Of a stretch of 64,000 bases of DNA, positions 1 through 64,000 are shown in pieces. Each line of letters starts with the position of its first letter. Position 1 is the first letter of the stretch. The DNA is from an uncultured Granulosicoccaceae bacterium (lineage in GTDB: Bacteria > Pseudomonadota > Gammaproteobacteria > Granulosicoccales > Granulosicoccaceae), in the NCBI GenBank assembly GCA_937931165.1, contig CALHCI010000104.1, positions 1 to 64,000 on the forward strand, in the 5' to 3' direction. A program made the translations under genes and the position numbers. The notes beneath the pieces were generated by a model. It searched no databases, had not been told where the DNA came from, and was given only the letters and a program-made list of their open reading frames with translations.

Positions 1-141
1 ATTCACCATCAGGAACAATATTGCGTCACATCTCGGCAAATCCGGCTCGGCACGTGGCGGGCCACGTTTCTCGCCCGATTTACCGACCTGTTTAGCACTA
101 TTGCCCCTGACTGGCGAATCCTCATGAATAATCCAGGCTAG
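1..141. repeat. Repeat-like terminus at window edge, abutting ctpA
   Basis: No convincing gene is seen here. Positions 122-141 read TCATGAATAATCCAGGCTAG and overlap the ctpA stop codon. This is almost the same as the right end of the inverted-repeat element at 55957-56131 (TCATGAATAATCCGGGCTAA), so these bases may be the terminus of another copy running off the left edge. From memory it also resembles termini of IS1380-type insertion sequences, but I could not check this. The three plus-strand frames of 1-121 gave no recognisable transposase tail. Confidence 0.4.
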
Positions 142-1442
142 CCTTTGCGGCTGAGAATGGTCAGTCCCTTGAGCAAGTTCAGTGCTTCGTTGAGCTGGTA
201 ATCGTCTTCAGCAAGGTTGGACTCTACGACCGTTTCTTCGTCGGTACTGGCTGGTGCTTCTTCATCGAGGTTGCTGAGGTGTCCGGACAAGCTCGATTCG
301 GTGATCGGTTCGATTCCGGATTCTTCGCGTTTGGAAACACGCAGGTTACCGGTGACGATATCAGGGTCGATACCCTCTGCCTGAATCGATCGACCGGACG
401 GCGTGTAGTAGCGAGCCGTTGTCAGTTTTACTGCACCGCCATTGGCAAGGTTCTGAATGGTTTGTACCGAACCTTTACCGAAAGTCTTATTGCCCATGAC
501 CACGCCGCGCCCGTGATCCTGCATGGCGCCTGCGACAATCTCGGAAGCAGATGCCGATCCACCATTGACCAGGACCACAAGTGGTGCGCCATCCAGCACG
601 TCGCCCTGCGAGGCCGAGTAGCGCAGTCTGGAATCTTCTTCCCGACCATCGGTATACACAATCAGGCCGTCGTGCAGAAATGCATCAGAAATGCCTACTG
701 CTGCGGAAAGTACGCCGCCGGGGTTGTTGCGCAGGTCGAGAACCATGCCCTGCAGATCGTTTTCTTCTTTCATCTTCTCGACAGCTTTGAGCATGTCGGC
801 AGTAGTTTTGGTTTGAAAGTGCGAAATACGCACGTAGCCGAAATTGTCTTCCAGCATTCTTGTTTTTACGCTGGTGACCTGAATTACGGCTCGGGTAATA
901 GTGATTTTCAGTGGTCTGTCTTCGCCTTCACGTACCACGGTCAGCACAATGTCGCTGCCTGGTCTGCCACGCATCAGTTTAACGGCATCGTTGAGAGCAA
1001 GACCTTTGACCGGCTTGTCGTCCAGGCGAATAATCAGATCACCGCTTAGCATGCCGGCCCTTTGCGCCGGTGTGTCATCGATGGGTGAGACGACTTTGAC
1101 AAATCCGTCTTCCATACCGACTTCAATGCCAAGGCCACCAAACTCGCCTGAGGTGCCGATTCGCAGTTCATTGAATTGCTCGGTGTTCAGATAACTCGAA
1201 TGAGGATCCAGCCCGCTGAGCATGCCGCGAATGGCGTGTTCGAGAAGGACTTCATCGGATACATCTTCAACGTAGTTGCGCTTGATACGTGCAAAAACAT
1301 CGGAAAAGGTCCGCAGCTGCTCAAGAGGCAGCACATCTGCGGTGTTGTCGCGCGCGCCGACCACCCCGTGACCCAGAGCCAGCGTGACTCCGAGTACCGC
1401 GCCGGCAGCAACCAGCGTGAGTTGTTTCGACTGCTTTGTCAT
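138..1442 (-). CDS. ctpA: Carboxyl-terminal processing protease (S41 family, CtpA-like)
   Basis: Periplasmic serine protease that trims or degrades envelope proteins, including peptidoglycan enzymes and their regulators. An N-terminal hydrophobic segment (residues about 8-30) is a signal or anchor. A PDZ domain follows (about 92-185), then the S41 catalytic domain. The Ser-Lys dyad is visible: Ser about 298 in NGGSASASEI and Lys about 323 in TFGKGSVQ. I chose ATG 1442 because GGAG at 1449-1452 lies 6 bases upstream; an in-frame TTG at 1454 would include that site. The gene is last in a minus-strand run after envC, the common gammaproteobacterial order. About 434 residues is normal for the short CtpA class. 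The family assignment is secure; the substrate is not known. Confidence 0.95.
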   Translation of the reverse strand: MTKQSKQLTLVAAGAVLGVTLALGHGVVGARDNTADVLPLEQLRTFSDVFARIKRNYVEDVSDEVLLEHAIRGMLSGLDPHSSYLNTEQFNELRIGTSGEFGGLGIEVGMEDGFVKVVSPIDDTPAQRAGMLSGDLIIRLDDKPVKGLALNDAVKLMRGRPGSDIVLTVVREGEDRPLKITITRAVIQVTSVKTRMLEDNFGYVRISHFQTKTTADMLKAVEKMKEENDLQGMVLDLRNNPGGVLSAAVGISDAFLHDGLIVYTDGREEDSRLRYSASQGDVLDGAPLVVLVNGGSASASEIVAGAMQDHGRGVVMGNKTFGKGSVQTIQNLANGGAVKLTTARYYTPSGRSIQAEGIDPDIVTGNLRVSKREESGIEPITESSLSGHLSNLDEEAPASTDEETVVESNLAEDDYQLNEALNLLKGLTILSRKG

Positions 1443-1517
1443 TAGTTGCTCCAAAACCCGTCAGGGCATGGTTGGGTTGTTCCGTAATTGTATCATTCTG
1501 AATCAATAAAGCTGCGT

Positions 1518-2648
1518 CTAAGATCCAGTATCTTGCGAAATTCTGCGCATTTCCAGCCAGTCAGCCGGGTTCAGCGTGTTGGCGTTGTGTCTTACTTCAA
1601 AATAAAGGCCGCTGTCGTCGTTTCCAATACCTGACCCGATAGTGCCGATTGTGTCGCCGGTGAGCACCTGCTGGCCCGGCTGCACAATCAGAAAATCGGT
1701 CATTCCATACAGGCTCATGTACCCCTCACCGTGGTCGACTATGGCCACGTTGCCGAGTCCCTGCATGCGATCTGCGAAAACCACTGTCCCGTCAAAAACG
1801 GCATTAATTTCCTGCCCGAGCGGTGCTTTGATGACCAGACCTTCCCATTTGAGCAACCCCTGCGCCTTTGGTTCAGCAAAGTGATGCTGGATTTTTCCCT
1901 CTGTCGGGTCCGTCAACTGTCCCTGCATCGTTGTGAAAAGAGCCTTTTGCGGATCTTCGGTGATCTCGGCAAGACGTCGCTGTAAGTGCGCTTGTCTGTC
2001 CTGTTTTTGCACAATTGTGCTGGTTAGACTGGAAAATTGCGCTTCCAGCAGTCTTCGTTTTTCTACCAGTCCCAGCCGGTCATCAGCAAGTGATTGTACT
2101 GACCTCAGCAAGCTCTGCTGCGAATCGGACAGCGATGCTTTGCTATCTATCAGGCGCTGTTTCTCGGACACGAAATTATTCAACAGGCTTTTGGTTTTAT
2201 GCAGCTGAAATTTCTTCAGTGCCAGCGCACGGTGCTGTTCGATTGATCTTCCCAGCAGGTCTTCGAGCAGTGTGGGTTTTGGCGCTGCGTTAAGCTTGTT
2301 TTCAATAAATTTCAGCGCCTCACCGGTATCAGTGATTTTTTGCGCCAATTGCTCTATTTGCGCTTCAATGTTGTTGATACCGTCAGTGAGGCCGGGCTTG
2401 CTGTCGATGACGTCCCGGGACTGTATATCCAGATTGCCAAGCTCTCTGCCGATTTCGTCCATACGGCTAATAATGGCATTCCGGTGTTCTTTGGCGGTAT
2501 TGATCTCAAGGGAAATCGACTCTATGCCCTGTAGGTAACGGTGTAGCGTCGCTTCGGTATCTGTGGCGGTATGTCCGATAGTGGCCTTGATGCAGATCAG
2601 GGCAAGCAGACTACTGGTAGCGAATTTGGCAATGGCGAGCTTTTTCAA
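1518..2648 (-). CDS. envC: Murein hydrolase activator EnvC (coiled coil plus degenerate LytM domain)
   Basis: Periplasmic activator of cell-division amidases (AmiA/AmiB in E. coli). The N-terminus has a signal sequence (residues 1-27). A long heptad-rich coiled coil fills roughly 30-240, and an M23/LytM domain fills the last 120 residues. The LytM domain has lost catalytic metal ligands: the usual Y-x-H near VDHGEGYMSLYGM is replaced by Met, and the usual HxH becomes YFEVRH. This agrees with EnvC being an activator rather than a hydrolase. The start codon is TTG at 2648, chosen because the signal peptide begins there; I see no clear ribosome-binding site. The gene lies 15 bases after the upstream membrane-protein gene and 75 bases before ctpA, so co-transcription is likely. 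Confidence 0.9.
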   Translation of the reverse strand: MKKLAIAKFATSSLLALICIKATIGHTATDTEATLHRYLQGIESISLEINTAKEHRNAIISRMDEIGRELGNLDIQSRDVIDSKPGLTDGINNIEAQIEQLAQKITDTGEALKFIENKLNAAPKPTLLEDLLGRSIEQHRALALKKFQLHKTKSLLNNFVSEKQRLIDSKASLSDSQQSLLRSVQSLADDRLGLVEKRRLLEAQFSSLTSTIVQKQDRQAHLQRRLAEITEDPQKALFTTMQGQLTDPTEGKIQHHFAEPKAQGLLKWEGLVIKAPLGQEINAVFDGTVVFADRMQGLGNVAIVDHGEGYMSLYGMTDFLIVQPGQQVLTGDTIGTIGSGIGNDDSGLYFEVRHNANTLNPADWLEMRRISQDTGS

Positions 2649-2663
2649 AACGTAGCGGGCGTT

Positions 2664-3089
2664 TCACCCCGGCGGTAATGCCAGATGCTCAACACCTCTT
2701 TTCTCTCTGATCCAATTGATTGTCTGGTGAACAGCCGGGACAGAAACCAACTGTTTTTCGAACTTTTTCTTGCCTGGAAAATCGGCAACAAAAAGTCCAA
2801 GAAAAATCGTTAGTAATCCCTGTCCGGGAAGGATCAGCATCAGGATACCCGCCACGATCAAAACAGCGCCGAGCATATTGCGTCCCACCCACACAAGAGA
2901 ATAGTGGATGCCGGCGATTTTGGTACTGGATTGATCAGGATTTCCGTGGCTGACAAAGTAATCTGCCGGGATTCTGGTCAGCAGCAATGGCACCAGTGCC
3001 AGACTGAGCAGAAACATCGCCAGCGAAATCCAGCCGAGCCAGATCAGATACGGGGTAAATAACTCGCTCAGTCGGGATAGTACATCCAT
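2664..3089 (-). CDS. PGPGW-like small transmembrane protein
   Basis: A 141-residue membrane protein with about three hydrophobic segments: near 14-36, 65-85 and a short one near 87-102. The LPGQGLLTIFLGLFVADFPG stretch matches the Pro-Gly core after which the PGPGW family is named. It ends in a basic, soluble tail. Function is unknown in the family. The ATG at 3089 gives a sensible N-terminus. It lies between a putative metalloprotease gene and envC on the same strand with short gaps, suggesting an envelope-related operon. Confidence 0.7.
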   Translation of the reverse strand: MDVLSRLSELFTPYLIWLGWISLAMFLLSLALVPLLLTRIPADYFVSHGNPDQSSTKIAGIHYSLVWVGRNMLGAVLIVAGILMLILPGQGLLTIFLGLFVADFPGKKKFEKQLVSVPAVHQTINWIREKRGVEHLALPPG

Positions 3090-3143
3090 TCAGGTTTCTG
3101 CGTGACAGGTGGCTTTTTAGTGTAACCCGAAGTGCCTGTATGC

Positions 3144-3917
3144 TTATTCTATCCATGCGATTTCGCGGGCCGTGATGGTGTTAATCCGGGTGCTTCTCAG
3201 GCTTTCTGCCATGTAGGAACTGTAGCTTGAGGTGGGTATCTCCCCGGCCATGATTTCAGCATATCGCTGCGGATACAGTGGTTGGCGGTGCGGGTTGGCA
3301 TATCCTTGCGGATAAAGCGGTGTGCCAAAGTAGCTGTACTTGTCAGTAGCGCCGACGGTGTGCAGGATTTCGTGTGCAATCACAATGTTGTTCTGGCTAT
3401 TCTGGCTGGGGTCTGAAAAGGCATGCACGACACCAATCAGTCCCTTCTGCAGACCGACCGAGTGTGGCAGTTCGGCTTCGTCTGAGCGGAAGCTGACAAA
3501 CACCCTGACTCGTCGCAGGTTGGATTCACTGTCCGGTGTGTTTCGCCACACCCACCAGCGCAGTTTCAAGCCCCACCAGACAATCGCTGCCACATTATTA
3601 TTGGTTGGCAGTAGTGGCGGGTCTGATTTGACCTGGTGACCAAGTCTTGTTTGCAGTGGTTGTTTTTGCGGCAGATCAAAGCGCTCTGCTTCCCTGCTGA
3701 TCCATCGGTCAATTTCAGTAAAGTCATTGTCCGTTAATGACTGGATATAATTATGTGTGTGCAGCGTGCCGTCACCGTTGATTGGATAAACGATGACGTC
3801 CAGCGGTTCGTGCCACAGCCTTGAGTAGATCCGCTGATGCGTCGAGATTGCGAAAATGGTCACCATTGCACAAAACAAAATCGACGTACGGAGGAAATTA
3901 AAACTGAGAAGTTTCAC
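3144..3917 (-). CDS. Uncharacterised membrane-anchored protein with a zinc-metallopeptidase-like HExxH motif
   Basis: 257 residues starting with GTG at 3917. One hydrophobic segment near residues 8-25 should anchor it in the inner membrane with the rest in the periplasm. The sequence IAHEILHTVGATDKY in the C-terminal half contains HExxH, the zinc-binding signature of metallopeptidases. A downstream YSYFGTPLYPQGYANP region is rich in Tyr and Pro. I do not recognise a named family. It heads the minus-strand run leading to envC and ctpA, so an envelope role is possible but inferred only from position. The third zinc ligand cannot be assigned by eye. Confidence 0.6.
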   Translation of the reverse strand: MKLLSFNFLRTSILFCAMVTIFAISTHQRIYSRLWHEPLDVIVYPINGDGTLHTHNYIQSLTDNDFTEIDRWISREAERFDLPQKQPLQTRLGHQVKSDPPLLPTNNNVAAIVWWGLKLRWWVWRNTPDSESNLRRVRVFVSFRSDEAELPHSVGLQKGLIGVVHAFSDPSQNSQNNIVIAHEILHTVGATDKYSYFGTPLYPQGYANPHRQPLYPQRYAEIMAGEIPTSSYSSYMAESLRSTRINTITAREIAWIE

Positions 3918-4364
3918 TATTACTTGTGACCCTTTCGGCCGGGCGGAACGCCCCTGGTTCGTGTTGATAAGGTGTCATGGTGGAGCAGAGTAACGGCGTG
4001 CCGGAAGTGAACTTGAGAGCCTGTTCGCCGGTTCTGAGTCGTGCTTCCAGTGATTGTGTCAGAAACGTAACAGTGCGTTTTTTTGCTGGCTGCGCCGTAT
4101 GCCGGCAAATACGACGCAATTGCGATTCTTCGAGCGTGGATGTCGCCTGAGATTCATTTGGTGTTGAAAATCCGCGCGACATTCCAGCGAATGCGTTGTA
4201 AGATAAATCCTACAAGGATAGATGGTGCGCGGCTGTATCAAGTCTCAGGGGTGTTGGATCACAGAGCTTGGCAGGATAGCCTCCCGCTCAGAGCAAGCGG
4301 AGTCTGTCACCTAACGATATAGCATGCGTTTTTTTAACAATAACTAAAGCTTCGCTCAGTATCT
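3918..4364. other. Intergenic region between divergent metalloprotease-like gene and cold-shock gene
   Basis: About 450 bases with no believable gene: open frames here are short, overlap in several frames and show no family features. The region must hold both divergent promoters and a long 5' leader for the cold-shock gene, which is typical of csp mRNAs. A small hairpin (ATCCT-ACA-AGGAT, 4206-4218) and an imperfect one near 4281-4299 (CCGCT...AGCGG) are visible. A run of seven T residues occurs at 4329-4335. I could not assign a promoter with confidence. Confidence 0.4.
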
Positions 4365-4375
4365 AGGAGATAGCA

Positions 4376-4435
4376 ATGAGGCGAATAGGGTTCATAGAGC
4401 ATGGAAAAATCAATCGGTACGGTCAAGTGGTTTGA
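4376..4435 (+). CDS. Possible 19-codon upstream ORF overlapping the cold-shock gene
   Basis: An ATG at 4376 lies 5 bases after a strong Shine-Dalgarno sequence AGGAGA (4365-4370). It opens a 19-codon frame (starting MRRIGFIEHGK) that ends at TGA 4433-4435, inside the cold-shock gene and in another frame. The csp start at 4401 has only a weak AGGG (4387-4390). Thus the best ribosome site here serves the mini-ORF. It may tune csp translation by coupling or competition. It has no known homologue and could be chance. Confidence 0.35.
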   Translation: MRRIGFIEHGKINRYGQVV

Positions 4436-4622
4436 CAACGCCAAAGGGTACGGGTTTATCGTGAACGATGCAGGTGAAGACGTATTTGTTCACTACCGTT
4501 CAATTGAGGGTGAGGGTTATAAAACACTCGCCGAAGGTCAGCAGGTAGAGTACCTTCAAACTAAAAGTGAGAAAGGCTGGCAGGCAGCAGAAGTAACCAG
4601 ACTGCCGGGTGTTGACGAGTAG
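4401..4622 (+). CDS. Cold-shock domain protein (CspA family)
   Basis: A 73-residue single cold-shock domain that binds single-stranded RNA/DNA and unwinds RNA secondary structure. Both signature motifs are present: RNP1-like KGYGFI (residues 15-20) and RNP2-like VFVHY (28-32). The early GTVKWFDNAKGYGF block is typical. The C-terminus QAAEVTRLPG is slightly longer than in E. coli CspA. The gene stands alone, downstream of a long leader and an overlapping upstream ORF. Whether it is cold-induced or constitutive cannot be told from the sequence. Confidence 0.95.
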   Translation: MEKSIGTVKWFDNAKGYGFIVNDAGEDVFVHYRSIEGEGYKTLAEGQQVEYLQTKSEKGWQAAEVTRLPGVDE

Positions 4623-4716
4623 CTCGTTTACCGCTTTTCTGTCGTTAAAGTCACAATCAAAAGTTTTGACAAATACCGTCTTTCCTCCGGCGTAAACAAC
4701 GCTAAGACGGCGGAGA

Positions 4717-4733
4717 CCGGGCTACACGCCCGG
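4717..4733. other. GC-rich hairpin between csp and fadD 3' ends
   Basis: CCGGGC-TACAC-GCCCGG forms a 6-bp perfect stem with a 5-base loop in the gap between the convergent csp and fadD genes. It has no T-run on either side, so it is not a classical intrinsic terminator, but its place between convergent genes makes a role in 3' end definition likely. Confidence 0.35.
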
Positions 4734-4777
4734 CCCCAGTGCTACTTATATCTGAAGGCCTGCTGTGAAGTGAAAGA

Positions 4778-6460
4778 CTAGGCTTTGTTATCAAGTTCAC
4801 GCAACTCTCTTCGTAATATTTTGCCGACATTGGTTTTCGGCAGCTCATCGACAAAACTCACCAGTTTAGGACGCTTGTACCCGGTAAGATTTTCTTTGCA
4901 GTACGCCATTAATTCGTCTTCGGTTAATGATTTGTTTTTAGCAACTACATAGACTTTAACGATTTCACCTGAGTGATCATCGGGTACGCCGATAGCACCG
5001 ACTTCCAGTACATCGGGGTGCGACTGCACCACGTTTTCTACTTCATTGGGGTAGACGTTAAATCCTGATACCAGAATCATATCTTTCAAACGATCGACAA
5101 TCGTGAAGTAGCCGTTTTCGTCCATGATGGCGATATCACCGGTGTGCAGCCAGTTATCTGCATCCATGACTTCGGCGGTTGCTTCCTCCCTTTGCCAGTA
5201 GCCGCGCATCACCTGAGGTCCTCTTATACAGAGTTCGCCTCGTTCTCCGACTGGCAGGATGTTGCCGTTCTCATCTTTGACGCAGCCTTCTGTAGAAGAA
5301 ATTGGAAGTCCAATCGCACCGTTGTAGTCGGTAGCTGTTATCGGGTTGATGCAAGCTGCCGGACTCGTTTCGGTTAAACCGTAAGCTTCAATAAGCGGGC
5401 AACCGGTGACTTGTTTCCACTCCGTGGCAACGGACTCCTGCACTGCCATGCCGCCGCCCAGTGTCATGCGCAGACTTGAAAAATCTATTTTGTCAAAACC
5501 CGGTGTATTGAGCAGTGCATTAAATAAGGTATTAACGCCTGTGAAGGCTGTGAACTCATGTTTGCCGAGTTCTTTGACAAACGCCGGCAAATCTCTCGGG
5601 TTGAGTATCAGCACATTCTTGGCACCGAGCTTTGCATAGACAAGACAGTTAGCGGTAAGTGCAAAGATATGATAGAGCGGCAGTGCGGTAATAATAGTTT
5701 CACTGCCCTCTTTAATGTCTGCCGGCCTCAGCCATTCATATGACTGCTGCATATTCGCAACCATATTGCCATGCGTCAGCATTGCGCCTTTGGCAACACC
5801 GGTGGTGCCGCCGGTGTACTGCAGAAACGCAATATCGTCATGGTTGAGTCCGTCGGCTTTAAAATGCTGTGCGCTTTTCCCCTGTGACAAGACCTGATTA
5901 AAAGAAACAGCACTTGGAATTGAAAACGCCGGCACCATTTTCTTAACGTACTTAACAACGGTATTAACCAACAGGGATTTAGGAAAGCCGAGCATATCTC
6001 CAATGCGTGTTGTCACGATAACATCGGGGGATACCTCGGGTAACACCTGCTCAAGTGTATGTGCAAAATTCTCCACCAGAATAATGCCTTTGGCGCCCGA
6101 ATCTTTCAGTTGGTGTTGCAGTTCACGCGCTGTATAAAGCGGGTTGGTATTGACGACGGTTAACCCTGCTCGCAGGATGCCGAGGACTGCAATTGGGTAT
6201 TGCAGCATATTTGGCATCATGATCGCGACGCGATCGCCTTTGGTGAATTTACCGGTTGAGTGCAGCCAGTTGCTCAGTGACTGAGAGTATTCGTCAAGCT
6301 GGCCATAGGTGATTTCAGCCCCCATACTGGAGTAGGCAATGTTGTCACGGAACCTTTCGATACTTTCTTCGAATATTTCCACAACGCTGTTGTAGGCATC
6401 GGTGTCTGCAAATTCCGGTACGCCGGGCGGGTAACTCTTGAGCCAGGGTTTTTCTGTCAT
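4778..6460 (-). CDS. fadD: Long-chain fatty acid-CoA ligase
   Basis: Activates fatty acids to acyl-CoA with ATP, the first step of beta-oxidation, at the inner face of the cytoplasmic membrane. ANL-superfamily motifs are all visible: the P-loop YTGGTTGVAKGAMLTHGN, the YGLTETSP motif, the WLHTGDIA adenylate-binding Asp, the DRLKDMILVSGFNVYPNEVE hinge and signature, and the C-terminal catalytic Lys in PKTNVGKILRREL. About 560 residues is the normal FadD length. ATG 6460 (MTEKPWLKSYPPGVPE) matches the usual FadD N-terminus; an in-frame TTG at 6472 adds four residues. It is divergent from the alpha/beta hydrolase gene. Assignment as long-chain-specific rests on overall resemblance. Confidence 0.92.
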   Translation of the reverse strand: MTEKPWLKSYPPGVPEFADTDAYNSVVEIFEESIERFRDNIAYSSMGAEITYGQLDEYSQSLSNWLHSTGKFTKGDRVAIMMPNMLQYPIAVLGILRAGLTVVNTNPLYTARELQHQLKDSGAKGIILVENFAHTLEQVLPEVSPDVIVTTRIGDMLGFPKSLLVNTVVKYVKKMVPAFSIPSAVSFNQVLSQGKSAQHFKADGLNHDDIAFLQYTGGTTGVAKGAMLTHGNMVANMQQSYEWLRPADIKEGSETIITALPLYHIFALTANCLVYAKLGAKNVLILNPRDLPAFVKELGKHEFTAFTGVNTLFNALLNTPGFDKIDFSSLRMTLGGGMAVQESVATEWKQVTGCPLIEAYGLTETSPAACINPITATDYNGAIGLPISSTEGCVKDENGNILPVGERGELCIRGPQVMRGYWQREEATAEVMDADNWLHTGDIAIMDENGYFTIVDRLKDMILVSGFNVYPNEVENVVQSHPDVLEVGAIGVPDDHSGEIVKVYVVAKNKSLTEDELMAYCKENLTGYKRPKLVSFVDELPKTNVGKILRRELRELDNKA

Positions 6461-6580
6461 TTTCTTAACCAACCATTTTATTCAAGGTGGAGACCGCGGG
6501 CACCTGCCCGTGTATTGTCTGACTTATTTGTATGTTGCCTGCATCGATAATCCCTTGGCGATACTTTTACATGTCACTCT

Positions 6581-7441
6581 ATGAGTATATCTAAAACGCT
6601 TAACTTTTCTGCCTCTGATGGCGTCAAGATTGCCGCAAGTTCATACGGCAGTGATCAGCACCCGACAGTCATTATGCTGCACGGTGCCGGACAGACCAGG
6701 CATTCCTGGCACCGCAGTGCAGTAAAAATAGCTGAAAGCGACTTTAATGTGGTTACCGTTGATACTCGTGGTCATGGCGACAGCACCTGGAGCGAGCACA
6801 AGGATTACTCGTTAGATACTCTGGTAAGCGACTTACACAGTGTTATCACGCAACTGAATGCCGGCAGACCAACAGTGGTGGGCGCTTCACTCGGCGGTAT
6901 CACCGCACTACTTGCACAGGGAGAGAGCAATATCCGCTTGTTCGAGGCGCTGGCGCTGGTGGACATCACCCCGAAAATAGACAAACAGGGGGTAGCACGG
7001 ATTCTGGAGTTTATGAATCGTTTCGAGGAGGGGTTTGAGACGGTAGCCCAGGCCTCCGCAGCAGTTGCCGACTACAAAGGTGGTTCGCAATCTGCCGCCA
7101 GCCAGAATCCGGAGGGATTGCTAAAAAATCTCAGGCTGCGGGACAACGGCCGGTACTACTGGCACTGGGATCCGGCATTGCTGGATCATGTCAGTGGCTT
7201 TGGTGATGAAGTGGTCGAGCGGCAGCGCATGGCGGCGCAGGCACTCAGCCTGCCGGTGTTGCTGTTGCACGGCAAGCTCAGTGAAATTGTCAGTGATGAT
7301 GACGCTGCGGATTTTCTGCAACTGGTTCCGCATGCCCGCTATGTCGATATCGCACAGGCCAGCCACATGCTGGCCACTGACAATAACGACTTATTTGCTA
7401 ATGCTATTGTTGAATTTCTATTGGACAGCAGCGCCGTTTAA
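6581..7441 (+). CDS. Alpha/beta-fold hydrolase
   Basis: A 286-residue cytosolic alpha/beta hydrolase. The oxyanion-hole HG motif is in [12 protein letters not shown] (near residue 30). The nucleophile elbow is GASLGG (Ser near 103). An acid-loop segment is [16 protein letters not shown], and the catalytic His is likely in QASHMLATD near 268. This arrangement fits esterases, lipases and haloperoxidase-like enzymes; the substrate is unknown. It is divergent from fadD, which hints at lipid or acyl-ester metabolism, by position only. Its stop codon overlaps the convergent ychJ stop region by 4 bases (7438-7441). Confidence 0.85.
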
Positions 7442-7935
7442 GCGGCCTTACCACAGCATTTTTTATATTTCTTGCCGCTGCCACAGCTGCATGGGTCATT
7501 GCGGCCCACCTTTGGCGCATCACGACGAACCTGCTGTACTTTGGGTGCTTCCGCATCAACAAAGTACCACTCGCCATCCAGTTTTTCGAAAAGGCTGAGT
7601 TCATGGTGATTGATTAATTTGCCTTTGGCATCGTTAAATCGGGCAATAAATTCCACTGTGCCGTTTTGATCGTTTTCGGTGCCGTCGGTTGTGTTCAGGA
7701 TTTCGAGTTCCAGCCACTCGGAGTTTTCCGCCCACTCGCGAGTGCTTTTGACATCAATTTCACCTCGATGCGCAGGATGGTGGGTGGTCTGAATGTAGTC
7801 AATGTTGGCGAAAGTATGTGCGGTATACCGCGAACGGATTAGTGCCAGCGCCGTTTCCGGTTTTTTCTTGCCTTTCAGATACGGGGCGCAACATTCTGAA
7901 AATTTTACACCTGAACAGCATGGGCACTGACTCAT
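7438..7935 (-). CDS. ychJ: YchJ family protein with two SEC-C zinc motifs
   Basis: A 165-residue protein of the YchJ/UPF0225 family. A Cys-rich SEC-C-like motif starts the protein (CPCCSG...CC, residues 4-15), an NTF2-like YchJ middle domain follows, and the C-terminus has the classic SEC-C motif [15 protein letters not shown] that binds zinc. The start is ATG 7935, supported by GGAG at 7945-7948, nine bases upstream; the longer open frame upstream adds sequence without family resemblance. Function is unknown; SEC-C motifs mediate protein or ribosome contacts in SecA. It is convergent with the hydrolase gene and overlaps its end by 4 bases. Confidence 0.9.
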
Positions 7936-8068
7936 TAAATCTTTCTCCGACAACCGGTAGTTATTAGTTATATATGTGTTTGTGAGGCGGATGCATGTTG
8001 CCACAGTGATGCCGGGGCTTACTGATGCAATACGACATACCCACTGATGTTTGATCAGGGGTGGCGCC

Positions 8069-8383
8069 TCAATTCGGCAATTCTTCCATATCGATGTCCA
8101 GATGCATAGAGAGCAATTGACTGCCAAGCATCCCGACGACTCCATCGCGCCTGTTTTCTCCGGATGTGCTGAACTCAAACCGGTACCAGCGCGCTACGTT
8201 CATATGGCCGTTTTTGTCGCGTTGCAGACGCAATTTACTGAGCGTGACGGTTTCATCCAGCAGTTGCACGCTACAGCGTTTGCAGGCACCGCGGGCCAGC
8301 ACAATCGCGTTTTCACGACTCTGCGCGCCGGACCACCAGAACCACAGCGCTGCAGCGATAACAATAATGAAGAGAAACTCCAT
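8069..8383 (-). CDS. DUF3301 family membrane-anchored protein
   Basis: A 104-residue protein with a single N-terminal membrane segment (about residues 3-18) followed by a soluble domain. The pattern [15 protein letters not shown] and [19 protein letters not shown] is typical of DUF3301 proteins found across gammaproteobacteria. Two cysteines (CKRC) are close together and may bind a metal or form a disulfide. No function is known. The gene lies on the minus strand about 130 bases before ychJ and is divergent from the DUF1244 gene. Confidence 0.8.
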
Positions 8384-8460
8384 GCGGTAGGATGGTCCTG
8401 ACTGTGGTTTCGGGCAATCGTCATTATACTAGTCATTAATCCCTATCAAGAGAAATCAAA

Positions 8461-8754
8461 ATGGACAAACAACAGCAAACTGAACTGGAAGCAGCAGCAT
8501 TCCGGCGTCTGGTCAGTCATCTGCAAGGCCGCACCGATGTGCAAAACATCGATCTGATGAACCTGGCCGGATTCTGCCGCAACTGTCTGTCCAAGTGGTA
8601 CACAGAAGAGGCAAAAGAGCGAGATCTCGATATTGACCTCGATGATGTCCGTGAAGCGGTCTACGGTATGCCTTATCAGGAATGGAAAGCGAAGTACCAG
8701 AGTGAAGCGACAGATGATCAAAAGGCTGCCTATGCGGCCCGCAAACCGGACTAA
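8461..8754 (+). CDS. DUF1244 family protein
   Basis: A 97-residue soluble protein. The NLAGFCRNCLSKWY segment and the following acidic helix with YGMPYQEWKAKYQ identify the DUF1244 family, a small helical domain widespread in proteobacteria with no established role. The Cys pair CRNC is conserved in the family. The ATG follows a purine-rich AAGAGAAATCAAA stretch. It lies 11 bases before the next gene, so both are probably one transcript. Confidence 0.85.
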   Translation: MDKQQQTELEAAAFRRLVSHLQGRTDVQNIDLMNLAGFCRNCLSKWYTEEAKERDLDIDLDDVREAVYGMPYQEWKAKYQSEATDDQKAAYAARKPD

Positions 8755-8765
8755 CGGTAGCTGCA

Positions 8766-9233
8766 TTGTCTGACACAGTTGTACATCCGGCCGTTCAGCG
8801 GGCGATGGCAGAAATAGAAAAATCGCTGAACGCGGGTTTGAGCTCAGTGCTGCTGTTGTGCGATACAGTTCCCGAGGTGCTGCAACCAATGTTGGACGAC
8901 AGTCCGCTGTTACATCAGCAGACCTTCGAGTCATTTTTAGCCGGCCGTGCGACAGTTGCCAATCAGCGCTGCCCGCTGATTGTCATTTTGGATGTTGATC
9001 GTGAAGTGCTGTCGTATAACGGGTTGCTGGCGATTGTTCGCGATTGTGCAAGCGGCAGCGTGTTGTTGTGCAGCGAATCAATTGTACTGGCGGAGTTGCT
9101 TGCCCTGGGCTTTCGTCGGTTCGACGACACACAGGGGTTGTACGTTTTTGATCTGTTTGACTACAAAAAGCGCCCCGACTGGTTTAACGCAGATCATTTT
9201 GCACATCCTCACCGATGGGATCCGCTCGGGTGA
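8766..9233 (+). CDS. Hypothetical protein, DUF6231-like
   Basis: 155 residues, start TTG at 8766. A mixed alpha/beta protein with a short Rossmann-like pattern (VLLLCDTVPEVL, LIVILDV) and a conserved-looking C-terminus YDFLFDYK-type segment ending in PDWFNADHFAHPHRWDP. The C-terminal PDW-N...WDP pattern reminds me of DUF6231 proteins that follow DUF1244 genes in other gammaproteobacteria, though I cannot verify this. No catalytic motif is seen. It is likely co-transcribed with the DUF1244 gene. Confidence 0.6.
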   Translation: MSDTVVHPAVQRAMAEIEKSLNAGLSSVLLLCDTVPEVLQPMLDDSPLLHQQTFESFLAGRATVANQRCPLIVILDVDREVLSYNGLLAIVRDCASGSVLLCSESIVLAELLALGFRRFDDTQGLYVFDLFDYKKRPDWFNADHFAHPHRWDPLG

Positions 9234-9525
9234 CAGCCGCTGTCTGTGCATAGGCGTGATCACGCCAATGTAAGTCGAATGCATGGCAAAAGTGCGTTAT
9301 TCTTGTGTCGCGCTGAAACGGGGCCACAACAGACAGCAAAAAACTGCCGGGCTGTTGCATACAGGGACTGTAGATGAACTATTTACCGGTTGGAGTATCA
9401 ACTCTCCTGACTGTGTGGAAAGTTGCAACAATCCGTTTCATCAATCGCGGATGACGCCGTGGCAATTAACTGCCAATCATCTATCCTAACCCCTAAATAA
9501 AAATATTTCGTTGCGGAAAACAACA
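9234..9525. other. Intergenic region upstream of the sucAB-lpd cluster
   Basis: About 290 bases between the DUF6231-like gene and sucA. One 68-codon frame (9283-9489) is open but has no family resemblance or good ribosome site, so it was not called. The A+T-rich stretch at about 9488-9510 directly precedes sucA. The sucA promoter should lie in this region; I cannot mark -35 and -10 boxes with confidence. Confidence 0.4.
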
Positions 9526-12402
9526 ATGGCAAGTATGAAAATGTTGCAGGACACCTCGATGCTCGACGGTGGCAACATTGTGTATCTTGAGCAACACTAC
9601 GAGCGGTACCTTCGGGATCCGAACTCGGTGCCCGAGTCCTGGCGTCGATATTTCGATCAGCTGCCGATGGTTAACGGGCAGGCGCGAGATATTCCGCATA
9701 GCGAAGTGCGGCAGCACTTTTACAACCTGACCAGAAACTCGGTTGCCCGCTCCGGTGGTCCGGCCGCGCAGTCTTCAGTAGAGCAAGAGCGAAAGCAGGT
9801 GCAGGTCGGTGCATTAATCGATGCTTATCGTACCCGCGGCCACCAGCTGGCGAATATCGATCCGCTCGATCGCATGCAGAAAATTGAAGTCAAGGAAGTG
9901 CAGCTGCATGAAAACGGATTGTCGGGTGCTGACCTTCAAACCGAATTCCAGACCCCGACGCTGACCAGCATTGACGTCGCGCCGTTGTCCGAAATTGTGG
10001 CGCATCTGGAAAAAATTTATTGCAGCACGATTGGTTACGAATACATGTATATCAATCACACCACACAGAAAAAGTGGTTGCAGCAACGCATCGAGAGTTA
10101 CTGGGCCAAGCCTGATCTTGGTGTCGATTCGCAGAAGTGGCTGCTGGAAAGGCTCACTGCTGCTGAAGGCCTCGAACGTTATCTGCACTCGCGCTATGTG
10201 GGTCAGAAACGCTTTTCACTCGAAGGCGGAGAGAGCCTGATTGCAATCATGGGGTCGCTTGTACAACGCGCCAGTGACGCCGGTTGTAAAGAGCTGGTGG
10301 TTGGCATGGCGCACCGCGGTCGATTGAACGTGCTGGTCAATGTGCTCGGTAAAAACCCGGCGGAACTGTTTTCCGAATTCGAAGGCAAGCACGATGACGA
10401 ACTCGCCTCCGGTGATGTGAAATACCACCAGGGCTTTTCGTCAGATATTAAAACCAGTGCCGGCAAGTACATGCATCTGGCGCTGGCGTTTAATCCCTCT
10501 CATCTGGAGATTGTTTCGCCGGTGGTCGAGGGCTCGGTACGCTCGCGGCAGGATCGCTATGGCGACAGTGTCGGTCAGGATGTGATCCCGGTGAGTATTC
10601 ACGGTGATGCGGCGTTTGCCGGACAGGGAGTGGTGATGGAAACCTTCAACATGGCTGATTCACGCGGCTTTTCCACCAAAGGCACTATTCATATTATCGT
10701 GAATAATCAGGTCGGGTTCACGACCAGTAATCTTGCCGATGCTCGCTCAACACTGTACTGCAGTGATGTGGCAAAAATGATCAATGCGCCAATTTTCCAC
10801 GTTAACGGGGATGACCCGGAAGCGGTGTTGTTTGTCAGCCAGCTGGCACTGGATTTTCGCAACGAATTTCACAAGGATGTGGTGATTGATCTGGTCTGCT
10901 ATCGCCGCCACGGTCACAACGAAGCTGACGAACCTTCGGCCACCCAGCCAATGATGTATAAAACCATCAAGGCACTGCCGACTACCCGCCAGTTATACGC
11001 CGATAAACTCATTGCCGCCGGCCGTGTGGAAGCGGACTATCCGCAAAGCCTGGTACAGCAGTATCGCGACAAACTCGATGCTGGTGTCACCGTAGCACTG
11101 GGTGTGGAAACCGATCCCGAATATATGGAAAAACACCATATCCCGTGGGACTCGTACATGAATACTGACTGGCGTGCGAGCTATGAAACGAAAACGCCGG
11201 TAGATCGATTGCAGGAACTCGCCAACTCGCTGACCGATCTGCCTGAAGGGTTGTTGCTGCACTCGCGGGTTAAAAAAATCGTCGAAGATCGCCGCAAGAT
11301 GACGGCCGGTGCATTGCTTCTGGATTGGGGTTACGCCGAAAACCTCGCCTATGCAACGTTGCTCGATAAGGGCCATCCGGTGCGGATATCAGGGCAGGAT
11401 TGTGGTCGTGGTACGTTTTTCCACCGCCATGCAGTACTGCACAACCAGAACGACGGCTCGACCTATGTGCCGTTGCGTAACGTATTTCCTGAGCAGCCTA
11501 ATTTTCTGGTGATTGACTCGGTGCTGTCAGAAGAAGCGGTGCTGGCATTTGAATATGGCTATGCCACGGCAGACCCGCAAACGATGGTTATCTGGGAAGG
11601 GCAGTTTGGTGATTTTGCCAATGGAGCGCAGGTGGTGATCGATCAGTTCATCAGTTCCGGTGAAACCAAATGGGGTCGTCTGTGCGGTTTGGCACTGTTT
11701 TTACCGCATGGCTATGAAGGGCAGGGTCCGGAGCACTCTTCGGCACGTCTTGAACGGTTTTTGCAGCTGTGCGCTGAAGAGAACATGCAGGTGGTAGTGC
11801 CCAGTACACCGGCACAGGCGTATCACATGATCCGTCGTCAAATGCTCAGACCCATGCGTCGTCCGCTGATCGTTATGACGCCCAAAAGTCTGTTACGACA
11901 CAGGCTTGCGGTGAACACGCTCGAAGATCTGGCTGACGGTAGTTTCCAGCCGGTTATTCCTGAGATGGATGATGTTGTAGCACCTGCCGGCGTAGACCGC
12001 CTGGTGTTTTGCTCAGGCAAGGTTTACTACGATCTTCTGGAAAAACGTCGCGAAGAACAATTGAACAATGTTGCCGTGGTCAGGGTGGAGCAGTTGTATC
12101 CGTTCCCTTATGAAGAAATGCAACAGATTATTGCCACTTATCCAAACGCCGAACGCATCGTCTGGTGTCAGGAAGAGCCGCGTAATCAAGGTGCATGGCG
12201 TGCAACAAGGCACCGTATTGAAAGAGTGCTCGGAGACAATCAGACACTTGAATTTGCAGGAAGGCCGCCTTCTGCGTCACCGGCAGTCGGATATGCGAAT
12301 ATGCATATCAAAGAACAGAACACGCTCGTGCAGGAAGCGTTGGCACTGCGTGAAAATAGCCAACACCCGGTTGAAAACCACAGACTCGCCGGCAAAATTT
12401 AA
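9526..12402 (+). CDS. sucA: 2-oxoglutarate dehydrogenase E1 component
   Basis: Thiamine-diphosphate-dependent decarboxylase of the 2-oxoglutarate dehydrogenase complex in the TCA cycle. The protein is about 958 residues, near the usual 930-950. Landmarks are the N-terminal E2-binding segment (GGNIVYLEQHYERYLRDP), MAHRGRLNVLVNVLGK, the substrate-site HGDAAFAGQGVVMETFN, the thiamine-binding GDDPEAV...YRRHGHNEADEP, and the C-terminal GQDCGRGTFFHRHAVLHNQ and VVWCQEEP-like blocks. I prefer ATG 9526 over the in-frame TTG 9511. It is followed 29 bases later by sucB. The usual neighbours sdhCDAB and sucCD are not in this window. Confidence 0.97.
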   Translation: MASMKMLQDTSMLDGGNIVYLEQHYERYLRDPNSVPESWRRYFDQLPMVNGQARDIPHSEVRQHFYNLTRNSVARSGGPAAQSSVEQERKQVQVGALIDAYRTRGHQLANIDPLDRMQKIEVKEVQLHENGLSGADLQTEFQTPTLTSIDVAPLSEIVAHLEKIYCSTIGYEYMYINHTTQKKWLQQRIESYWAKPDLGVDSQKWLLERLTAAEGLERYLHSRYVGQKRFSLEGGESLIAIMGSLVQRASDAGCKELVVGMAHRGRLNVLVNVLGKNPAELFSEFEGKHDDELASGDVKYHQGFSSDIKTSAGKYMHLALAFNPSHLEIVSPVVEGSVRSRQDRYGDSVGQDVIPVSIHGDAAFAGQGVVMETFNMADSRGFSTKGTIHIIVNNQVGFTTSNLADARSTLYCSDVAKMINAPIFHVNGDDPEAVLFVSQLALDFRNEFHKDVVIDLVCYRRHGHNEADEPSATQPMMYKTIKALPTTRQLYADKLIAAGRVEADYPQSLVQQYRDKLDAGVTVALGVETDPEYMEKHHIPWDSYMNTDWRASYETKTPVDRLQELANSLTDLPEGLLLHSRVKKIVEDRRKMTAGALLLDWGYAENLAYATLLDKGHPVRISGQDCGRGTFFHRHAVLHNQNDGSTYVPLRNVFPEQPNFLVIDSVLSEEAVLAFEYGYATADPQTMVIWEGQFGDFANGAQVVIDQFISSGETKWGRLCGLALFLPHGYEGQGPEHSSARLERFLQLCAEENMQVVVPSTPAQAYHMIRRQMLRPMRRPLIVMTPKSLLRHRLAVNTLEDLADGSFQPVIPEMDDVVAPAGVDRLVFCSGKVYYDLLEKRREEQLNNVAVVRVEQLYPFPYEEMQQIIATYPNAERIVWCQEEPRNQGAWRATRHRIERVLGDNQTLEFAGRPPSASPAVGYANMHIKEQNTLVQEALALRENSQHPVENHRLAGKI

Positions 12403-12431
12403 TCACATCGCAATAGGTTCAGCACAGAATA

Positions 12432-13688
12432 ATGGCAACTGAAATTAAGGTCCCCGTTCTACCGGAATCAGTGGCAGACGCCACCATTCTCGCGTGGCAG
12501 AAAAAGCCGGGGGAGGCGATCAAACGGGATGAGATTCTCGTTGAAGTGGAAACTGACAAAGTAGTGCTTGAGGTTCCGGCACCTGCCGACGGCGTACTGA
12601 CCGCTATCGTCGCTGATGAAGGTGCCGTCGTAACAGCGCAGGAAGTTTTGGGCACCATGGAAGAGGGCGCAACCGCCGAGGCTTCTGCACCGGCTGCAAC
12701 GGCAACTCCCGAGCCTGCCGCGGCCAGCGCTGCGGCCAATGCCGACGATACAGGAGGGCCCACCAGTCCGTCAGCACGGCAACTGATGGCACAGCATAAT
12801 CTTAGCGCAGATCAAATTGCTGGCAGCGGTAAAAACGGCCGCATCTCAAAAGCCGACGTCGAGGCACACATTGCAGGTCAATCATCTGCAGGTGGTGCAG
12901 CATCTGCGCCGGTGGCTGCAGTGGCATCTGCTGCGTCTGCACCTGCTGTGGCATCGTCTTCTGCAATAGCTGCCGGTGTTGCCGGCGATCGTTCCGAGCG
13001 ACGCGTGCCGATGAGCCGTCTTCGTGCACGAATTGCCGAGCGACTGCTGCACGCCTCGCAATCGACTGCCATGCTCACGACGTTTAACGAAGTGGATATG
13101 CAGCCGATTAAAGAACTGCGCGGGCAGTATAAAGATCAGTTTGAAAAGGCGCATGGCGTGCGTCTGGGTTTTATGTCGATCTTTGTGAAAGCCGCCACTG
13201 AAGCGCTCAAGCGATTTCCTGACATCAACGCCTCTCTGGACGGAGATGACGTGGTGTATCACGGCTTTTGTGATGTCGGCATTGCCGTATCTTCAGATCG
13301 TGGACTGGTGGTGCCGGTTATTCGTGATGCCGAAAATCTAACCCTTGCCGACATTGAAAAGCAGATTGGTGAATACGCAGGGCTTGCTCGCGATGGTAAG
13401 CTCGGGCTGGACCAACTTACCGGTGGTACCTTTACCATCACCAACGGTGGTGTTTTCGGATCACTGATGTCTACCCCTATCCTCAATCCACCGCAAAGTG
13501 CCATTCTTGGTATGCACACCATTCAGGATCGACCAGTTGCGATTAATGGCGAAGTGGTGATCAGACCTATGATGTATATCGCGTTGTCATATGATCATCG
13601 AATCGTCGATGGTCAGGGTGCGGTAACCTTTCTGAAAACGATCAAGGAACTGGTCGAAGAGCCTGCCAAAATACTGCTCGATATCTGA
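12432..13688 (+). CDS. sucB: Dihydrolipoyllysine-residue succinyltransferase (E2 of OGDH)
   Basis: Core of the 2-oxoglutarate dehydrogenase complex. A single lipoyl domain occupies residues 1-76, with the lipoylated Lys in [11 protein letters not shown] (about residue 43). An Ala/Pro-rich linker follows, then the E1/E3-binding domain ([20 protein letters not shown], about 115-150), a second Ala-rich linker, and the acyltransferase domain with catalytic HxxxD in [13 protein letters not shown] near residue 390. 418 residues with one lipoyl domain matches SucB rather than AceF. It is translated from ATG 12432 just downstream of sucA and should be in the same transcript. Confidence 0.97.
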
Positions 13689-13757
13689 TACACCTGACTA
13701 CCAGGTGCACAAGCGCGGTTACTCCTGAATCAACCGTGCCGGATAAAACAGACAGGG

Positions 13758-13780
13758 CGACTGCGTTACAATGGCAGTCG
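13758..13780 (+). other. Perfect hairpin in the sucB-lpd gap
   Basis: CGACTGC (13758-13764) and GCAGTCG (13774-13780) form a 7-bp stem with a 9-base loop, followed by TTACTATC. With no proper T-run it is a weak terminator at best; it may instead mark an RNA-processing or attenuation point between sucB and lpd. Confidence 0.35.
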
Positions 13781-13851
13781 TTACTATCACTGTTACTTTA
13801 TGGCCTGCGTTGTCAGGTCAGGTAACCAGTTCGCTATCTACAATTATTTAA

Positions 13852-13874
13852 TTCAGTGACAGCTACGCACTGAA
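13852..13874 (+). promoter_or_regulatory. Hairpin just upstream of the lpd ribosome-binding site
   Basis: TTCAGTG (13852-13858) and CACTGAA (13868-13874) form a 7-bp perfect stem with a 9-base loop. It ends directly before the CTGGAG ribosome site of lpd, whose ATG is at 13890. The stem could influence lpd translation or protect a processed 5' end, giving lpd expression separate from sucAB. Lpd is usually shared with other dehydrogenase complexes, so separate control would make sense; this is inference. Confidence 0.35.
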
Positions 13875-13889
13875 TCTGGAGCATTTACC

Positions 13890-15323
13890 ATGTCTGAGAA
13901 ATTCGATGTCATCGTTCTGGGGGCCGGTCCGGCTGGCTACGTTGCGGCGATCCGGTGCGCTCAGCTCGGACTGAAAACAGCTTGTGTAGAAGAATGGATA
14001 AACAAGAAAGGTAGTCCTGCACTGGGTGGCACCTGTCTTAACGTCGGGTGTATTCCGTCCAAAGCTCTGCTTGAGAGCAGTCAGATTTATTATGAAGCGT
14101 CAAAAGGTCTTTCGGAGCACGGCATAGTCGTTGACGGTGTTCGCGCAGATGTACCGCAAATGATCTCCAGCAAAGATAAAATTGTTGAAGAGCTAACCGG
14201 TGGTATTGAGCACTTGTTTCGTGCCAACAATATCACCTGGCTAAAAGGCACCGGCAAACTGATGCCTGAGCGCCAGATTGCAGTTCAGGACAGTGATGGA
14301 AATACCAGCGCATATAGTGCCGAAAACATCATTCTTGCTACCGGTTCGAAGTCTATCGAAATAGGCGCCGTACCATTGCACAGCGATGTAGTTGTCGATT
14401 CGTCCGGTGCGCTCGACTGGGAATCCGTGCCACAAAAGCTGTGTGTGATTGGTGCCGGAGTTATCGGTCTTGAGCTTGGTAGTGTGTGGCGCAGACTTGG
14501 TGCTGAAGTCGTTGTACTGGAGGCGCAGGATGTATTTCTGCCGATGGTTGATCAACAGATAGCCAAAGATTCTTTTCGACAATTCACCCGCCAGGGGCTC
14601 GACATTAAGCTCGGCGCGCGGGTGATGTCGTCACAGGTTGATGGCAACGGAGTGTCATTGCAGTACACCGATTCTTCGGGTGAGCAGAACTTAACCGTTG
14701 ATCGCGTGATTGTGGCCGTTGGACGACGTCCGAACATAGAACAACTGACAGATCCTGAAACCGATCTGTTAATGGACGAGCGTGGTCTGGTTCATGTTAA
14801 CGATGCTTGCGAGACCAATCTTCCTGGTGTGTGGGCAATCGGTGATCTGGTGCGCGGTCCAATGCTGGCACACAAGGGCTCAGAAGAAGGTGTGGCCGTT
14901 GCCGAACGTATAGCCGGGCAGCACAGTCACCTGAACTACGATGCGATTCCTTCAGTCATTTATACCCACCCTGAAATATCGTGGGTAGGTAAAACCGAAG
15001 AGCAACTTAAAGAAGCGGGTAGGGAGTATAAGAGCGGAGTATTTCCGTTTGCTGCAAGTGGCCGCGCCAAAGCACAGCGTGACACTGGCGGTATGGTAAA
15101 AATACTTAGTGATAAACACACTGATGAATTACTTGGTATGCACATCGTTGGCGGACACAGTTCGGAGCTGATAGGCCATGGCGTGACAGTGATGGAATTT
15201 CAGGGCACCAGTGAAGACATTGCCCGTACTGTATTTGCACACCCGACATTAAGTGAAGCAATTCATGAAGCAGCCCTGGCGGCTGATAACCGCGCTTTGC
15301 ATATACCCAATCGAAAACGTTAG
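13890..15323 (+). CDS. lpd: Dihydrolipoyl dehydrogenase (E3)
   Basis: FAD-dependent disulfide oxidoreductase that reoxidises the lipoyl group of E2 with NAD+. The N-terminal FAD fold is DVIVLGAGPAGYVAAIRCAQLG. The redox pair is in GGTCLNVGCIPSKALL. The NAD-binding fold is VIGAGVIGLELGSVWRRLG. The second FAD contact is GVWAIGDLVRGPMLAHKGSEEG and the active-site His-Glu pair is in HPTLSEAIHEA. 477 residues is standard. A ribosome site GGAG (13878-13881) lies 8 bases before ATG 13890. It completes the sucA-sucB-lpd cluster after a 200-base gap holding two hairpins. Confidence 0.97.
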   Translation: MSEKFDVIVLGAGPAGYVAAIRCAQLGLKTACVEEWINKKGSPALGGTCLNVGCIPSKALLESSQIYYEASKGLSEHGIVVDGVRADVPQMISSKDKIVEELTGGIEHLFRANNITWLKGTGKLMPERQIAVQDSDGNTSAYSAENIILATGSKSIEIGAVPLHSDVVVDSSGALDWESVPQKLCVIGAGVIGLELGSVWRRLGAEVVVLEAQDVFLPMVDQQIAKDSFRQFTRQGLDIKLGARVMSSQVDGNGVSLQYTDSSGEQNLTVDRVIVAVGRRPNIEQLTDPETDLLMDERGLVHVNDACETNLPGVWAIGDLVRGPMLAHKGSEEGVAVAERIAGQHSHLNYDAIPSVIYTHPEISWVGKTEEQLKEAGREYKSGVFPFAASGRAKAQRDTGGMVKILSDKHTDELLGMHIVGGHSSELIGHGVTVMEFQGTSEDIARTVFAHPTLSEAIHEAALAADNRALHIPNRKR

Positions 15324-15610
15324 TATTCTTACGCGCTGCATTGTCGTTTTTCTGTACTTCAAAATTTTGTCGCTGCCGCCAAAGCAGCGATAACCGATAC
15401 GCTAAAACGCGAATTAAAAAATTGTGCCGGGCAGGTTCTCGGCACCGCACAGGAATAATTGAACCAATCTTTGATATTTGCGCAAAAAACTATCCGTTCG
15501 ATTCGAGCGAATGTGACGCGTTCAAGACAATTGGATTTGACCAAATAGCCTTTTGCTATCTCACCGTTCAATGGTACAGATTGTGAAATACCGTGCTCAA
15601 GATAAGAAAG
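15324..15610. other. Intergenic region between lpd and the ATP-grasp gene
   Basis: About 285 bases. TCGCTGC (15370-15376) and GCAGCGA (15384-15390) form a 7-bp hairpin with a 7-base loop and could help end the lpd transcript, although no T-run follows. An 81-codon frame here lacks features and was not called. I looked for a small precursor peptide for the neighbouring ATP-grasp enzyme and found none with a convincing start site. Confidence 0.4.
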
Positions 15611-16582
15611 ATGAACCACGGTGGCGCGATGATTTTGGTGATGGGCACAGCTGAAGATCAGCATGCAGCAGCGATCTACAACAAAGTCCTGGCTCGCGGC
15701 AATCGGGTAGCTTACTTCGATCCGCGGCTATATCCTAAGGATATGACGATAACCTTTGACAGTGCATTGCCTATGGCTGGCACAATTCGGTATCGTGATG
15801 GACAACCCGCTATCGATTTGTCACTGGTTAATTCCGTGTATTGCCGCCACTGGGATGACTTATTGGTCAGTGCCAGTGCCATGGGTGCAATGCCGGATGC
15901 CGTCGAGTTGCGTGAGACAGAGGCGGCACTTGGCAGTCTTTTCCGGGGTATGGAAAGCTACTGGGTAAATCCTATTGAGTCCTTGAAAAACGCACGTTAC
16001 CGTATCCGACAGCTACAACTGATCCGCACACAGGGTGTCAGAGTGCCAGAGGTTATCGTCAGTAACGATTTCCGTCGGGTGCAGGCGTTTTTCAGTCTGA
16101 CCAACGAACAACTTCAATACCGTCCTTCCGGTTGGAACAGCTCGGCATGGAACAGCGGCCACATTGACGATATTGCCCGCCACCTGTCAGATCTTCCGGT
16201 AACACCCGTTGAGTATCAGGAAATCATCGGCGGTGATGAAGTGCGTGCCTATGTGATTGGCGAATCGGTTTTCTCAGGTCTGATAGAGCCTGAGGTCAAT
16301 GAATTTGCCGCCATGCACAGTGACTATGTGCGACCGATTGAATTACCTGCAGAAGCGAAACGCATTTGCCGACGAGTCGCGGCAACTCTCGATTTACGTT
16401 TCTGTGCCATCGATATGCGAATCACTCCGGAAGCCGAGTACGCGGTTGTCGATGTTGATGCAAACCCGATGTTCCTGCATTTTGAGCAAACTACCCGTTT
16501 GCCTATCAGTGATCGCCTGGTTGAGTTGCTGATTGCCACGGATGTCGACGCCTACGATACGAGAATGATCGCAAGTGCGTAG
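15611..16582 (+). CDS. ATP-grasp family protein, MvdD/RimK-like, function unknown
   Basis: About 323 residues with the layout of ATP-grasp peptide ligases. An N-terminal pre-ATP domain ends in SYWVNPIESLKNARYRIRQL, where related enzymes read W-x-N-P...NK. A central domain begins VRVPEVIVSND. Late blocks EVRAYVIGE and FCAIDMRI...VVDVDANPMF match the substrate and Mg2+ sites (the final Asp/Asn). The expected ATP-gripping Lys in the central domain (usually YKP) is Arg here (QYRPSG). Relatives ligate peptides or modify ribosomal peptides (graspetide enzymes), but no precursor gene is seen. GTG 15593, ATG 15611 and ATG 15629 are all possible starts. It stands alone between lpd and gmk. Confidence 0.65.
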   Translation: MNHGGAMILVMGTAEDQHAAAIYNKVLARGNRVAYFDPRLYPKDMTITFDSALPMAGTIRYRDGQPAIDLSLVNSVYCRHWDDLLVSASAMGAMPDAVELRETEAALGSLFRGMESYWVNPIESLKNARYRIRQLQLIRTQGVRVPEVIVSNDFRRVQAFFSLTNEQLQYRPSGWNSSAWNSGHIDDIARHLSDLPVTPVEYQEIIGGDEVRAYVIGESVFSGLIEPEVNEFAAMHSDYVRPIELPAEAKRICRRVAATLDLRFCAIDMRITPEAEYAVVDVDANPMFLHFEQTTRLPISDRLVELLIATDVDAYDTRMIASA

Positions 16583-16667
16583 GTACACTGCCCGGCTAAT
16601 TCGATAACACTTTGGCGCAGGTTGGCTTTAAAATAATGATCTTTCGGCGCGGAACAAACAGTTCACC

Positions 16668-17279
16668 ATGACGGCTCAGCTCTATGTCTTATCGGCACCT
16701 TCAGGTGCCGGCAAAACCAGCCTGGTTAAAGGTGCCTGCGAACGGCTTGATCAACTGGTGGTGTCTGTTTCTCACACAACACGGCCAAAGCGGCCGGCCG
16801 ACGTCGATGGCGTTGACTACCACTTTGTCGATGAAGACACCTTTCATACAATGATTGGCGAGGGCGACTTCCTCGAGCACGCCCGAGTATTCGATAATCT
16901 CTATGGCACTTCACAGCGTCTGGTAGAACAAACACTGGCGCTGGGTACAGATGTGATACTGGAAATCGACTGGCAGGGCGCTGATCAGGTCCGCCGACTG
17001 ATGCCGGATGCATGCGGCATCTTTATCGTGCCACCCTCAAAAGACATTCTTGAGCAAAGGCTGCGTGGTCGAGCCAGTGACTCTGAAGAGGTCATTGAGC
17101 GTCGCATGCGGGATGCTGTGGAAGATATGCGACATTTTTCAAACTACGATTACCTGATCATTAATCAGGATTTTGAGCATGCGCTTGATGAGCTATGTGC
17201 GGTGATATTGTCTAAACGCGTTGAGACCACTCGTCAAAGCACTGAAAACCAACCGGTATTGAGTGCGCTTTTAAGCTAA
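16668..17279 (+). CDS. gmk: Guanylate kinase
   Basis: Converts GMP to GDP with ATP. The P-loop LSAPSGAGKTSLVKGA is at residues 8-23. The GMP-binding segment VSHTTRPKRPADVDGVDYHF follows, then the LEIDWQGADQVRR block and the lid and C-terminal helix DAVEDMRHFSNYDYLIIN. 203 residues is the usual length. It starts a run with rpoZ and spoT, the conserved gammaproteobacterial order that places GTP precursor supply next to ppGpp metabolism. Confidence 0.97.
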   Translation: MTAQLYVLSAPSGAGKTSLVKGACERLDQLVVSVSHTTRPKRPADVDGVDYHFVDEDTFHTMIGEGDFLEHARVFDNLYGTSQRLVEQTLALGTDVILEIDWQGADQVRRLMPDACGIFIVPPSKDILEQRLRGRASDSEEVIERRMRDAVEDMRHFSNYDYLIINQDFEHALDELCAVILSKRVETTRQSTENQPVLSALLS

Positions 17280-17379
17280 TCACGGGTGTACTGCACACCA
17301 TTTCAGCGTTTGGCTTGTTTTCTTTTGCAATGTCACTAAAATCAGCAGTCATATAACTGACTGAATTCCGGAGTTTCCT

Positions 17380-17646
17380 ATGGCGCGCGTTACTGTTGAA
17401 GATTGCCTCGAACACGTAGACAATCGTTTTGAACTGGTGATAAAGGCAGCTAAGCGGGCGCGAAAAATTTCTCTTGGTGCTGATCCACTGGTGCCGATGG
17501 AAAACGACAAACCCACTGTAATCGCACTGCGTGAAATCGCACAAGGGTTGTTGTCACAAGAGCAAATGGAAGAAGAAGCACCGGTGCGGTCTATTGAGGA
17601 CGTGTCTGGTGAAGCGTCAATATCCGCTCCCGCTTCGGACCTTTAG
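17380..17646 (+). CDS. rpoZ: RNA polymerase omega subunit
   Basis: Small subunit that assists assembly of RNA polymerase and takes part in ppGpp binding. The N-terminus [20 protein letters not shown] and the KRARKISLG and [15 protein letters not shown] blocks are diagnostic. 88 residues is normal, with an acidic tail after residue 65. A GGAG (17371-17374) stands before ATG 17380. It lies between gmk and spoT as in E. coli. Its 3' part is crossed by an open frame continuous with spoT, which confuses the spoT start. Confidence 0.97.
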
Positions 17647-17659
17647 CACGCAGCTCAGC

Positions 17660-19834
17660 TTGCCGGTACCTGTCCTGACCCGCAAAGACACCCGCCAGGA
17701 CCCTGGCCAGCAAGCTGCAATAGACGATCTCCGCAAACTGATGCGGAGGCGTTATGACGAATCTCAGGTAGATGAAGTCTACGAAGCCTACAAAGTTGCC
17801 GACGAAGGCCACGTAGGTCAGGCACGCGTCTCCGGCGAGCCTTATATTCTCCACCCGATCGCGGTGGCAAAAATAGTCTTTGAAATGAACATGGACCATC
17901 GCAGTGTGATGGCGGCCCTGTTGCACGATGTTGTCGAAGATACCTCTATTTCCCTGCAACAGATCGAAAGCCGGTTTGGCGAAGACGTTGCCGCAATTGT
18001 CGATGGTCTCAGTAAACTCACCCACCTCAAATTTAAATCCAAGGCAGAAGCCCAGGCGGCAAATTTTCAAAAGATGTTGTTGGCGATGGTCGATGACATC
18101 CGCGTGATACTGATCAAGCTGGCCGATCGTATCCACAACATGCGCACCCTGGGTGCGATGCCGGATCATAAACGCCGCAGAATTGCCCGTGAGACGCTTG
18201 AGGTCTATGCACCAATTGCGAATCGGCTCGGCATTTACAAGATGAAAAACGAGCTTGAGGATCTGGGGTTTAAATCCCTGTATCCGGTACGTCACCGGGT
18301 ACTTCAACAGGCAGTGCAAAAGCGCAATAAAGACAGACTCGAGCTGGTACGCAAGTTTGAAATACTTGCGCTGGCAAAACTTGAAGACAAAGGCATTGAA
18401 GCCAAAGTACACGGCCGTGAAAAGCATCTGTACAGCCTGTACCAGAAAATGCGTAACAAGCAATCGGCATTTGAAGACGTATTCGATATGTTCGCGGTAA
18501 GGATAATCGTTAAGTCAGAAGACGATTGTTATCGGGCACTTGGCGTCATGCACAGTGTGCACAACCCGCTGCCAAAGCAGGTCAAAGACTATATTGCTAT
18601 CCCTAAGAGTAATGGCTATCAGTCTTTGCATACGGTGTTATTCAGTCCGGCTGCTATCCCGATTGAGGTGCAGATAAGAACCGAGGAAATGAACACCTTC
18701 GCCGAAACCGGTGTGGCTGCACACTGGATGTACAAAGAAGGTCAGTCCAACAGTGCCCAGCAGCGTGCCCATCAATGGCTGGCCAACCTGGTTGATATGC
18801 AGCAAACCAGCGCCGATACGCTGGAGTTTTACGAGAATGTGAAGGTCGATCTGTTTCCTTATGAGATTTTTGTGTTCTCACCCATGGGCGATATCTACCG
18901 TTTGCCACAGGGGGCCACTCCGGTGGATTTTGCCTATGCCGTGCATTCAGATATTGGCAACCGTTGCCTAACTGCCAAAATTGATCGTCAATTGGCACCG
19001 TTGAGTGCACCGCTTGAATCCGGCCAGACTGTTGAAATCATTTGTTCGGATGACCAACAGCCAAACGCGTTCTGGCTCAATTTTGTGGTGACACCCAAAG
19101 CACGAAATACGATCAGAAACTTTCTGAAAAACCAAAGCGAAGATAAAACGATTGGTTTTGGCCGGCAGTTGCTTGAGCGCGGTTTAAAACGCTATGACAC
19201 CCGGCTTGAAGATATTGATCAAGATTCTATCGATTCATTGCTTAAGCAGATGGGGCTGGCTGATCTTGACACGCTTTGTTATGAGATCGGGTTAGGGAAT
19301 CACATTCCCAGTATGGTGGCTGCATGGCTGCTGAATGAAGGTGATCGAACCCTCGAGGTTGATCAACGCACCAAAATGCTGTCGACGACTGATCCTGGGC
19401 CGCTGGTGGTTGAAGGTGGTGAAGATGCGATTATCTCGCTGGCACGCTGTTGTATGCCCATACCCGGCGACAATATTCACGGCATGATTACCGCCGGAAA
19501 AGGGGTGTTGGTGCATCGGGCCAACTGCCAGAATGTATCGCGTCAGCGGCGGCGTTCACGGGAATGGGTTGCCGTGGTGTGGGGGTCGGATATTACCGGG
19601 CCGTTTAAAACGCAAATTGAAGTCGATATTAACGATGTGCCCGGCGTGCTGGCGAAGGTCGCTAATGTGATGTCCGAGATGGACACTAATATTGAAGATA
19701 TAAGATTTGTCCCGGGTAGTGAAAACATCACTACACTGGTGTTTCAACTGGCCGTACAGGACAGAACGCAACTGGGTCGCCTGATCAAACGTGTTCGAAG
19801 TCTGAAAGCAACACTGCGCGCCCGCCGGGCCTAG
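17660..19834 (+). CDS. spoT: Bifunctional (p)ppGpp synthetase/hydrolase
   Basis: Makes and degrades (p)ppGpp in the stringent response. Domains in order: HD hydrolase (GEPYILHPIAVAKIV, AALLHDVVEDT), synthetase (AVRIIVKSEDDCYRALG, IPKSNGYQSLHTV, EVQIRTEEMNTFAETGVAAHW), TGS (IFVFSPMGDIYRLPQGATPVDFAYAVH), the RIS/CC region (ISLARCCMPIPGDNIHGMIT) and a C-terminal ACT domain. Both the hydrolase HD/ED residues and the synthetase E-x-Q-I-R-T motif are intact, so it should have both activities. The start is unclear: the frame runs open from inside rpoZ. TTG 17660 lies 14 bases after the rpoZ stop, and ATG 17741 would cut the first HD helix. It is likely co-transcribed with gmk and rpoZ. Confidence 0.95.
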   Translation: MPVPVLTRKDTRQDPGQQAAIDDLRKLMRRRYDESQVDEVYEAYKVADEGHVGQARVSGEPYILHPIAVAKIVFEMNMDHRSVMAALLHDVVEDTSISLQQIESRFGEDVAAIVDGLSKLTHLKFKSKAEAQAANFQKMLLAMVDDIRVILIKLADRIHNMRTLGAMPDHKRRRIARETLEVYAPIANRLGIYKMKNELEDLGFKSLYPVRHRVLQQAVQKRNKDRLELVRKFEILALAKLEDKGIEAKVHGREKHLYSLYQKMRNKQSAFEDVFDMFAVRIIVKSEDDCYRALGVMHSVHNPLPKQVKDYIAIPKSNGYQSLHTVLFSPAAIPIEVQIRTEEMNTFAETGVAAHWMYKEGQSNSAQQRAHQWLANLVDMQQTSADTLEFYENVKVDLFPYEIFVFSPMGDIYRLPQGATPVDFAYAVHSDIGNRCLTAKIDRQLAPLSAPLESGQTVEIICSDDQQPNAFWLNFVVTPKARNTIRNFLKNQSEDKTIGFGRQLLERGLKRYDTRLEDIDQDSIDSLLKQMGLADLDTLCYEIGLGNHIPSMVAAWLLNEGDRTLEVDQRTKMLSTTDPGPLVVEGGEDAIISLARCCMPIPGDNIHGMITAGKGVLVHRANCQNVSRQRRRSREWVAVVWGSDITGPFKTQIEVDINDVPGVLAKVANVMSEMDTNIEDIRFVPGSENITTLVFQLAVQDRTQLGRLIKRVRSLKATLRARRA

Positions 19835-19905
19835 CGCAACAGTCGTTAACTGCACGGTGTTACCCTCCCACTTGCGGGCGTTTGCCGGTGCTGATTTCCA
19901 GCCCA

Positions 19906-19920
19906 AGCGTCACTGACGCT
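19906..19920 (+). terminator. Hairpin between spoT and ridA
   Basis: AGCGTC-ACT-GACGCT is a 6-bp stem with a 3-base loop followed by ATGTTTT. It is a weak terminator candidate in the 158-base gap after spoT; partial read-through into ridA and recG is likely. Confidence 0.35.
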
Positions 19921-19992
19921 ATGTTTTAAGCGCAGACACAGTTACCATCCGCTTCAGGTAAAAACTCAACATACTCAAGCGGGAACAGGTTC

Positions 19993-20379
19993 ATGAGCAA
20001 AGAGATCATCGCCACTGATCAGGCACCGGGCGCTATTGGTGCTTACTCACAGGCTGTCAAAGTAGGCGATACAGTTTATATTTCCGGGCAGATTCCCCTG
20101 GTGCCGGCAACCATGGAAGTCGTTGAAGGTGATGTCGAAGCAAAGATCCGTCAGGTGTTCGATAATCTGTCTGCGGTTTGCGCCGCATCCGGTGGTTCGC
20201 TTGCCGACATCGTCAAGCTTTCTGTATTTCTGACAGATCTGAATGACTTTGCCAAAGTCAATGAAGTGATGGCTGATTATTTTGCCGAACCTTATCCGGC
20301 GCGTGCTGCGATTGGTGTGTCCGAACTACCCAAAGCGGTACCGGTGGAAGTCGAAGGGATTATGGTGCTTAACGCCTGA
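19993..20379 (+). CDS. ridA: RidA family 2-iminobutanoate/2-iminopropanoate deaminase
   Basis: Hydrolyses reactive enamines and imines made by PLP enzymes, protecting the cell from their damage. The 128-residue sequence shows the family landmarks: [28 protein letters not shown] at the N-terminus (quoted in parts: AIGAYSQAV and YISGQIPL), the catalytic Arg in [10 protein letters not shown], and the terminal [25 protein letters not shown]-type purine stretch precedes ATG 19993. It occupies the position of trmH between spoT and recG in E. coli; several gammaproteobacteria have ridA here. Confidence 0.95.
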
Positions 20380-20414
20380 TCGCGTTGCACTGAGTCCCGT
20401 GCTGCACTGCAGTG

Positions 20415-22472
20415 ATGGATTTAACCGAGCTTTCTGTTACCCGCCTCAAAGGGGTGGGAAGTAAGCAGGCTGAAAAGCTGGCCCGGCTGCAAATCAAGTC
20501 GGTGCAGGATGTGCTGTTTCATCTGCCTTTGCGTTATCAGGATCGTACTCGCGAGATTGCGATAGGCAATCTCGCCGTCGGGCTTGAAGCGGTATTCAGC
20601 GGTATTGTGCTCAACATAGAAGTATTGTTTCATCGGCGCCGTTCGATGATATGCACCATTGGTGACGACACCGGTGAAATAACGTTGCGCTTTTTTCACT
20701 TCAGTAATCAGCAACGTGACAAATTACGTAAAGGTACCAGGGTATCGTGCTTTGGCGAGATCAGGCGTGGCCGGCAAACACTTGAAGTCGTCCACCCCGA
20801 GTATCAGGTACTGAGTGACGGTGCAGCACCGATGACGGCGCAGACTCTGACGCCGATTTATCCGGTGACCGAAGGCCTGCATCAACTGGCGATGCGTAAA
20901 ATTACCGATCAGGCACTGACTCATCTGCAAAACGCCAGTCTTGCCGAATTACTGACAGTGCCTGCTACCGACACCACACTGCAGGAAGCGCTGGCAACCG
21001 TGCATCGCCCGCCACCTTCAATTAATGTTGAAGCATTGTTGCAGGGATCGCACCCGGCGGTGCAGCGACTCGCGCTTGAAGAGCTTGTGGCGCATCGGTT
21101 AAGCGTACAGCGGGTTCGTGACAAAGCACGTTTACAATCTGCCCCTGCAATCGCAGCACCCGGTGATCTGTGTGCAAAACTGATTGAATCATTGCCCTTT
21201 ACGCTCACCGGTGCGCAGGCACGTGTTATTGAAGAAATTGCGGCAGATCTGCAAACCCCGCAGCCAATGTTGCGATTGATACAGGGCGATGTCGGGTCCG
21301 GAAAAACCATGGTGGCGGCGGCAGCGGCGGCGATGGCCGTCGGAGCCGGTTATCAGGTGGCAATTATGGCGCCGACAGAAATTCTTGCCGAACAGCATCT
21401 GGCCAGTTTTACCGAGTGTTTTGAACCGCTCGGGCTTAACATCGGCTGGCTTAAAGGTAAGCTTGGCAGCCGCCAGAAGCGCGATGCCATTGAAGCTATT
21501 GCCATGGGTCATACGCACATAGCAGTCGGTACGCACGCGTTGTTTCAGCGTGATGTTGAATTTGCCAATCTAGGGTTAACCATTGTCGATGAACAACATC
21601 GTTTTGGCGTACACCAGCGATTGTCGCTGCGTGAAAAAGGCATTGAAAACGGCAGAGTGCCGCATCAGCTGACCATGACCGCAACCCCCATTCCGCGCAC
21701 CCTTGCAATGACGGCTTACGCAGATCTTGATTGTTCTGTGATTGATGAGCTGCCACCGGGCAGACAGGAAATTAAAACGGTTGCCGTGCCCAACAGCCGA
21801 CGCACTGAAGTGATCGAACGCGTGGCGGTGGCGATTGCAGAAGGGCGTCAGGTGTACTGGGTTTGTACGCTGATTGAAGAGTCTGAAGTGCTGCAGGCGC
21901 GTGCTGCTGAAGATACTGTGACAGAACTTGTGGACCATATGCCTGATGTAGCCATTGCGATGGTGCATGGCCGTATGAACAGCGCTGACAAAGATCAGAC
22001 CATGCATGAGTTTAAAGAAAATCAGGTGCAGTTGCTGGTCGCTACCACGGTCATTGAGGTGGGTGTGGATGTACCTAATGCATCGTTAATTATTATTGAA
22101 AATGCCGAGCGACTGGGATTGTCGCAATTGCATCAGCTACGTGGTCGTGTGGGACGCGGCAGTGTTTCCAGCAGTTGCGTGCTGGTATTCGAGTCCGGTT
22201 TGAGTCAGCGAGCCAAACAGCGTATAGCGATTATGCGTGAAACCAATGACGGATTTGCCATCGCCGAAAAAGATCTGGAATTGCGCGGTGCAGGTGAGCT
22301 GCTCGGCACACGTCAGACCGGTGTCATGCAATTTCGAATTGCAGATCTGATGCGTGACAAAAAGTTACTGGAGCAGGCCCGCCAGCTCAGTGAACAGGTA
22401 CCGGCTGAAAATGTACCCGCGCTGGTTGAACGATGGATGGGAGATGAAGCGCCCGAATATGGCAACGTTTAA
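20415..22472 (+). CDS. recG: ATP-dependent DNA helicase RecG
   Basis: Branch-migrating helicase that processes replication forks and Holliday junctions. The N-terminal wedge domain with an OB fold covers residues 1-200. Helicase motifs follow: Walker A GDVGSGKTMVA, motif Ia MAPTEILAEQH, the DEQH Walker B (VDEQHRFGVHQR), motif III TMTATPIPRTLAM, TTVIEVGVDVPNA, and QLRGRVGRG. About 685 residues is typical. ATG 20415 is preferred to GTG 20412. Its stop overlaps the end of the convergent rhombosortase gene by 4 bases. Confidence 0.97.
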   Translation: MDLTELSVTRLKGVGSKQAEKLARLQIKSVQDVLFHLPLRYQDRTREIAIGNLAVGLEAVFSGIVLNIEVLFHRRRSMICTIGDDTGEITLRFFHFSNQQRDKLRKGTRVSCFGEIRRGRQTLEVVHPEYQVLSDGAAPMTAQTLTPIYPVTEGLHQLAMRKITDQALTHLQNASLAELLTVPATDTTLQEALATVHRPPPSINVEALLQGSHPAVQRLALEELVAHRLSVQRVRDKARLQSAPAIAAPGDLCAKLIESLPFTLTGAQARVIEEIAADLQTPQPMLRLIQGDVGSGKTMVAAAAAAMAVGAGYQVAIMAPTEILAEQHLASFTECFEPLGLNIGWLKGKLGSRQKRDAIEAIAMGHTHIAVGTHALFQRDVEFANLGLTIVDEQHRFGVHQRLSLREKGIENGRVPHQLTMTATPIPRTLAMTAYADLDCSVIDELPPGRQEIKTVAVPNSRRTEVIERVAVAIAEGRQVYWVCTLIEESEVLQARAAEDTVTELVDHMPDVAIAMVHGRMNSADKDQTMHEFKENQVQLLVATTVIEVGVDVPNASLIIIENAERLGLSQLHQLRGRVGRGSVSSSCVLVFESGLSQRAKQRIAIMRETNDGFAIAEKDLELRGAGELLGTRQTGVMQFRIADLMRDKKLLEQARQLSEQVPAENVPALVERWMGDEAPEYGNV

Positions 22473-23083
22473 TCGGATTGTCGTTGCCGGCAGATTAGCA
22501 TCAGTAACAGAGCAGCCAGTCCGCCACAAACCATGCCATACAGATGTGCGTTGACGATCACATTGCCGCCGGTGATTTTTTCACTGCTTTCCACAGCACC
22601 GTAAATCTGCTCCCAGACGATCTTCCCTACGGTGTAAATAATGAGGATTGTTGCGATGATTCTCTGGTTGCGGAAATCTGCAATAGCACCACCCAGCAGC
22701 AACCCGTAGAGCACGCCGGATAACCCCACGTACCAGTTCAGCTGCGGGTCAAAAAGCAGTAACCCTGTGCCCACGCCAAGCATGCTGGTGACCGCCACTA
22801 TTGACCATTGCCAGGCGTGCATGGCGGGTGCAAGCAGCAGGCTGATGACGGCCAGGCCTGCTAAATTGAGCAATAGATGTGCATAGCCCAGATGCACCAG
22901 ATTGCCGGTTAACAGGCGCCACCACTGGCCGTCGTTGATCTGCTCACGGCTGAAGCGCAGCGGCTCAACCATATCTGCCACTTGAAAAACAATGCAGGCA
23001 ATACCAACAATCAGGGAGAGCCAACAGGCACGATGCAGACCCGAGCGCGTTTGACCGCCACTTGGGTTAAGTTCTGGTTGCAA
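22469..23083 (-). CDS. rrtA: Rhombosortase-type rhomboid intramembrane serine protease
   Basis: A rhomboid-fold membrane protease with about six hydrophobic segments. Rhombosortases cut the C-terminal sorting tail (GlyGly-CTERM) of T2SS-exported proteins. The signature blocks are present: WWRLLTGNLVHLGYAHLLLN, YVGLSGVLYGLL with the nucleophile Ser (about residue 122), and NAHLYGMVCGG with the catalytic His (about 180). The start is probably TTG 23083, with GGAAAG at 23090-23095 six bases upstream, giving 204 residues. ATG 23155 is an alternative with no good ribosome site. It is divergent from gspG, which fits joint action with secretion. The rhomboid fold is sure; the rhombosortase subtype is very likely. 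Confidence 0.85.
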   Translation of the reverse strand: MQPELNPSGGQTRSGLHRACWLSLIVGIACIVFQVADMVEPLRFSREQINDGQWWRLLTGNLVHLGYAHLLLNLAGLAVISLLLAPAMHAWQWSIVAVTSMLGVGTGLLLFDPQLNWYVGLSGVLYGLLLGGAIADFRNQRIIATILIIYTVGKIVWEQIYGAVESSEKITGGNVIVNAHLYGMVCGGLAALLLMLICRQRQSD

Positions 23084-23141
23084 GGAACTCTTTCCGTATA
23101 GTTTTATCAGTACAGTAACAGGCGGCACGAATGTAGCCGTT

Positions 23142-23147
23142 ATAATA
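23142..23147 (+). promoter_or_regulatory. Perfect -10 box (TATAAT) upstream of gspG
   Basis: TATAAT stands about 105 bases before the gspG start in the divergent region shared with the rhombosortase gene. No matching -35 box is seen 16-18 bases upstream, so this is a candidate promoter element only. Confidence 0.3.
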
Positions 23148-23252
23148 GTCGGCATTCTACTATGGCGGTGCGCATGACAGCTAAGCGTGCTGGTCAGCCG
23201 CAACCGGCCAGGTGTTTAGCCGACATCAAAGTTCAAGATTGGAGCCAAAAAA

Positions 23253-23726
23253 GTGAATAGATCAGCAGAGTTTTTGCCCGCTTCGAAAGTATCGAAATCG
23301 CCAGTATCAGGTCAGCGTGGATTCAGTTTAATTGAGTTGATTGCGGTGGTCGCGATTCTGGGTATTCTGGCAGCAGTGGTTGCCCCCAAAATCTTTAACC
23401 AGCCCGGCAAGGCACGTATCGCAAAAGCGAAAACCGAAATTAAGGGAATTGAATCGGCACTGCAAATGTACAAGCTCGAAAATTTTAATTTTCCAACCAC
23501 CGATCAGGGCCTGCTGGCACTTGTCGAACAGCCAACCGGAGAGCCTGAAGCACCGAACTGGCAGGAAGGTGGTTATCTGTCCAGATTGCCTAAAGATCCG
23601 TGGGGACGCGAGTATATGTACGTCAGCCCGGGTGAAAACAGCGATGTCGATATCTACTCGCTGGGTGCAGACGGGCAGGAAGGCGGTGACGGTGAAAATG
23701 CCGACATCGGCAACTGGACCCTGTGA
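23253..23726 (+). CDS. gspG: T2SS major pseudopilin GspG
   Basis: Main subunit of the periplasmic pseudopilus that drives substrates through the type II secretin. A prepilin leader ends QRG, followed by FSLIELIAVVAILGILAAVV, with Glu at +5 of the mature protein. The C-terminal domain carries the GspG hallmarks TTDQGLLALVEQP, PKDPWGREYMY and the calcium loop region DIYSLGADGQEGGDGENADIG. GTG 23253 is supported by GGAG (23241-23244). It opens the gspGHIJKLMN run. gspC, D, E, F and the prepilin peptidase gspO are not in the window. Confidence 0.97.
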   Translation: MNRSAEFLPASKVSKSPVSGQRGFSLIELIAVVAILGILAAVVAPKIFNQPGKARIAKAKTEIKGIESALQMYKLENFNFPTTDQGLLALVEQPTGEPEAPNWQEGGYLSRLPKDPWGREYMYVSPGENSDVDIYSLGADGQEGGDGENADIGNWTL

Positions 23727-23757
23727 TCGTTTATTAAGCAACACGCAGATTGCGATC

Positions 23758-24312
23758 ATGGCTTCGGTTGAAGTGTCGGTTAAACAGACAGCTCGAGGCT
23801 TTTCCCTACTCGAGCTGATCGTAGTGATCGCAATGATGGCGACGTTAACTGCGGTGATAGTGCCGCGGATAAATTTCGGCGGCGAAAAAGAACAAATAAA
23901 AGAAGAAACTCTGCGGCTTGCAGAGTTAATGAGCAGGGCTGCGGAAGAGTCCATCTATAAAACCAAACAAATTGGTATTCGATTTACTGACAGTGACTAC
24001 CAGTTTCTCGCGTTGGATGGTGATGGTCGTGACGGTAAGTGGGTGGCTTATGAAAGCACAACCTTTCGTACGCGTGACTGGCCGGACAACTTTGACGTAG
24101 AAGTTGAAATATCCGGTGTGGCCGTAGAGCTGGAAAGCAAGGAAGCGTTCAAGATTGATGAAAAGACCCGACCGCACGTGATGTTTCTTTCCAATGGCGA
24201 AGTCATGCCTGATTTTAAAGTGACAGTAGAAAAGGGATTAAACAATGACCGCTGGCAGGTGGCCAGTGGTGTTGAAGAGTTGATCACGTTCGGTAAAACG
24301 GACGACTTTTGA
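23758..24312 (+). CDS. gspH: T2SS minor pseudopilin GspH
   Basis: Minor pseudopilin near the pilus tip. The leader ends ARG before FSLLELIVVIAMMATLTAVI, again with Glu at +5. About 184 residues. The C-terminal part has the GspH pattern IGIRFTDSDYQFLALDGDGR and PHVMFLSNGEVMPDFKVTV. I set the start at ATG 23758, the last Met before the leader; the open frame extends further upstream only by chance inside gspG. Its stop overlaps the gspI start (TTGA), suggesting coupled translation. Confidence 0.9.
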   Translation: MASVEVSVKQTARGFSLLELIVVIAMMATLTAVIVPRINFGGEKEQIKEETLRLAELMSRAAEESIYKTKQIGIRFTDSDYQFLALDGDGRDGKWVAYESTTFRTRDWPDNFDVEVEISGVAVELESKEAFKIDEKTRPHVMFLSNGEVMPDFKVTVEKGLNNDRWQVASGVEELITFGKTDDF

Positions 24313-24716
24313 ATACGTCACGCAAACAAAACGGCTTTACACTGGTTGAAATACTGGTTTCGTTGGCGATTCTGTCAATCATTCTCGGTGCGCTGGTACA
24401 AAGTGCCGGTGTGGCAACCTCAAACGCCGGCCGCATGCGGGACCGCGCCATTGCCGAGTGGGTGGCCAGCAATCGCCTTGCGGAACTTCGATTATCACCC
24501 TCGTTTCCCGAAACCGGCAGTAAAAACGGTGAAGAGGAAATGTTTGGCAAGGCATGGTACTGGAAAACCATTGTGCAGAAAGTTGAAGACGATGATCTGC
24601 GACGTGTCGATGTGGAAGTTCGCAGCAGCGAAGATGCACAAAACCCGCTGGTGTCCATTGCAGGTTTTGTTAGCCATCCTCGTTTCAAAGCACGCAGCAC
24701 GGCGGCGCGACAATAA
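24309..24716 (+). CDS. gspI: T2SS minor pseudopilin GspI
   Basis: Minor pseudopilin that nucleates the tip complex with GspJ and GspK. A short leader MNTSRKQNG precedes FTLVEILVSLAILSIILGAL, with Glu at +5. The AIAEWVASNRLAELRLSPSFP segment is typical of GspI. 135 residues. The start is TTG 24309, which overlaps the gspH stop. The stop at 24714-24716 shares a base with the gspJ ATG. Confidence 0.93.
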   Translation: MNTSRKQNGFTLVEILVSLAILSIILGALVQSAGVATSNAGRMRDRAIAEWVASNRLAELRLSPSFPETGSKNGEEEMFGKAWYWKTIVQKVEDDDLRRVDVEVRSSEDAQNPLVSIAGFVSHPRFKARSTAARQ

Positions 24717-25357
24717 TGCGGTTGTGCCATTTCAACAAGAAGGCTCAAAGCGGCTTTACCCTGGTAGAGTTTATTGTTGCTACTGCAGTACTTGCGATCA
24801 TGGGCGGTGTTGCCTACGGTGGTTGGTTTAACGTTACCCGCATCGCTGATCGCACCGAAAAAACCATTGCACGCTACGACGAACTACAACGGACTTTTTA
24901 CTGGTTTGCCGAAGATTTTGAGCAAATTGTAAAACGAGATTCGGTAGAAGAGCTTGGCAGTAAAAGAAAGAGCATTGAAATAAACGAACAGGGAGAGTTT
25001 ATTATTCAGGTAACGCGGGGTGGCTGGACCAACCCGGCGCTATTGCAGGTACCGCCGCGCAGTCATCTGCAAAATGTTGCCTACTATATCGATTCGGATG
25101 ACCGATTGTTGCGACGCTATTGGTACCACGTTGACCGGTTTGATTCTTCTTCTTTTCGCGATCGGCTGATGGTCAATGATGTTATCGGACTCACCTTTCG
25201 GTTTTTAACCGCGAGCGGCGAATGGGTCACTTCATGGCCACCCGAAGAAAACGCAAATACCGAGGAAGAATTCGATGAGCTGCCCATTGCGATGGAGGTG
25301 ACTATCGAACTCGAAGATCTTGGCTCTGCCAGAAGACTTTATGTGTTACCGAACTGA
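24716..25357 (+). CDS. gspJ: T2SS minor pseudopilin GspJ
   Basis: Tip pseudopilin. The leader ends QSG before FTLVEFIVATAVLAIMGGVA, with Glu at +5. The DELQRTFYWFAEDFEQIV segment and the C-terminal IAMEVTIELEDLGSARRLYV agree with GspJ. 213 residues. Its ATG overlaps the gspI stop by one base. It is followed by gspK after or within a short overlap depending on the gspK start chosen. Confidence 0.93.
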   Translation: MRLCHFNKKAQSGFTLVEFIVATAVLAIMGGVAYGGWFNVTRIADRTEKTIARYDELQRTFYWFAEDFEQIVKRDSVEELGSKRKSIEINEQGEFIIQVTRGGWTNPALLQVPPRSHLQNVAYYIDSDDRLLRRYWYHVDRFDSSSFRDRLMVNDVIGLTFRFLTASGEWVTSWPPEENANTEEEFDELPIAMEVTIELEDLGSARRLYVLPN

Positions 25358-25382
25358 TTCTCTGCAGCCGCATCGGCGGGAA

Positions 25383-26474
25383 GTGATAAAAAAAAGCCGT
25401 CAGCGCGGGGCGGCGCTGGTGACAACGCTTTTGATTGTTGCGCTGATTACAGTCACGGTCACGTCCATGACCACTCGTCAGCAGTTATCAATACAAAAAG
25501 CATCCAACCGACAGGTACAATCACAGCTTCATAACCTGGCCTCCGCCGGAGAACAGTTTGCAATTGCGGTACTTAACCGCGACAGGCGCGAGGGAGACAG
25601 AAACAATTCGGACAGTACCGAAGACTACTGGGCCGAAAGCCTGCCACCGGTGCCGGTAGACGGTGCAACGGTAGAAGGGTGTGTGATTGATCTGCAGGGT
25701 AAGTTCAATCTGAACAACCTGGTGTCTATTGAAGGGACTACCGATCAACTTGAATTCGAAGGATTGCAACGGCTGCTCAGGGCACTGAGTATTGATACGC
25801 TTAAAGCGGAATCCATTCTCGACTGGATAGACCCCAACATTGACGCGACCGGTACTGACGGTGCGGAAGATGATTTTTACACCGGCCAGGTCCCTCCTTA
25901 TCGCGCGGCCAACGGGCCAATGGTTAGTCCAACTGAATTAATGCTGGTAAAAGGCTTTCGTGTCACTGATGAAGGCGGTCTGGACGACTATGACACGCTG
26001 CTGCCGCACATCTCTACGCTGCCTACCGGCACGGCCATCAACGTTAATACAGCTTCGGCGCCAGTGCTGGCTTCGCTGGCAGATTACATGATTGAACTGT
26101 CTGATGAGTTAAAAGTGGTAGATGATGCATACTGGGAGAACTACCCGAACTGCCCGGAGGGTGGCGGATTGCTGGATTCTGTCATAAACAGCGAGTCGGA
26201 TACCGGCGAGCAGCCTGCTGATCAGCAAGTCAGTGACGAGGAGTTGGTCGAAGATGACGGATTTATCTACGAGAATACGCAGACATTTATTCAGCAGGCA
26301 GAACTCAGTGAAGATCAAACGGTGGCAGATGCAAACATCGCGGTATCGAGTGGTTATTTTATGTCACGGGTAACGGTACGCAGAGAAGAAATCAGCCTGA
26401 CGCAGTACACTACGCTTTTTCGCGACAATACCGGTGCGGTCACTGCGTTGCAGCGGTCCCGCGGCGGTCTGTAG
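25383..26474 (+). CDS. gspK: T2SS minor pseudopilin GspK
   Basis: Largest minor pseudopilin, capping the tip. The leader MIKKSRQRG is followed by AALVTTLLIVALITVTVTSM. As usual for GspK there is no Glu at +5 (Thr here). The INVNTASAPVLASLADYM segment is the helical SAM-like region typical of GspK. 363 residues from GTG 25383. ATG 25341, overlapping gspJ, is an alternative that would give a longer leader. An Asp/Glu-rich stretch near residues 270-300 (SESDTGEQPADQQVSDEE) looks like an extra loop in the large domain. Confidence 0.93.
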   Translation: MIKKSRQRGAALVTTLLIVALITVTVTSMTTRQQLSIQKASNRQVQSQLHNLASAGEQFAIAVLNRDRREGDRNNSDSTEDYWAESLPPVPVDGATVEGCVIDLQGKFNLNNLVSIEGTTDQLEFEGLQRLLRALSIDTLKAESILDWIDPNIDATGTDGAEDDFYTGQVPPYRAANGPMVSPTELMLVKGFRVTDEGGLDDYDTLLPHISTLPTGTAINVNTASAPVLASLADYMIELSDELKVVDDAYWENYPNCPEGGGLLDSVINSESDTGEQPADQQVSDEELVEDDGFIYENTQTFIQQAELSEDQTVADANIAVSSGYFMSRVTVRREEISLTQYTTLFRDNTGAVTALQRSRGGL

Positions 26475-26511
26475 GCAACCGGTGCGAAACTAATCTAAAC
26501 GGAACCAAATT

Positions 26512-27795
26512 GTGGCTCAGTATTTATTAACCTATCTGCAACGTATTGGCGACGATTACCTGCGCTGGGCAGTCTGCGATGATCGTGGCAAAGTGGTGGC
26601 CGAACACGATCACGGCAGCTTTGCCGATGCGGCAAAAGCGGCCGAACGTCGTCGTGTGGTCATGATTATTGCCGGCACCGAACTGTTGCTTGAAGAAGCC
26701 TCTGTGCCAGTCACCAATCTGTCCAAAGCCATCAAGGCAATACCTTACGCACTGGAAGACCAGCTGGCGCAAGACGTCGAAACCTCGCACTTTGCCTTTG
26801 GGGCCAAGTTGCCGGACGGCAAGATACCCGTTGCCGTGATGGCGATGGATGGTCTTGACTGGGTGCTTGACCGGTGTGATGACGCAGGGCTTAGCGTTGC
26901 AGAGATTATTCCGGAGCCGTATGCGTTGCCGCTTGAAGCCGGTCGGATCACGGTAATGACCAACTCGGGACATGCCTCAGTACGTCAGTCTCAGGGAAAA
27001 GGCTTTTCCTGTGATTCGGATATGCTGAGTCTGCTACTCGACAATTCAGGAGAAAGTGACACTGGCAATACCGATGCTGCAGAAACGGCCATCGCACCGG
27101 CTGTGGGCGCGGAGGAAGTAATCTGGGGTGCACTGCACTTTGCCTGCGGCCCTGATCGCTACGAATTGAGGACCTCGGAAGGTCCGGTGCCAATGCGTAC
27201 CGAAGTTGAGTTGTTTGCACGTGGTCTTGCACAGGCAAAAGCAAAGAATAAAAAACACCCGTACATCAATCTACTGCAGGGTGAGTACAGCAAAACCGAA
27301 GCGATCGGCAAGGCATGGAAACCATGGCGTGTTCCGGCAGCACTTGCAGCCACACTGGTCGCACTTTGGGGTGGGTCAACCTTCCTGCAGTATCAGGCGC
27401 TTGGTGAGCAACAGGAAGCGCTGCAGCAGCAAATGTCTGCGGTACTTAAAGACACTTTTCCGGGGGTTCGCAATCCGGAGAATGATCCTGTCAGGCAAAT
27501 GAGAGGGTTGGTTAAAGCCCTTGGCAGTGGTGCCGGGTCGATAGACGATGCCAGCTTTATTGTCATGATGTCTGCGGTAGGCTCTGCGTTGCGTGAAGCG
27601 AATAACCCGACGGTGAAAAGCATGAATTACCGCGCCGGTAAGCTTGATATCGAGCTCGAAACTGCCTCGTTGCAGGATATTGATAAAATAAAGTCAAAAC
27701 TCGAGGTAGAAAAAAAGCTGGTGGCTGATGTTAAGTCTGCCAACAAAGATAATGATCGTATCAAGGCACGTATGCGAATAGAGGCTACGTCATGA
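26512..27795 (+). CDS. gspL: T2SS inner-membrane assembly protein GspL
   Basis: Links the cytosolic ATPase GspE to the periplasmic machinery. The N-terminal cytoplasmic actin-like domain covers about residues 1-240, with AIPYALEDQLAQDVETSHFAF being the typical GspL block. A single membrane segment lies near 275-295 (VPAALAATLVALWGGSTFLQ), followed by a periplasmic ferredoxin-like domain. 427 residues. GTG 26512 has GGAA (26501-26504) upstream. It overlaps gspM by ATGA. Confidence 0.92.
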   Translation: MAQYLLTYLQRIGDDYLRWAVCDDRGKVVAEHDHGSFADAAKAAERRRVVMIIAGTELLLEEASVPVTNLSKAIKAIPYALEDQLAQDVETSHFAFGAKLPDGKIPVAVMAMDGLDWVLDRCDDAGLSVAEIIPEPYALPLEAGRITVMTNSGHASVRQSQGKGFSCDSDMLSLLLDNSGESDTGNTDAAETAIAPAVGAEEVIWGALHFACGPDRYELRTSEGPVPMRTEVELFARGLAQAKAKNKKHPYINLLQGEYSKTEAIGKAWKPWRVPAALAATLVALWGGSTFLQYQALGEQQEALQQQMSAVLKDTFPGVRNPENDPVRQMRGLVKALGSGAGSIDDASFIVMMSAVGSALREANNPTVKSMNYRAGKLDIELETASLQDIDKIKSKLEVEKKLVADVKSANKDNDRIKARMRIEATS

Positions 27796-28283
27796 GTATT
27801 AAAGACTGGTATGCCAATCAGACTGGTCGTGAACAGTTTATTGTTGCTGCCACTGCGGTAGTAGCGATAGGAGCCGGCATCTACATGCTGCTGATCGATC
27901 CTCTCACCACAGGCATCGCCGATCGCTCGGCATCTATAGAAGCACAACAGAAAAATCTCGCATGGATGCAGCAGCAGTCTGCGATTGTAAAGCGCAGTGG
28001 TGGCAGCGGCGGCGGTGGTACTGCCAGACAACCGATGCCACAGGCACCTTACCTGCTGCTTGATGGTGCTATTAGAGAAAAGAAAATAGCGGAGCCTGAG
28101 CGCGTCACTCCTGATGGTACGCAGGGTGCGCGAGCGCAGATTTCCGATGTAGAGTTTGACAAGTTACTGGAAGTATTAGGGTCACTCGATGCTCGCTACG
28201 GCTTATCAATAACGACAATGAACGTCAGCAAAAAGACTGAAGGACTGGTCAACGCGCGCTTCAGTCTGGAGGTTGAACAATGA
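27792..28283 (+). CDS. gspM: T2SS inner-membrane protein GspM
   Basis: Partner of GspL in the inner-membrane platform. A short cytoplasmic start (SIKDWYANQTGREQ) is followed by one membrane segment at about 17-36, a coiled stretch and a periplasmic domain with RYGLSITTMNVSKKTEGLVN and ARFSLEVE. 163 residues is normal. A Gly/Ser stretch (GGSGGGG near residue 72) forms a flexible linker. Start and stop overlap the neighbours by four bases (ATGA), so translation is coupled. Confidence 0.92.
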   Translation: MSIKDWYANQTGREQFIVAATAVVAIGAGIYMLLIDPLTTGIADRSASIEAQQKNLAWMQQQSAIVKRSGGSGGGGTARQPMPQAPYLLLDGAIREKKIAEPERVTPDGTQGARAQISDVEFDKLLEVLGSLDARYGLSITTMNVSKKTEGLVNARFSLEVEQ

Positions 28284-29062
28284 GAGTGGTCGGTTACCTC
28301 TTTCTGTTTCTTATTGCTTTCGCTGTGACCGTTGTCTGGAAGTTTCCGGCCGCTGGTGTATTACCGCACGTGAGTACTCATCCGGTGGCGGTGGCGGGTG
28401 TGTCAGGCAGTATCTGGAACGGCAGCGCACAGCAGGTTCAGCCGCCTAACCCCGCATTGCTCGCAAAGAATGTTAACTGGCGTTTTAAGCCGGCGGCACT
28501 TATGTCCGGTGCAACCGCGGCGAATCTTGATTTTGAAGTGCTTGGTGGCAGCGGAAACGGCGATGTGTCGCGTAACATTACCAATGGTGATGTGACGGTG
28601 ACTGACGGCACCTTTCGTATGCCGGCGGTCAATCTTGGTCAGTTTCTGCCTCTGCCGATTGTAGACTTCGGCGGTAATCTGATTGCTGATATTGAAACCC
28701 TGCAGCTCGAGAACAATCTGTTAAAGACCACTCGGGGCACGGTTGTCTGGCGTAATGCAGAAGTCACCGGTGGCTTACAGGCAGCATTGGGACAAGTGGT
28801 ACTCGATGTAGAACCACAGCCGGTTGATGGTAAGCCTGCTCACATCGCAACGCTTTCCAGTAAAGACGGTGATCTGGAATTAAATGGTGAAGTGCAAATA
28901 GATCTTAACGGTAACTATCGCGCAGATATCAGACTCAAGCCAACCGCCACTGCCAATCAGGGACTCACCGGAGCACTGGGTTCTTTGGGGCCTATCGCAA
29001 AGCGTGAGTCGGACGGCAGTTACCGCATACGCAATAATGGAAACATCAGAAACTTGATGTAA
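28280..29062 (+). CDS. gspN: T2SS protein GspN
   Basis: Inner-membrane-anchored accessory component of some type II systems. One membrane segment at residues 3-20 and a periplasmic beta-rich domain containing GVSGSIWNGSAQQV and NVNWRFKP, which are the recognisable GspN blocks, plus GTVVWRNAEVTGG. 260 residues. It closes the gsp run and overlaps gspM by four bases. About 90 bases without features follow before cysQ. Confidence 0.88.
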   Translation: MRVVGYLFLFLIAFAVTVVWKFPAAGVLPHVSTHPVAVAGVSGSIWNGSAQQVQPPNPALLAKNVNWRFKPAALMSGATAANLDFEVLGGSGNGDVSRNITNGDVTVTDGTFRMPAVNLGQFLPLPIVDFGGNLIADIETLQLENNLLKTTRGTVVWRNAEVTGGLQAALGQVVLDVEPQPVDGKPAHIATLSSKDGDLELNGEVQIDLNGNYRADIRLKPTATANQGLTGALGSLGPIAKRESDGSYRIRNNGNIRNLM

Positions 29063-29208
29063 GTCTGTTTGTATGCCGTTTCGTGATGCTTGTTTACATA
29101 TTGATTGGCACTCTATGTGTAGTCTAACGATGATGAAAGTGCGTCTGTCCATCATTGGGCAGGCCGCTTAATCCAATCACTGCAAACACGGTCGTGCGCT
29201 GTATAGCG

Positions 29209-30063
29209 ATGAATTTACCGGCAACTAAAAATAATAACAGATTGAATTCGGAGTACGCTTTTGATGCAACTCTCGAATCAACCATTCGGATTGCCAGAAG
29301 TGCTGGTGAGAAAATACTCGAGTACTATGAGTCAGAACTCAGTGTTATTGCAAAAGCCGATAACACACCACTGACCGAGGCTGATCTTGCCGCCAACCAG
29401 ATCATCATCGATCAGTTACAGCAAATCACTCCCGATATTCCCATACTGACGGAAGAGTCCTGTGGCATTCCGTTTGAAGAGCGACACGAATGGGAAACCT
29501 ACTGGCTTGTCGATCCGCTCGACGGCACCCGGGAGTTTATTAAACGCAATGGTGAGTTCAGCGTTAATATCGCTCTTATACGCGGAGGCTGTCCGATACT
29601 CGGCGTGGTCCACGCACCGGTACTTGATGTAACGTACTGGGGCTATGACGGTGGTGGTGCCTGGAAGCAGGAGGCAGACGGACTGCCACAACCAATTAAG
29701 GTGCGCACTGCACCGGCCACAGAAGTGACTATTGCCAGAAGCAGAGCACCTTTGAACGGTGGTCGCTTAAACCGGTTTCTCGACAAACTTGGAAAATACC
29801 ACACGGTTTCCATGGGCAGTGCCTTAAAGTCTTGTCTGGTGGCGGAAGGCCGCGCTGATTTATATGCCAAGCTCGGCCCAACCTGCGAATGGGATACCGG
29901 CGCTGCGCAGTGCATCGTAGAACAGGCCGGCGGTCATGTTACCGATACCCGGATGCAAGATCTTCGTTACAATACTCGTGAATCCTTGTTGAACCCGCAC
30001 TTTTTTGTGTTTGGTGCCGGTAATCACGACTGGTCCGAATACCTGGACAGTGAAGCGGGATAA
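29209..30063 (+). CDS. cysQ: 3'(2'),5'-bisphosphate nucleotidase CysQ
   Basis: Dephosphorylates PAP (and PAPS) made in sulfate activation and acyl-carrier transfer. Metal-dependent phosphatase of the inositol-monophosphatase superfamily. Motifs: the metal Glu in LTEESCGIPFEERHEW, WLVDPLDGTREFIKRNGEF, and the late EWDTGAAQCIVEQAGG. About 284 residues from ATG 29209; an in-frame TTG at 29155 adds 18 residues without resemblance. The gene next to it is an NTF2-like protein on the same strand. Confidence 0.93.
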   Translation: MNLPATKNNNRLNSEYAFDATLESTIRIARSAGEKILEYYESELSVIAKADNTPLTEADLAANQIIIDQLQQITPDIPILTEESCGIPFEERHEWETYWLVDPLDGTREFIKRNGEFSVNIALIRGGCPILGVVHAPVLDVTYWGYDGGGAWKQEADGLPQPIKVRTAPATEVTIARSRAPLNGGRLNRFLDKLGKYHTVSMGSALKSCLVAEGRADLYAKLGPTCEWDTGAAQCIVEQAGGHVTDTRMQDLRYNTRESLLNPHFFVFGAGNHDWSEYLDSEAG

Positions 30064-30123
30064 TCTGGTTATCAGGATGTCCAGCAGATCCTGACCCTCT
30101 GTATTCACGGCTTTTGAGGCGGT

Positions 30124-30558
30124 ATGAGCGAACCTAAATTTCTGACTCCCAGGGATGCGGAGGAAGCGTTTTATCAAGCAATAGAAAACGCTGATTTAAA
30201 TTCCATGATGGCGATCTGGTCTGATGATGACGCCACAGTGTGTATTCACCCCGGTGCGCCACGGCTCGAAGGCAGAGGCGAGATCCGTGACAGCTGGCAG
30301 GAAATATTCGAAGCCGGTCCTTCAATGATGTTTGCAATCAGTGATGAAAGAATCACCCAGGACGATCATCTCGCCGTGCATCTTGTGCGCGAAGAAATTG
30401 TCGTGGACGGGGAGGTAGTCAGTGTGATGCTGACAACCAATATCTACCACCGAACCAACGACAGCTGGCGAATGATGTTGCACCACTCTTCGCCGGAGCC
30501 CGAGCCTTTGCTTGAGGAATTTGCGCTGTCCGGTGATGAGCCAGTGGTTCTCCACTGA
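30124..30558 (+). CDS. NTF2-like (SnoaL-type) domain protein
   Basis: A 144-residue protein with the cone-shaped NTF2-like pattern: an N-terminal helix (DAEEAFYQAIENADLNSMMA), IWSDDDATVCIHPGAPRLEGRGEI, and alternating strands ending TTNIYHRTNDSWRMMLHHSSP. Such domains act as small-molecule isomerases, hydrolases or assembly modules; the CIHPG...G pattern is common in the short YybH-like group. Substrate unknown. It probably shares a transcript with cysQ, 60 bases upstream. Confidence 0.75.
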   Translation: MSEPKFLTPRDAEEAFYQAIENADLNSMMAIWSDDDATVCIHPGAPRLEGRGEIRDSWQEIFEAGPSMMFAISDERITQDDHLAVHLVREEIVVDGEVVSVMLTTNIYHRTNDSWRMMLHHSSPEPEPLLEEFALSGDEPVVLH

Positions 30559-30810
30559 TCCTGCCGGTTCACGGAGTGGCTTGGAGTGATTCACAAAATT
30601 AACAAATAATTTCGCTGTGATCACTGGATTTGATCGAGATAACTGTTGTAAGTGATTATTTTTATTGCTTATATGTATATATCGATTGATCACTGAAACA
30701 CGATAACAGTGGTATCTTCACAGGTTGTAAAGTTTCGGTTAGTTCGACGACTGGAATCCACCATTGGGTTTTAATCGCTGCGACTGAACGCTTTTAGCAG
30801 AGGATTACCA
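30559..30810. other. Intergenic region upstream of the calcium-repeat exoprotein gene
   Basis: About 250 bases, A+T-rich around 30590-30690, between the NTF2-like gene and the exoprotein gene. It should carry the exoprotein promoter. No convincing -35/-10 pair, operator palindrome or small gene was recognised. Confidence 0.4.
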
Positions 30811-31851
30811 ATGAAATTCATTCCCGCTTCGTTATCTGCAGCAGTAGCTGCGGCGCTTTTTTGCTCACCTGTGATGGCCGCTCCAAACAATGCGCCGTCG
30901 TACAATCCGGGTGCCAGCCCGACCAGCAGTCCTTGTGATGGTCCGGTTGAAATTACCGGCTGGGCGCAAAACGTCACCGACGGTGATGGCGAAACTTCCG
31001 GCATGCGCTTCCGTATGACCGGCATCAGCAACCCTGATATGTTCAGCGAGTTTCCTTTTGTCAGCTGGCCTTCACTGACTCTCACTTACCGACTCAAGCC
31101 AGGTACAGAGGACGGTGCGGTTTCAAGTGTTACCGCGGTATTGATTGATACATCGGGCACTGGTCAGGGTGGAGAAGATACGTCAGCGCCTCAAACCTGG
31201 ACGATTACTACAGAGGGCTGTACCGATGCCGATCTTGACGGTATAGCAGATGAAATTGACCCCGAAATATCCCCGTTGGTGGATACCGATGGTGACGGCA
31301 TTTATGACGTTCTTGACGACGATGACGATAACGACGGCATTCTTGATATCGACGAAGGTAATGGCCTGGTCGATACCGACGGTGACGGCATTCCGGATTC
31401 TCTGGACGCCGATTCTGACGCTGACAGCATTCCAGACAGCGAAGAAACCGGGGACACTGACGGCGATGGTATTCTTGATTCTCAAGAGCCCAGTGGCACG
31501 GATGTGACTACCGATACAGACGGTGACGGCATTACTGATGATATTGATACCGATGATGATGGCGACGGCATTTCCGACGTAGATGAAGGCAACGGTATTG
31601 TCGACACCGACGGTGACGGCATCCCTGACTCCCTTGATCCGGACTCGAACAACGATGGCATTGGTGATGACGGTAACGCCATCGAAGACGAGCCGGTTGT
31701 CGAAACACAATCAGGTAACAACTCGATGATTGAAACCGGCTTGCGTGGCGGCGGGTGTACCTTCAGCATCGGCAGCGCTTTTGATCCGCTCTTGCTGCTG
31801 ACCGGCCTGCTGGCTCTGGTTGGAATTCAGCGTCGACGTATTTTTAAATAA
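30811..31851 (+). CDS. Secreted calcium-repeat (thrombospondin type 3-like) protein with a Cys-containing C-terminal sorting tail
   Basis: 346 residues. A signal peptide (residues 1-24) ends PVMAA. A beta-rich domain of about 110 residues follows. Residues about 140-290 are tandem Asp-rich repeats of the type [12 protein letters not shown], expected to bind calcium as in thrombospondin type 3 repeats. The last 35 residues read GGGCTFSIG, then a hydrophobic stretch [16 protein letters not shown], then RRR. This three-part layout is that of C-terminal sorting signals cut by intramembrane proteases (GlyGly-CTERM, or Cys-bearing kinds such as JDVT-CTERM). A rhombosortase and T2SS genes lie just upstream, so T2SS export and surface anchoring are inferred. 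The gene precedes an OmpA-type gene by 10 bases. Confidence 0.8.
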
Positions 31852-31861
31852 ACAGAAAGTT

Positions 31862-33004
31862 ATGAACTACCGAAAAACCTCTTGTATCGCGGTATCGCTG
31901 GCAGCTTTTGCTGCCGGTGTTCCCTCAGCCATGGCCGAGACTCGTCTGTTTGGTGGTGTGAGTCTGCTGGGTTCTAATCTTGAACCCCGGGTCAACGCCA
32001 CATCATTCACCGTGACGGAGTCCGCCAGTGCCGGTGCAAGAGTGTTTGCCGGTCTGGATTTAAGCAGGCGTTTCTCCCTCGAAGGATATTACTCCGATCT
32101 GGGAGGCGCCGAACTCAGTAACCAGACAATCACCGGTAACATCGATTATCAGGCAGCGGGTTTGTCCGGTTTGCTTTATCTGTATGGCAGTCGAAGTCTT
32201 GAGGATCGTGAAGGGCTGATGCTGTATGCCAGAGCCGGTATTGGTTTTTTGAATAACTCAAGTACCAACGGTATTGAATTCTCTCGTCTGAATAACGAAC
32301 ACCTTGCTGCAGGGCTTGGTGTCGAGTACGGGTTTAATAATGGCTTTGGGTTAAGAGCAGAGTTTTTAAATCACGACGCCGATGCGCAAGACATCAGTTT
32401 TAGTCTGGTAAAACGATTCGGTGGTGGTAACAACACCGCGATGCCTGTACCGGAAGAACAGCCTGAGCTTCCAGCAGAGCCGGTTAAAGCCGAAATGGAA
32501 CCACCCACAGAACCTGAAGAGCCGGTAGAAACAGCACCGCCGCCTCCACCTCCACCACCGCCGCCTTCTCCGGCAGACAGCGATGGTGACGGGGTGCCCG
32601 ATGAAAGTGATCTTTGTGCCGACACCCCGGCAGGGGCGGTAGTCGCGGAGAGTGGCTGTGTATTTTCAGGCGTACTGGAAGGGGTGAATTTTGAAAGCGG
32701 ATCGGCCGCGCTAACACCGCGTGCTACTGAAGCACTGGATGGTGTTATCGAAGAGCTTAGAGCGAATCCTGATGTTCGAATTTCTGTGCAATCACATACC
32801 GACAATCAAGGAAGTGCGGCAAATAACATGGAGCTTTCCAGACAGAGAGCCGTGACGGTAGTTCGCTATCTGGCAGATGTCGGCGGCATTGATCTCGCGC
32901 GTATGTCGGCTGTTGGCTTTGGCGAAAGTGAGCCGTTGCAAAGTAACCAGACTGCTCAGGGAAGAGCTGCTAATCGTCGTGTTGAATTAGAGATTGCGCA
33001 GTAG
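31862..33004 (+). CDS. OmpA family outer-membrane protein with calcium repeat and peptidoglycan-binding domain
   Basis: 380 residues from ATG 31862, with AGAAAG upstream. A signal peptide ends AMAE near residue 26. An eight-stranded OmpA-like beta-barrel covers about 27-185 (FGLRAEFLNHDA and FSLVKRFGG are late strands). A Pro/Glu-rich hinge with nine consecutive prolines follows near 225-238, then one Asp-rich type 3 repeat (DSDGDGVPDESDLCADTPAG) and the C-terminal OmpA domain (VNFESGSAALTPRA ... ISVQSHTDNQGS ... NRRVELEI) that holds peptidoglycan. Probably co-transcribed with the exoprotein gene; the shared repeat type hints at a common calcium-dependent surface role. Confidence 0.9.
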   Translation: MNYRKTSCIAVSLAAFAAGVPSAMAETRLFGGVSLLGSNLEPRVNATSFTVTESASAGARVFAGLDLSRRFSLEGYYSDLGGAELSNQTITGNIDYQAAGLSGLLYLYGSRSLEDREGLMLYARAGIGFLNNSSTNGIEFSRLNNEHLAAGLGVEYGFNNGFGLRAEFLNHDADAQDISFSLVKRFGGGNNTAMPVPEEQPELPAEPVKAEMEPPTEPEEPVETAPPPPPPPPPPSPADSDGDGVPDESDLCADTPAGAVVAESGCVFSGVLEGVNFESGSAALTPRATEALDGVIEELRANPDVRISVQSHTDNQGSAANNMELSRQRAVTVVRYLADVGGIDLARMSAVGFGESEPLQSNQTAQGRAANRRVELEIAQ

Positions 33005-33011
33005 ACTCCTT

Positions 33012-33034
33012 GTGCGGTCGATGTTTGACCGCAC
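33012..33034 (+). terminator. Hairpin after the OmpA-type gene
   Basis: GTGCGGTC (33012-33019) and GACCGCAC (33027-33034) form an 8-bp perfect stem with a 7-base loop eight bases after the stop codon. No T-run follows (CCTGGGCTTTCG), so it is a weak intrinsic terminator or an mRNA-protecting stem. Confidence 0.45.
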
Positions 33035-33109
33035 CCTGGGCTTTCGATTGTTACCAGCCGGTATATTCAGCAGCCATCTATAAAAGGTGGCTAAAATCTG
33101 CCGCTAAGC

Positions 33110-33139
33110 CGCGATAACCAGTGGAATAACTGGATCGCG
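33110..33139 (+). promoter_or_regulatory. Bulged hairpin in the leader of the OmpA lipoprotein gene
   Basis: CGCGAT-AA-CCAGT pairs with ACTGG-ATCGCG around the loop GGAATA, giving 11 pairs with a 2-base bulge. It ends 18 bases before ATG 33158, next to the ribosome site GGAAG (33146-33150). It could stabilise the mRNA or regulate translation, as sRNA and RNase control of omp mRNAs is common; that role is inferred. Confidence 0.4.
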
Positions 33140-33157
33140 AACACCGGAAGACCCAAA

Positions 33158-33844
33158 ATGATTAAATCCTTACCGAAACTCTCACTGATCTGTGCAAGTG
33201 CGCTTTTCGTCAGCGCGTGCGCAAGTAATGATTCTCTGACCAGAGGCCAGGCAGGTGCCGCCGCAGGCGCTATTGCGGGTGCAGTGCTCGGGCACCAGGT
33301 GGATGGCGATAAAGGTCGCTTTGTCGGCGCAGTTGTCGGAGCGATCGCCGGAAATGCTGTCGGTCGCTACATGGACGAGCAACAACAGGCACTCGAGCGT
33401 GAGCTGAGCCAGGAGCAGGCGGCTGATGAAATCAGAATTTCCAGACTCGCAGATAACTCGCTTAAACTGAATTTAAGCAGTGAAGTATCCTTCGACTTTG
33501 ACAGCACCATGATCAAGGTAGACTTCCGCGATAGTCTGAACAAAGTGGCTAATGTACTGGCTGACTATCCGGGTACCGCGGTTCACATAATTGGTCATAC
33601 CGACAGCGTTGGTTCGGAAGCCTACAACCAACAGCTCTCAATGCGTCGTGCTTCAAGCGTAAAAGGTTATCTGGTTAATCAAGGTGTCGGCTCACGTCGC
33701 ACACGAACGCAGGGCTTTGGTGAAACAATGCCAATTGCCAATAACGGAACCGATTATGGTCGAGAGCGTAACCGACGTGTTGAAATTTATCTGAAGCCAA
33801 TTGTTGAAGGCAATGAGACAGAGGCTTTCCGCTCGCCGGTATAG
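33158..33844 (+). CDS. OmpA family lipoprotein with glycine-zipper segment
   Basis: 228 residues. The lipobox VSAC (Cys at residue 21) follows a lipoprotein signal peptide. A Gly/Ala-rich glycine-zipper stretch (AGAAAGAIAGAVLGHQV and AVVGAIAGNAVGRYM, about residues 32-70) can insert in or span membrane. The C-terminal OmpA domain holds VSFDFDSTMIKVDF, VHIIGHTDSVGSEAYNQQLS and NRRVEIYLKP. The overall layout resembles YiaD of E. coli. Likely an outer-membrane lipoprotein linked to peptidoglycan. It is the second of two adjacent OmpA-domain genes but has its own leader. Confidence 0.9.
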   Translation: MIKSLPKLSLICASALFVSACASNDSLTRGQAGAAAGAIAGAVLGHQVDGDKGRFVGAVVGAIAGNAVGRYMDEQQQALERELSQEQAADEIRISRLADNSLKLNLSSEVSFDFDSTMIKVDFRDSLNKVANVLADYPGTAVHIIGHTDSVGSEAYNQQLSMRRASSVKGYLVNQGVGSRRTRTQGFGETMPIANNGTDYGRERNRRVEIYLKPIVEGNETEAFRSPV

Positions 33845-33881
33845 CGGCATCGTGGTTACTTATTGATTGCTGATCGATATG

Positions 33882-33909
33882 AGTGCGGGAACCATTTAGA
33901 TCCCGCACT
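33882..33909. terminator. Strong hairpin between convergent OmpA-lipoprotein and SLC13 genes
   Basis: AGTGCGGGA (33882-33890) and TCCCGCACT (33901-33909) form a 9-bp perfect stem with a 10-base loop, followed by seven A residues. It lies between convergent genes. The adjoining homopolymer run is on the wrong side for a textbook U-tract on either transcript, but the position makes a shared termination or 3' stabilising role the best guess. Confidence 0.45.
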
Positions 33910-33917
33910 AAAAAAAT

Positions 33918-35699
33918 TTACAGTGGCCAGACAATCAGCAGCATTGGCACGGCCAGCGCAATTATCAGAATTTCAAGCGGTAAGCCCATTCTCCAGTAGT
34001 CGCCAAACTTATAGCCGCCAGGGCCCATGACCAGCGTATTTGACTGGTGCCCAATCGGGGTCAGAAAGGCACAGGATGCACCCACCGCCACCGCCATCAG
34101 GAATGCGTCACTGCTCACCCCTAATGATCCCGCAATGGATACACCGATCGGTGCCATCACCAGAGCAGTTGCCGCATTGTTGATAATGTCTGACAGAAAC
34201 ATCGTCACGATCAGTATCAGTGCCAGCAGTGCCGCAGCAGGTAAACCGGCTGTAATATTGAGAATCGCATTAGCCATCCAGTCGGTAGTACCAGTGCTTT
34301 CAAGTGCCCGGCCAACCGGAATCATGGCACCAAGTAATACAATAACCGGCCAGTCAACTTCATCATAGATTTCCCGAACGGATATCACATTCATTAAAAT
34401 GAATATTCCGATCGCAATCAGAAAGGCAATTGGCAGGGTAACCACACCGGCTACACCAAGTGCAATTGCTCCTGCAAAAACCAGCAGTGCAGGTATCACT
34501 TTACGCTGGCGGTTAAGTGATAACGGACGTTTGGCCAGTGGCCAAAGCCCAAGGTCCTGAAAACGCTGATCAATGGTGTCGGCATCGCCGAACAACAACA
34601 GTACGTCACCCGCTTTAAAGCGCTGACGCTTGAGTCGCGTCGTAATTGTTTCACCGTTTCTGGCAATGCCCACCAGCGCCAGGGTGCGCTGCGCATGCAC
34701 CCGTATGTATTCGATGCTTCGATCGACCAGTGGTGATGACTGGCCGATCACACCTTCAAGCATGATTTCCTTATCAGACTGAGGTTGCACAAAGTTGCCT
34801 GACGCGCTGGTCAGTAGTGTCAGTCCGTTCTCCTCGACCAGTGTCTGCAGATGCGATGGGTCGCCCTGTACTAATAAAATATCACCAGCGGTCAGTGTGT
34901 ATTCTCTTGGGATGGGTCGCGCAAAACCATTCTTCTGTGCCATACCGACGACATCGACCTGCTCGGTGTTTAATACGTCGATGTCCGAGATCAGTTTATT
35001 GACCAGTGGTGAATCTTCACCGACTTCTATTTCTGTCAGGTAGTGAGAAATCTCAAACAGCGATTTAGAACCGTCTTTGCTGTTTCTGTCTGTCGGTATT
35101 AGACGCCACCCGATCAATGTAATAAACGCCAGACCGACGGTAGCCACAACCAGTCCTACAGCACTGAAGTCGAACATTGAAAATGCCTCGCCACCGTTAA
35201 TTTCGGCGCGGTAGCTTGCGATAATAATATTCGGGGGTGTGCCGATCAATGTGGTCATGCCACCGAGTATGCTGCCAAACGCCAGTGGCATCAGCACCAG
35301 TGCCGGGGAACGGTTAGCCTGATTGGCGGTGGCAATCGCGACCGGCAGCATCAGTGCCAGTGCACCAACGTTATTCATAAACGCAGATGCAACTGTTACT
35401 ACAGCGGTAAGTGAGGCAATGTGAATATAGATGTTGCCGGTGAACGGAGTCAGATAAGAAGCGATAACGTTCACGACGCCGGCGTTTTTTAACGCGTGGC
35501 TAATAATGAGTACTGCGGCAACGGTAATGACAGCGGCATGGCCAAAGCCTGTAAACGCCTGTTCGGTGGGTACAACGCCTGCCACGACACCCAGCACCAG
35601 ACAGAAGATCGCTACAATATCATGTCGGTACTTGCCCCAGGCAAACAGCACAAGAGTAATTGCTAAAATACCACTGATTGTGATTTGTTCAATAGTCAT
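33918..35699 (-). CDS. SLC13/DASS-type permease with two TrkA-C (RCK_C) domains
   Basis: 593 residues. Two blocks of membrane segments (about 1-185 and 400-593) flank a cytosolic middle part with two TrkA-C-like domains (EVGEDSPLVNKLISDIDVLN and GVIGQSSPLVDRSIEYIRVH repeats with RFKAGDVLLLFGD). The membrane part has the NTGxxLI/SNNAAT-like helical hairpins of the ion-transporter superfamily (MTTLIGTPPNIIIASYR and DIINNAATALVMAPIGVSIA). Relatives move dicarboxylates, sulfate or other anions with sodium. The substrate cannot be inferred. It is on the minus strand, alone, about 135 bases from a CBS protein gene that could be transcribed with it. Confidence 0.88.
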   Translation of the reverse strand: MTIEQITISGILAITLVLFAWGKYRHDIVAIFCLVLGVVAGVVPTEQAFTGFGHAAVITVAAVLIISHALKNAGVVNVIASYLTPFTGNIYIHIASLTAVVTVASAFMNNVGALALMLPVAIATANQANRSPALVLMPLAFGSILGGMTTLIGTPPNIIIASYRAEINGGEAFSMFDFSAVGLVVATVGLAFITLIGWRLIPTDRNSKDGSKSLFEISHYLTEIEVGEDSPLVNKLISDIDVLNTEQVDVVGMAQKNGFARPIPREYTLTAGDILLVQGDPSHLQTLVEENGLTLLTSASGNFVQPQSDKEIMLEGVIGQSSPLVDRSIEYIRVHAQRTLALVGIARNGETITTRLKRQRFKAGDVLLLFGDADTIDQRFQDLGLWPLAKRPLSLNRQRKVIPALLVFAGAIALGVAGVVTLPIAFLIAIGIFILMNVISVREIYDEVDWPVIVLLGAMIPVGRALESTGTTDWMANAILNITAGLPAAALLALILIVTMFLSDIINNAATALVMAPIGVSIAGSLGVSSDAFLMAVAVGASCAFLTPIGHQSNTLVMGPGGYKFGDYWRMGLPLEILIIALAVPMLLIVWPL

Positions 35700-35834
35700 A
35701 ACGGAATACTGTTACAAATTAAAGCGCAGGCATGACACCTGTTATGATAGCAGTAGTCGACTTGTAACCGGCATCGGCCCGCACTATTCGCGAGACTTGC
35801 TGCGCTTCATCTCGATAAAAACATTGGCTGGATT

Positions 35835-36263
35835 TCAGCCTCTGATATAGCCTTCCAGATGGGCGATAGTATCGGACTGATCAGCGATAATTGCTCTGAC
35901 CAGATCACCGATTGATAACACGCCGACTACCATGCCTTTCTCGATAACCGGCAGATGACGAATTTTGTGTTTTGTCATGAGTTCCATGCAGCCGTCAATA
36001 GACTCTCCCGGAGATACAGAAACCACATTGCCAGTCATTATTTCCGAGATCGGTGTGCTGTGCGACTCCTTGCCTTTCAGAATCACCTTTCTGGCATAAT
36101 CCCGCTCTGAAATGATGCCCGTGAGTTGGGAACCATCGGTTACCAGCAGGGCACCGATGTTTTTTTCTCCCATCAGTCGTATGGCATCCAGTACAGAACT
36201 ATCTGGTGAGATAGTCCAGACTGCGGAATCCTTAGCCGCCAGTAGTTGGGTTGCAGTTTTCAT
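35835..36263 (-). CDS. Tandem CBS-domain protein
   Basis: 142 residues made of two CBS domains (about 10-65 and 73-130): LMGEKNIGALLVTDGSQLTGIISERDY and LMTKHKIRHLPVIEKGMVVG with GVLSIGDLVRAII. CBS pairs bind adenine nucleotides and act as energy or redox sensors. The short stand-alone form is widespread in proteobacteria and its partner is unknown. It lies upstream of the SLC13 permease gene on the same strand. Regulation of that transporter is possible but unsupported beyond position. Confidence 0.88.
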   Translation of the reverse strand: MKTATQLLAAKDSAVWTISPDSSVLDAIRLMGEKNIGALLVTDGSQLTGIISERDYARKVILKGKESHSTPISEIMTGNVVSVSPGESIDGCMELMTKHKIRHLPVIEKGMVVGVLSIGDLVRAIIADQSDTIAHLEGYIRG

Positions 36264-36375
36264 TTCGGCCTCCGTACATTCCGTGAGTCGCTACACCTGC
36301 GCTATCCGGTTAAATTAACCGTACGCCCTTTTTTTGATTGTCGCAAGCGATGCACAAGTGTGCCCGTACAATGTG

Positions 36376-37656
36376 CTACGTATTGGACAATGCCTGCTCA
36401 ATATCCCAGATAATATCGTCCACATGTTCAATGCCTATCGACAGGCGGATCATATCCGGTGTCACTCCGGCGGCTTGCTGTTCGGTTTCGTTGAGTTGTC
36501 TGTGCGTGGTTGATGCCGGATGAACAACCAGCGTTTTTGCATCGCCTATATTGGCGACATGGCTGATAAACTGAATATGATCGAGAAATTTTATACCACC
36601 ATCCAGACCACCTTTGATGCCGAAGGACATTAGCGAGCTGGCACCTTTTGGCAGATATTTTTTTACCAGTGGCTGATAGCGATTGTCTGCAAGTCCAGGG
36701 TAGTTTACCCAGGCTACTTTCGGATGTGACTGCAGGAAGCCGGCTACTGCCATTGCATTTTCGCAGTGCCTTTCCATGCGTAAATGCAGGGTTTCCAGTC
36801 CCTGCATAAAATTAAAAGCGTTAAACGGACTCATGGAAGGGCCGAGTGTTCGCAGGTATTCCATACGTGCCTTGGTGATAAAAGCAAAGTCACCAAACGT
36901 TTCATAGAACTTAACCCCGTGGTATCCGTCGGAGGGCTCGCACATGTCCGGAAACTTGCCATTGTTCCATGGGAATTTCCCTGATTCTACAATGACCCCA
37001 CCCATCGATGTACCATGTCCGCCGATGAACTTTGTAGCAGAGTGAATAACGATGTCTGCACCATGGCTGATCGGTTTGCATAAAATGGGTGAGGCAACGG
37101 TGTTGTCGACCACCAGAGGAATACCGGCATCATGTGCAATCGTTGCTACCCCTTCGATATCCAGCACGTTTAAATTGGGGTTGCCCAGTGTTTCGGCATA
37201 GATCAATCGGGTTTTATCGGTTATTGCAGCTTTAAAGTTTTCGTTGTTATCGGAATCGACAAAAGTGGTTTTGATACCCAGCTTGCGGAAATTAACATCC
37301 AGCTGGGAAAAACTGCCGCCATACAGTGTGCTGGCCGCAACAATTTCGTCGCCATGGTCGCATAGAGTGAGCAGTGCAATCATTTGCGCCGACATACCGC
37401 TCGCTACCGCCAGTGCTGCACGACCCCCTTCAAGGGCTGCAACACGTTCTTCAAATGCCGAGCAGGTCGGGTTGCTCAGTCGTGAATAGACATTGCCAAA
37501 AGTTTGTAGATCAAAAAGGCTCGCAGCGTGATCAGCATCATCGAATACGTAGGACGTTGTCTGATAGATCGGTAGCGCCCGTGAGCCGGTTGCGGCATCA
37601 GGAATCTGACCTGCGTGCAGGCAGAGTGTTTCGTCGGCAAAATTTCGATCTGACAT
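36376..37656 (-). CDS. metY: O-acetylhomoserine sulfhydrylase
   Basis: PLP enzyme that makes homocysteine directly from O-acetylhomoserine and sulfide (or related thiols). Cys/Met-metabolism family landmarks: YQTTSYVFDDADHAASLF, YSRLSNPTCSAFEERVAALEGG, the PLP Asp region VVDNTVASPILCKPI, and the PLP Lys in HSATKFIGGHG. The Asn-rich insert and length of 426 residues (about 40 longer than MetB/MetC) point to MetY. The C-terminal VHPASTTHRQL block is typical. It is followed on the same strand by a CoA-binding protein gene upstream. No riboswitch was recognised. Confidence 0.93.
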   Translation of the reverse strand: MSDRNFADETLCLHAGQIPDAATGSRALPIYQTTSYVFDDADHAASLFDLQTFGNVYSRLSNPTCSAFEERVAALEGGRAALAVASGMSAQMIALLTLCDHGDEIVAASTLYGGSFSQLDVNFRKLGIKTTFVDSDNNENFKAAITDKTRLIYAETLGNPNLNVLDIEGVATIAHDAGIPLVVDNTVASPILCKPISHGADIVIHSATKFIGGHGTSMGGVIVESGKFPWNNGKFPDMCEPSDGYHGVKFYETFGDFAFITKARMEYLRTLGPSMSPFNAFNFMQGLETLHLRMERHCENAMAVAGFLQSHPKVAWVNYPGLADNRYQPLVKKYLPKGASSLMSFGIKGGLDGGIKFLDHIQFISHVANIGDAKTLVVHPASTTHRQLNETEQQAAGVTPDMIRLSIGIEHVDDIIWDIEQALSNT

Positions 37657-37717
37657 AGGAGTCCTTGTTATTCACCGCTGTTGTTGATTGAGCGTGGTGT
37701 GTACATCACCAGACAGA

Positions 37718-38185
37718 TTACCTTAACGCTCGTCGTGAAGAGATCACACCGGTGTTTACGCCTGCGAAATTGAGCCCGCCAAACAACCTGCCGTGTTCAA
37801 TTTTCACACACCGGTCTGAGACTACCTCAAGACCGGCGTCACGCGCTGTTTGTTCCGCCTGCTCATGCACAATGCCCAGTTGTAGCCACAGACATTTTGC
37901 ATTTGCTGCAATTGCCTGTTCAGCCAGCATTGGAATCTCATCGGGCTTGCGAAAGCAGTCGACCATGTCGACTTTGAACGGAATATCCGGGACGGACGGG
38001 TAGCATTGTTCCCCCAGCACCTCTTCGTATCGGGGGTTAACCGGAACAACCCGGTAGCCATGGTGCAGCATATACTTGGCGGCAAAGTAACTTGGCCGGT
38101 GTGGCGAGTTTGATACGCCGACCATAGCAATTGTTTTATACTGCCGTAAAATCCGGTGAAGGGTGGCGATTGTGGTGTCAGTCAT
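37718..38185 (-). CDS. CoA-binding domain protein (YccU-like)
   Basis: About 155 residues with a Rossmann-type CoA-binding fold: TIAMVGVSNSPHRPSYFAAKYML at the start, YRVVPVNPRYEEVLG, and VDMVDCFRKPDEIP, then KCLWLQLGIVHEQA. These match the small YccU/CoA-binding family related to the N-terminal part of succinyl-CoA ligase. Function is unknown. ATG 38185 gives the usual short N-terminus; the upstream extension in the open frame is not family-like. Same strand as metY, 61 bases upstream. Confidence 0.85.
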   Translation of the reverse strand: MTDTTIATLHRILRQYKTIAMVGVSNSPHRPSYFAAKYMLHHGYRVVPVNPRYEEVLGEQCYPSVPDIPFKVDMVDCFRKPDEIPMLAEQAIAANAKCLWLQLGIVHEQAEQTARDAGLEVVSDRCVKIEHGRLFGGLNFAGVNTGVISSRRALR

Positions 38186-38248
38186 CGGTTTTTTCAGTGG
38201 CTGGTGTACCGGTGCACTATACCGCAATCAGCGTAAAGATCAGGTGAG

Positions 38249-38428
38249 ATGGCAGATATACTACAATTTAGAAGGCCGAAAGCCAGTAGCAAAGGCAAGA
38301 CGCTATGCGCCAGCAATCACCATAAATGGAAGGTAGATACTGCTAAGAAGTTTGATGTGAAGCAGGGCCGACTGGTGACAGTCTATGTTTGTACACGATG
38401 CAACAAGCGAAAAGTTACCGCCCACTAA
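38249..38428 (+). CDS. Small conserved zinc-ribbon-like protein (59 residues)
   Basis: A short gene easily missed by length cut-offs. ATG 38249, preceded by AGGTGAG, to TAA 38426-38428. The protein begins MADILQFRRPKASSKGK, then has Cys20, His24 and His25, and a C-terminal CTRC (Cys48, Cys51) followed by NKRKVTAH. I recognise this pattern (MAD-LQF-RPKAS...KGKTLC...HKW...QGKLVTVY.C.RC) as a small protein occurring widely in gammaproteobacteria. Four Cys/His ligands suit a zinc site. It is very basic, so nucleic-acid binding is possible. Function is unknown. Confidence 0.8.
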   Translation: MADILQFRRPKASSKGKTLCASNHHKWKVDTAKKFDVKQGRLVTVYVCTRCNKRKVTAH

Positions 38429-38464
38429 AGACAATGTGGCGGTGACCGGATCGTGGCTTATCGG

Positions 38465-39820
38465 TTAGCCTTCCACAAAAACACAGTTCCGTCCATTTGC
38501 GATGGCCGTTTTGAGTTCTTCCTGTGCGTTGGCAATCATTGACAGGAAGCTGTCATCTGCTTGTGTGCTGACACCGATGGACGCGCTGGTGTTTATTTGT
38601 TGTGCACCAAATTCAACAGTGGTTTTTGCAAGCTTTTGCCTAACGCGCTCAAAGACCATCTTCGCGTTATGATTACCGACATTGGTGGCCAGACAAACAA
38701 ATGTACCGGCGCTGTACCGTGCAAGAATATCGTTCTTTCTGAATTCAGAGGTAAGCAAATTCGCTGCTGACTTCAGTACCTCGTTACTTTGCTCAATACC
38801 GTGGTTGGTAGTCAGCTCATCAATGTTGTCGATTTCTATGACTGCCACCGCCAGCAGACTGTCACCACGTTGTGCACCGGCAAATAACTTTTCACCAATA
38901 TCAAACAGATAGTCCCTGTTGTAGGCACCGGTCAGCAGATCCCGCGTGGCAGAGTATTTAATTTCACGCACACGCTCGATGGATTCTACGCATTGCTGTA
39001 CCCGGTAGTAAAATTCGTCTGTCTGGTGCTGTTTATAAATAACATCGGTAGCACCTGCCCGTAACATGCGGGCACTTGACATCGCATTGTGCTCGTCACT
39101 GACAACCGCGATAGAAAGATCTTCGCGTCTGAAGTGTTGTCGCAGCCCGTTGATCAGCGATAGCTCATCGTTTTCAATGGTGTTGTAGTCAATCAGTACC
39201 AGGGTGGTGTCGCTGTGATTTTCCAGCTGGCGTCTGATGTCTGCTTCGTTGCGTACATCAATGACACTGTAGCGGTGAATATCCAGTAACTGTCGAATGC
39301 TTTTGCGATTAAAATCGTTGTTACTGTAAAAAATGATTTTGCGCTGATGGTTCAGCAGAGTCCGTTCAACGATATCTGCCAGTATCCCGATGTCCTCTTC
39401 AGTCCGTTTTATCACGCAGTCAATAATATGTTTGTCCTGCAGGCGGGTAACCACGTTTTCAGTGACGGTCGATGTCAGTGCGATAGTTGGAATACTGTTT
39501 TGTGTGAGGCTGTCCAGCACCTCGCCGTCCGGTGCGTCCGGGAGCCGGGTGTCGACTACCGCGAGAACAAACTCATCGGCATGTGACTCCAGCAGCTTGC
39601 GTACGGCACTTGCGGTATTGACGGTGTCAGCCTGCACGCCGAGCGAGTTAAAAACCCGATCTGCCAGTGCGTCACGAATAGCCTGTTCCTGCTCCGCAAT
39701 CAGCACGCGCAGCGTACCGCCAAAATCATTGCCAGGGATTGAATGTTGTAGCTGTGTTCTCATACTCTGCGATGCTGGTCCGGTCACGCGAATGGCAATG
39801 CAATCGTTATCCAGCCTCAT
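38465..39820 (-). CDS. Dual-receiver response regulator with a degenerate GGDEF domain
   Basis: 451 residues. Two CheY-like receiver domains: residues about 37-155 (phospho-acceptor Asp near 90 in AVVDTRLPD) and about 160-280 (Asp near 211 in VLIDYN). A GGDEF domain covers about 290-450, recognised by SATRDLLTGAYNRDYLF. The catalytic GGDEF motif is replaced by SAGTF (residues about 370-374), so diguanylate cyclase activity is unlikely. The RxxD inhibitory-site pattern (RKND) five residues upstream is kept, which could still bind cyclic di-GMP. No partner kinase gene is adjacent. It is convergent with the small zinc-ribbon gene. Confidence 0.88.
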   Translation of the reverse strand: MRLDNDCIAIRVTGPASQSMRTQLQHSIPGNDFGGTLRVLIAEQEQAIRDALADRVFNSLGVQADTVNTASAVRKLLESHADEFVLAVVDTRLPDAPDGEVLDSLTQNSIPTIALTSTVTENVVTRLQDKHIIDCVIKRTEEDIGILADIVERTLLNHQRKIIFYSNNDFNRKSIRQLLDIHRYSVIDVRNEADIRRQLENHSDTTLVLIDYNTIENDELSLINGLRQHFRREDLSIAVVSDEHNAMSSARMLRAGATDVIYKQHQTDEFYYRVQQCVESIERVREIKYSATRDLLTGAYNRDYLFDIGEKLFAGAQRGDSLLAVAVIEIDNIDELTTNHGIEQSNEVLKSAANLLTSEFRKNDILARYSAGTFVCLATNVGNHNAKMVFERVRQKLAKTTVEFGAQQINTSASIGVSTQADDSFLSMIANAQEELKTAIANGRNCVFVEG

Positions 39821-39907
39821 ATGCTAAATTGATACCAGTATCACAATCCTTCGTTGTCGCTGCTAACTGCAGCTGATTTTCAGAAACTCCGCCCCAAGTA
39901 ACGCTAA

Positions 39908-40558
39908 ATGATCAACAACCAGCGGGATACATTTTTGAAGCCTGATACATCACTTGCATGGGTGGGTGAAATTGACGGTCTGATTCAGTCATCTGACATT
40001 CCGATGGCGCCTGGCGCTCGCACCGAACCGCGGTTAGCGTCGGTGTTGATTCCACTATTTGAGCGCGATTCCGAATGGCATGTTCTGTATATTCGCCGTG
40101 TAGAAAACCAGCGTGACAGACACAGCGGGCAGGTGGCTTTCCCGGGTGGGCGTCGTGACCCGGCTGATACTGATGCCGTTGCCACTGCACTTCGTGAGGC
40201 GGATGAAGAAATCGGACTGCCCGGCAACCATGTTCGCGTTCTGGGTAGTCTTGATGACTATCGCACCAGTAGTAACTATCTGGTGACACCGGTCGTTGGT
40301 GTGGTGCCCTGGCCGTATGCCTACAAGCCGCAACCGTCTGAGGTAGGCCGAATATTCTCTATACCGCTTGCCTGGCTGGCCGACGCTGACAACATTGAGT
40401 TAAAAGAGCGTGACATACCGGCTGGCAGTGATCGGGTTAGCACAAAAGTGATCTATTTTAACCGCTACGACGATGAATTGTTGTGGGGTGCGACTGCGCG
40501 AATGACGGTGGCTTTTCTACACGCCCTGCATCGAGATAGAATACCGGGACATAAGTAG
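39908..40558 (+). CDS. Nudix hydrolase, CoA pyrophosphatase type (NudL-like)
   Basis: 216 residues. The segment VENQRDRHSGQVAFPGGRRD directly before the Nudix box, then TALREADEEIGL, is the pattern of the UPF0035/CoA-diphosphatase group, which cleaves CoA to phosphopantetheine and 3',5'-ADP. The VTPVVGVVPWP block after the box is also typical. Cytosolic. It is divergent from the degenerate GGDEF gene and convergent with the aminotransferase-like gene. Substrate assigned by family only. Confidence 0.88.
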   Translation: MINNQRDTFLKPDTSLAWVGEIDGLIQSSDIPMAPGARTEPRLASVLIPLFERDSEWHVLYIRRVENQRDRHSGQVAFPGGRRDPADTDAVATALREADEEIGLPGNHVRVLGSLDDYRTSSNYLVTPVVGVVPWPYAYKPQPSEVGRIFSIPLAWLADADNIELKERDIPAGSDRVSTKVIYFNRYDDELLWGATARMTVAFLHALHRDRIPGHK

Positions 40559-40568
40559 TGGCGAAATT

Positions 40569-40586
40569 GTTCAGCAGGTGCTGAAC
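40569..40586. terminator. Hairpin between convergent Nudix and PatB genes
   Basis: GTTCAGC-AGGT-GCTGAAC is a 7-bp stem with a 4-base loop, 11 bases after the Nudix stop and 26 before the end of the convergent gene. No T-run directly follows, so it is a candidate bidirectional terminator of modest strength. Confidence 0.4.
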
Positions 40587-40611
40587 TGCCTTGGGGCTTT
40601 ACGGTGGGGGT

Positions 40612-41754
40612 TTATAGGGCTTCAATGGCCTTTCGCATGCGCCCGATACCTTCCTCGAGTTGTACGCGGCTACAGGCGAAATTCAGCCGCTGGTAATCAG
40701 CGTTGCCAAACTGCGCACCGGGTGACAAGCCGACACCGGCATGGACAAAGAATTCATAAGCATTGGCAACCGGTAGTTCACTGGTGTTAATCCAAGCCAG
40801 ATACGTTGCATCCGGATTGTCCATTGAAAGCCCCGGCAACCGGTCTATTTCGGTTCGCAGTGTTTGCAGATTGCCGCGCAGGTACTCAATCAGTTCTGCA
40901 TGCCAATGCCAGCCGAACTGGTAGGCAGCTTCTGCCGCGGTGTAGGCGAGCGTTGGTACTACCGGCAGCGTATACATACATTTTTCTGTATAGGCTTTTC
41001 GGTAGGCTGCATCGGGAATGACGGCAAAAGAGCAGTTAGCGCCAGCCAGGTTAAAAGTTTTACTTGGTGACATCAATGTCACCACGTTGGACTGATTGTC
41101 GCCGGCAACTGTACCGGTGGTTGTATGTGTCAGGGTGTTATGTAATACCAGATCACAATGGATCTCATCGGAAATCACAACAATATTGTAAGCGCTGCAA
41201 ATCTCGACAACCCGTTGTAGTTCGTCTGCGCTGAACAACGTGCCCATTGGATTGTGCGGGCTGCAAAGAAACAGCATTTTGCAGTTTTTATTGATGGATT
41301 TTTCAAACACATCGAAGTCGATACCCCATCGATTGTTTGTATATACCAAAGGAACATCAACTCGTGATTGGTTGAACTTTTCTGGTATTAATAGCAGTGG
41401 ATGGTATACCGGTGTGAAGACCATGATCTGATCATCAGGCTCAAGCATCCACGTAAGCGCAGACAGGCCCGGCACCACACCTGGCAGCCACACCAGCCAG
41501 TCCGGATCGATTTGCCAGTGGTGGGTCTGTTGCAGGTACTCCGTAACGGTACGTGCCAGTGAATCAGTACCACAGGTATAACCGAGTATGGGATGATTAA
41601 GACGATCTTTAAGTGCAGCAATAATTTCTGGTGCTGTTGCAAACTCCATGTCTGCGACCCACATTGGAATCACATCTTTGTCTGCATATTTTTCCCATTT
41701 GATTGAACCTGTGTGCTGTCGGTCCAGTGGTTGGTCAAACGGTGATGAATTCAT
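40612..41754 (-). CDS. PatB/MalY-type aminotransferase-like cystathionine beta-lyase
   Basis: 380-residue fold-type I PLP enzyme. The N-terminus KWEKYADKDVIPMWVADMEF is the MalY/PatB signature. The PLP Lys is in MSPSKTFNLAGANCSF, preceded by VVISDEIHCDLVL (PLP Asp). Near the end LNFACSR contains the carboxylate-binding Arg. These enzymes cleave C-S bonds in cystathionine and cysteine conjugates. The metY gene is about 3 kb away, so both could serve sulfur amino acid metabolism. It is divergent from the dodecin gene. Confidence 0.9.
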   Translation of the reverse strand: MNSSPFDQPLDRQHTGSIKWEKYADKDVIPMWVADMEFATAPEIIAALKDRLNHPILGYTCGTDSLARTVTEYLQQTHHWQIDPDWLVWLPGVVPGLSALTWMLEPDDQIMVFTPVYHPLLLIPEKFNQSRVDVPLVYTNNRWGIDFDVFEKSINKNCKMLFLCSPHNPMGTLFSADELQRVVEICSAYNIVVISDEIHCDLVLHNTLTHTTTGTVAGDNQSNVVTLMSPSKTFNLAGANCSFAVIPDAAYRKAYTEKCMYTLPVVPTLAYTAAEAAYQFGWHWHAELIEYLRGNLQTLRTEIDRLPGLSMDNPDATYLAWINTSELPVANAYEFFVHAGVGLSPGAQFGNADYQRLNFACSRVQLEEGIGRMRKAIEAL

Positions 41755-41822
41755 TTAATTTTACTCTTGAAAGTGACTTAGCGAGCAAACAGCCATGGAA
41801 TTTATTGTAAGCTTTGTGGTCT

Positions 41823-41850
41823 GAGTGTTTTCATTCAAAACACTCGTTTT
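41823..41850 (+). promoter_or_regulatory. Terminator-like hairpin with T-run in the dodecin leader
   Basis: GAGTGTTTT (41823-41831) and AAAACACTC (41837-41845) form a 9-bp perfect stem with a 5-base loop, followed by GTTTTTC. This is intrinsic-terminator architecture, yet no plus-strand gene ends here: the neighbour upstream is divergent. It lies 14 bases before the dodecin ribosome site AGGAG. It may act as an attenuator or as a 5' stabilising stem. Confidence 0.5.
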
Positions 41851-41869
41851 TCATCAACAGGAGAATACT

Positions 41870-42073
41870 ATGTCAGTAGCAAAAGTCACCGAGATAATCG
41901 CATCGTCAAGTAAAAGTTTTGAAGATGCCGTGGATCAAGGTGTTGAGCGAGCCAGCAAGACGCTTAAAAACGTCAGTTCTGCATGGGTCAAAGATCAAAA
42001 CGTCATGGTCGTAAACGGTAAGGTTACGGAGTACCGTGTGGTATTGAAAGTTACCTTCGTGTTAAACGACTAA
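41870..42073 (+). CDS. Dodecin (flavin-storage protein)
   Basis: 67 residues that assemble into hollow dodecamers binding flavins. The family pattern is clear: VAKVTEIIASSSKSFEDAVDQG, then ASKTLKNVSSAWV and YRVVLKVTFVL at the end. The flavin-stacking aromatic is the Trp in SAWVKDQ. AGGAG (41859-41863) precedes ATG 41870 by 6 bases, a very good ribosome site. It stands alone between a divergent PatB gene and a terminator-like hairpin downstream. Confidence 0.93.
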   Translation: MSVAKVTEIIASSSKSFEDAVDQGVERASKTLKNVSSAWVKDQNVMVVNGKVTEYRVVLKVTFVLND

Positions 42074-42085
42074 GAGCAGAGAAAG

Positions 42086-42111
42086 GGGTTGCGTCTGTGA
42101 TGACGCAATCC
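42086..42111 (+). terminator. Terminator-like hairpin after dodecin
   Basis: GGGTTGCGTC (42086-42095) pairs with GACGCAATCC (42102-42111) with one G-U pair and a 6-base loop, 12 bases after the dodecin stop, followed by TTATCC. A good stem with a poor T-run. Confidence 0.5.
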
Positions 42112-42131
42112 TTATCCTGAGTCTGCAGTTT

Positions 42132-42731
42132 ATGCGAATTTATTCCTTTCGACATCTTGCGATTGTGCTTGGTGGGGTTGTCAGTAGTTCCTGTGTCATT
42201 GAGGGCGGAGGCTGTAGCGGGCCGTTTTGTTTCTCCGTTGCGACAGATCTCTGTGACAACGGTGAGCTATGCGGTGACCAGAACAATGGCAACGACGTAT
42301 GTCCGGATGCAGATGATATTCAGGCCGCTGCCATTGCCTATCTCAACACATTAAGAGCGACAGCAACGAATTGCGGTGTAGTATCTTTGCCACAGGCCTT
42401 ACCATTGCAGTGGTCAGTTGCAGAATTCGTAGCCGCCGACCGGCACGCACTGGATATGGCGGGCAACAATTTTGTGGCGCAAAACGGCTCAGACGGGTTG
42501 GGGGTAAGCGATCGACTCGGTCAGACCGGTAACATCGTAGCTGCTTCTATCGGTCAGGCAGTAGCTGGTGGGTTTGCAAGTACCAAATCACTACTATCTG
42601 CCTGGTCTGACCAACCAACAGAATGTGCGCTAATGATGCGGGCTGAATTCACAAAAGTCGGGCTGGCCTGTCGATACGACAACGACAGTGACTTCGGTCA
42701 GTACTGGACGCTGGTGCTAAGCGGCAGTTAG
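42132..42731 (+). CDS. CAP/SCP-domain lipoprotein
   Basis: 199 residues. A lipoprotein signal with a lipobox-like VSSSC (Cys at about residue 21) is followed by a Cys- and Gly-rich linker (GGGCSGPFC, DLCDNGELCGD). A CAP domain then runs from about 62: AAAIAYLNTLRATATNCG, LPLQWSVAEFVAADRHALDMAG, NNFVAQNGSDGLGVSDRLGQTG and AWSDQPTECALMM. The second conserved His of the CAP cavity (usually H-x-G-S-D-G) is Gln here (AQNGSDG). Function unknown; other bacterial CAP proteins are secreted. Alone between dodecin and a convergent phosphatase gene. Confidence 0.8.
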   Translation: MRIYSFRHLAIVLGGVVSSSCVIEGGGCSGPFCFSVATDLCDNGELCGDQNNGNDVCPDADDIQAAAIAYLNTLRATATNCGVVSLPQALPLQWSVAEFVAADRHALDMAGNNFVAQNGSDGLGVSDRLGQTGNIVAASIGQAVAGGFASTKSLLSAWSDQPTECALMMRAEFTKVGLACRYDNDSDFGQYWTLVLSGS

Positions 42732-42945
42732 GTGCCTTAGCTACTACTGAGAACTACGAGGCCGGTGTACTGGAATAACGCAGAGGAAGTGGCAAGCGTG
42801 CAAAGTAAAGGGGTGGGCTCAGCCGAAACGTCACCCACCAATTTACCGCCATTATGAGAAAGTAAGTCTCATTTGTATCGGTAACATCCTCAAAGGTTTC
42901 ATTCACGACTACCCGGGCCAGCGGACAATCTCGACAAAACTCTCG

Positions 42946-43977
42946 TCAACAGATTATTACTTCAACCATGGAAATATCGTCGTTTTGAGGGGTTCCTTTA
43001 ACGAATTGTTCAAAGCTCAACCGGATGTTGTCGAGGCGCCCGCTGTCGGTGACATCGGTTGCCAGCAAAGACTCCAGCATCTTTTCGTTAAACGAATTTC
43101 CATTGTTGTTGGTTGCTTCAATTAATCCGTCGGTGTAGGCGTATAGTTGTTGCCCGGATTGATAGCGCTTTGTGAACAGCGACACGCTTTCGGCTTCCAG
43201 AGTTTGTATACCAAGCGGCAACTGATCGCTCTCTATCCTGTCTGTGATGGTGCCGTTGCTATCAGCGACTATCAATGTCGGCAGCCCTGCATTGCATACT
43301 TTGATTTGCCCTTTGTCGCACATAATGACTGCGACGCAGCAGAAAAAACCGGACGGCAGCATCTGCGTCAGTTTATTGTTTAGCTCTACAATAATTTCTT
43401 CGACAGAGAGTCCGCGGCGGGCCGTTGCCTGAAATATCGAAGCGACCGGTGTTGCCCCCATTGCGGCCGCAATGCCGTGTCCTGTCAGGTCAGCGAGCAG
43501 GGTATAGGTGCGCCCATCGTCGTCGGTTGTTGCCAGTGCAAGGTCACCGGAAAATGTTTCCAGCGGTTGCTGCCAGATAGCAGCTGCTGCGGTTTTTCCC
43601 GTTGGCTGGGTAGATTGATTGACGATGTGGTTGAGCACCTTAATGGCGATCTTTTCGTCTCTCTTTTTAGTGCGCTTTAGTTGCAGTAACTTGCGACCAA
43701 GCCGATGATAGCGGTCTGTCCGCTGCAGCTGGCGGGCGTGATGCCTGGCAAGCATTAACTGGCTGAGAAAAAGTGTCAGAACAATCGCAATTGCTATTAG
43801 TCCGGTACTATTTTCAGCATTGTTAATGGTGAGAACAGCCAGTGCTGACGCACACAGCAGAGTCAGCGCAACATTAAGAACAATCGGATTTTTAGCTGAA
43901 ATAAACATGCTGCAAGTACATTTAACATGTGCTTCGATTTCTACGTTGCGAGGACAGCGGCCGTCAGCTGTGAACAT
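42946..43977 (-). CDS. Membrane-anchored SpoIIE/PP2C-type serine phosphatase
   Basis: 343 residues. Two membrane segments lie near 31-52 and 57-76, then a basic linker helix (RHHARQLQRTDRYHRLGRKLLQLKR) and the PPM phosphatase domain. Metal-binding motifs are FSGDLALA, LLADLTGHGIAAAMGA, YAYTDGLIEA and NDDISMVEV. Such RsbU-like enzymes usually reverse phosphorylation of anti-sigma-factor antagonists in partner switching. No STAS-domain or anti-sigma gene is adjacent, so the partner is unknown. The start may be ATG 43977 or the internal ATG 43908, nearer the first membrane segment. Confidence 0.88.
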   Translation of the reverse strand: MFTADGRCPRNVEIEAHVKCTCSMFISAKNPIVLNVALTLLCASALAVLTINNAENSTGLIAIAIVLTLFLSQLMLARHHARQLQRTDRYHRLGRKLLQLKRTKKRDEKIAIKVLNHIVNQSTQPTGKTAAAAIWQQPLETFSGDLALATTDDDGRTYTLLADLTGHGIAAAMGATPVASIFQATARRGLSVEEIIVELNNKLTQMLPSGFFCCVAVIMCDKGQIKVCNAGLPTLIVADSNGTITDRIESDQLPLGIQTLEAESVSLFTKRYQSGQQLYAYTDGLIEATNNNGNSFNEKMLESLLATDVTDSGRLDNIRLSFEQFVKGTPQNDDISMVEVIIC

Positions 43978-44072
43978 GTAGTTTCAGCAGGATTTTTGTG
44001 CGTTAGTTCAATTCATTGCCTTAAAAAATGCAAAAACCGCTAAAGCATTCAGACGGGGATAAATCTGCGCTG

Positions 44073-44720
44073 TCAGTCAAGGCACTCCGGGCCATCATGT
44101 CGTGAATTGTTGACGTACCCGCTGACTTTTCTTATCTCAAACTGCTGTTCCACCTGTGACGACATGCAGTCGTTAAGAAAATCCTGGTTATCATTGGTTA
44201 ACCATTCTTCTACCTGGTCGGGGGGAATAATGACTGGTTGACGGTGGTGGACCTGTTGCATCTGATTTGTTGCTTCAGTCGTGATCAGGCAACACTGCAG
44301 GTACCCGTCAGCGTGTGTCTGGACAATTGATGCCAGTGCCATGGCAGGTTGGTTTTCAAGGCTTATATAATGCGCATCCTTTTCTTTGCCTTTACGTGAC
44401 CATTCATAGAATCCATTTGCAGGGACAATAGCGCGGTAGCGCCTTATCAGGTTTTTAAATGATGGCTTTTCCCATATGGTTTCGCTGCGAGCGTTAAACA
44501 GCGGTTTTTTAAAAACACCTTCTTTTGCCCATGGCGGTATGTAGCCCCACTGCATGGGTTCGAGTGAAATTGCCTGACGAACAACGCCCACCCCCCATAA
44601 AGCAGCGGTGGGTGATACATTAAATTTTGGCGTGAACTTATCTGCCGGCAGCGTCAGGCCCAGCTGCTCCAGCAGCCACTGGATTCCTTCATGATCAGAA
44701 ATATTCATTCGGCCGCACAT
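44073..44720 (-). CDS. SRAP domain protein (HMCES/YedK family)
   Basis: 215 residues. SRAP proteins form a covalent thiazolidine link with abasic sites in single-stranded DNA through Cys2 and so protect stalled forks. Here MCGRMN gives Cys2, FNVSPTAALWGV supplies the conserved Asn, and IVPANGFYEWSR the catalytic Glu. The conserved His lies in VHHRQPVII, where relatives usually read HDRMP. It is divergent from an outer-membrane protein gene. Role in DNA repair is from family knowledge. Confidence 0.92.
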   Translation of the reverse strand: MCGRMNISDHEGIQWLLEQLGLTLPADKFTPKFNVSPTAALWGVGVVRQAISLEPMQWGYIPPWAKEGVFKKPLFNARSETIWEKPSFKNLIRRYRAIVPANGFYEWSRKGKEKDAHYISLENQPAMALASIVQTHADGYLQCCLITTEATNQMQQVHHRQPVIIPPDQVEEWLTNDNQDFLNDCMSSQVEQQFEIRKVSGYVNNSRHDGPECLD

Positions 44721-44911
44721 AGACTACTCACACAGTCAACGCAAAATCGTGTTATAGCACTAATTGAAGTGATTCTACAGGCGCACGAGATTCAGAATTT
44801 GAATTATGCTTGAACCGTTTACCGCGGACAGGGCGAGTTCAGGTGAGTGGGATAACAATTCGCACAACAATACACGCACTACGATTTTTACCAACAGAAT
44901 GTGAGCTGAAT

Positions 44912-45607
44912 ATGTTGAAGCGTACCTCAAAGTACTTTATCCATGGGCTGCTTTTAACGCTTTGTCCGCTACTGAGTACTGTGGCCACTGCCAACCATCA
45001 GGAGCCACGCCATAAACCCCATCATCGCCATAGTGAACCCCGCCAAAGCGGTTATGAACAGCGTGACTGGAGCAGACCGTATTTATCTACCTATCTTGGA
45101 TTGGGGCTTGGTTTTGGTGGGGACGAAGTCGGGCGTTTCGAAGATAACTTTGGTTTCACCGACAAAATTTATGGTGGCGGTGGTCTGCTGCTGGAAGCAG
45201 GGTTAAATTTGTCTGTGGACCAGCTGACCGATTTACGACTGACCGGTGGTTATCAGTTTGACGGGACCAGTCGTGGCAATGGCTCATCAGTGTTCGATCG
45301 ATTGCGATTTGATCTGACCATGTTGCGTCGTGTCGGGGTGCATGATTTTGGTGCCGGGGTTACCGCTCATACCTCAGTGGGTTATCAGTGTGATATCAAT
45401 TCGATCTGTGAAGGTGATGTAGAATTTGATCATGCCGTTGGCTACACGCTGGAATACGCGATCAGAGCGGGTCTTTACCGAAACCGCTATGGTCAGGGCA
45501 TGCGCCTGGGTGTTCGCTATACTGGCATTGACTACACCCCCCGCCTGCAGAATGCAGAGATAGTCAGTGGTGATACCCTGACCGGGTTCATCGGTGTTGC
45601 ATTTTAA
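44912..45607 (+). CDS. Predicted outer-membrane beta-barrel protein with His-rich N-terminal segment
   Basis: 231 residues from ATG 44912; the longer open frame upstream lacks a signal sequence. A signal peptide (about 1-27) ends ATA. Just after it comes a His/Pro-rich stretch (NHQEPRHKPHHRHSEPRQ), then alternating hydrophobic strands (YLSTYLGLGLGFG, DLRLTGGYQF, FGAGVTAHTSVGYQ, GMRLGVRYTGIDY) and a terminal Phe (GFIGVAF), the usual signal of outer-membrane barrels. Function unknown; the His cluster could bind metals. Single Cys pair (QCDINSICEG) may form a loop disulfide. Confidence 0.7.
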   Translation: MLKRTSKYFIHGLLLTLCPLLSTVATANHQEPRHKPHHRHSEPRQSGYEQRDWSRPYLSTYLGLGLGFGGDEVGRFEDNFGFTDKIYGGGGLLLEAGLNLSVDQLTDLRLTGGYQFDGTSRGNGSSVFDRLRFDLTMLRRVGVHDFGAGVTAHTSVGYQCDINSICEGDVEFDHAVGYTLEYAIRAGLYRNRYGQGMRLGVRYTGIDYTPRLQNAEIVSGDTLTGFIGVAF

Positions 45608-45719
45608 GCCGTCAACTTGTCTGGTAAGCAATGCACTTGTGGGAATGTCACGTACATTCTTTTAACCTTCGTGCATCTCGGGTTAGGCTGCGAGTTCATC
45701 ACTCACCAGGGCAAGAGCG

Positions 45720-46652
45720 TTGCTGCATTACACAGGATCAATTCTGGATCGGGCTGACCATCTCAGGCGTACTGACAACGAAATTACCGCGCACTGGCAG
45801 GCTGAAGACACGATAGTCATTCCGGTCTTTCAACTGAAACACCTGATCCACACACAGCAGGAAACCGCAGTGATGCTGGCTCGCAGTGATCTTGCCGACA
45901 TGCCCGAGCATCATGTGCAGCGTACTTTCCTTGGACTGCAAAACGGCGCTGCAGTGTTTTCCATTACCTGCGATGAAGCACAGGCTGCGCGATGGTGTGA
46001 TCTTGATCCGGATTACCAGTTTCTGGATTTGCGAACCATTGGTCCGGTGCTACCGACAGAGCAGGCGCCAGTGTTGGCGTACGCCCGTGGCATCAGTCAC
46101 TGGCAGTCGCAGAATTCGTTTTGCAGCTGTTGCGGGGAGCCGCTGGTGCTTGCCAGTGCTGGCCACATGATGCGATGCCAGTCTGCCGCTTGTGGCAGGC
46201 AATGGTTTCCGCGCACTGACCCGGCGGTGATTATGCTTGTCGAACGGACTGGCGATACGGGTGAGCGGCATTGTCTGCTGGGTCGCAGTCCGGCCTGGCC
46301 CGAGCAGGTTTACTCGACACTTGCCGGTTTTGTCGAAACCGGCGAGTCGCTGGAGGAGGCCGTTACGCGGGAAGTCTTCGAAGAGGCTGGCATTGTGGTA
46401 GACAACGTGCGCTATGTTACTTCGCAGCCGTGGCCGTTTCCGCAATCAATCATGTTGGGGTTTATTGCTACCGCGCAAACCCGGGAAATCACAATCGATC
46501 CCGAGGAGCTCGCCGAAGCGCGCTGGTTTAGCGCCAGGTCTCTGGAGTCTTTCGGGCAGTGGGGTGACGATTCAGCAGGCCCCAAGTTGCCCCGGCCGGA
46601 TTCTATTGCGAGGTTTCTGATTGATCAGTGGCGACAGTCAGCGATTGGTTAA
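45720..46652 (+). CDS. nudC: NAD(+)/NADH diphosphatase NudC
   Basis: Nudix enzyme that cleaves NAD(H) and removes NAD caps from RNA. The N-terminal domain contains LDRADHLRR. A four-Cys zinc motif (FCSCCGEPL...RCQSAACGRQWFPRTDPAVI) lies in the middle. The Nudix box is AGFVETGESLEEAVTREVFEEAGI, followed by the NudC-specific SQPWPFPQS motif. About 310 residues from a TTG start at 45720. Identification is firm because all three NudC features occur together. It is followed by a hairpin and an HTH gene. Confidence 0.95.
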   Translation: MLHYTGSILDRADHLRRTDNEITAHWQAEDTIVIPVFQLKHLIHTQQETAVMLARSDLADMPEHHVQRTFLGLQNGAAVFSITCDEAQAARWCDLDPDYQFLDLRTIGPVLPTEQAPVLAYARGISHWQSQNSFCSCCGEPLVLASAGHMMRCQSAACGRQWFPRTDPAVIMLVERTGDTGERHCLLGRSPAWPEQVYSTLAGFVETGESLEEAVTREVFEEAGIVVDNVRYVTSQPWPFPQSIMLGFIATAQTREITIDPEELAEARWFSARSLESFGQWGDDSAGPKLPRPDSIARFLIDQWRQSAIG

Positions 46653-46655
46653 ATC

Positions 46656-46677
46656 CTGCGCAAACCAATTTGTGCAG
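46656..46677 (+). terminator. Hairpin after nudC
   Basis: CTGCGCAAA-CCAA-TTTGTGCAG pairs over 9 bases with one G-U pair. It begins 4 bases after the nudC stop. No T-run follows, so termination strength is doubtful. Confidence 0.4.
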
Positions 46678-46769
46678 CGAGTTCACCTTTGTTTCAAGAA
46701 TTGTAACGCCTGCTGGACAAATCACAGAGCCGTCCCCAAGTTAGTAAAAACCAGCAATTTGGAGTAATT

Positions 46770-47399
46770 ATGGCTAATCAGAATTCGGCTAATCAGTCTT
46801 CCTCTGAGCAATTTGAGAAGGCGGGCGCACAGGCGGCTGAAGTCCTTGGGCGGTTTGTTAATTTTGCAGCAGAGTTAGGTCGTGAGTTCGGCAACGGGCA
46901 AAATGATCAGCAGACGTCGCGCACCGCTGATGCCTCCTGTAAGACAACGGGGACAACGGGGACAACGGGCGATGCAGAAGAAATTATTCGTGAAGTGGGC
47001 GAGCGTCTGCGTGAACTTCGCGAAACGGCTGGCTACACTCTTGACGGTTTTGCCAATGCACTGGAAAAAGAGCTAAATGCCGCCCCTGTAGCAAAGACAA
47101 TAGATGCGGTTGAAGCCGGCCGACAAGCACCCCCGGGTGAGTGGGTGCAGGCGATTTCGACGCTGCTCGGCAGCAATGAAGTGAAAAAACTCTTTGAACA
47201 GCTGGGTGTTAACGCAGCTAACACTGAGCCGGCAGACGCTACGGTAAAACGATCACCATCTGCTTCAAGAGTCGCGAGACTGTCTGCGGTGTTTAGTGAC
47301 GATCAGTCACTCGATGCACTGTCTGACGATGAGTTTGAAAAGCTTGTAGAGTTTATGAAATCATCTTACCGGCAAGCCAGAGTAATGATCTCAAAGTAG
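46770..47399 (+). CDS. XRE-like helix-turn-helix domain protein
   Basis: 209 residues. The region about 70-135 (EVGERLRELRETAGYTLDGF...AKTIDAVEAGRQAPPGEWVQAIST) has the layout of a Cro/C1-type HTH. The first 70 residues are polar and low in complexity, including TTGTTGTTGD encoded by a 9-base DNA repeat. The C-terminal 60 residues form a separate acidic helical part (DQSLDALSDDEFEKLVEFMKS). ATG 46770 follows GGAG (46760-46763). DNA binding is inferred; target unknown. Convergent with gor. Confidence 0.65.
   Translation: MANQNSANQSSSEQFEKAGAQAAEVLGRFVNFAAELGREFGNGQNDQQTSRTADASCKTTGTTGTTGDAEEIIREVGERLRELRETAGYTLDGFANALEKELNAAPVAKTIDAVEAGRQAPPGEWVQAISTLLGSNEVKKLFEQLGVNAANTEPADATVKRSPSASRVARLSAVFSDDQSLDALSDDEFEKLVEFMKSSYRQARVMISK
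46947..46971 (+). repeat. Short 9-base tandem repeat inside the HTH gene
   Basis: The unit ACAACGGGG is present nearly three times in a row, encoding Thr-Gly repeats (TTG-TTG). Copy number could vary by slippage in units of three codons, so the frame would be kept. Confidence 0.6.
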
Positions 47400-47405
47400 C
47401 ATTGC

Positions 47406-47439
47406 TGTCACCGGTCATTTGTTTTAGCGACCGGTGACA
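47406..47439. terminator. Perfect 11-bp inverted repeat between convergent HTH and gor genes
   Basis: TGTCACCGGTC (47406-47416) and GACCGGTGACA (47429-47439) pair perfectly with a 12-base loop. It lies 7 bases after the HTH stop and 10 before the end of the convergent gor. No T-run flanks it. A shared 3' stem for both transcripts is the simplest reading; a protein-binding operator is possible. Confidence 0.5.
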
Positions 47440-47448
47440 ACTACCCGG

Positions 47449-48810
47449 TTACACCAGAGTGACCAACTCTTCACTGCTGGTCGGGTGGATTGCGACAGTA
47501 TCGTCAAAGTCTTTTTTAGTCGCCCCCATTTTTACCGCCACTGCAAAGCCCTGCAGCATTTCATCTACACCGTCGCCAATCATGTGAATGCCGACTACCT
47601 TTTCCTCTTCTCCCTGCACAACAAGTTTCATCGCTGTTTTTTGCGGATGGGTGGTAAAGGCGTGGTACATGGGAGTGAAAGTTGCCTGATAACATTTGAT
47701 TGTGTCGCCGTACAGCTCTCGTGCTTTGCTTTCGGTAAGACCAACCGCACCGATAGGCGGGTGGCTGAATACCACTGATGCAATGTTATCGTAATTCAAA
47801 TGGCGGTCTGTCATCCCTGCGTATAAGCGTTCGGCAAGTCTTCTGCCTGCCGCAATTGCGACTGGGGTAAGTTGTTCCCTGCCTGTGACATCACCTATTG
47901 CAAAAATATTACTGACGTTGGTGGTTTGCCATTTGTCGGTGGGTACATAGCCGCGACTGTCCGTCTCTACGCCGGCGTTTTGCAGGTTCATCGGGCCGCT
48001 GAGGGGTTCACGACCTATCGCCCAGATCACACAATCGAACGGGCCATACTGGTTTTCACTGTTGTCTTTACTGTTGCTTGCATTAATAGTGATGTTGCCG
48101 GCACTGCCTGTCAGGCTGTTTATTGACGTATTGTTGATAATACTGATGCCATCTTTTTGCATAGTTTCAGTTAATGTGCTGGAGACAATATCGTCAAACT
48201 CCCGTAAAAAATGTTCTTTACGGATGACCAGGCTGACGTCACTGCCAAGAGAATGCAGCATGCCTGCGAGTTCTACTGCAATATAACCGGCACCCACCAC
48301 GGCAACTTTCTTTGGCTGCTGTTGAAGCTCGAAAAAGCCGTCTGAGGTAATACCCAGTTCAGCACCATCGATAGATGGCACGGTGGGTTGGCCGCCCGGG
48401 GCCAGTAGAATACGTTCAGCAGTGTAGGTTTTGTCGCCAACCTGTACGGTGTGGGCGTCGACCAGTGAGCCGTGGCCGGTAAGCATATCTACATTTTCTT
48501 TAGTAAGATTTTTTTCATAGATTCCGTTCAGGCGCTTAATGTAGTTTTCACGATCAGTGACCAGCTGCTCCCAGTTAAAGCCGTTTTGTGTGACATCAAA
48601 GCTATAGCCTTTGGCATTGGTTAGTGTGTCGGCGATGTGGGCACCGTACCACATGATCTTTTTTGGCACACATCCGCGATTAACGCAGGTGCCACCATAT
48701 CGATCATATTCAACCACTGCACATCTGGCGCCGTGTTTGGCGGCCCGTCGTGTCGCAGCAACACCGCCGCTGCCACCACCAATGGCAATAAGATCATACT
48801 GATAGCTCAA
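47449..48810 (-). CDS. gor: Glutathione-disulfide reductase
   Basis: NADPH-dependent flavoprotein that keeps glutathione reduced. FAD fold: [22 protein letters not shown]; redox-active pair in [13 protein letters not shown], the glutathione reductase form. The NADPH fold is [21 protein letters not shown], with basic residues in VIRKEHFLR suited to NADPH. The C-terminal [11 protein letters not shown] holds the catalytic His-Glu. TTG 48810 is chosen because AAGGAG (48817-48822) lies 6 bases upstream and the N-terminus [13 protein letters not shown] is normal; the longer frame to 48897 is not. 453 residues. Convergent with the HTH gene. Confidence 0.94.
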
Positions 48811-49066
48811 AGCGCGCTCCTTAAAATGATTGGGTGTCGGCTGCAACGCAGTTAGGGGCCGGCACCTCAGTGATGAGATATGACGAGACCCGATCAATAA
48901 AGTTCTCGAATCTTCGCCGCGTCAGTATAGACAGGTGTGATTGCAATGTTGAGTCAATTCCTTTTAAAACCGGAAAGTCACACTACGTTAACTGTAGCCG
49001 GCAGTGAGTTTAGGCAATGGTGAAGGTTGCCCGTAGCAGCTAAACTATCACTGCCTCGGTTTTTCT

Positions 49067-49963
49067 TTGAATAATCAAAACAGCAATGCAAATATGCAAG
49101 CCTTCCTGACTCCTGATCGACTCGGTCACTACGTTCGTCTTGTACGCGCGGACAAGCCCATAGGCTCGCTGTTACTAATGTGGCCAATGCTATGGGCGTT
49201 GTGGTTTGTTTCTGACGGCCAACCGGACCCCGCCGTGCTGGTGGTGTTTCTGGTTGGTACGTTTTTGATGCGCTCGGCGGGCTGCGCAATTAACGATTAC
49301 GCCGATCGTCACATTGACGGTTCGGTGGCGCGTTCTAAAAACCGCCCGATAGTCTCGGGTGCAATCACGCCGCGTGAAGCGGTTGTCGTCGCTGCTGTGC
49401 TGGCTTTTTGTGCCTTTCTTCTGGTGCTTACCATGAATCAGCTGACCATTGCATTGTCTTTTATCGGTGTGGTGCTGGCGGCGGTCTACCCGTTTAGTAA
49501 AAGAGTCACCTATTGGCCGCAATTGGTTCTGGGGCTGGCATTCGGTTGGGCTGTGCCCATGGTATGTGCGGCGCAGACTGGCCGTATAGATGCCGTTGGC
49601 TGGATTATCTACGGTGTGGCCATATTGTGGGCGCTGGCGTATGACACGATGTACGCGATGGTTGATCGTGAAGATGATCTGAAACTCGGTGTTAAATCGA
49701 CGGCGATCTGGTTTGCAGAACGCGATGTGACAGCGGTGGCGATAACGCTGGCATCTGTACTTGCGATTCTTGCGTGGGTCGGGTTTCAGTGGAATACCGG
49801 GCTTGCCTACATTGTCGGGTGGCTTGGCGGTCTGGCCGTGGCGCTGTATCAGCTCTGGTTAATCAAAGACCGCGAAGCCGCCAGATGTTACCGGGCTTTT
49901 CAGATGAGTAACTACATGGGGCTGGCAATTTTTGCGGGCCTGTTTATCGACCGGATCAGCTGA
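49067..49963 (+). CDS. ubiA: 4-hydroxybenzoate polyprenyltransferase
   Basis: Integral membrane enzyme that prenylates 4-hydroxybenzoate in ubiquinone synthesis. About nine hydrophobic segments and both Asp-rich motifs are present: NDYADRHIDGSVARSKNRPI and YAMVDREDDLKLGVKSTA. The N-terminus YVRLVRADKPIGSLLLMWPMLW is diagnostic. About 298 residues from a TTG at 49067; ATG 49094 is also possible. chorismate lyase ubiC is not adjacent. The first GTPase gene follows after 12 bases, so they may share a transcript. Confidence 0.96.
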   Translation: MNNQNSNANMQAFLTPDRLGHYVRLVRADKPIGSLLLMWPMLWALWFVSDGQPDPAVLVVFLVGTFLMRSAGCAINDYADRHIDGSVARSKNRPIVSGAITPREAVVVAAVLAFCAFLLVLTMNQLTIALSFIGVVLAAVYPFSKRVTYWPQLVLGLAFGWAVPMVCAAQTGRIDAVGWIIYGVAILWALAYDTMYAMVDREDDLKLGVKSTAIWFAERDVTAVAITLASVLAILAWVGFQWNTGLAYIVGWLGGLAVALYQLWLIKDREAARCYRAFQMSNYMGLAIFAGLFIDRIS

Positions 49964-49975
49964 GTTGTACTATTG

Positions 49976-51739
49976 ATGGGTTCTCGTTTAACACCGATTA
50001 TCGAGCGTTATGTCGCAGAGCTTGATGAGCAGGACGGTCTGTCCGAACGCAGTGCGGCTGTGCGTGGTGAACTCACTACCTTAATGTTTGCCGATGCACT
50101 GGAGCGTAAAATAAAACTCAGTGACAGCCATCCAGACCATCCGCTGCAAGTGGTCGTGGTGGGGCCTACTCAGGTTGGAAAAAGCACACTGGTCAGTTTG
50201 CTGCTCGGGCTTGAAAACGCAGAAGCCAGCGCCAGAGCGGGATTTACCGTGCACTGTAACGGTTTTGCCTGCTTCACAGGCAATGACGCCTGGCTGGAAG
50301 CTTTCTTCACCGAAATGACTAAAAAGCCCATCGAGGCTTTGCAGCGATCGATACTTGAAGAATATTCCTATTCTGATGTCGCTGACTCACTGACGGCAGA
50401 GACAGCCGGTCGCTATAACAACACCACGTTGTGGGATACCCCTGATTTTGATTCAGTTGCCTCCTTTCATTACCGCAGTCCGGTGCTGCAGACAATGGCC
50501 CTTGCTGATCTGCTGGTGATGGTCGTCAGTAAAGAGAAGTACGCCGATAAATCCGTTTGGGATGCCATTGAAATGCTGGCGCTGGCCGGGAAAAATATCA
50601 TCATAGCGATGAACAAAACCCCGCCTGAGGTAAGAGACCAACTGGCAGATTCTGTGAATAAAAAGTTTTCGCAAATATCTTCCCGCTTTCCGGATGCCAG
50701 CGCACCGCAAGTGATGTTCATTGATGAAGTGGCCAACCCGCAAGCAGAATTGCGGGATACCGCAGATTTGCTGGAATTGAAAGACCAGATCACCAACGAC
50801 GTTAAGCGGGCGTCGATTAATTCAATGCAAAGCGGTCTTGATCAATTGGTTGCTGCGCACTGGCAGGACTGGGTGCAGCCGATATCTACTCGACATGCAC
50901 AACAGCAGCAGTGGAAACAAATGGTTCAGCAGACCAGTGTCTCGCTGGTAAACCGTTATGAGGCAGAGTTTCTTGATAACAGCAGTCGTCATCGTGAAAC
51001 GTTTCAGTTAGCGGTGGCGGAATTACTGGTGTTACTGGAGGTGCCCGGCATGGCTGAACCGTTAACCAAACTCAGGAACATTGTTACGTGGCCGGTGCGA
51101 AAAGTTTTAAGTACTGCCGCGCAACACAGTAGCGCGACTATCAATAAGCAAGACAAACGTACTGAAGAGCGGCGTTTACTCGAGGAATTGCTCGATCACG
51201 GTTTAACCACACTTGCCGTGCAAATCAAAGAACAGGATAAAAATCAGGATTGGTGGGCTGAGCTGGATGGAAAACTGAATGCCGCTTCTCCGGCAATCAT
51301 CCGGGGGTATCACAACGAGCTTGATAACTATCAAACCCTGCTGAAAGTGGAGACCGAGCGTGCAGCAAGAGCACTGTACACAAAGTTGCAAGAGCAGCCT
51401 GCCACGCTAAACAGCTTACGGGCAGCGCGTGTCAGTGCCGATGCAGCGGCTGTTGTACTGGCTGTGAAATCCGGCGGTTTGGGTGCGGCTGATCTGGTAA
51501 TAGCGCCGGCGATGTTATCACTTACTACCATGCTAACCGAAGGTGCACTCGGTCAGTATATGAAGAAAGTTCAACAGGACTTAAAAAATTACCAGAAGAA
51601 AGCAGTGACTTCACTGGTTAATAGAAAGCTTGCCATTAAGCTTAATGCACTCACGCACGAGGCGGGTATTTCTCCAGAGCAACTTAAACAAACCGCAGCT
51701 CACTATAAGGTTGCAGAGCCTGAGCGCGCCGATGTCTGA
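49976..51739 (+). CDS. Large GTPase A of an overlapping pair (dynamin-like?)
   Basis: 587 residues. The N-terminal G domain has P-loop GPTQVGKST (about residues 63-71), an unusual G3 segment DTPDFDS (about 154-160) in place of DxxG, and a G4-like NKTP (about 213-216). Next to G3 is VVSKEKYADKSVWDAIEML. A long helical region follows. A hydrophobic, Gly/Ala-rich stretch near 500-530 (LAVKSGGLGAADLVIAPAML) could touch membrane, as in dynamin-like proteins. ATG 49976 or TTG 49973 starts it. Its end overlaps GTPase B by 8 bases. I do not recognise a named family. Confidence 0.8.
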   Translation: MGSRLTPIIERYVAELDEQDGLSERSAAVRGELTTLMFADALERKIKLSDSHPDHPLQVVVVGPTQVGKSTLVSLLLGLENAEASARAGFTVHCNGFACFTGNDAWLEAFFTEMTKKPIEALQRSILEEYSYSDVADSLTAETAGRYNNTTLWDTPDFDSVASFHYRSPVLQTMALADLLVMVVSKEKYADKSVWDAIEMLALAGKNIIIAMNKTPPEVRDQLADSVNKKFSQISSRFPDASAPQVMFIDEVANPQAELRDTADLLELKDQITNDVKRASINSMQSGLDQLVAAHWQDWVQPISTRHAQQQQWKQMVQQTSVSLVNRYEAEFLDNSSRHRETFQLAVAELLVLLEVPGMAEPLTKLRNIVTWPVRKVLSTAAQHSSATINKQDKRTEERRLLEELLDHGLTTLAVQIKEQDKNQDWWAELDGKLNAASPAIIRGYHNELDNYQTLLKVETERAARALYTKLQEQPATLNSLRAARVSADAAAVVLAVKSGGLGAADLVIAPAMLSLTTMLTEGALGQYMKKVQQDLKNYQKKAVTSLVNRKLAIKLNALTHEAGISPEQLKQTAAHYKVAEPERADV

Positions 51740-53378
51740 TTTAACAATCCAGTCACTGTACATACAAATTGAGCAGCTGCAGACGGAACTTGCTGATAAA
51801 TCGTGGATAGAAGATTCCAGCGTAAAACTAACCGACACTTCTACTGCCGCTGATTTGTTTGAAGACTATGACAATCGACCTTTAGTCGTCGGGTTGTTTG
51901 GTGGTACCGGTGCGGGTAAAAGCTCGTTGCTTAACCGGTTGGCGGGTACTGATATAGCGCGTACCGGGGTCGTGCGTCCGACTTCTATGGAAATTACTGC
52001 TTATCTGCATGAAGATAAAAAACTTACTGCATTGCCGAGTGGTTTCCCACAACAAAATTTTTCAAGCATCAGCCATAGTGCCAGTTCATTTAAAGATGTG
52101 ATGTGGGTGGATATGCCGGATTTCGATAGTGAGGAAACGCAAAATCGAGATCAGGTATTGCAATGGCTACCGTATATTGACGTGTTGATCTATGTGGTTA
52201 CACCGGAACGCTACAAAGACGCAGAAGGCTGGCGATTGTTGCAGTCACACGGTTATCGCCACGGATGGTTGTTTGTAATGAATCAGTGGGACAGAGCGGA
52301 GAGTATTCAGCTGAATGATTTTCGCGAACTGCTTCAGGACACCGGCTTCGAGCAGCCGAAAATATTTAAAACCTCTTGTAAAGATCCACAGCATGTTGAT
52401 GACGAGTTCGCTTCACTGGCTACTCTGGTCGCGAGCTTGTCCGAACGAAATGCCGTGGAACAGTTGGAGCAATTTGGCTGGTTGCATCGACTTGATGTGG
52501 CTGACAAGCGCCTGCGGCAGCAGGTGAGTATGCTTGCAGAACAGGAAATTGAATTGGTTGATTGCTTTGACCAGCACTGGAATGACTTCAACACAGAAGT
52601 GACAACCAACTCGGCACTCGCCGTACGTGAATACAGTGAGCGGTTTGCACCTGCCGATCGATCACCGGTCAAGACCGTATTAAAATCGATTAACGGTGGC
52701 AAGCAGAGCAACAGCGAAGCATTAAACACACTGTCGCTGGTTAAGGAAGCGCCCTTGTTGTGGGCTGACTGGTCATCGGCCAGACTAAAAGACACGCTTA
52801 GCCGTTTTCAGTTGGCGGAGCAGGCGCATGGTGTGCCGGCTGTACGTCTGGTAGCCGCGAGTAAAGCGATTAAAGACACTGGTCGTCTTATCGGCCAGGA
52901 CTGGCAGCAAGTTGTGTCGAACGCAGTGGCTAATCCGGGTCAGCCGTGGCAGCGAACTTTGCACTCGGTTTGTCGGTGGCTGCAATGGTTATTGCCGCTG
53001 GCTGTGGGTTGCTGGATAGCGTTTCGGGTGCTTGGCGGGTTTGTCGATGGGGCTTCAGACAGAGATGCCTATGTTGGCGTCGATTTTCTTGTTAATGGTC
53101 TGATGCTCACCGCAATCGCCTGGCTGATCCCCCTGGTGGCCACGCATCTGTCAAAGCCGTCGGTACCTAAAACTGTCGAGCGATCACTGGGTCAGGCATT
53201 GCAGCGGGATCTGCAAAACTTCGCGGATCCTTATCGCGATAACCTGAAGCAGATTTCGCAGGAGCGCAGAGGTCTGTATGAGAAAGCGCTGAAGCTGATG
53301 AAAAAGACACAGCAAATGCAGTCGCGATTCAGTGTGCTCGAGAACACCGAGCTCGATGGATTGCTCATGCGAAAGTAG
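51732..53378 (+). CDS. Large GTPase B of an overlapping pair, with two membrane segments
   Basis: 548 residues from ATG 51732, inside the last codons of GTPase A. P-loop GGTGAGKSS (about 57-65), G3 segment DMPDFDS (127-133), G4 NQWD (184-187). The stretch VVTPERYKDAEGWRLLQ after G3 mirrors the one in GTPase A. A helical region follows, then two membrane segments (about 415-440 and 455-480; WLLPLAVGCWIAFRVLG and LMLTAIAWLIPLVATHL) and a coiled C-terminal tail. The layout (G domain, helical bundle, membrane part) resembles bacterial dynamin-like or YfjP-type GTPases. The overlap implies coupled synthesis and probably a heteromeric complex. Confidence 0.8.
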   Translation: MSDLTIQSLYIQIEQLQTELADKSWIEDSSVKLTDTSTAADLFEDYDNRPLVVGLFGGTGAGKSSLLNRLAGTDIARTGVVRPTSMEITAYLHEDKKLTALPSGFPQQNFSSISHSASSFKDVMWVDMPDFDSEETQNRDQVLQWLPYIDVLIYVVTPERYKDAEGWRLLQSHGYRHGWLFVMNQWDRAESIQLNDFRELLQDTGFEQPKIFKTSCKDPQHVDDEFASLATLVASLSERNAVEQLEQFGWLHRLDVADKRLRQQVSMLAEQEIELVDCFDQHWNDFNTEVTTNSALAVREYSERFAPADRSPVKTVLKSINGGKQSNSEALNTLSLVKEAPLLWADWSSARLKDTLSRFQLAEQAHGVPAVRLVAASKAIKDTGRLIGQDWQQVVSNAVANPGQPWQRTLHSVCRWLQWLLPLAVGCWIAFRVLGGFVDGASDRDAYVGVDFLVNGLMLTAIAWLIPLVATHLSKPSVPKTVERSLGQALQRDLQNFADPYRDNLKQISQERRGLYEKALKLMKKTQQMQSRFSVLENTELDGLLMRK

Positions 53379-53403
53379 CGACAGAGTATCTACGTGACAA
53401 AAA

Positions 53404-54117
53404 TCAGGGGGTTCGTGCGAATGCCCAAATCGAGATTTTCTGACAACCGGATTTTTTCAGTACTTTTGCCAGTGCCTCGCAGGTGGCACCGGTGGTCAGC
53501 ACATCATCAATAATCGCAATATGCTTTGTGTTGCATGATCGGCTTGTCTTGAATACACCGCGCATATTGATGCGCCTGTCGCGGGCGTTTAATTCGGCCT
53601 GCGGCTGGCGGGCGACTGTTCGCTGAGCAAGCGTGTCATCGACAGGTAAGGATAGTCTTTTGCCGATCACGGCAGCCAGTGTGGATGCCTGGTTGAATCC
53701 GCGTTCAAGATATCTGTCCGAGTGAACCGGTACGGGTACCAGCAAATCCGGGCGCATTGCGGGCACGGCAGCCTGAGCCAGGAGTTCACCCATGACTCGG
53801 GCGAATTTTCGTTCACCGGCAAACTTTAGCTGATGAACCATAAAATCTGCCGGAGGCCGGTAAAGAAACGGAATACAGGCTTCGCTGAAAAGACTGGTAT
53901 TGCCAAGACAACTGCCACATTGCAGCGCTTTTTCAGTGGGAGCAGGCAGTGCTTGAGGTAACGGTAATGCACAGGTTGTACAGCAATAGTGGTTATGGGG
54001 TAACTGATCAAAACAGGCCCGGCAAATATCGATACCGGTATCAGTTTTGCTATCGCATAGCGTACAGGTGGCAGGTAATAGCACATTGTAAACTAAATGT
54101 AACAAAGGAAAATTCAC
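53404..54117 (-). CDS. ComF family protein (phosphoribosyltransferase fold)
   Basis: 237 residues. An N-terminal zinc-finger-like part carries Cys pairs (CTLCDSK, CRACFDQ, CCTTCALPLP, CGSCLG), and a phosphoribosyltransferase domain follows with PVPVHSDRYLERGFNQA and the PRPP-binding loop IAIIDDVLTTGATCEAL. ComF/GntX proteins help DNA uptake in competent bacteria and use of DNA as nutrient in others. In many gammaproteobacteria it neighbours biotin genes, but not here. It is convergent with GTPase B, 25 bases apart. Confidence 0.9.
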   Translation of the reverse strand: MNFPLLHLVYNVLLPATCTLCDSKTDTGIDICRACFDQLPHNHYCCTTCALPLPQALPAPTEKALQCGSCLGNTSLFSEACIPFLYRPPADFMVHQLKFAGERKFARVMGELLAQAAVPAMRPDLLVPVPVHSDRYLERGFNQASTLAAVIGKRLSLPVDDTLAQRTVARQPQAELNARDRRINMRGVFKTSRSCNTKHIAIIDDVLTTGATCEALAKVLKKSGCQKISIWAFARTP

Positions 54118-54458
54118 GCCTTACTGCCTTAAAACTCGCCTGATTCTTACCAGAATACGTTACAAACGTGTTGGCTTTGGATATTTTGTTCGCGTATTTG
54201 TTGATCCGGTGCACATAACTTGTGTTAGGATTAATACAGCCGTGTACGTTTTTTGACAATTTTTACGGTTGTCGGGCGACGGAAAGGGTGGTGTGCGGTA
54301 GTTGGGTGGTGGAAAATTTCTCAAAGCAACTATTGATACAGCAATATTACAAATAGAAGCGTGTTAGTTCACGTAAAGCCGAGGCAGGGCCTTTTAACTT
54401 AAAAAATCACCTGCTCATATACTGTTTAAACAAAGTAATCGCAAATTGGAGTGATTCA
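54118..54458. other. Intergenic region between divergent comF and OmpA-lipoprotein genes
   Basis: About 340 bases, A+T-rich. It must hold both promoters. An extended -10 like TG-T-TAGGAT (54223-54231) is seen with TTGATC (54201-54206) 19 bases upstream, a weak promoter candidate for the plus-strand gene, which would have a leader of about 220 bases. No gene-like frame or small RNA was recognised. A long leader is in line with other omp genes that are under sRNA control. Confidence 0.35.
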
Positions 54459-55124
54459 ATGCATATAAAACTCCTGTCTGTCGCTGTAGGTGCTGCTCTA
54501 TTGGCCGGGTGTGGCACGTTATCAGGTGATGGTCCTTCAGTGGGTTCCACTGGCTATGTTGTCGGCAAGGATGGCAACATTTTGTCCGGTGGTGGGGACT
54601 GTCTGAGAGACAAACACTGGGGCGACGAGTCTGCCTGCGGTGATGGTGAGATGGAAGGCAAAGAAATGATGGCGGAAAAAGCGCCGGAGCCGGAAGAGCA
54701 GGTGGCACCACCTCCTCCACCACCGCCGCCACCGCCACCACAGCCAGCGCCTGAAGCTGCACCAGAGCCTTCAATTGAGAAGGTAGTTCTGAGTGGTCGA
54801 GCGTTGTTCCCGTACGATTCGTCTCAGTTGACTGCCCAGGGCAGCCGTGAGATGGACGGACTCATCACCAAGCTTCAGTCCTACCAGGACATCGAACTGG
54901 TTGATGTTGTCGGTCACGCTGACAGCCGCGGTTCGGTTGAATACAACCAGGGCCTGTCTGAGCGTCGCGCAGAAACTGTGAAGGCCAAGCTTGAAGGTGC
55001 ATTCCCTCAGGTGCCAATCACAGCATCTGGTCTGGGTGAGACAGCTCCGATTGCGAGCAACGACACTGCAGAAGGCCGACGTCTCAACCGTCGCGTTGAA
55101 ATCAGAGTCGAAGCGATCAACTAA
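54459..55124 (+). CDS. OmpA family lipoprotein with polyproline hinge
   Basis: 221 residues. The lipobox LAGC (Cys at residue 18) follows a signal peptide. A Gly/Asp-rich part with GGDCLRDKHWGDESACGDG comes next, then a Glu-rich stretch and eleven consecutive prolines (about residues 85-95). The C-terminal OmpA domain begins VLSGRALFPYDSSQL and holds VDVVGHADSRGSVEYNQGLSE and NRRVEIRVE, the peptidoglycan-binding pattern. ATG 54459 follows TTGGAGTG. A strong terminator lies 30 bases after the stop, so it is a single-gene transcript, probably abundant. Confidence 0.92.
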   Translation: MHIKLLSVAVGAALLAGCGTLSGDGPSVGSTGYVVGKDGNILSGGGDCLRDKHWGDESACGDGEMEGKEMMAEKAPEPEEQVAPPPPPPPPPPPQPAPEAAPEPSIEKVVLSGRALFPYDSSQLTAQGSREMDGLITKLQSYQDIELVDVVGHADSRGSVEYNQGLSERRAETVKAKLEGAFPQVPITASGLGETAPIASNDTAEGRRLNRRVEIRVEAIN

Positions 55125-55153
55125 GATCGTTTGAGTTATGAGTTGGTAGTTTG

Positions 55154-55183
55154 GCTCCGCGCCCGTTCGGGTGCGGAGCTTTT
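55154..55183 (+). terminator. Intrinsic terminator of the OmpA-lipoprotein gene
   Basis: GCTCCGCGCCC (55154-55164) pairs with GGGTGCGGAGC (55169-55179), 11 bp with one G-U pair around the loop GTTC, directly followed by TTTT and TCGTTT. This is a textbook Rho-independent terminator. Confidence 0.9.
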
Positions 55184-55186
55184 CGT

Positions 55187-55861
55187 TTACATTTCGCCTC
55201 TCTCTGCAAGAGACACCTGGTACCCGTCACCAACAATGATGTGGTCCAGCACACGAATGTCTACGACTCCCAGTGCCTTAACCAGTTTTTTGGTGATCTC
55301 GATATCTGCTCTGCTGGGCTCTGCAACGCCTGACGGGTGATTGTGCGCGAGCACCACAGCGGCGCAGTTACATTGCAATGCTGCCTTGACTACTTCCCGG
55401 GGATACACAGACGCCGAGTCTATGGTGCCGTTGAACAGTGGCTGGTAGCGAATCAGCCGGTGGCGATTATCCAGAAACAGGCAGGCAAATACTTCGTGCT
55501 CAAGCGAGCGCATATTCAACGAGACAACGCTTTTTACCGCATCGGGTGATTCCAGAAACTCCCGCTCTTTAGCGCGGCTGGTTTCATAGCGCTTTGCCAT
55601 TTCAAGCACTGCAGTGAGTTGCGCGTATTTTGCAGGGCCAAGACCTTTCGTATTACAGAAAGTCTCTCTGTCTGATGAAAATAGATGTACCAACCCTCCG
55701 TGCTGCTCGATAATGTCGTGTGCAATTTGCAATGCTGATCGGCCGCGAGTGCCGGTTCTGATCAAAATTGCCAGAAGCTCTGCGTCAGTCAGGATGGAGG
55801 GGCCACTGGCGAGTAATTTTTCACGCGGGCGTTCACTACGGGGTAAATCTGATAATGCCAT
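55187..55861 (-). CDS. radC: RadC family (JAB/MPN domain) protein
   Basis: 224 residues. An N-terminal helix-hairpin-helix part (AELLAILIRTGTRGRSALQIA) precedes the JAB/MPN domain with the metal motif AHNHPSGVAEPSRADIEITK and LDHIIVG. Once thought to act in DNA repair, RadC has no settled function. In other genomes it sits next to coaBC (dfp), as here, but divergent and separated by the inverted-repeat element. Convergent with the OmpA-lipoprotein gene. Confidence 0.93.
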   Translation of the reverse strand: MALSDLPRSERPREKLLASGPSILTDAELLAILIRTGTRGRSALQIAHDIIEQHGGLVHLFSSDRETFCNTKGLGPAKYAQLTAVLEMAKRYETSRAKEREFLESPDAVKSVVSLNMRSLEHEVFACLFLDNRHRLIRYQPLFNGTIDSASVYPREVVKAALQCNCAAVVLAHNHPSGVAEPSRADIEITKKLVKALGVVDIRVLDHIIVGDGYQVSLAERGEM

Positions 55862-55956
55862 TATTGGATACTAATCGGCCTGTGGTTCAAGAGTCTGTAC
55901 GGTTTCACAGATGTACAATTGGCTCGCTATCATGCAACGCAGATTGTTATCAAAGC

Positions 55957-56131
55957 ACCTAGCCCGGATAATTTACGAAATTGACGGCGTCCCGCTTAAT
56001 CTTTGGATCCACAGCAAATTTTTTTGCTCTTGCAAATATCAAACAAACTATTCGACGCGAGAAGGTAATTTACTGTGCACTCGAATCTCTACACGCTACG
56101 CTCGCCATTTCATGAATAATCCGGGCTAAGT
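55957..56131. mobile_element. MITE-like element with 26-bp terminal inverted repeats
   Basis: The left end CACCTAGCCCGGATAATTTA (from about 55956) and the complement of the right end CACTTAGCCCGGATTATTCA match in 22 of 26 positions out to GAAAT. The intervening 120 bases hold no gene. A nearly identical right end occurs at 122-141 beside ctpA. No clear target-site duplication is visible. From memory the terminal CTAGCCCGGATTATTCATGA type recalls IS1380-family ends, which would make this a non-autonomous derivative. It splits the radC-coaBC intergenic space and may affect coaBC expression. Confidence 0.65.
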
Positions 56132-56169
56132 GTGCACCTGTTTTTTTACCCAATAAGGGAGCAACGTTG

Positions 56170-57384
56170 ATGAAAGTTCTGCTAGGGGTTACCGGAGGGA
56201 TCGCCTGTTATAAGTCACCGGAGATCGTGCGTCGGCTTGCTGATCACGGCGTTGAGGTACAGGTGGTGATGACCCAGTCGGCGTGTGAATTCATTAAACC
56301 ACTGGTGTTCCAGGCAGTCACTGGTAATCCGGTGCATCTCGATCTGCTTGATGAAGACGCAGAAGCGGGCATGGGACATATTGAACTTGCGCGGTGGGCA
56401 GATGTGTTTTTAATTGCACCGGCCACAGCCAACACCATTGCTCGCATGACAGCAGGTATTGCAGATGATCTGCTATCAACAATCTGTCTTGCCACTACCG
56501 CGAAGCAGGTTATCGCACCGGCGATGAACAGTATGATGTGGCACCACCCGGCCACATCAGCAAATCTTGAAACGTTAAAATCCAGAGGTGTTGAAGTACT
56601 CGGTCCGGACGAAGGTTCGCAAGCCTGTGGTGAAACAGGCGTGGGCCGTATGCTGGAGCCGGACGATATTGTTACTGCTATTGTAGAAGGGAACAATACA
56701 ACCGTTGCCGAACCCGGCTTGTTAGCCGGAGTCAACGTGTTGATCACTGCTGGTCCTACACGGGAAGATATTGATCCGGTGCGATTCATCAGTAATCACA
56801 GCAGCGGTAAAATGGGCTTTGCGCTTGCACAGGCAGCGCTTGAGGCGGGTGCCCGGGTTACGCTGGTGGCCGGCCCTGTGCGTCTGCCGACCCCGGCCAA
56901 AGCAGATCGCGTTGATGTTATCAGTGCCCGGGATATGCATCGTGAGGTAATGCAGCGCGCTGGAGATGCCGATATTTTCATTTCGGTAGCTGCAGTTGCT
57001 GATTACCGCGTGACAGAACAGGCCGACAGTAAAATCAAAAAGTCCGCTGACGATATGGTGCTGACATTAACGCGCAATGCAGACATTCTGGCTGATGTCG
57101 CGGCATTGGCATCACGGCCTATGTGTGTCGGGTTTGCTGCGGAAACTGAAAACCTCGAAACTTATGCACGCGGCAAGCTGCAACGCAAAAAGCTCGATAT
57201 GATTATTGCTAACCTGGTCGGTGGTACGGCTACAGGATTTAACAGTGACCAAAACGCTGTTGAAGTATTCTGGCCTGAGGGTGGACAGTCTTTTTCGTCG
57301 CGCTCTAAACAATCTTTGTCAGTGGATCTCATTTCGCTTATTGCTTCACGCTATCAGCGTCAGAATACAAAAGACCGGTCATGA
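56170..57384 (+). CDS. coaBC: Bifunctional phosphopantothenoylcysteine decarboxylase/synthetase
   Basis: Carries out two steps of coenzyme A synthesis. The N-terminal FMN-dependent CoaC half has [15 protein letters not shown], the APAMNSMMW substrate motif and the active-site Cys in [13 protein letters not shown]. The C-terminal CoaB half starts about residue 188 with [20 protein letters not shown], then [12 protein letters not shown]. About 404 residues. ATG 56170 or TTG 56167 is possible, with AGGGAG at 56154-56159. It overlaps dut by four bases (ATGA). First gene of coaBC-dut-algC-argB. Confidence 0.96.
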
Positions 57385-57836
57385 ATAAAAAAGTACAACT
57401 GAAAATTCTCGACCCGCGTCTGGGTGACTCAATTGATTTACCGCAACGAGCCACCGATGGTTCAGCCGGTCTGGATTTACGTGCTTGTATTGATCAGGAA
57501 ATAATGCTGCAACCCGGTGATGTTGAATTGCTGCCAACCGGGCTCGCCATGTACATCGCCGACCCGACGCTTGCCGGTATGATCCTGCCGCGCTCCGGTC
57601 TTGGCCATAAGCATGGCATTGTACTCGGCAACCTGGTCGGGCTTATCGATTCGGACTATCAGGGGCAGTTGTTTGTTTCGTGCTGGAACCGTTCTGAAAA
57701 TCCCTACACGGTATCACCGGGTGAGCGTATTGCCCAGCTGGTTGTAGTGCCGGTTGTGCAAACAGACTTTGAGCTGGTTGAGCAATTTGAATCGACCGAT
57801 CGCGCCCAGGGTGGTTTTGGTTCCACCGGCAGTTAA
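57381..57836 (+). CDS. dut: dUTP diphosphatase
   Basis: Hydrolyses dUTP, keeping uracil out of DNA and feeding dTMP synthesis. The five trimeric dUTPase motifs are seen: [11 protein letters not shown] (1), [11 protein letters not shown] (2), [13 protein letters not shown] (3), [10 protein letters not shown] (4) and the C-terminal arm [10 protein letters not shown] (5). 151 residues is normal. Its ATG lies within the end of coaBC, so translation is coupled. Confidence 0.97.
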
Positions 57837-57942
57837 TTCATCAGCAATCCTGCACAAGCCATTGTTATTTCTTCGTATATTGTCTGGCGGGCTTTGTGCT
57901 TTATCATACGAATCAGATTAATTTTCCCGCCCGAGGTTAACC

Positions 57943-59316
57943 ATGAATATTGATGCTTCAATTTTTCGCGCCTACGACATTCGCGGTGTCGTTGCCGATG
58001 CACTGACACCGGAGGCGGTGGAACAGATTGGCCGAGCCTTCGGCAGCGAAAGTCTTGCGCGCGGACAAAACACGGTCACGCTGGGTCGCGATGGTCGATT
58101 GTCCGGACCTGATCTGATCGCAGCACTCGCCAAAGGTATTCAAAGTACTGGTTGCGATGTAATCAACATAGGCATGGTGCCCACGCCGGTGCTGTATTTC
58201 TCCACCTACCATCTTGATACCGGCACCGGCATCATGGTGACCGGAAGCCATAATCCACCGGAATACAACGGTCTGAAAATGATGATCGGTGGTGACACAC
58301 TTTTTGGTGATGGCATTCAATTGTTATATCAGCGTTTGGTTAACGGTGATCTTGCCAGCGGTGATGGAAAGTATTCGGAACAGGATGTCCTCGAAGCCTA
58401 CCTTGACCGTATTATCGGTGATATTAAACTGGAACGCCCAATGCGCATTGCTACAGACTGCGGTAATGGCGTTGCCGGGGTCTGTGCGGCCGGACTGTTC
58501 CGCAAACTCGGTTGCGAAGTACACGAGCTGTTTTCCGAAGTTGATGGTAACTTCCCTAACCATCATCCTGACCCTGCGAAAGTCGAGAACCTGCAGGATA
58601 TATCAGCGCTGGTGGAATCCGAAAAACTCGATCTTGGTCTTGCCTTCGATGGTGATGGCGACCGGGTAGGCGTTATTGATGATCGTGGTCAGATTATCTG
58701 GCCGGACCGCCAAATGATTCTTTACTCGCGTGACATCCTTTCTCGTAACCCCGGTGCGAAAATAATTTACGACGTTAAATGCTCCAGACTGTTGCCTGCA
58801 GCTATTAAAGAAGCCGGCGGTGATCCTGAAATGTGGAAAACCGGGCACTCGTTCGTAAAAACCCGTATCAAGGAAACCGGGGCAGCACTGGGTGGAGAAA
58901 TGAGTGGTCATATCTTCTTTAAAGAGCGCTGGTACGGATTTGACGACGCACTGTATTCTGCGGCACGCTTGCTGGAGATTGTGTCTCGAGATCAGCGTAA
59001 GGTCAGTGAAATTTTCGGCGAGATTCCAGACAGTGTTAACACGCCCGAGCTGGGTATTAAATTCGCCGAAGGTGAGCATCATAAATTCATGCAGACCTTT
59101 GTCGACAATGCCAACTTCAAGGGTGCTGAACTGACGACTATCGATGGTCTTCGAGCAGACTTTGAGTCCGGCTGGGGGCTGGTTCGTGCCTCTAACACGA
59201 CACCTTCATTAGTCATTCGCTTCGAAGCGGATTCAAAATCGGCGCTTGAAGAAATACAATCAGAGTTTCGCACGGCCATGCTGGCCGTCGATTCAACACT
59301 TGAACTACCTTTTTAA
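57943..59316 (+). CDS. algC: Phosphomannomutase/phosphoglucomutase
   Basis: Interconverts 1- and 6-phosphates of mannose and glucose for exopolysaccharide and LPS precursors. Alpha-D-phosphohexomutase landmarks: N-terminal FRAYDIRGVV, the phosphoserine loop TGSHNPPEYNGLKM, the metal loop FDGDGDRVGV, sugar loop GGEMSGHIFF and phosphate-binding VRASNTTPSLVIRFEA. 457 residues and the neighbours coaBC, dut and argB match the Pseudomonas algC locus. An RBS-like GAGG stands at 57933-57936. Confidence 0.94.
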   Translation: MNIDASIFRAYDIRGVVADALTPEAVEQIGRAFGSESLARGQNTVTLGRDGRLSGPDLIAALAKGIQSTGCDVINIGMVPTPVLYFSTYHLDTGTGIMVTGSHNPPEYNGLKMMIGGDTLFGDGIQLLYQRLVNGDLASGDGKYSEQDVLEAYLDRIIGDIKLERPMRIATDCGNGVAGVCAAGLFRKLGCEVHELFSEVDGNFPNHHPDPAKVENLQDISALVESEKLDLGLAFDGDGDRVGVIDDRGQIIWPDRQMILYSRDILSRNPGAKIIYDVKCSRLLPAAIKEAGGDPEMWKTGHSFVKTRIKETGAALGGEMSGHIFFKERWYGFDDALYSAARLLEIVSRDQRKVSEIFGEIPDSVNTPELGIKFAEGEHHKFMQTFVDNANFKGAELTTIDGLRADFESGWGLVRASNTTPSLVIRFEADSKSALEEIQSEFRTAMLAVDSTLELPF

Positions 59317-60249
<933 letters not shown>

Positions 60250-60265
60250 TCAGTCCGATAGTTTC

Positions 60266-60288
60266 GCCGCAAAATAAGTTTTTGTGGC
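60266..60288 (+). terminator. Weak terminator after argB
   Basis: GCCGCAAAA and TTTTGTGGC pair over 9 bases with one G-U pair and a 5-base loop, 16 bases after the argB stop, between argB and the convergent DUF4124 gene. The downstream T content is modest (TTGTGAGATTTT). Confidence 0.4.
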
Positions 60289-60298
60289 TTGTGAGATT

Positions 60299-61045
60299 TT
60301 ACTCGTCTGACAGTGCCGCGCTGCGGGCAGCTTCGGCGAGTTCGCGGTAGCGCTTCAAGTCATCTTCAAACATCATTGCGACTTGTCTGCGTTCTTTGAG
60401 CTTTGATTTAATCAGCGCGTTGGTGCTGTCGATGCTTCGTATTACTGCACTACGGTCTGAATCGAGCGCTTCGCTTGGTGCCAGTCCGCGTTCGGCGCGC
60501 TTACTGATTTTTTCTTCAATCAGGTCAAGGCGTGAATTCAGTATCACCATTTGATCGTACATACGCGTGACAGTACCGTCGATATGGCCGATGCGTTTGT
60601 CGCGTGTCCGGGTCAGGTCAGTTTCAGACGGAAATGACTTCACCAGCATTTCATCACGCTGGTTTTTGGCTGCCTTGATGCGCTTTTGTTCGTCTATTTG
60701 CTTTTGTTCTGCGCGACTGGGAATCCGTTTCACTGTGACACCTTGTGTGTTCAGTACTTGCGTGGATTCGTTGTAATCGGTCGGCGGCGGACGATCCTGG
60801 TAGGAGATGTTGCCGTTTTCGTCCACCCACTTATACCAGCGGGCATCTGCGGTAGACATTGCCATCAGCGCAGCGACAAACAGCCCGCTGGTGAGAGCGC
60901 GGAAAAACCAATGATTCACCGACGCAATTTCCGGTTGCGCAACGTGTTCCTGGCTAAACTGGTGAGCTGTGCTTTTTTTCACTGTCTTCTGCTGTTTCGC
61001 TTGCATGGACATCCTGGCGGACAACTTGGTTACCAATGTCGACAT
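60299..61045 (-). CDS. DUF4124 domain protein with coiled-coil tail
   Basis: 248 residues. A basic N-terminal part of about 45 residues precedes a hydrophobic segment (FFRALTSGLFVAALMAMSTADA). The DUF4124 domain follows: RWYKWVDENGNISYQDRPPP. The rest is a charged, helical, probably coiled region (EQKQIDEQKRIKAAKNQRDE). DUF4124 proteins are exported and of unknown role. The start is uncertain: an internal Met (MSMQAKQQ, about residue 12) would give a shorter cytosolic part. Convergent with argB and divergent from the exonuclease gene. Confidence 0.75.
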   Translation of the reverse strand: MSTLVTKLSARMSMQAKQQKTVKKSTAHQFSQEHVAQPEIASVNHWFFRALTSGLFVAALMAMSTADARWYKWVDENGNISYQDRPPPTDYNESTQVLNTQGVTVKRIPSRAEQKQIDEQKRIKAAKNQRDEMLVKSFPSETDLTRTRDKRIGHIDGTVTRMYDQMVILNSRLDLIEEKISKRAERGLAPSEALDSDRSAVIRSIDSTNALIKSKLKERRQVAMMFEDDLKRYRELAEAARSAALSDE

Positions 61046-61199
61046 TGTTTATAGCGGGACTTTGCAGAGATAATTGAGAAATACGCTGTGAATCAGTGAT
61101 TGTTTTGGTCTTGTAATTATTTGCAAAGCTAATGAGCGATAGCGCACATTAGCGAGGCTGTGCGATCATGCGTGTTCCGGCTTGCACCTGAAAAAACCA

Positions 61200-61979
61200 A
61201 TGAGAATCATCACATTAAACTGCAACGGCATTCGAGCAGCGGCGAAAAAGGGTTTTTTTGACTGGATGCAGGAGCAGCAGGCGGATGTGGTGTGTCTGCA
61301 GGAAACCAAGGCCCAGGAAGCGCAATTGCAGGATGAATTGTTTTCACCTGCCGGGTACACCCGCTACCTGCACGATGCCGAAAAAAAGGGCTACAGCGGT
61401 ACCGCGGTGTATAGCCGCGTGCCGGCCAGGAAGGTTGTTAAAGGGGTGGGTGACGAGCTGATTGATCAGGAAGGCCGCTATCTTGAAACCACATTCGGTA
61501 ACGTATCGGTGGTGTCGTTGTATATGCCGTCCGGAACTTCCGGTGATGAACGCCAGCAATTCAAATACCGCATGATGGACCTGTTCGTGCCGCACCTGCT
61601 TAAACTGAAAAAGCGCCGGCGTCCTTACATACTTTGCGGTGACTGGAACATAGCGCACCACAAAGCCGACATTAAAAACTGGCGCGGCAATCAGAAAAAC
61701 TCAGGATTTTTACCCGAAGAGCGTGAATGGCTTACCGAGCTTTTCGATCGACACAAGTATGTCGATGCCTTCCGTTGCCTGCCGCAGGAAGAGCACGCCT
61801 ACACCTGGTGGTCAAACCGCGGGCAGGCCTGGGCCAACAACACCGGATGGCGAATCGATTACCAGGTGTGCACACCTGACATGAGAGATAAAGTGAGTAA
61901 AACGCATATCTATAAAGACCAGCGTTTCTCCGACCATGCCCCGTTGATTATTGATTACGATTTTCAACTGGAAGCTTAG
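61200..61979 (+). CDS. xthA: Exodeoxyribonuclease III (AP endonuclease)
   Basis: Base-excision-repair nuclease that cuts abasic sites and trims 3' ends. EEP-fold motifs: MRIITLNCNGIRAAAKKGF at the N-terminus, VVCLQETKAQ with the metal Glu, CGDWNIAH, TWWSNRGQAWANNTGWRIDY and the terminal RFSDHAPLIIDY with the catalytic His. About 259 residues from ATG 61200; the in-frame start at 61182 adds six residues with no support. This is the ExoA/XthA class. Single gene. Confidence 0.95.
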   Translation: MRIITLNCNGIRAAAKKGFFDWMQEQQADVVCLQETKAQEAQLQDELFSPAGYTRYLHDAEKKGYSGTAVYSRVPARKVVKGVGDELIDQEGRYLETTFGNVSVVSLYMPSGTSGDERQQFKYRMMDLFVPHLLKLKKRRRPYILCGDWNIAHHKADIKNWRGNQKNSGFLPEEREWLTELFDRHKYVDAFRCLPQEEHAYTWWSNRGQAWANNTGWRIDYQVCTPDMRDKVSKTHIYKDQRFSDHAPLIIDYDFQLEA

Positions 61980-62071
61980 TCCGGGTTAGGAATCTGTGTG
62001 ACTGAAAGCCACGCTGATCTAACCGTGTTAACACCGTGCCCCGTACTTAATCACCAACAGGCTCAGACAAT

Positions 62072-63451
62072 ATGACCAGCGACACGACAAGTGACCGTTC
62101 TGATTTTTCTGTTTATTTCGATCGCAGAATGCTGCGCATTCTGCTGCTTGGCATTATCAGTGGTTTTCCTTGGGTATTGATCGGCACCGCTTTGACCCTC
62201 TGGTTAAAAGAAGACGGATTAAGCCGCAGCACAATTGGCTGGGCTGGTTTGATCTTTGGCGTCTACGCACTTAACTGGATGTGGGCTCCTCTGGTAGATC
62301 GCATTCGAATTCCTTTTTTGACAGATCGATTAGGCCATCGGAAGTCATGGATATTAACCATGCAGGTGATCATTGTGTTGTCGTTGTTAATCTGGAGTGT
62401 GATCAGCCCGGTAGATAATCTTAAAGCCGTTATTTTTATCGGATTGATTGTCGCCATATCTTCCGCAACGCAGGACATCACCATTGATGCGCTGCGCATT
62501 GAACAAATCAATGAGCACGAGTCTGCTGCGATGGCTGCAGGTGCGGCAGTCGCTGTGGTTGGCTGGTGGACCGGTTTTAAACTTGGCGGTGTTGTCGCGC
62601 TACGTCTTGCAGACTACCTTGAACAGTCAGGCGTTACTCATTACTGGCAAGTGACTTTTTTATGGCTGATTGGTTTGATTGTTTTATGCAACCTGGCGTT
62701 GATGTTAATTCCTGAGGTGTCATCTGCAGCGCGCCGGCTCTCACAACAGGAAGATCAATCGAGACTGGAGCAGAAGGTGCCGTTACCCGGAATTGCCGGA
62801 TGGTTTGCCAGTACCATTGTAAGCCCGTTGACCAGTTTCTTTCGCAAGAACGGCGTTGCGATTGGTATCGCCATACTGTCCTTCATCTTCCTGTTTAAGA
62901 TTGGTGAAGCTTTTATGGGCAAAATGTCGGTGGTGTTTTACAAGGAAATCGGCTTTAGCAAATCAGATATTGCGTTGTATTCAAAAACCTTCGGGTGGAT
63001 TACTACTGTTATTTTCACTTTGATAGGCGGCTGGATTGCAATGCGATCCGGTTCTGTCAGGGCATTGTTAATCGCAGGAATTGCCATGGCCGTCACCAAT
63101 GTGATGTTTAGCATACTTGCGTGGACCGGAAAGTCGGAATGGCTTTTCGCGGTATCAGTGATACTTGATGATATCGCCGCAGCGTTTGCCACAGTGGCTT
63201 TTGTAGCCTTTATATCCCGACTGGTAGATCGTACCTATACCGCGACTCAATACGCTTTGCTGGCGTCTATCGGAACGCTTGGCAGAACATTACTGGCTTC
63301 TTCTTCCGGGGCGATGGTCGATTGGCTTGGCGGCGACTGGGGAACGTTCTTTATTATTACTGCGCTAATGGTTATTCCGTCACTGATCATTCTGTGGTTC
63401 TTACGGAACCGTATCAACTTTGTGGAAGCCAACGGTAGAAGTGAAGCGTAG
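62072..63451 (+). CDS. AmpG-like MFS permease
   Basis: 459 residues with about 12 membrane segments. The N-terminal GFPWVLIGTALTLWLKEDGLS and GLIFGVYALNWMWAPLVDRI, followed by LGHRKSWILTMQ, match AmpG, which imports anhydro-muropeptides for wall recycling. The ATQDITIDALRIEQI motif in the fourth-fifth segments is also shared with AmpG and acetyl-CoA transporter relatives. Muropeptide uptake is therefore likely but not certain. No recycling or beta-lactamase genes are adjacent. Convergent with the gene at the window edge. Confidence 0.8.
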   Translation: MTSDTTSDRSDFSVYFDRRMLRILLLGIISGFPWVLIGTALTLWLKEDGLSRSTIGWAGLIFGVYALNWMWAPLVDRIRIPFLTDRLGHRKSWILTMQVIIVLSLLIWSVISPVDNLKAVIFIGLIVAISSATQDITIDALRIEQINEHESAAMAAGAAVAVVGWWTGFKLGGVVALRLADYLEQSGVTHYWQVTFLWLIGLIVLCNLALMLIPEVSSAARRLSQQEDQSRLEQKVPLPGIAGWFASTIVSPLTSFFRKNGVAIGIAILSFIFLFKIGEAFMGKMSVVFYKEIGFSKSDIALYSKTFGWITTVIFTLIGGWIAMRSGSVRALLIAGIAMAVTNVMFSILAWTGKSEWLFAVSVILDDIAAAFATVAFVAFISRLVDRTYTATQYALLASIGTLGRTLLASSSGAMVDWLGGDWGTFFIITALMVIPSLIILWFLRNRINFVEANGRSEA

Positions 63452-63475
63452 AGCCAGGGTAAAGAAATATGCCGG

Positions 63476-63970
63476 TTACTGATATTTGTCGGTAACCAGC
63501 GTGAGACTGGGTTTACCTGGTACTGGCATATCGCGCAAATCTTCAACAAATTCGGGTGAGTAGTTATGCTTACCCGGCCACCATGCCTTACCGGACAAGG
63601 CTTCGTTCATGGCCTGCGCCAGCTCATCCATAAAATTCTCACGGCGTTTGTTGTTTACCAGCCATTCACGAAACATAGGCTCGGTTGTTATTTGATCGGT
63701 GGAACCATCTCGCATTTTCCATTGCACACGGTATTTTGGACGCATATCACGCCACACCATCATGCCGATCAGCATGCTGAGCAGTGCAGGGATATAGACC
63801 AGTACAAACCCGCGTGAGGTTGTATCGAGCAGATCAATAATGAAAGTCAGTAAAAGCACGAAAAGCCCGGCCAGCAGTAAGCCTTTGCATAACCTTCTGT
63901 TGATCGCACTGCTTCGATAGTATTTTTTATCGAGGCTGATCATATGTTCGAACATATACGTTTTTAACAT
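63476..63970 (-). CDS. Uncharacterised membrane protein, 5' end possibly beyond the window
   Basis: 164 residues from ATG 63970. Two hydrophobic segments (about 30-48 and 55-72) are followed by a soluble C-terminal domain (WRDMRPKYRVQWKMRDG, then FREWLVNNKRRENFMDELAQAMN and SGKAWWPGKHNYSPEFVEDL). The frame stays open upstream to the end of the window, so a longer protein is possible; ATG 63943 (MISLDKKYY) is a shorter choice. No family is recognised. Convergent with the AmpG-like gene. Confidence 0.6.
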   Translation of the reverse strand: MLKTYMFEHMISLDKKYYRSSAINRRLCKGLLLAGLFVLLLTFIIDLLDTTSRGFVLVYIPALLSMLIGMMVWRDMRPKYRVQWKMRDGSTDQITTEPMFREWLVNNKRRENFMDELAQAMNEALSGKAWWPGKHNYSPEFVEDLRDMPVPGKPSLTLVTDKYQ

Positions 63971-64000
63971 ACGATCAAAAGGATCGATGTATGCCAGTCT

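Follow-up and report, generated by a model that had tools for sequence, protein, structure and literature searches.

An overlapping gene pair of Granulosicoccaceae that probably encodes a two-subunit dynamin-like machine with a rebuilt G3 motif

What could a bacterium do with two overlapping genes for large GTPases, both of which carry an aspartate in place of the G3 glycine? This question is raised by an uncultured marine Granulosicoccaceae bacterium, from which we analysed the first 64,000 nucleotides of contig CALHCI010000104.1 (assembly GCA_937931165.1), hereafter the window. Genes A and B lie on its forward strand, share 8 bases and encode proteins of 587 and 548 residues, just as a preliminary description of this DNA had reported. 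Both genes are intact, show strong conservation and co-occur strictly, so that the pair is far beyond chance. A comF-like gene follows B on the opposite strand. The genes are arranged as follows:

49067..49963, plus strand: ubiA, separated by a 12-base gap from the ATG of A; this context is conserved in Granulosicoccaceae only
49976..51739, plus strand: gene A, open frame from the ATG at 49976 to the stop at 51739; predicted dynamin-like GTPase of 587 amino acids, no clear membrane span
51732..53378, plus strand: gene B, open frame from the ATG at 51732; predicted dynamin-like GTPase of 548 amino acids, two predicted membrane helices
51732..51739, plus strand: overlap of both open frames, 8 bases read in different frames

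The two genes are inherited together. Both occurred in 36 of 36 sampled Granulosicoccaceae, and among 274 gammaproteobacteria drawn, 20 had A and the identical 20 had B, with one more, incomplete genome giving a weak partial match to B; the survey of gene-pair conservation thus found the pair kept together in related genomes. In three members of the family (G028, G034 and G035), A and B lie far apart or on separate contigs, and both are nevertheless retained, which argues for a joint function beyond linkage. In 76 of 76 named loci, B follows A on one and the same strand. The distance matrices of A and B correlated at r = 0.94 over 10 genomes, a value uncorrected for species history to which we attach little weight. 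Overall, the co-inheritance of A and B argues that they work jointly. In several relatives of Granulosicoccus, A and B are separated by an opposite-strand gene for a CobT-like protein with a VWA domain (L145:9695-11578, minus strand; also L148, L150 and L155).

The closest named relatives are Granulosicoccaceae MAGs. Named loci outside the family belong mostly to Methylococcales (Methylobacter, Methylomonas, Methylovulum and Crenothrix), Sedimenticola-like organisms and Methylothermaceae, with one locus labelled Methyloversatilis. In a phylum-wide draw of 299 genomes, the pair appeared in the window's own genome only, which indicates that it is rare outside certain gammaproteobacterial groups.

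To which family might these proteins belong? In Pfam, MMR_HSR1 matched both above its cut-off (35.1 bits for A, 25.1 bits for B), Dynamin_N scored 26.9 on B against a cut-off of 27, and the IIGP profile, taken as a test for IRG proteins, stayed below its cut-off on B (23.5 bits versus 24) and covered residues 39–93 only. Neither NCBIfam nor PADLOC yielded a family above cut-off or at full length for either protein. The Pfam domains of YcjX and DUF2868–DUF3482 were absent at E values up to 1 in A and B and up to 0.01 in 30 homologues of each, and sequence searches of the PDB returned P-loop stretches and other short pieces only, whether the query was a single protein or a profile. Between themselves, the G domains of A and B align by BLASTP at E = 5e-7 (26% identity over 149 amino acids) and by profile-profile comparison with a probability of 98.9 and E = 1e-17. 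Of the gene duplication suggested earlier, a shared origin of the G domains is therefore supported, and past the G domain neither method saw any homology.

AlphaFold2 models, built from homologues of the window's proteins, reached a mean pLDDT of 78.4 for A and 82.2 for B. Against the PDB, Foldseek placed 5owv_C first for A (E = 1.8e-6) and 5oxf_C first for B (E = 8e-10), with BDLP, OPA1, mitofusin, LeoA, IniA and EHD proteins at lower ranks; the best matches of A include the bacterial dynamin pair 5owv, BDLP (2j69) and Fzo1 (9kfd). The top matches of both models thus fall into the dynamin superfamily, and the dynamin-like character, only suspected in the preliminary description, gains the support of the Foldseek check. 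Structural matches of the G domains to mitofusin, IniA, EHD and dynamin point to a dynamin-type large GTPase domain. With VIA-align, B matched Fzo1 in both G domain and stalk (Z 21.4, 300 residues, rmsd 3.4, spanning residues 1–539), and A matched it with Z 17.3 over 308 residues (spanning 1–579). In these alignments, a helical neck and stalk are built from both sides of the G domain, in A at an rmsd of 5.8 and partly at low pLDDT. As pLDDT in A drops below 50 in most of residues 357–392 and at 501–514, its stalk arrangement is uncertain, and what the model of A matches securely is mostly the G domain. Whole-length TM scores against PDB chains were low (0.15–0.48), as is expected of hinged proteins.

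Hydropathy agrees with the earlier observation that B has two membrane segments and A a hydrophobic Gly/Ala stretch. Kyte-Doolittle averages over 19 residues peak in B at 1.88 (residues 420–438) and 2.07 (452–470), where the model has helices at 405–440 and 450–473; the top peak in A is 1.70 at residues 492–510. The latter lies in a hairpin, PATLNSLRAARVSADAAAVVLAVKSGGLGAADLVIAPAMLSLTTMLTEGALG, which takes up the part of A corresponding to the membrane helices of B, is the most conserved stretch outside A's G domain and is modelled as helices 475–499 and 504–522 with a turn at low confidence. The two elements are located as follows:

51398..51562, plus strand: Gly/Ala-rich helical hairpin of A, residues 475–529, a possible membrane-touching tip (conservation, model, hydropathy)
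52989..53141, plus strand: two predicted transmembrane helices of B, about residues 420–470 (hydropathy peaks, model helices)

The two predicted hydrophobic helices of B would provide a membrane-inserting stalk element, and, judging by their order in the sequence, they would occupy the distal end of the stalk, as the paddle does in BDLP.

The nucleotide pocket departs from the usual pattern in two of its three motifs:

50162..50185, plus strand: A, G1 P-loop GPTQVGKS, residues 63–70; GPTQxGKS invariant in 30 homologues
50435..50455, plus strand: A, altered G3 DTPDFDS, residues 154–160; D154, P156, D157, F158, D159 and S160 invariant
50612..50623, plus strand: A, G4 NKTP, residues 213–216, base-specifying Asp absent; N213 and K214 invariant
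51900..51923, plus strand: B, G1 P-loop GGTGAGKS, residues 57–64; invariant save residue 61
52110..52130, plus strand: B, altered G3 DMPDFDS, residues 127–133; invariant in 30 homologues
52281..52292, plus strand: B, G4 NQWD, residues 184–187; N184, W186 and D187 invariant

Set against the canonical G1, G3 (DxPG) and G4 (xKxD), both proteins keep G1 with its P-loop, and the Thr of switch I is likewise conserved in A and B. The replacement of DxxG by DxPDFDS and its conserved continuation (VVSKEKYADKSVW in A, VVTPERYKDAEGW in B) are present as first described. Across 30 homologues of A and 30 of B, none of the DxPDFDS residues varies, and Asp takes the place of the G3 Gly in all homologues of both. 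Among wider homologues, D[T/S/M]PDFDS was found in 81 of 81 rows for A, which the same motif had helped to select, and DMPD[F/I]DS in 69 of 75 for B. Other MMR_HSR1 GTPases of the same genome with readable motifs have DxxG, and within this set DxPDxDS is confined to A and B.

A further asymmetry, absent from the preliminary description, concerns G4, which reads N[Q/H]xD in B versus NKxx in most A proteins. B has N-[Q/H]-W-D throughout the family, with an invariant Asp and with Gln or His for Lys. A keeps Asn-Lys and, in the source genus, has Pro at the Asp position; among 30 family homologues, residue 216 is Pro in 14, Asp in 10, Asn in 4 and Ser in 2, and the Asp occurs in 16 of about 80 wider homologues. 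With G3 devoid of its Gly and A mostly devoid of the G4 Asp, GTP hydrolysis is not assured. From these residues, we infer that B would serve as the principal guanine-specific engine; A may be less selective in the nucleotide that it binds, or may act as a partner G domain. The motifs diverge and the fold does not, so that it is by fold that the pair is placed in the dynamin superfamily, as a variant.

How does such a variant compare with known systems? The earlier statement that no described system has such a pair was too strong. Most bacterial DLPs are encoded by side-by-side gene pairs in operons and are thought to be heteromeric (PMC6104087), and an actinobacterium has a pair that shares the G3 signature (see below). 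Cj-DLP1 and Cj-DLP2 of Campylobacter jejuni (5owv, 5oxf), the best Foldseek matches, are likewise encoded by adjacent dynamin-like genes, but identity is only about 12–13%, B has two clear predicted membrane helices, and the altered G3 and the G4 asymmetry set the present pair apart; moreover, the assembly domain of Cj-DLP1, which binds the first helix of DLP2, has been described as Campylobacter-specific (PMC6104087). Mitofusin/Fzo1 and cyanobacterial BDLP resemble B in combining a G domain with a helical bundle and a membrane hairpin, but they do not form an operon pair of this kind. Their G3 and G4 are canonical. LeoA, from the LeoABC operon of enterotoxigenic E. coli, shares the bacterial dynamin fold (4aur is in A's Foldseek list), whereas its profile match is limited to the G domain: no full-length match to LeoA or LeoBC profiles was obtained, only G-domain stretches at E values of 9e-7 or weaker. 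In the literature, we found no paper linking YfjP and dynamin. Pairing as such is therefore not new; the conserved G3 change, the split G4 and the cross-phylum occurrence make this a distinct variant.

The actinobacterial case is an overlapping pair of Nonomuraea gerenzanensis (L218:3771-8083), found by tblastn in a plasmid search on a record of chromosome size; it shares both the G3 signature and the A-B order. G3 reads DTPDIDS in the first protein, which is without a strong membrane span, and DLPDHDS in the second, whose predicted membrane helices (430–448 and 463–481) lie near the positions in B. In profile comparisons, the first matches A (probability 98.5, 399 columns) and the second matches B (probability 99.5, 215 columns), and G4 shows the same split as in A and B, with SRVQ in the first and NQAD in the second. 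Such agreement in signature, order and soluble/membrane division indicates that these traits predate this family or have been transferred between phyla. The Nonomuraea pair adjoins sirohaem/cobalamin genes, and its first protein bears a long low-complexity N-terminal extension. The only other match of the plasmid tblastn search, in Azospirillum, was rejected as an unrelated single GTPase with a DLPG G3.

The Nonomuraea pair could be of the DynA/DynB type, and the pair described here may accordingly belong to that broad type. The dynamin-like DynB of Streptomyces, which contains two membrane segments and has DynA as its partner, acts at sporulation septa (PMC8748795). There too, two partners occur of which one has two membrane segments, as is predicted for B; unlike DynA/DynB, with which we compare it by description only, the present pair is gammaproteobacterial and has neighbours of its own.

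These neighbours differ between lineages. In 28 Granulosicoccaceae loci, ubiA lies upstream of A, and comF-like and ompA-like genes lie downstream. The position after ubiA, which had been thought possibly due to chance, is thus not fortuitous within this family, and the link is absent in other lineages. Elsewhere, among 42 loci with enough upstream sequence, a DUF2959 gene (PF11172) was present within 2.5 kb upstream of A in 22, and a small lipoprotein gene in 29. At genome level, DUF2959 was found in 13 of 20 genomes with the pair versus 22 of 254 without it, counts that mix lipoprotein and cytosolic forms and that we set aside as evidence of partnership.

A DUF2959 neighbour in relatives was beyond the sight of the preliminary description. 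A signal-less, cytosolic DUF2959 adjoins the pair at L221:1869-2543 and at 24 Methylococcales-type loci (e.g., L169:6741-7433); of the two DUF2959 genes in genome G283, one adjoins the pair. The DUF2959 protein of the window's own genome has the lipoprotein form (L220:2157-3035, minus strand). DUF2959 may be a partner in the lineages with the signal-less form, but the window's genome is devoid of a cytosolic copy. The small, conserved Cys-lipoprotein, of about 140 amino acids and encoded divergently from A, occurs at 33 loci of methanotroph relatives (L221:2687-3106 and L169:7436-7888, both minus strand), and the member tested had no Pfam match.

Putting together the predicted folds, the predicted membrane helices, the co-inheritance, the fixed gene order and the actinobacterial pair, we consider it probable that A and B form a two-subunit, inner-membrane-anchored bacterial dynamin-like machine. 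It is unlikely, in our opinion, that they are instead large TRAFAC GTPases in a regulatory role, with B as a membrane-bound switch, A as a scaffold and the stalk serving for docking. The altered G3 in both proteins and the loss of the G4 Asp in most A would suit such a switch, as would the Pfam assignment of both to MMR_HSR1 with Dynamin_N just missing on B. The G1 and switch I Thr are, however, invariant, B's stalk aligns with mitofusin/Fzo1 from end to end, and B's membrane helices are predicted within the C-terminal helical region, the place of the paddle in bacterial dynamins.

We give little credence to a defence module like LeoA, directed against phage or induced by stress. The LeoA profile of PADLOC does detect B (E = 8.9e-7) and A (7.8e-5), but only in the G domain, and the pair is present in every sampled family member, unlike patchy defence islands, amid a fixed housekeeping context (glutathione reductase-like, ubiA, comF and ompA-like genes) in nearly all Granulosicoccaceae loci, with no adjoining mobile genes. 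The least probable of the readings considered here is that the pair builds or maintains stacked intracytoplasmic membranes in methanotroph relatives. Methylococcales are known for such membranes, and many of the best 80 loci outside Granulosicoccaceae are theirs; yet all sampled Granulosicoccaceae have the pair too, as do Sedimenticola-like and other genomes, where no stacked membranes are known to us. Of the papers that name methanotrophs, intracytoplasmic membranes and dynamin together, none, judged by title, is about a dynamin in methanotroph membranes.

In the two-subunit dynamin-like machine that we prefer, B would be anchored in the inner membrane by the two-helix hairpin of its helical stalk and would be the subunit with the guanine-specific pocket. 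A would be cytosolic and would be kept at the membrane by B, probably together with A's own Gly/Ala-rich hairpin, and the G domain of A would pair with that of B. Binding and hydrolysis of GTP, for the most part by B, would then swing the stalks, so that the inner membrane would be tethered, bent or repaired, perhaps at the division site, if the analogy with Streptomyces DynA/DynB may be extended so far. It is tempting to go further and suppose that both subunits, with their rebuilt G3 (DxPDxDS), divide nucleotide recognition (Asn-Lys from A, Asp from B) and complete each other's catalytic cycles, that a cytosolic DUF2959 serves as their adaptor in methanotrophs, and that such pairs form a separate lineage spanning phyla; this fuller picture is speculative, and we regard it as rather doubtful.

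Few bacterial dynamins are known, and a strictly co-inherited pair bears on the question of why they occur in pairs. A fold can now be predicted for two proteins that match generic GTPase models only in the libraries searched. The invariant, unusual G3 and the G4 signature divided between the subunits make a direct test of subunit roles possible, and the presence of the pair in culturable methanotrophs renders its cell biology accessible.
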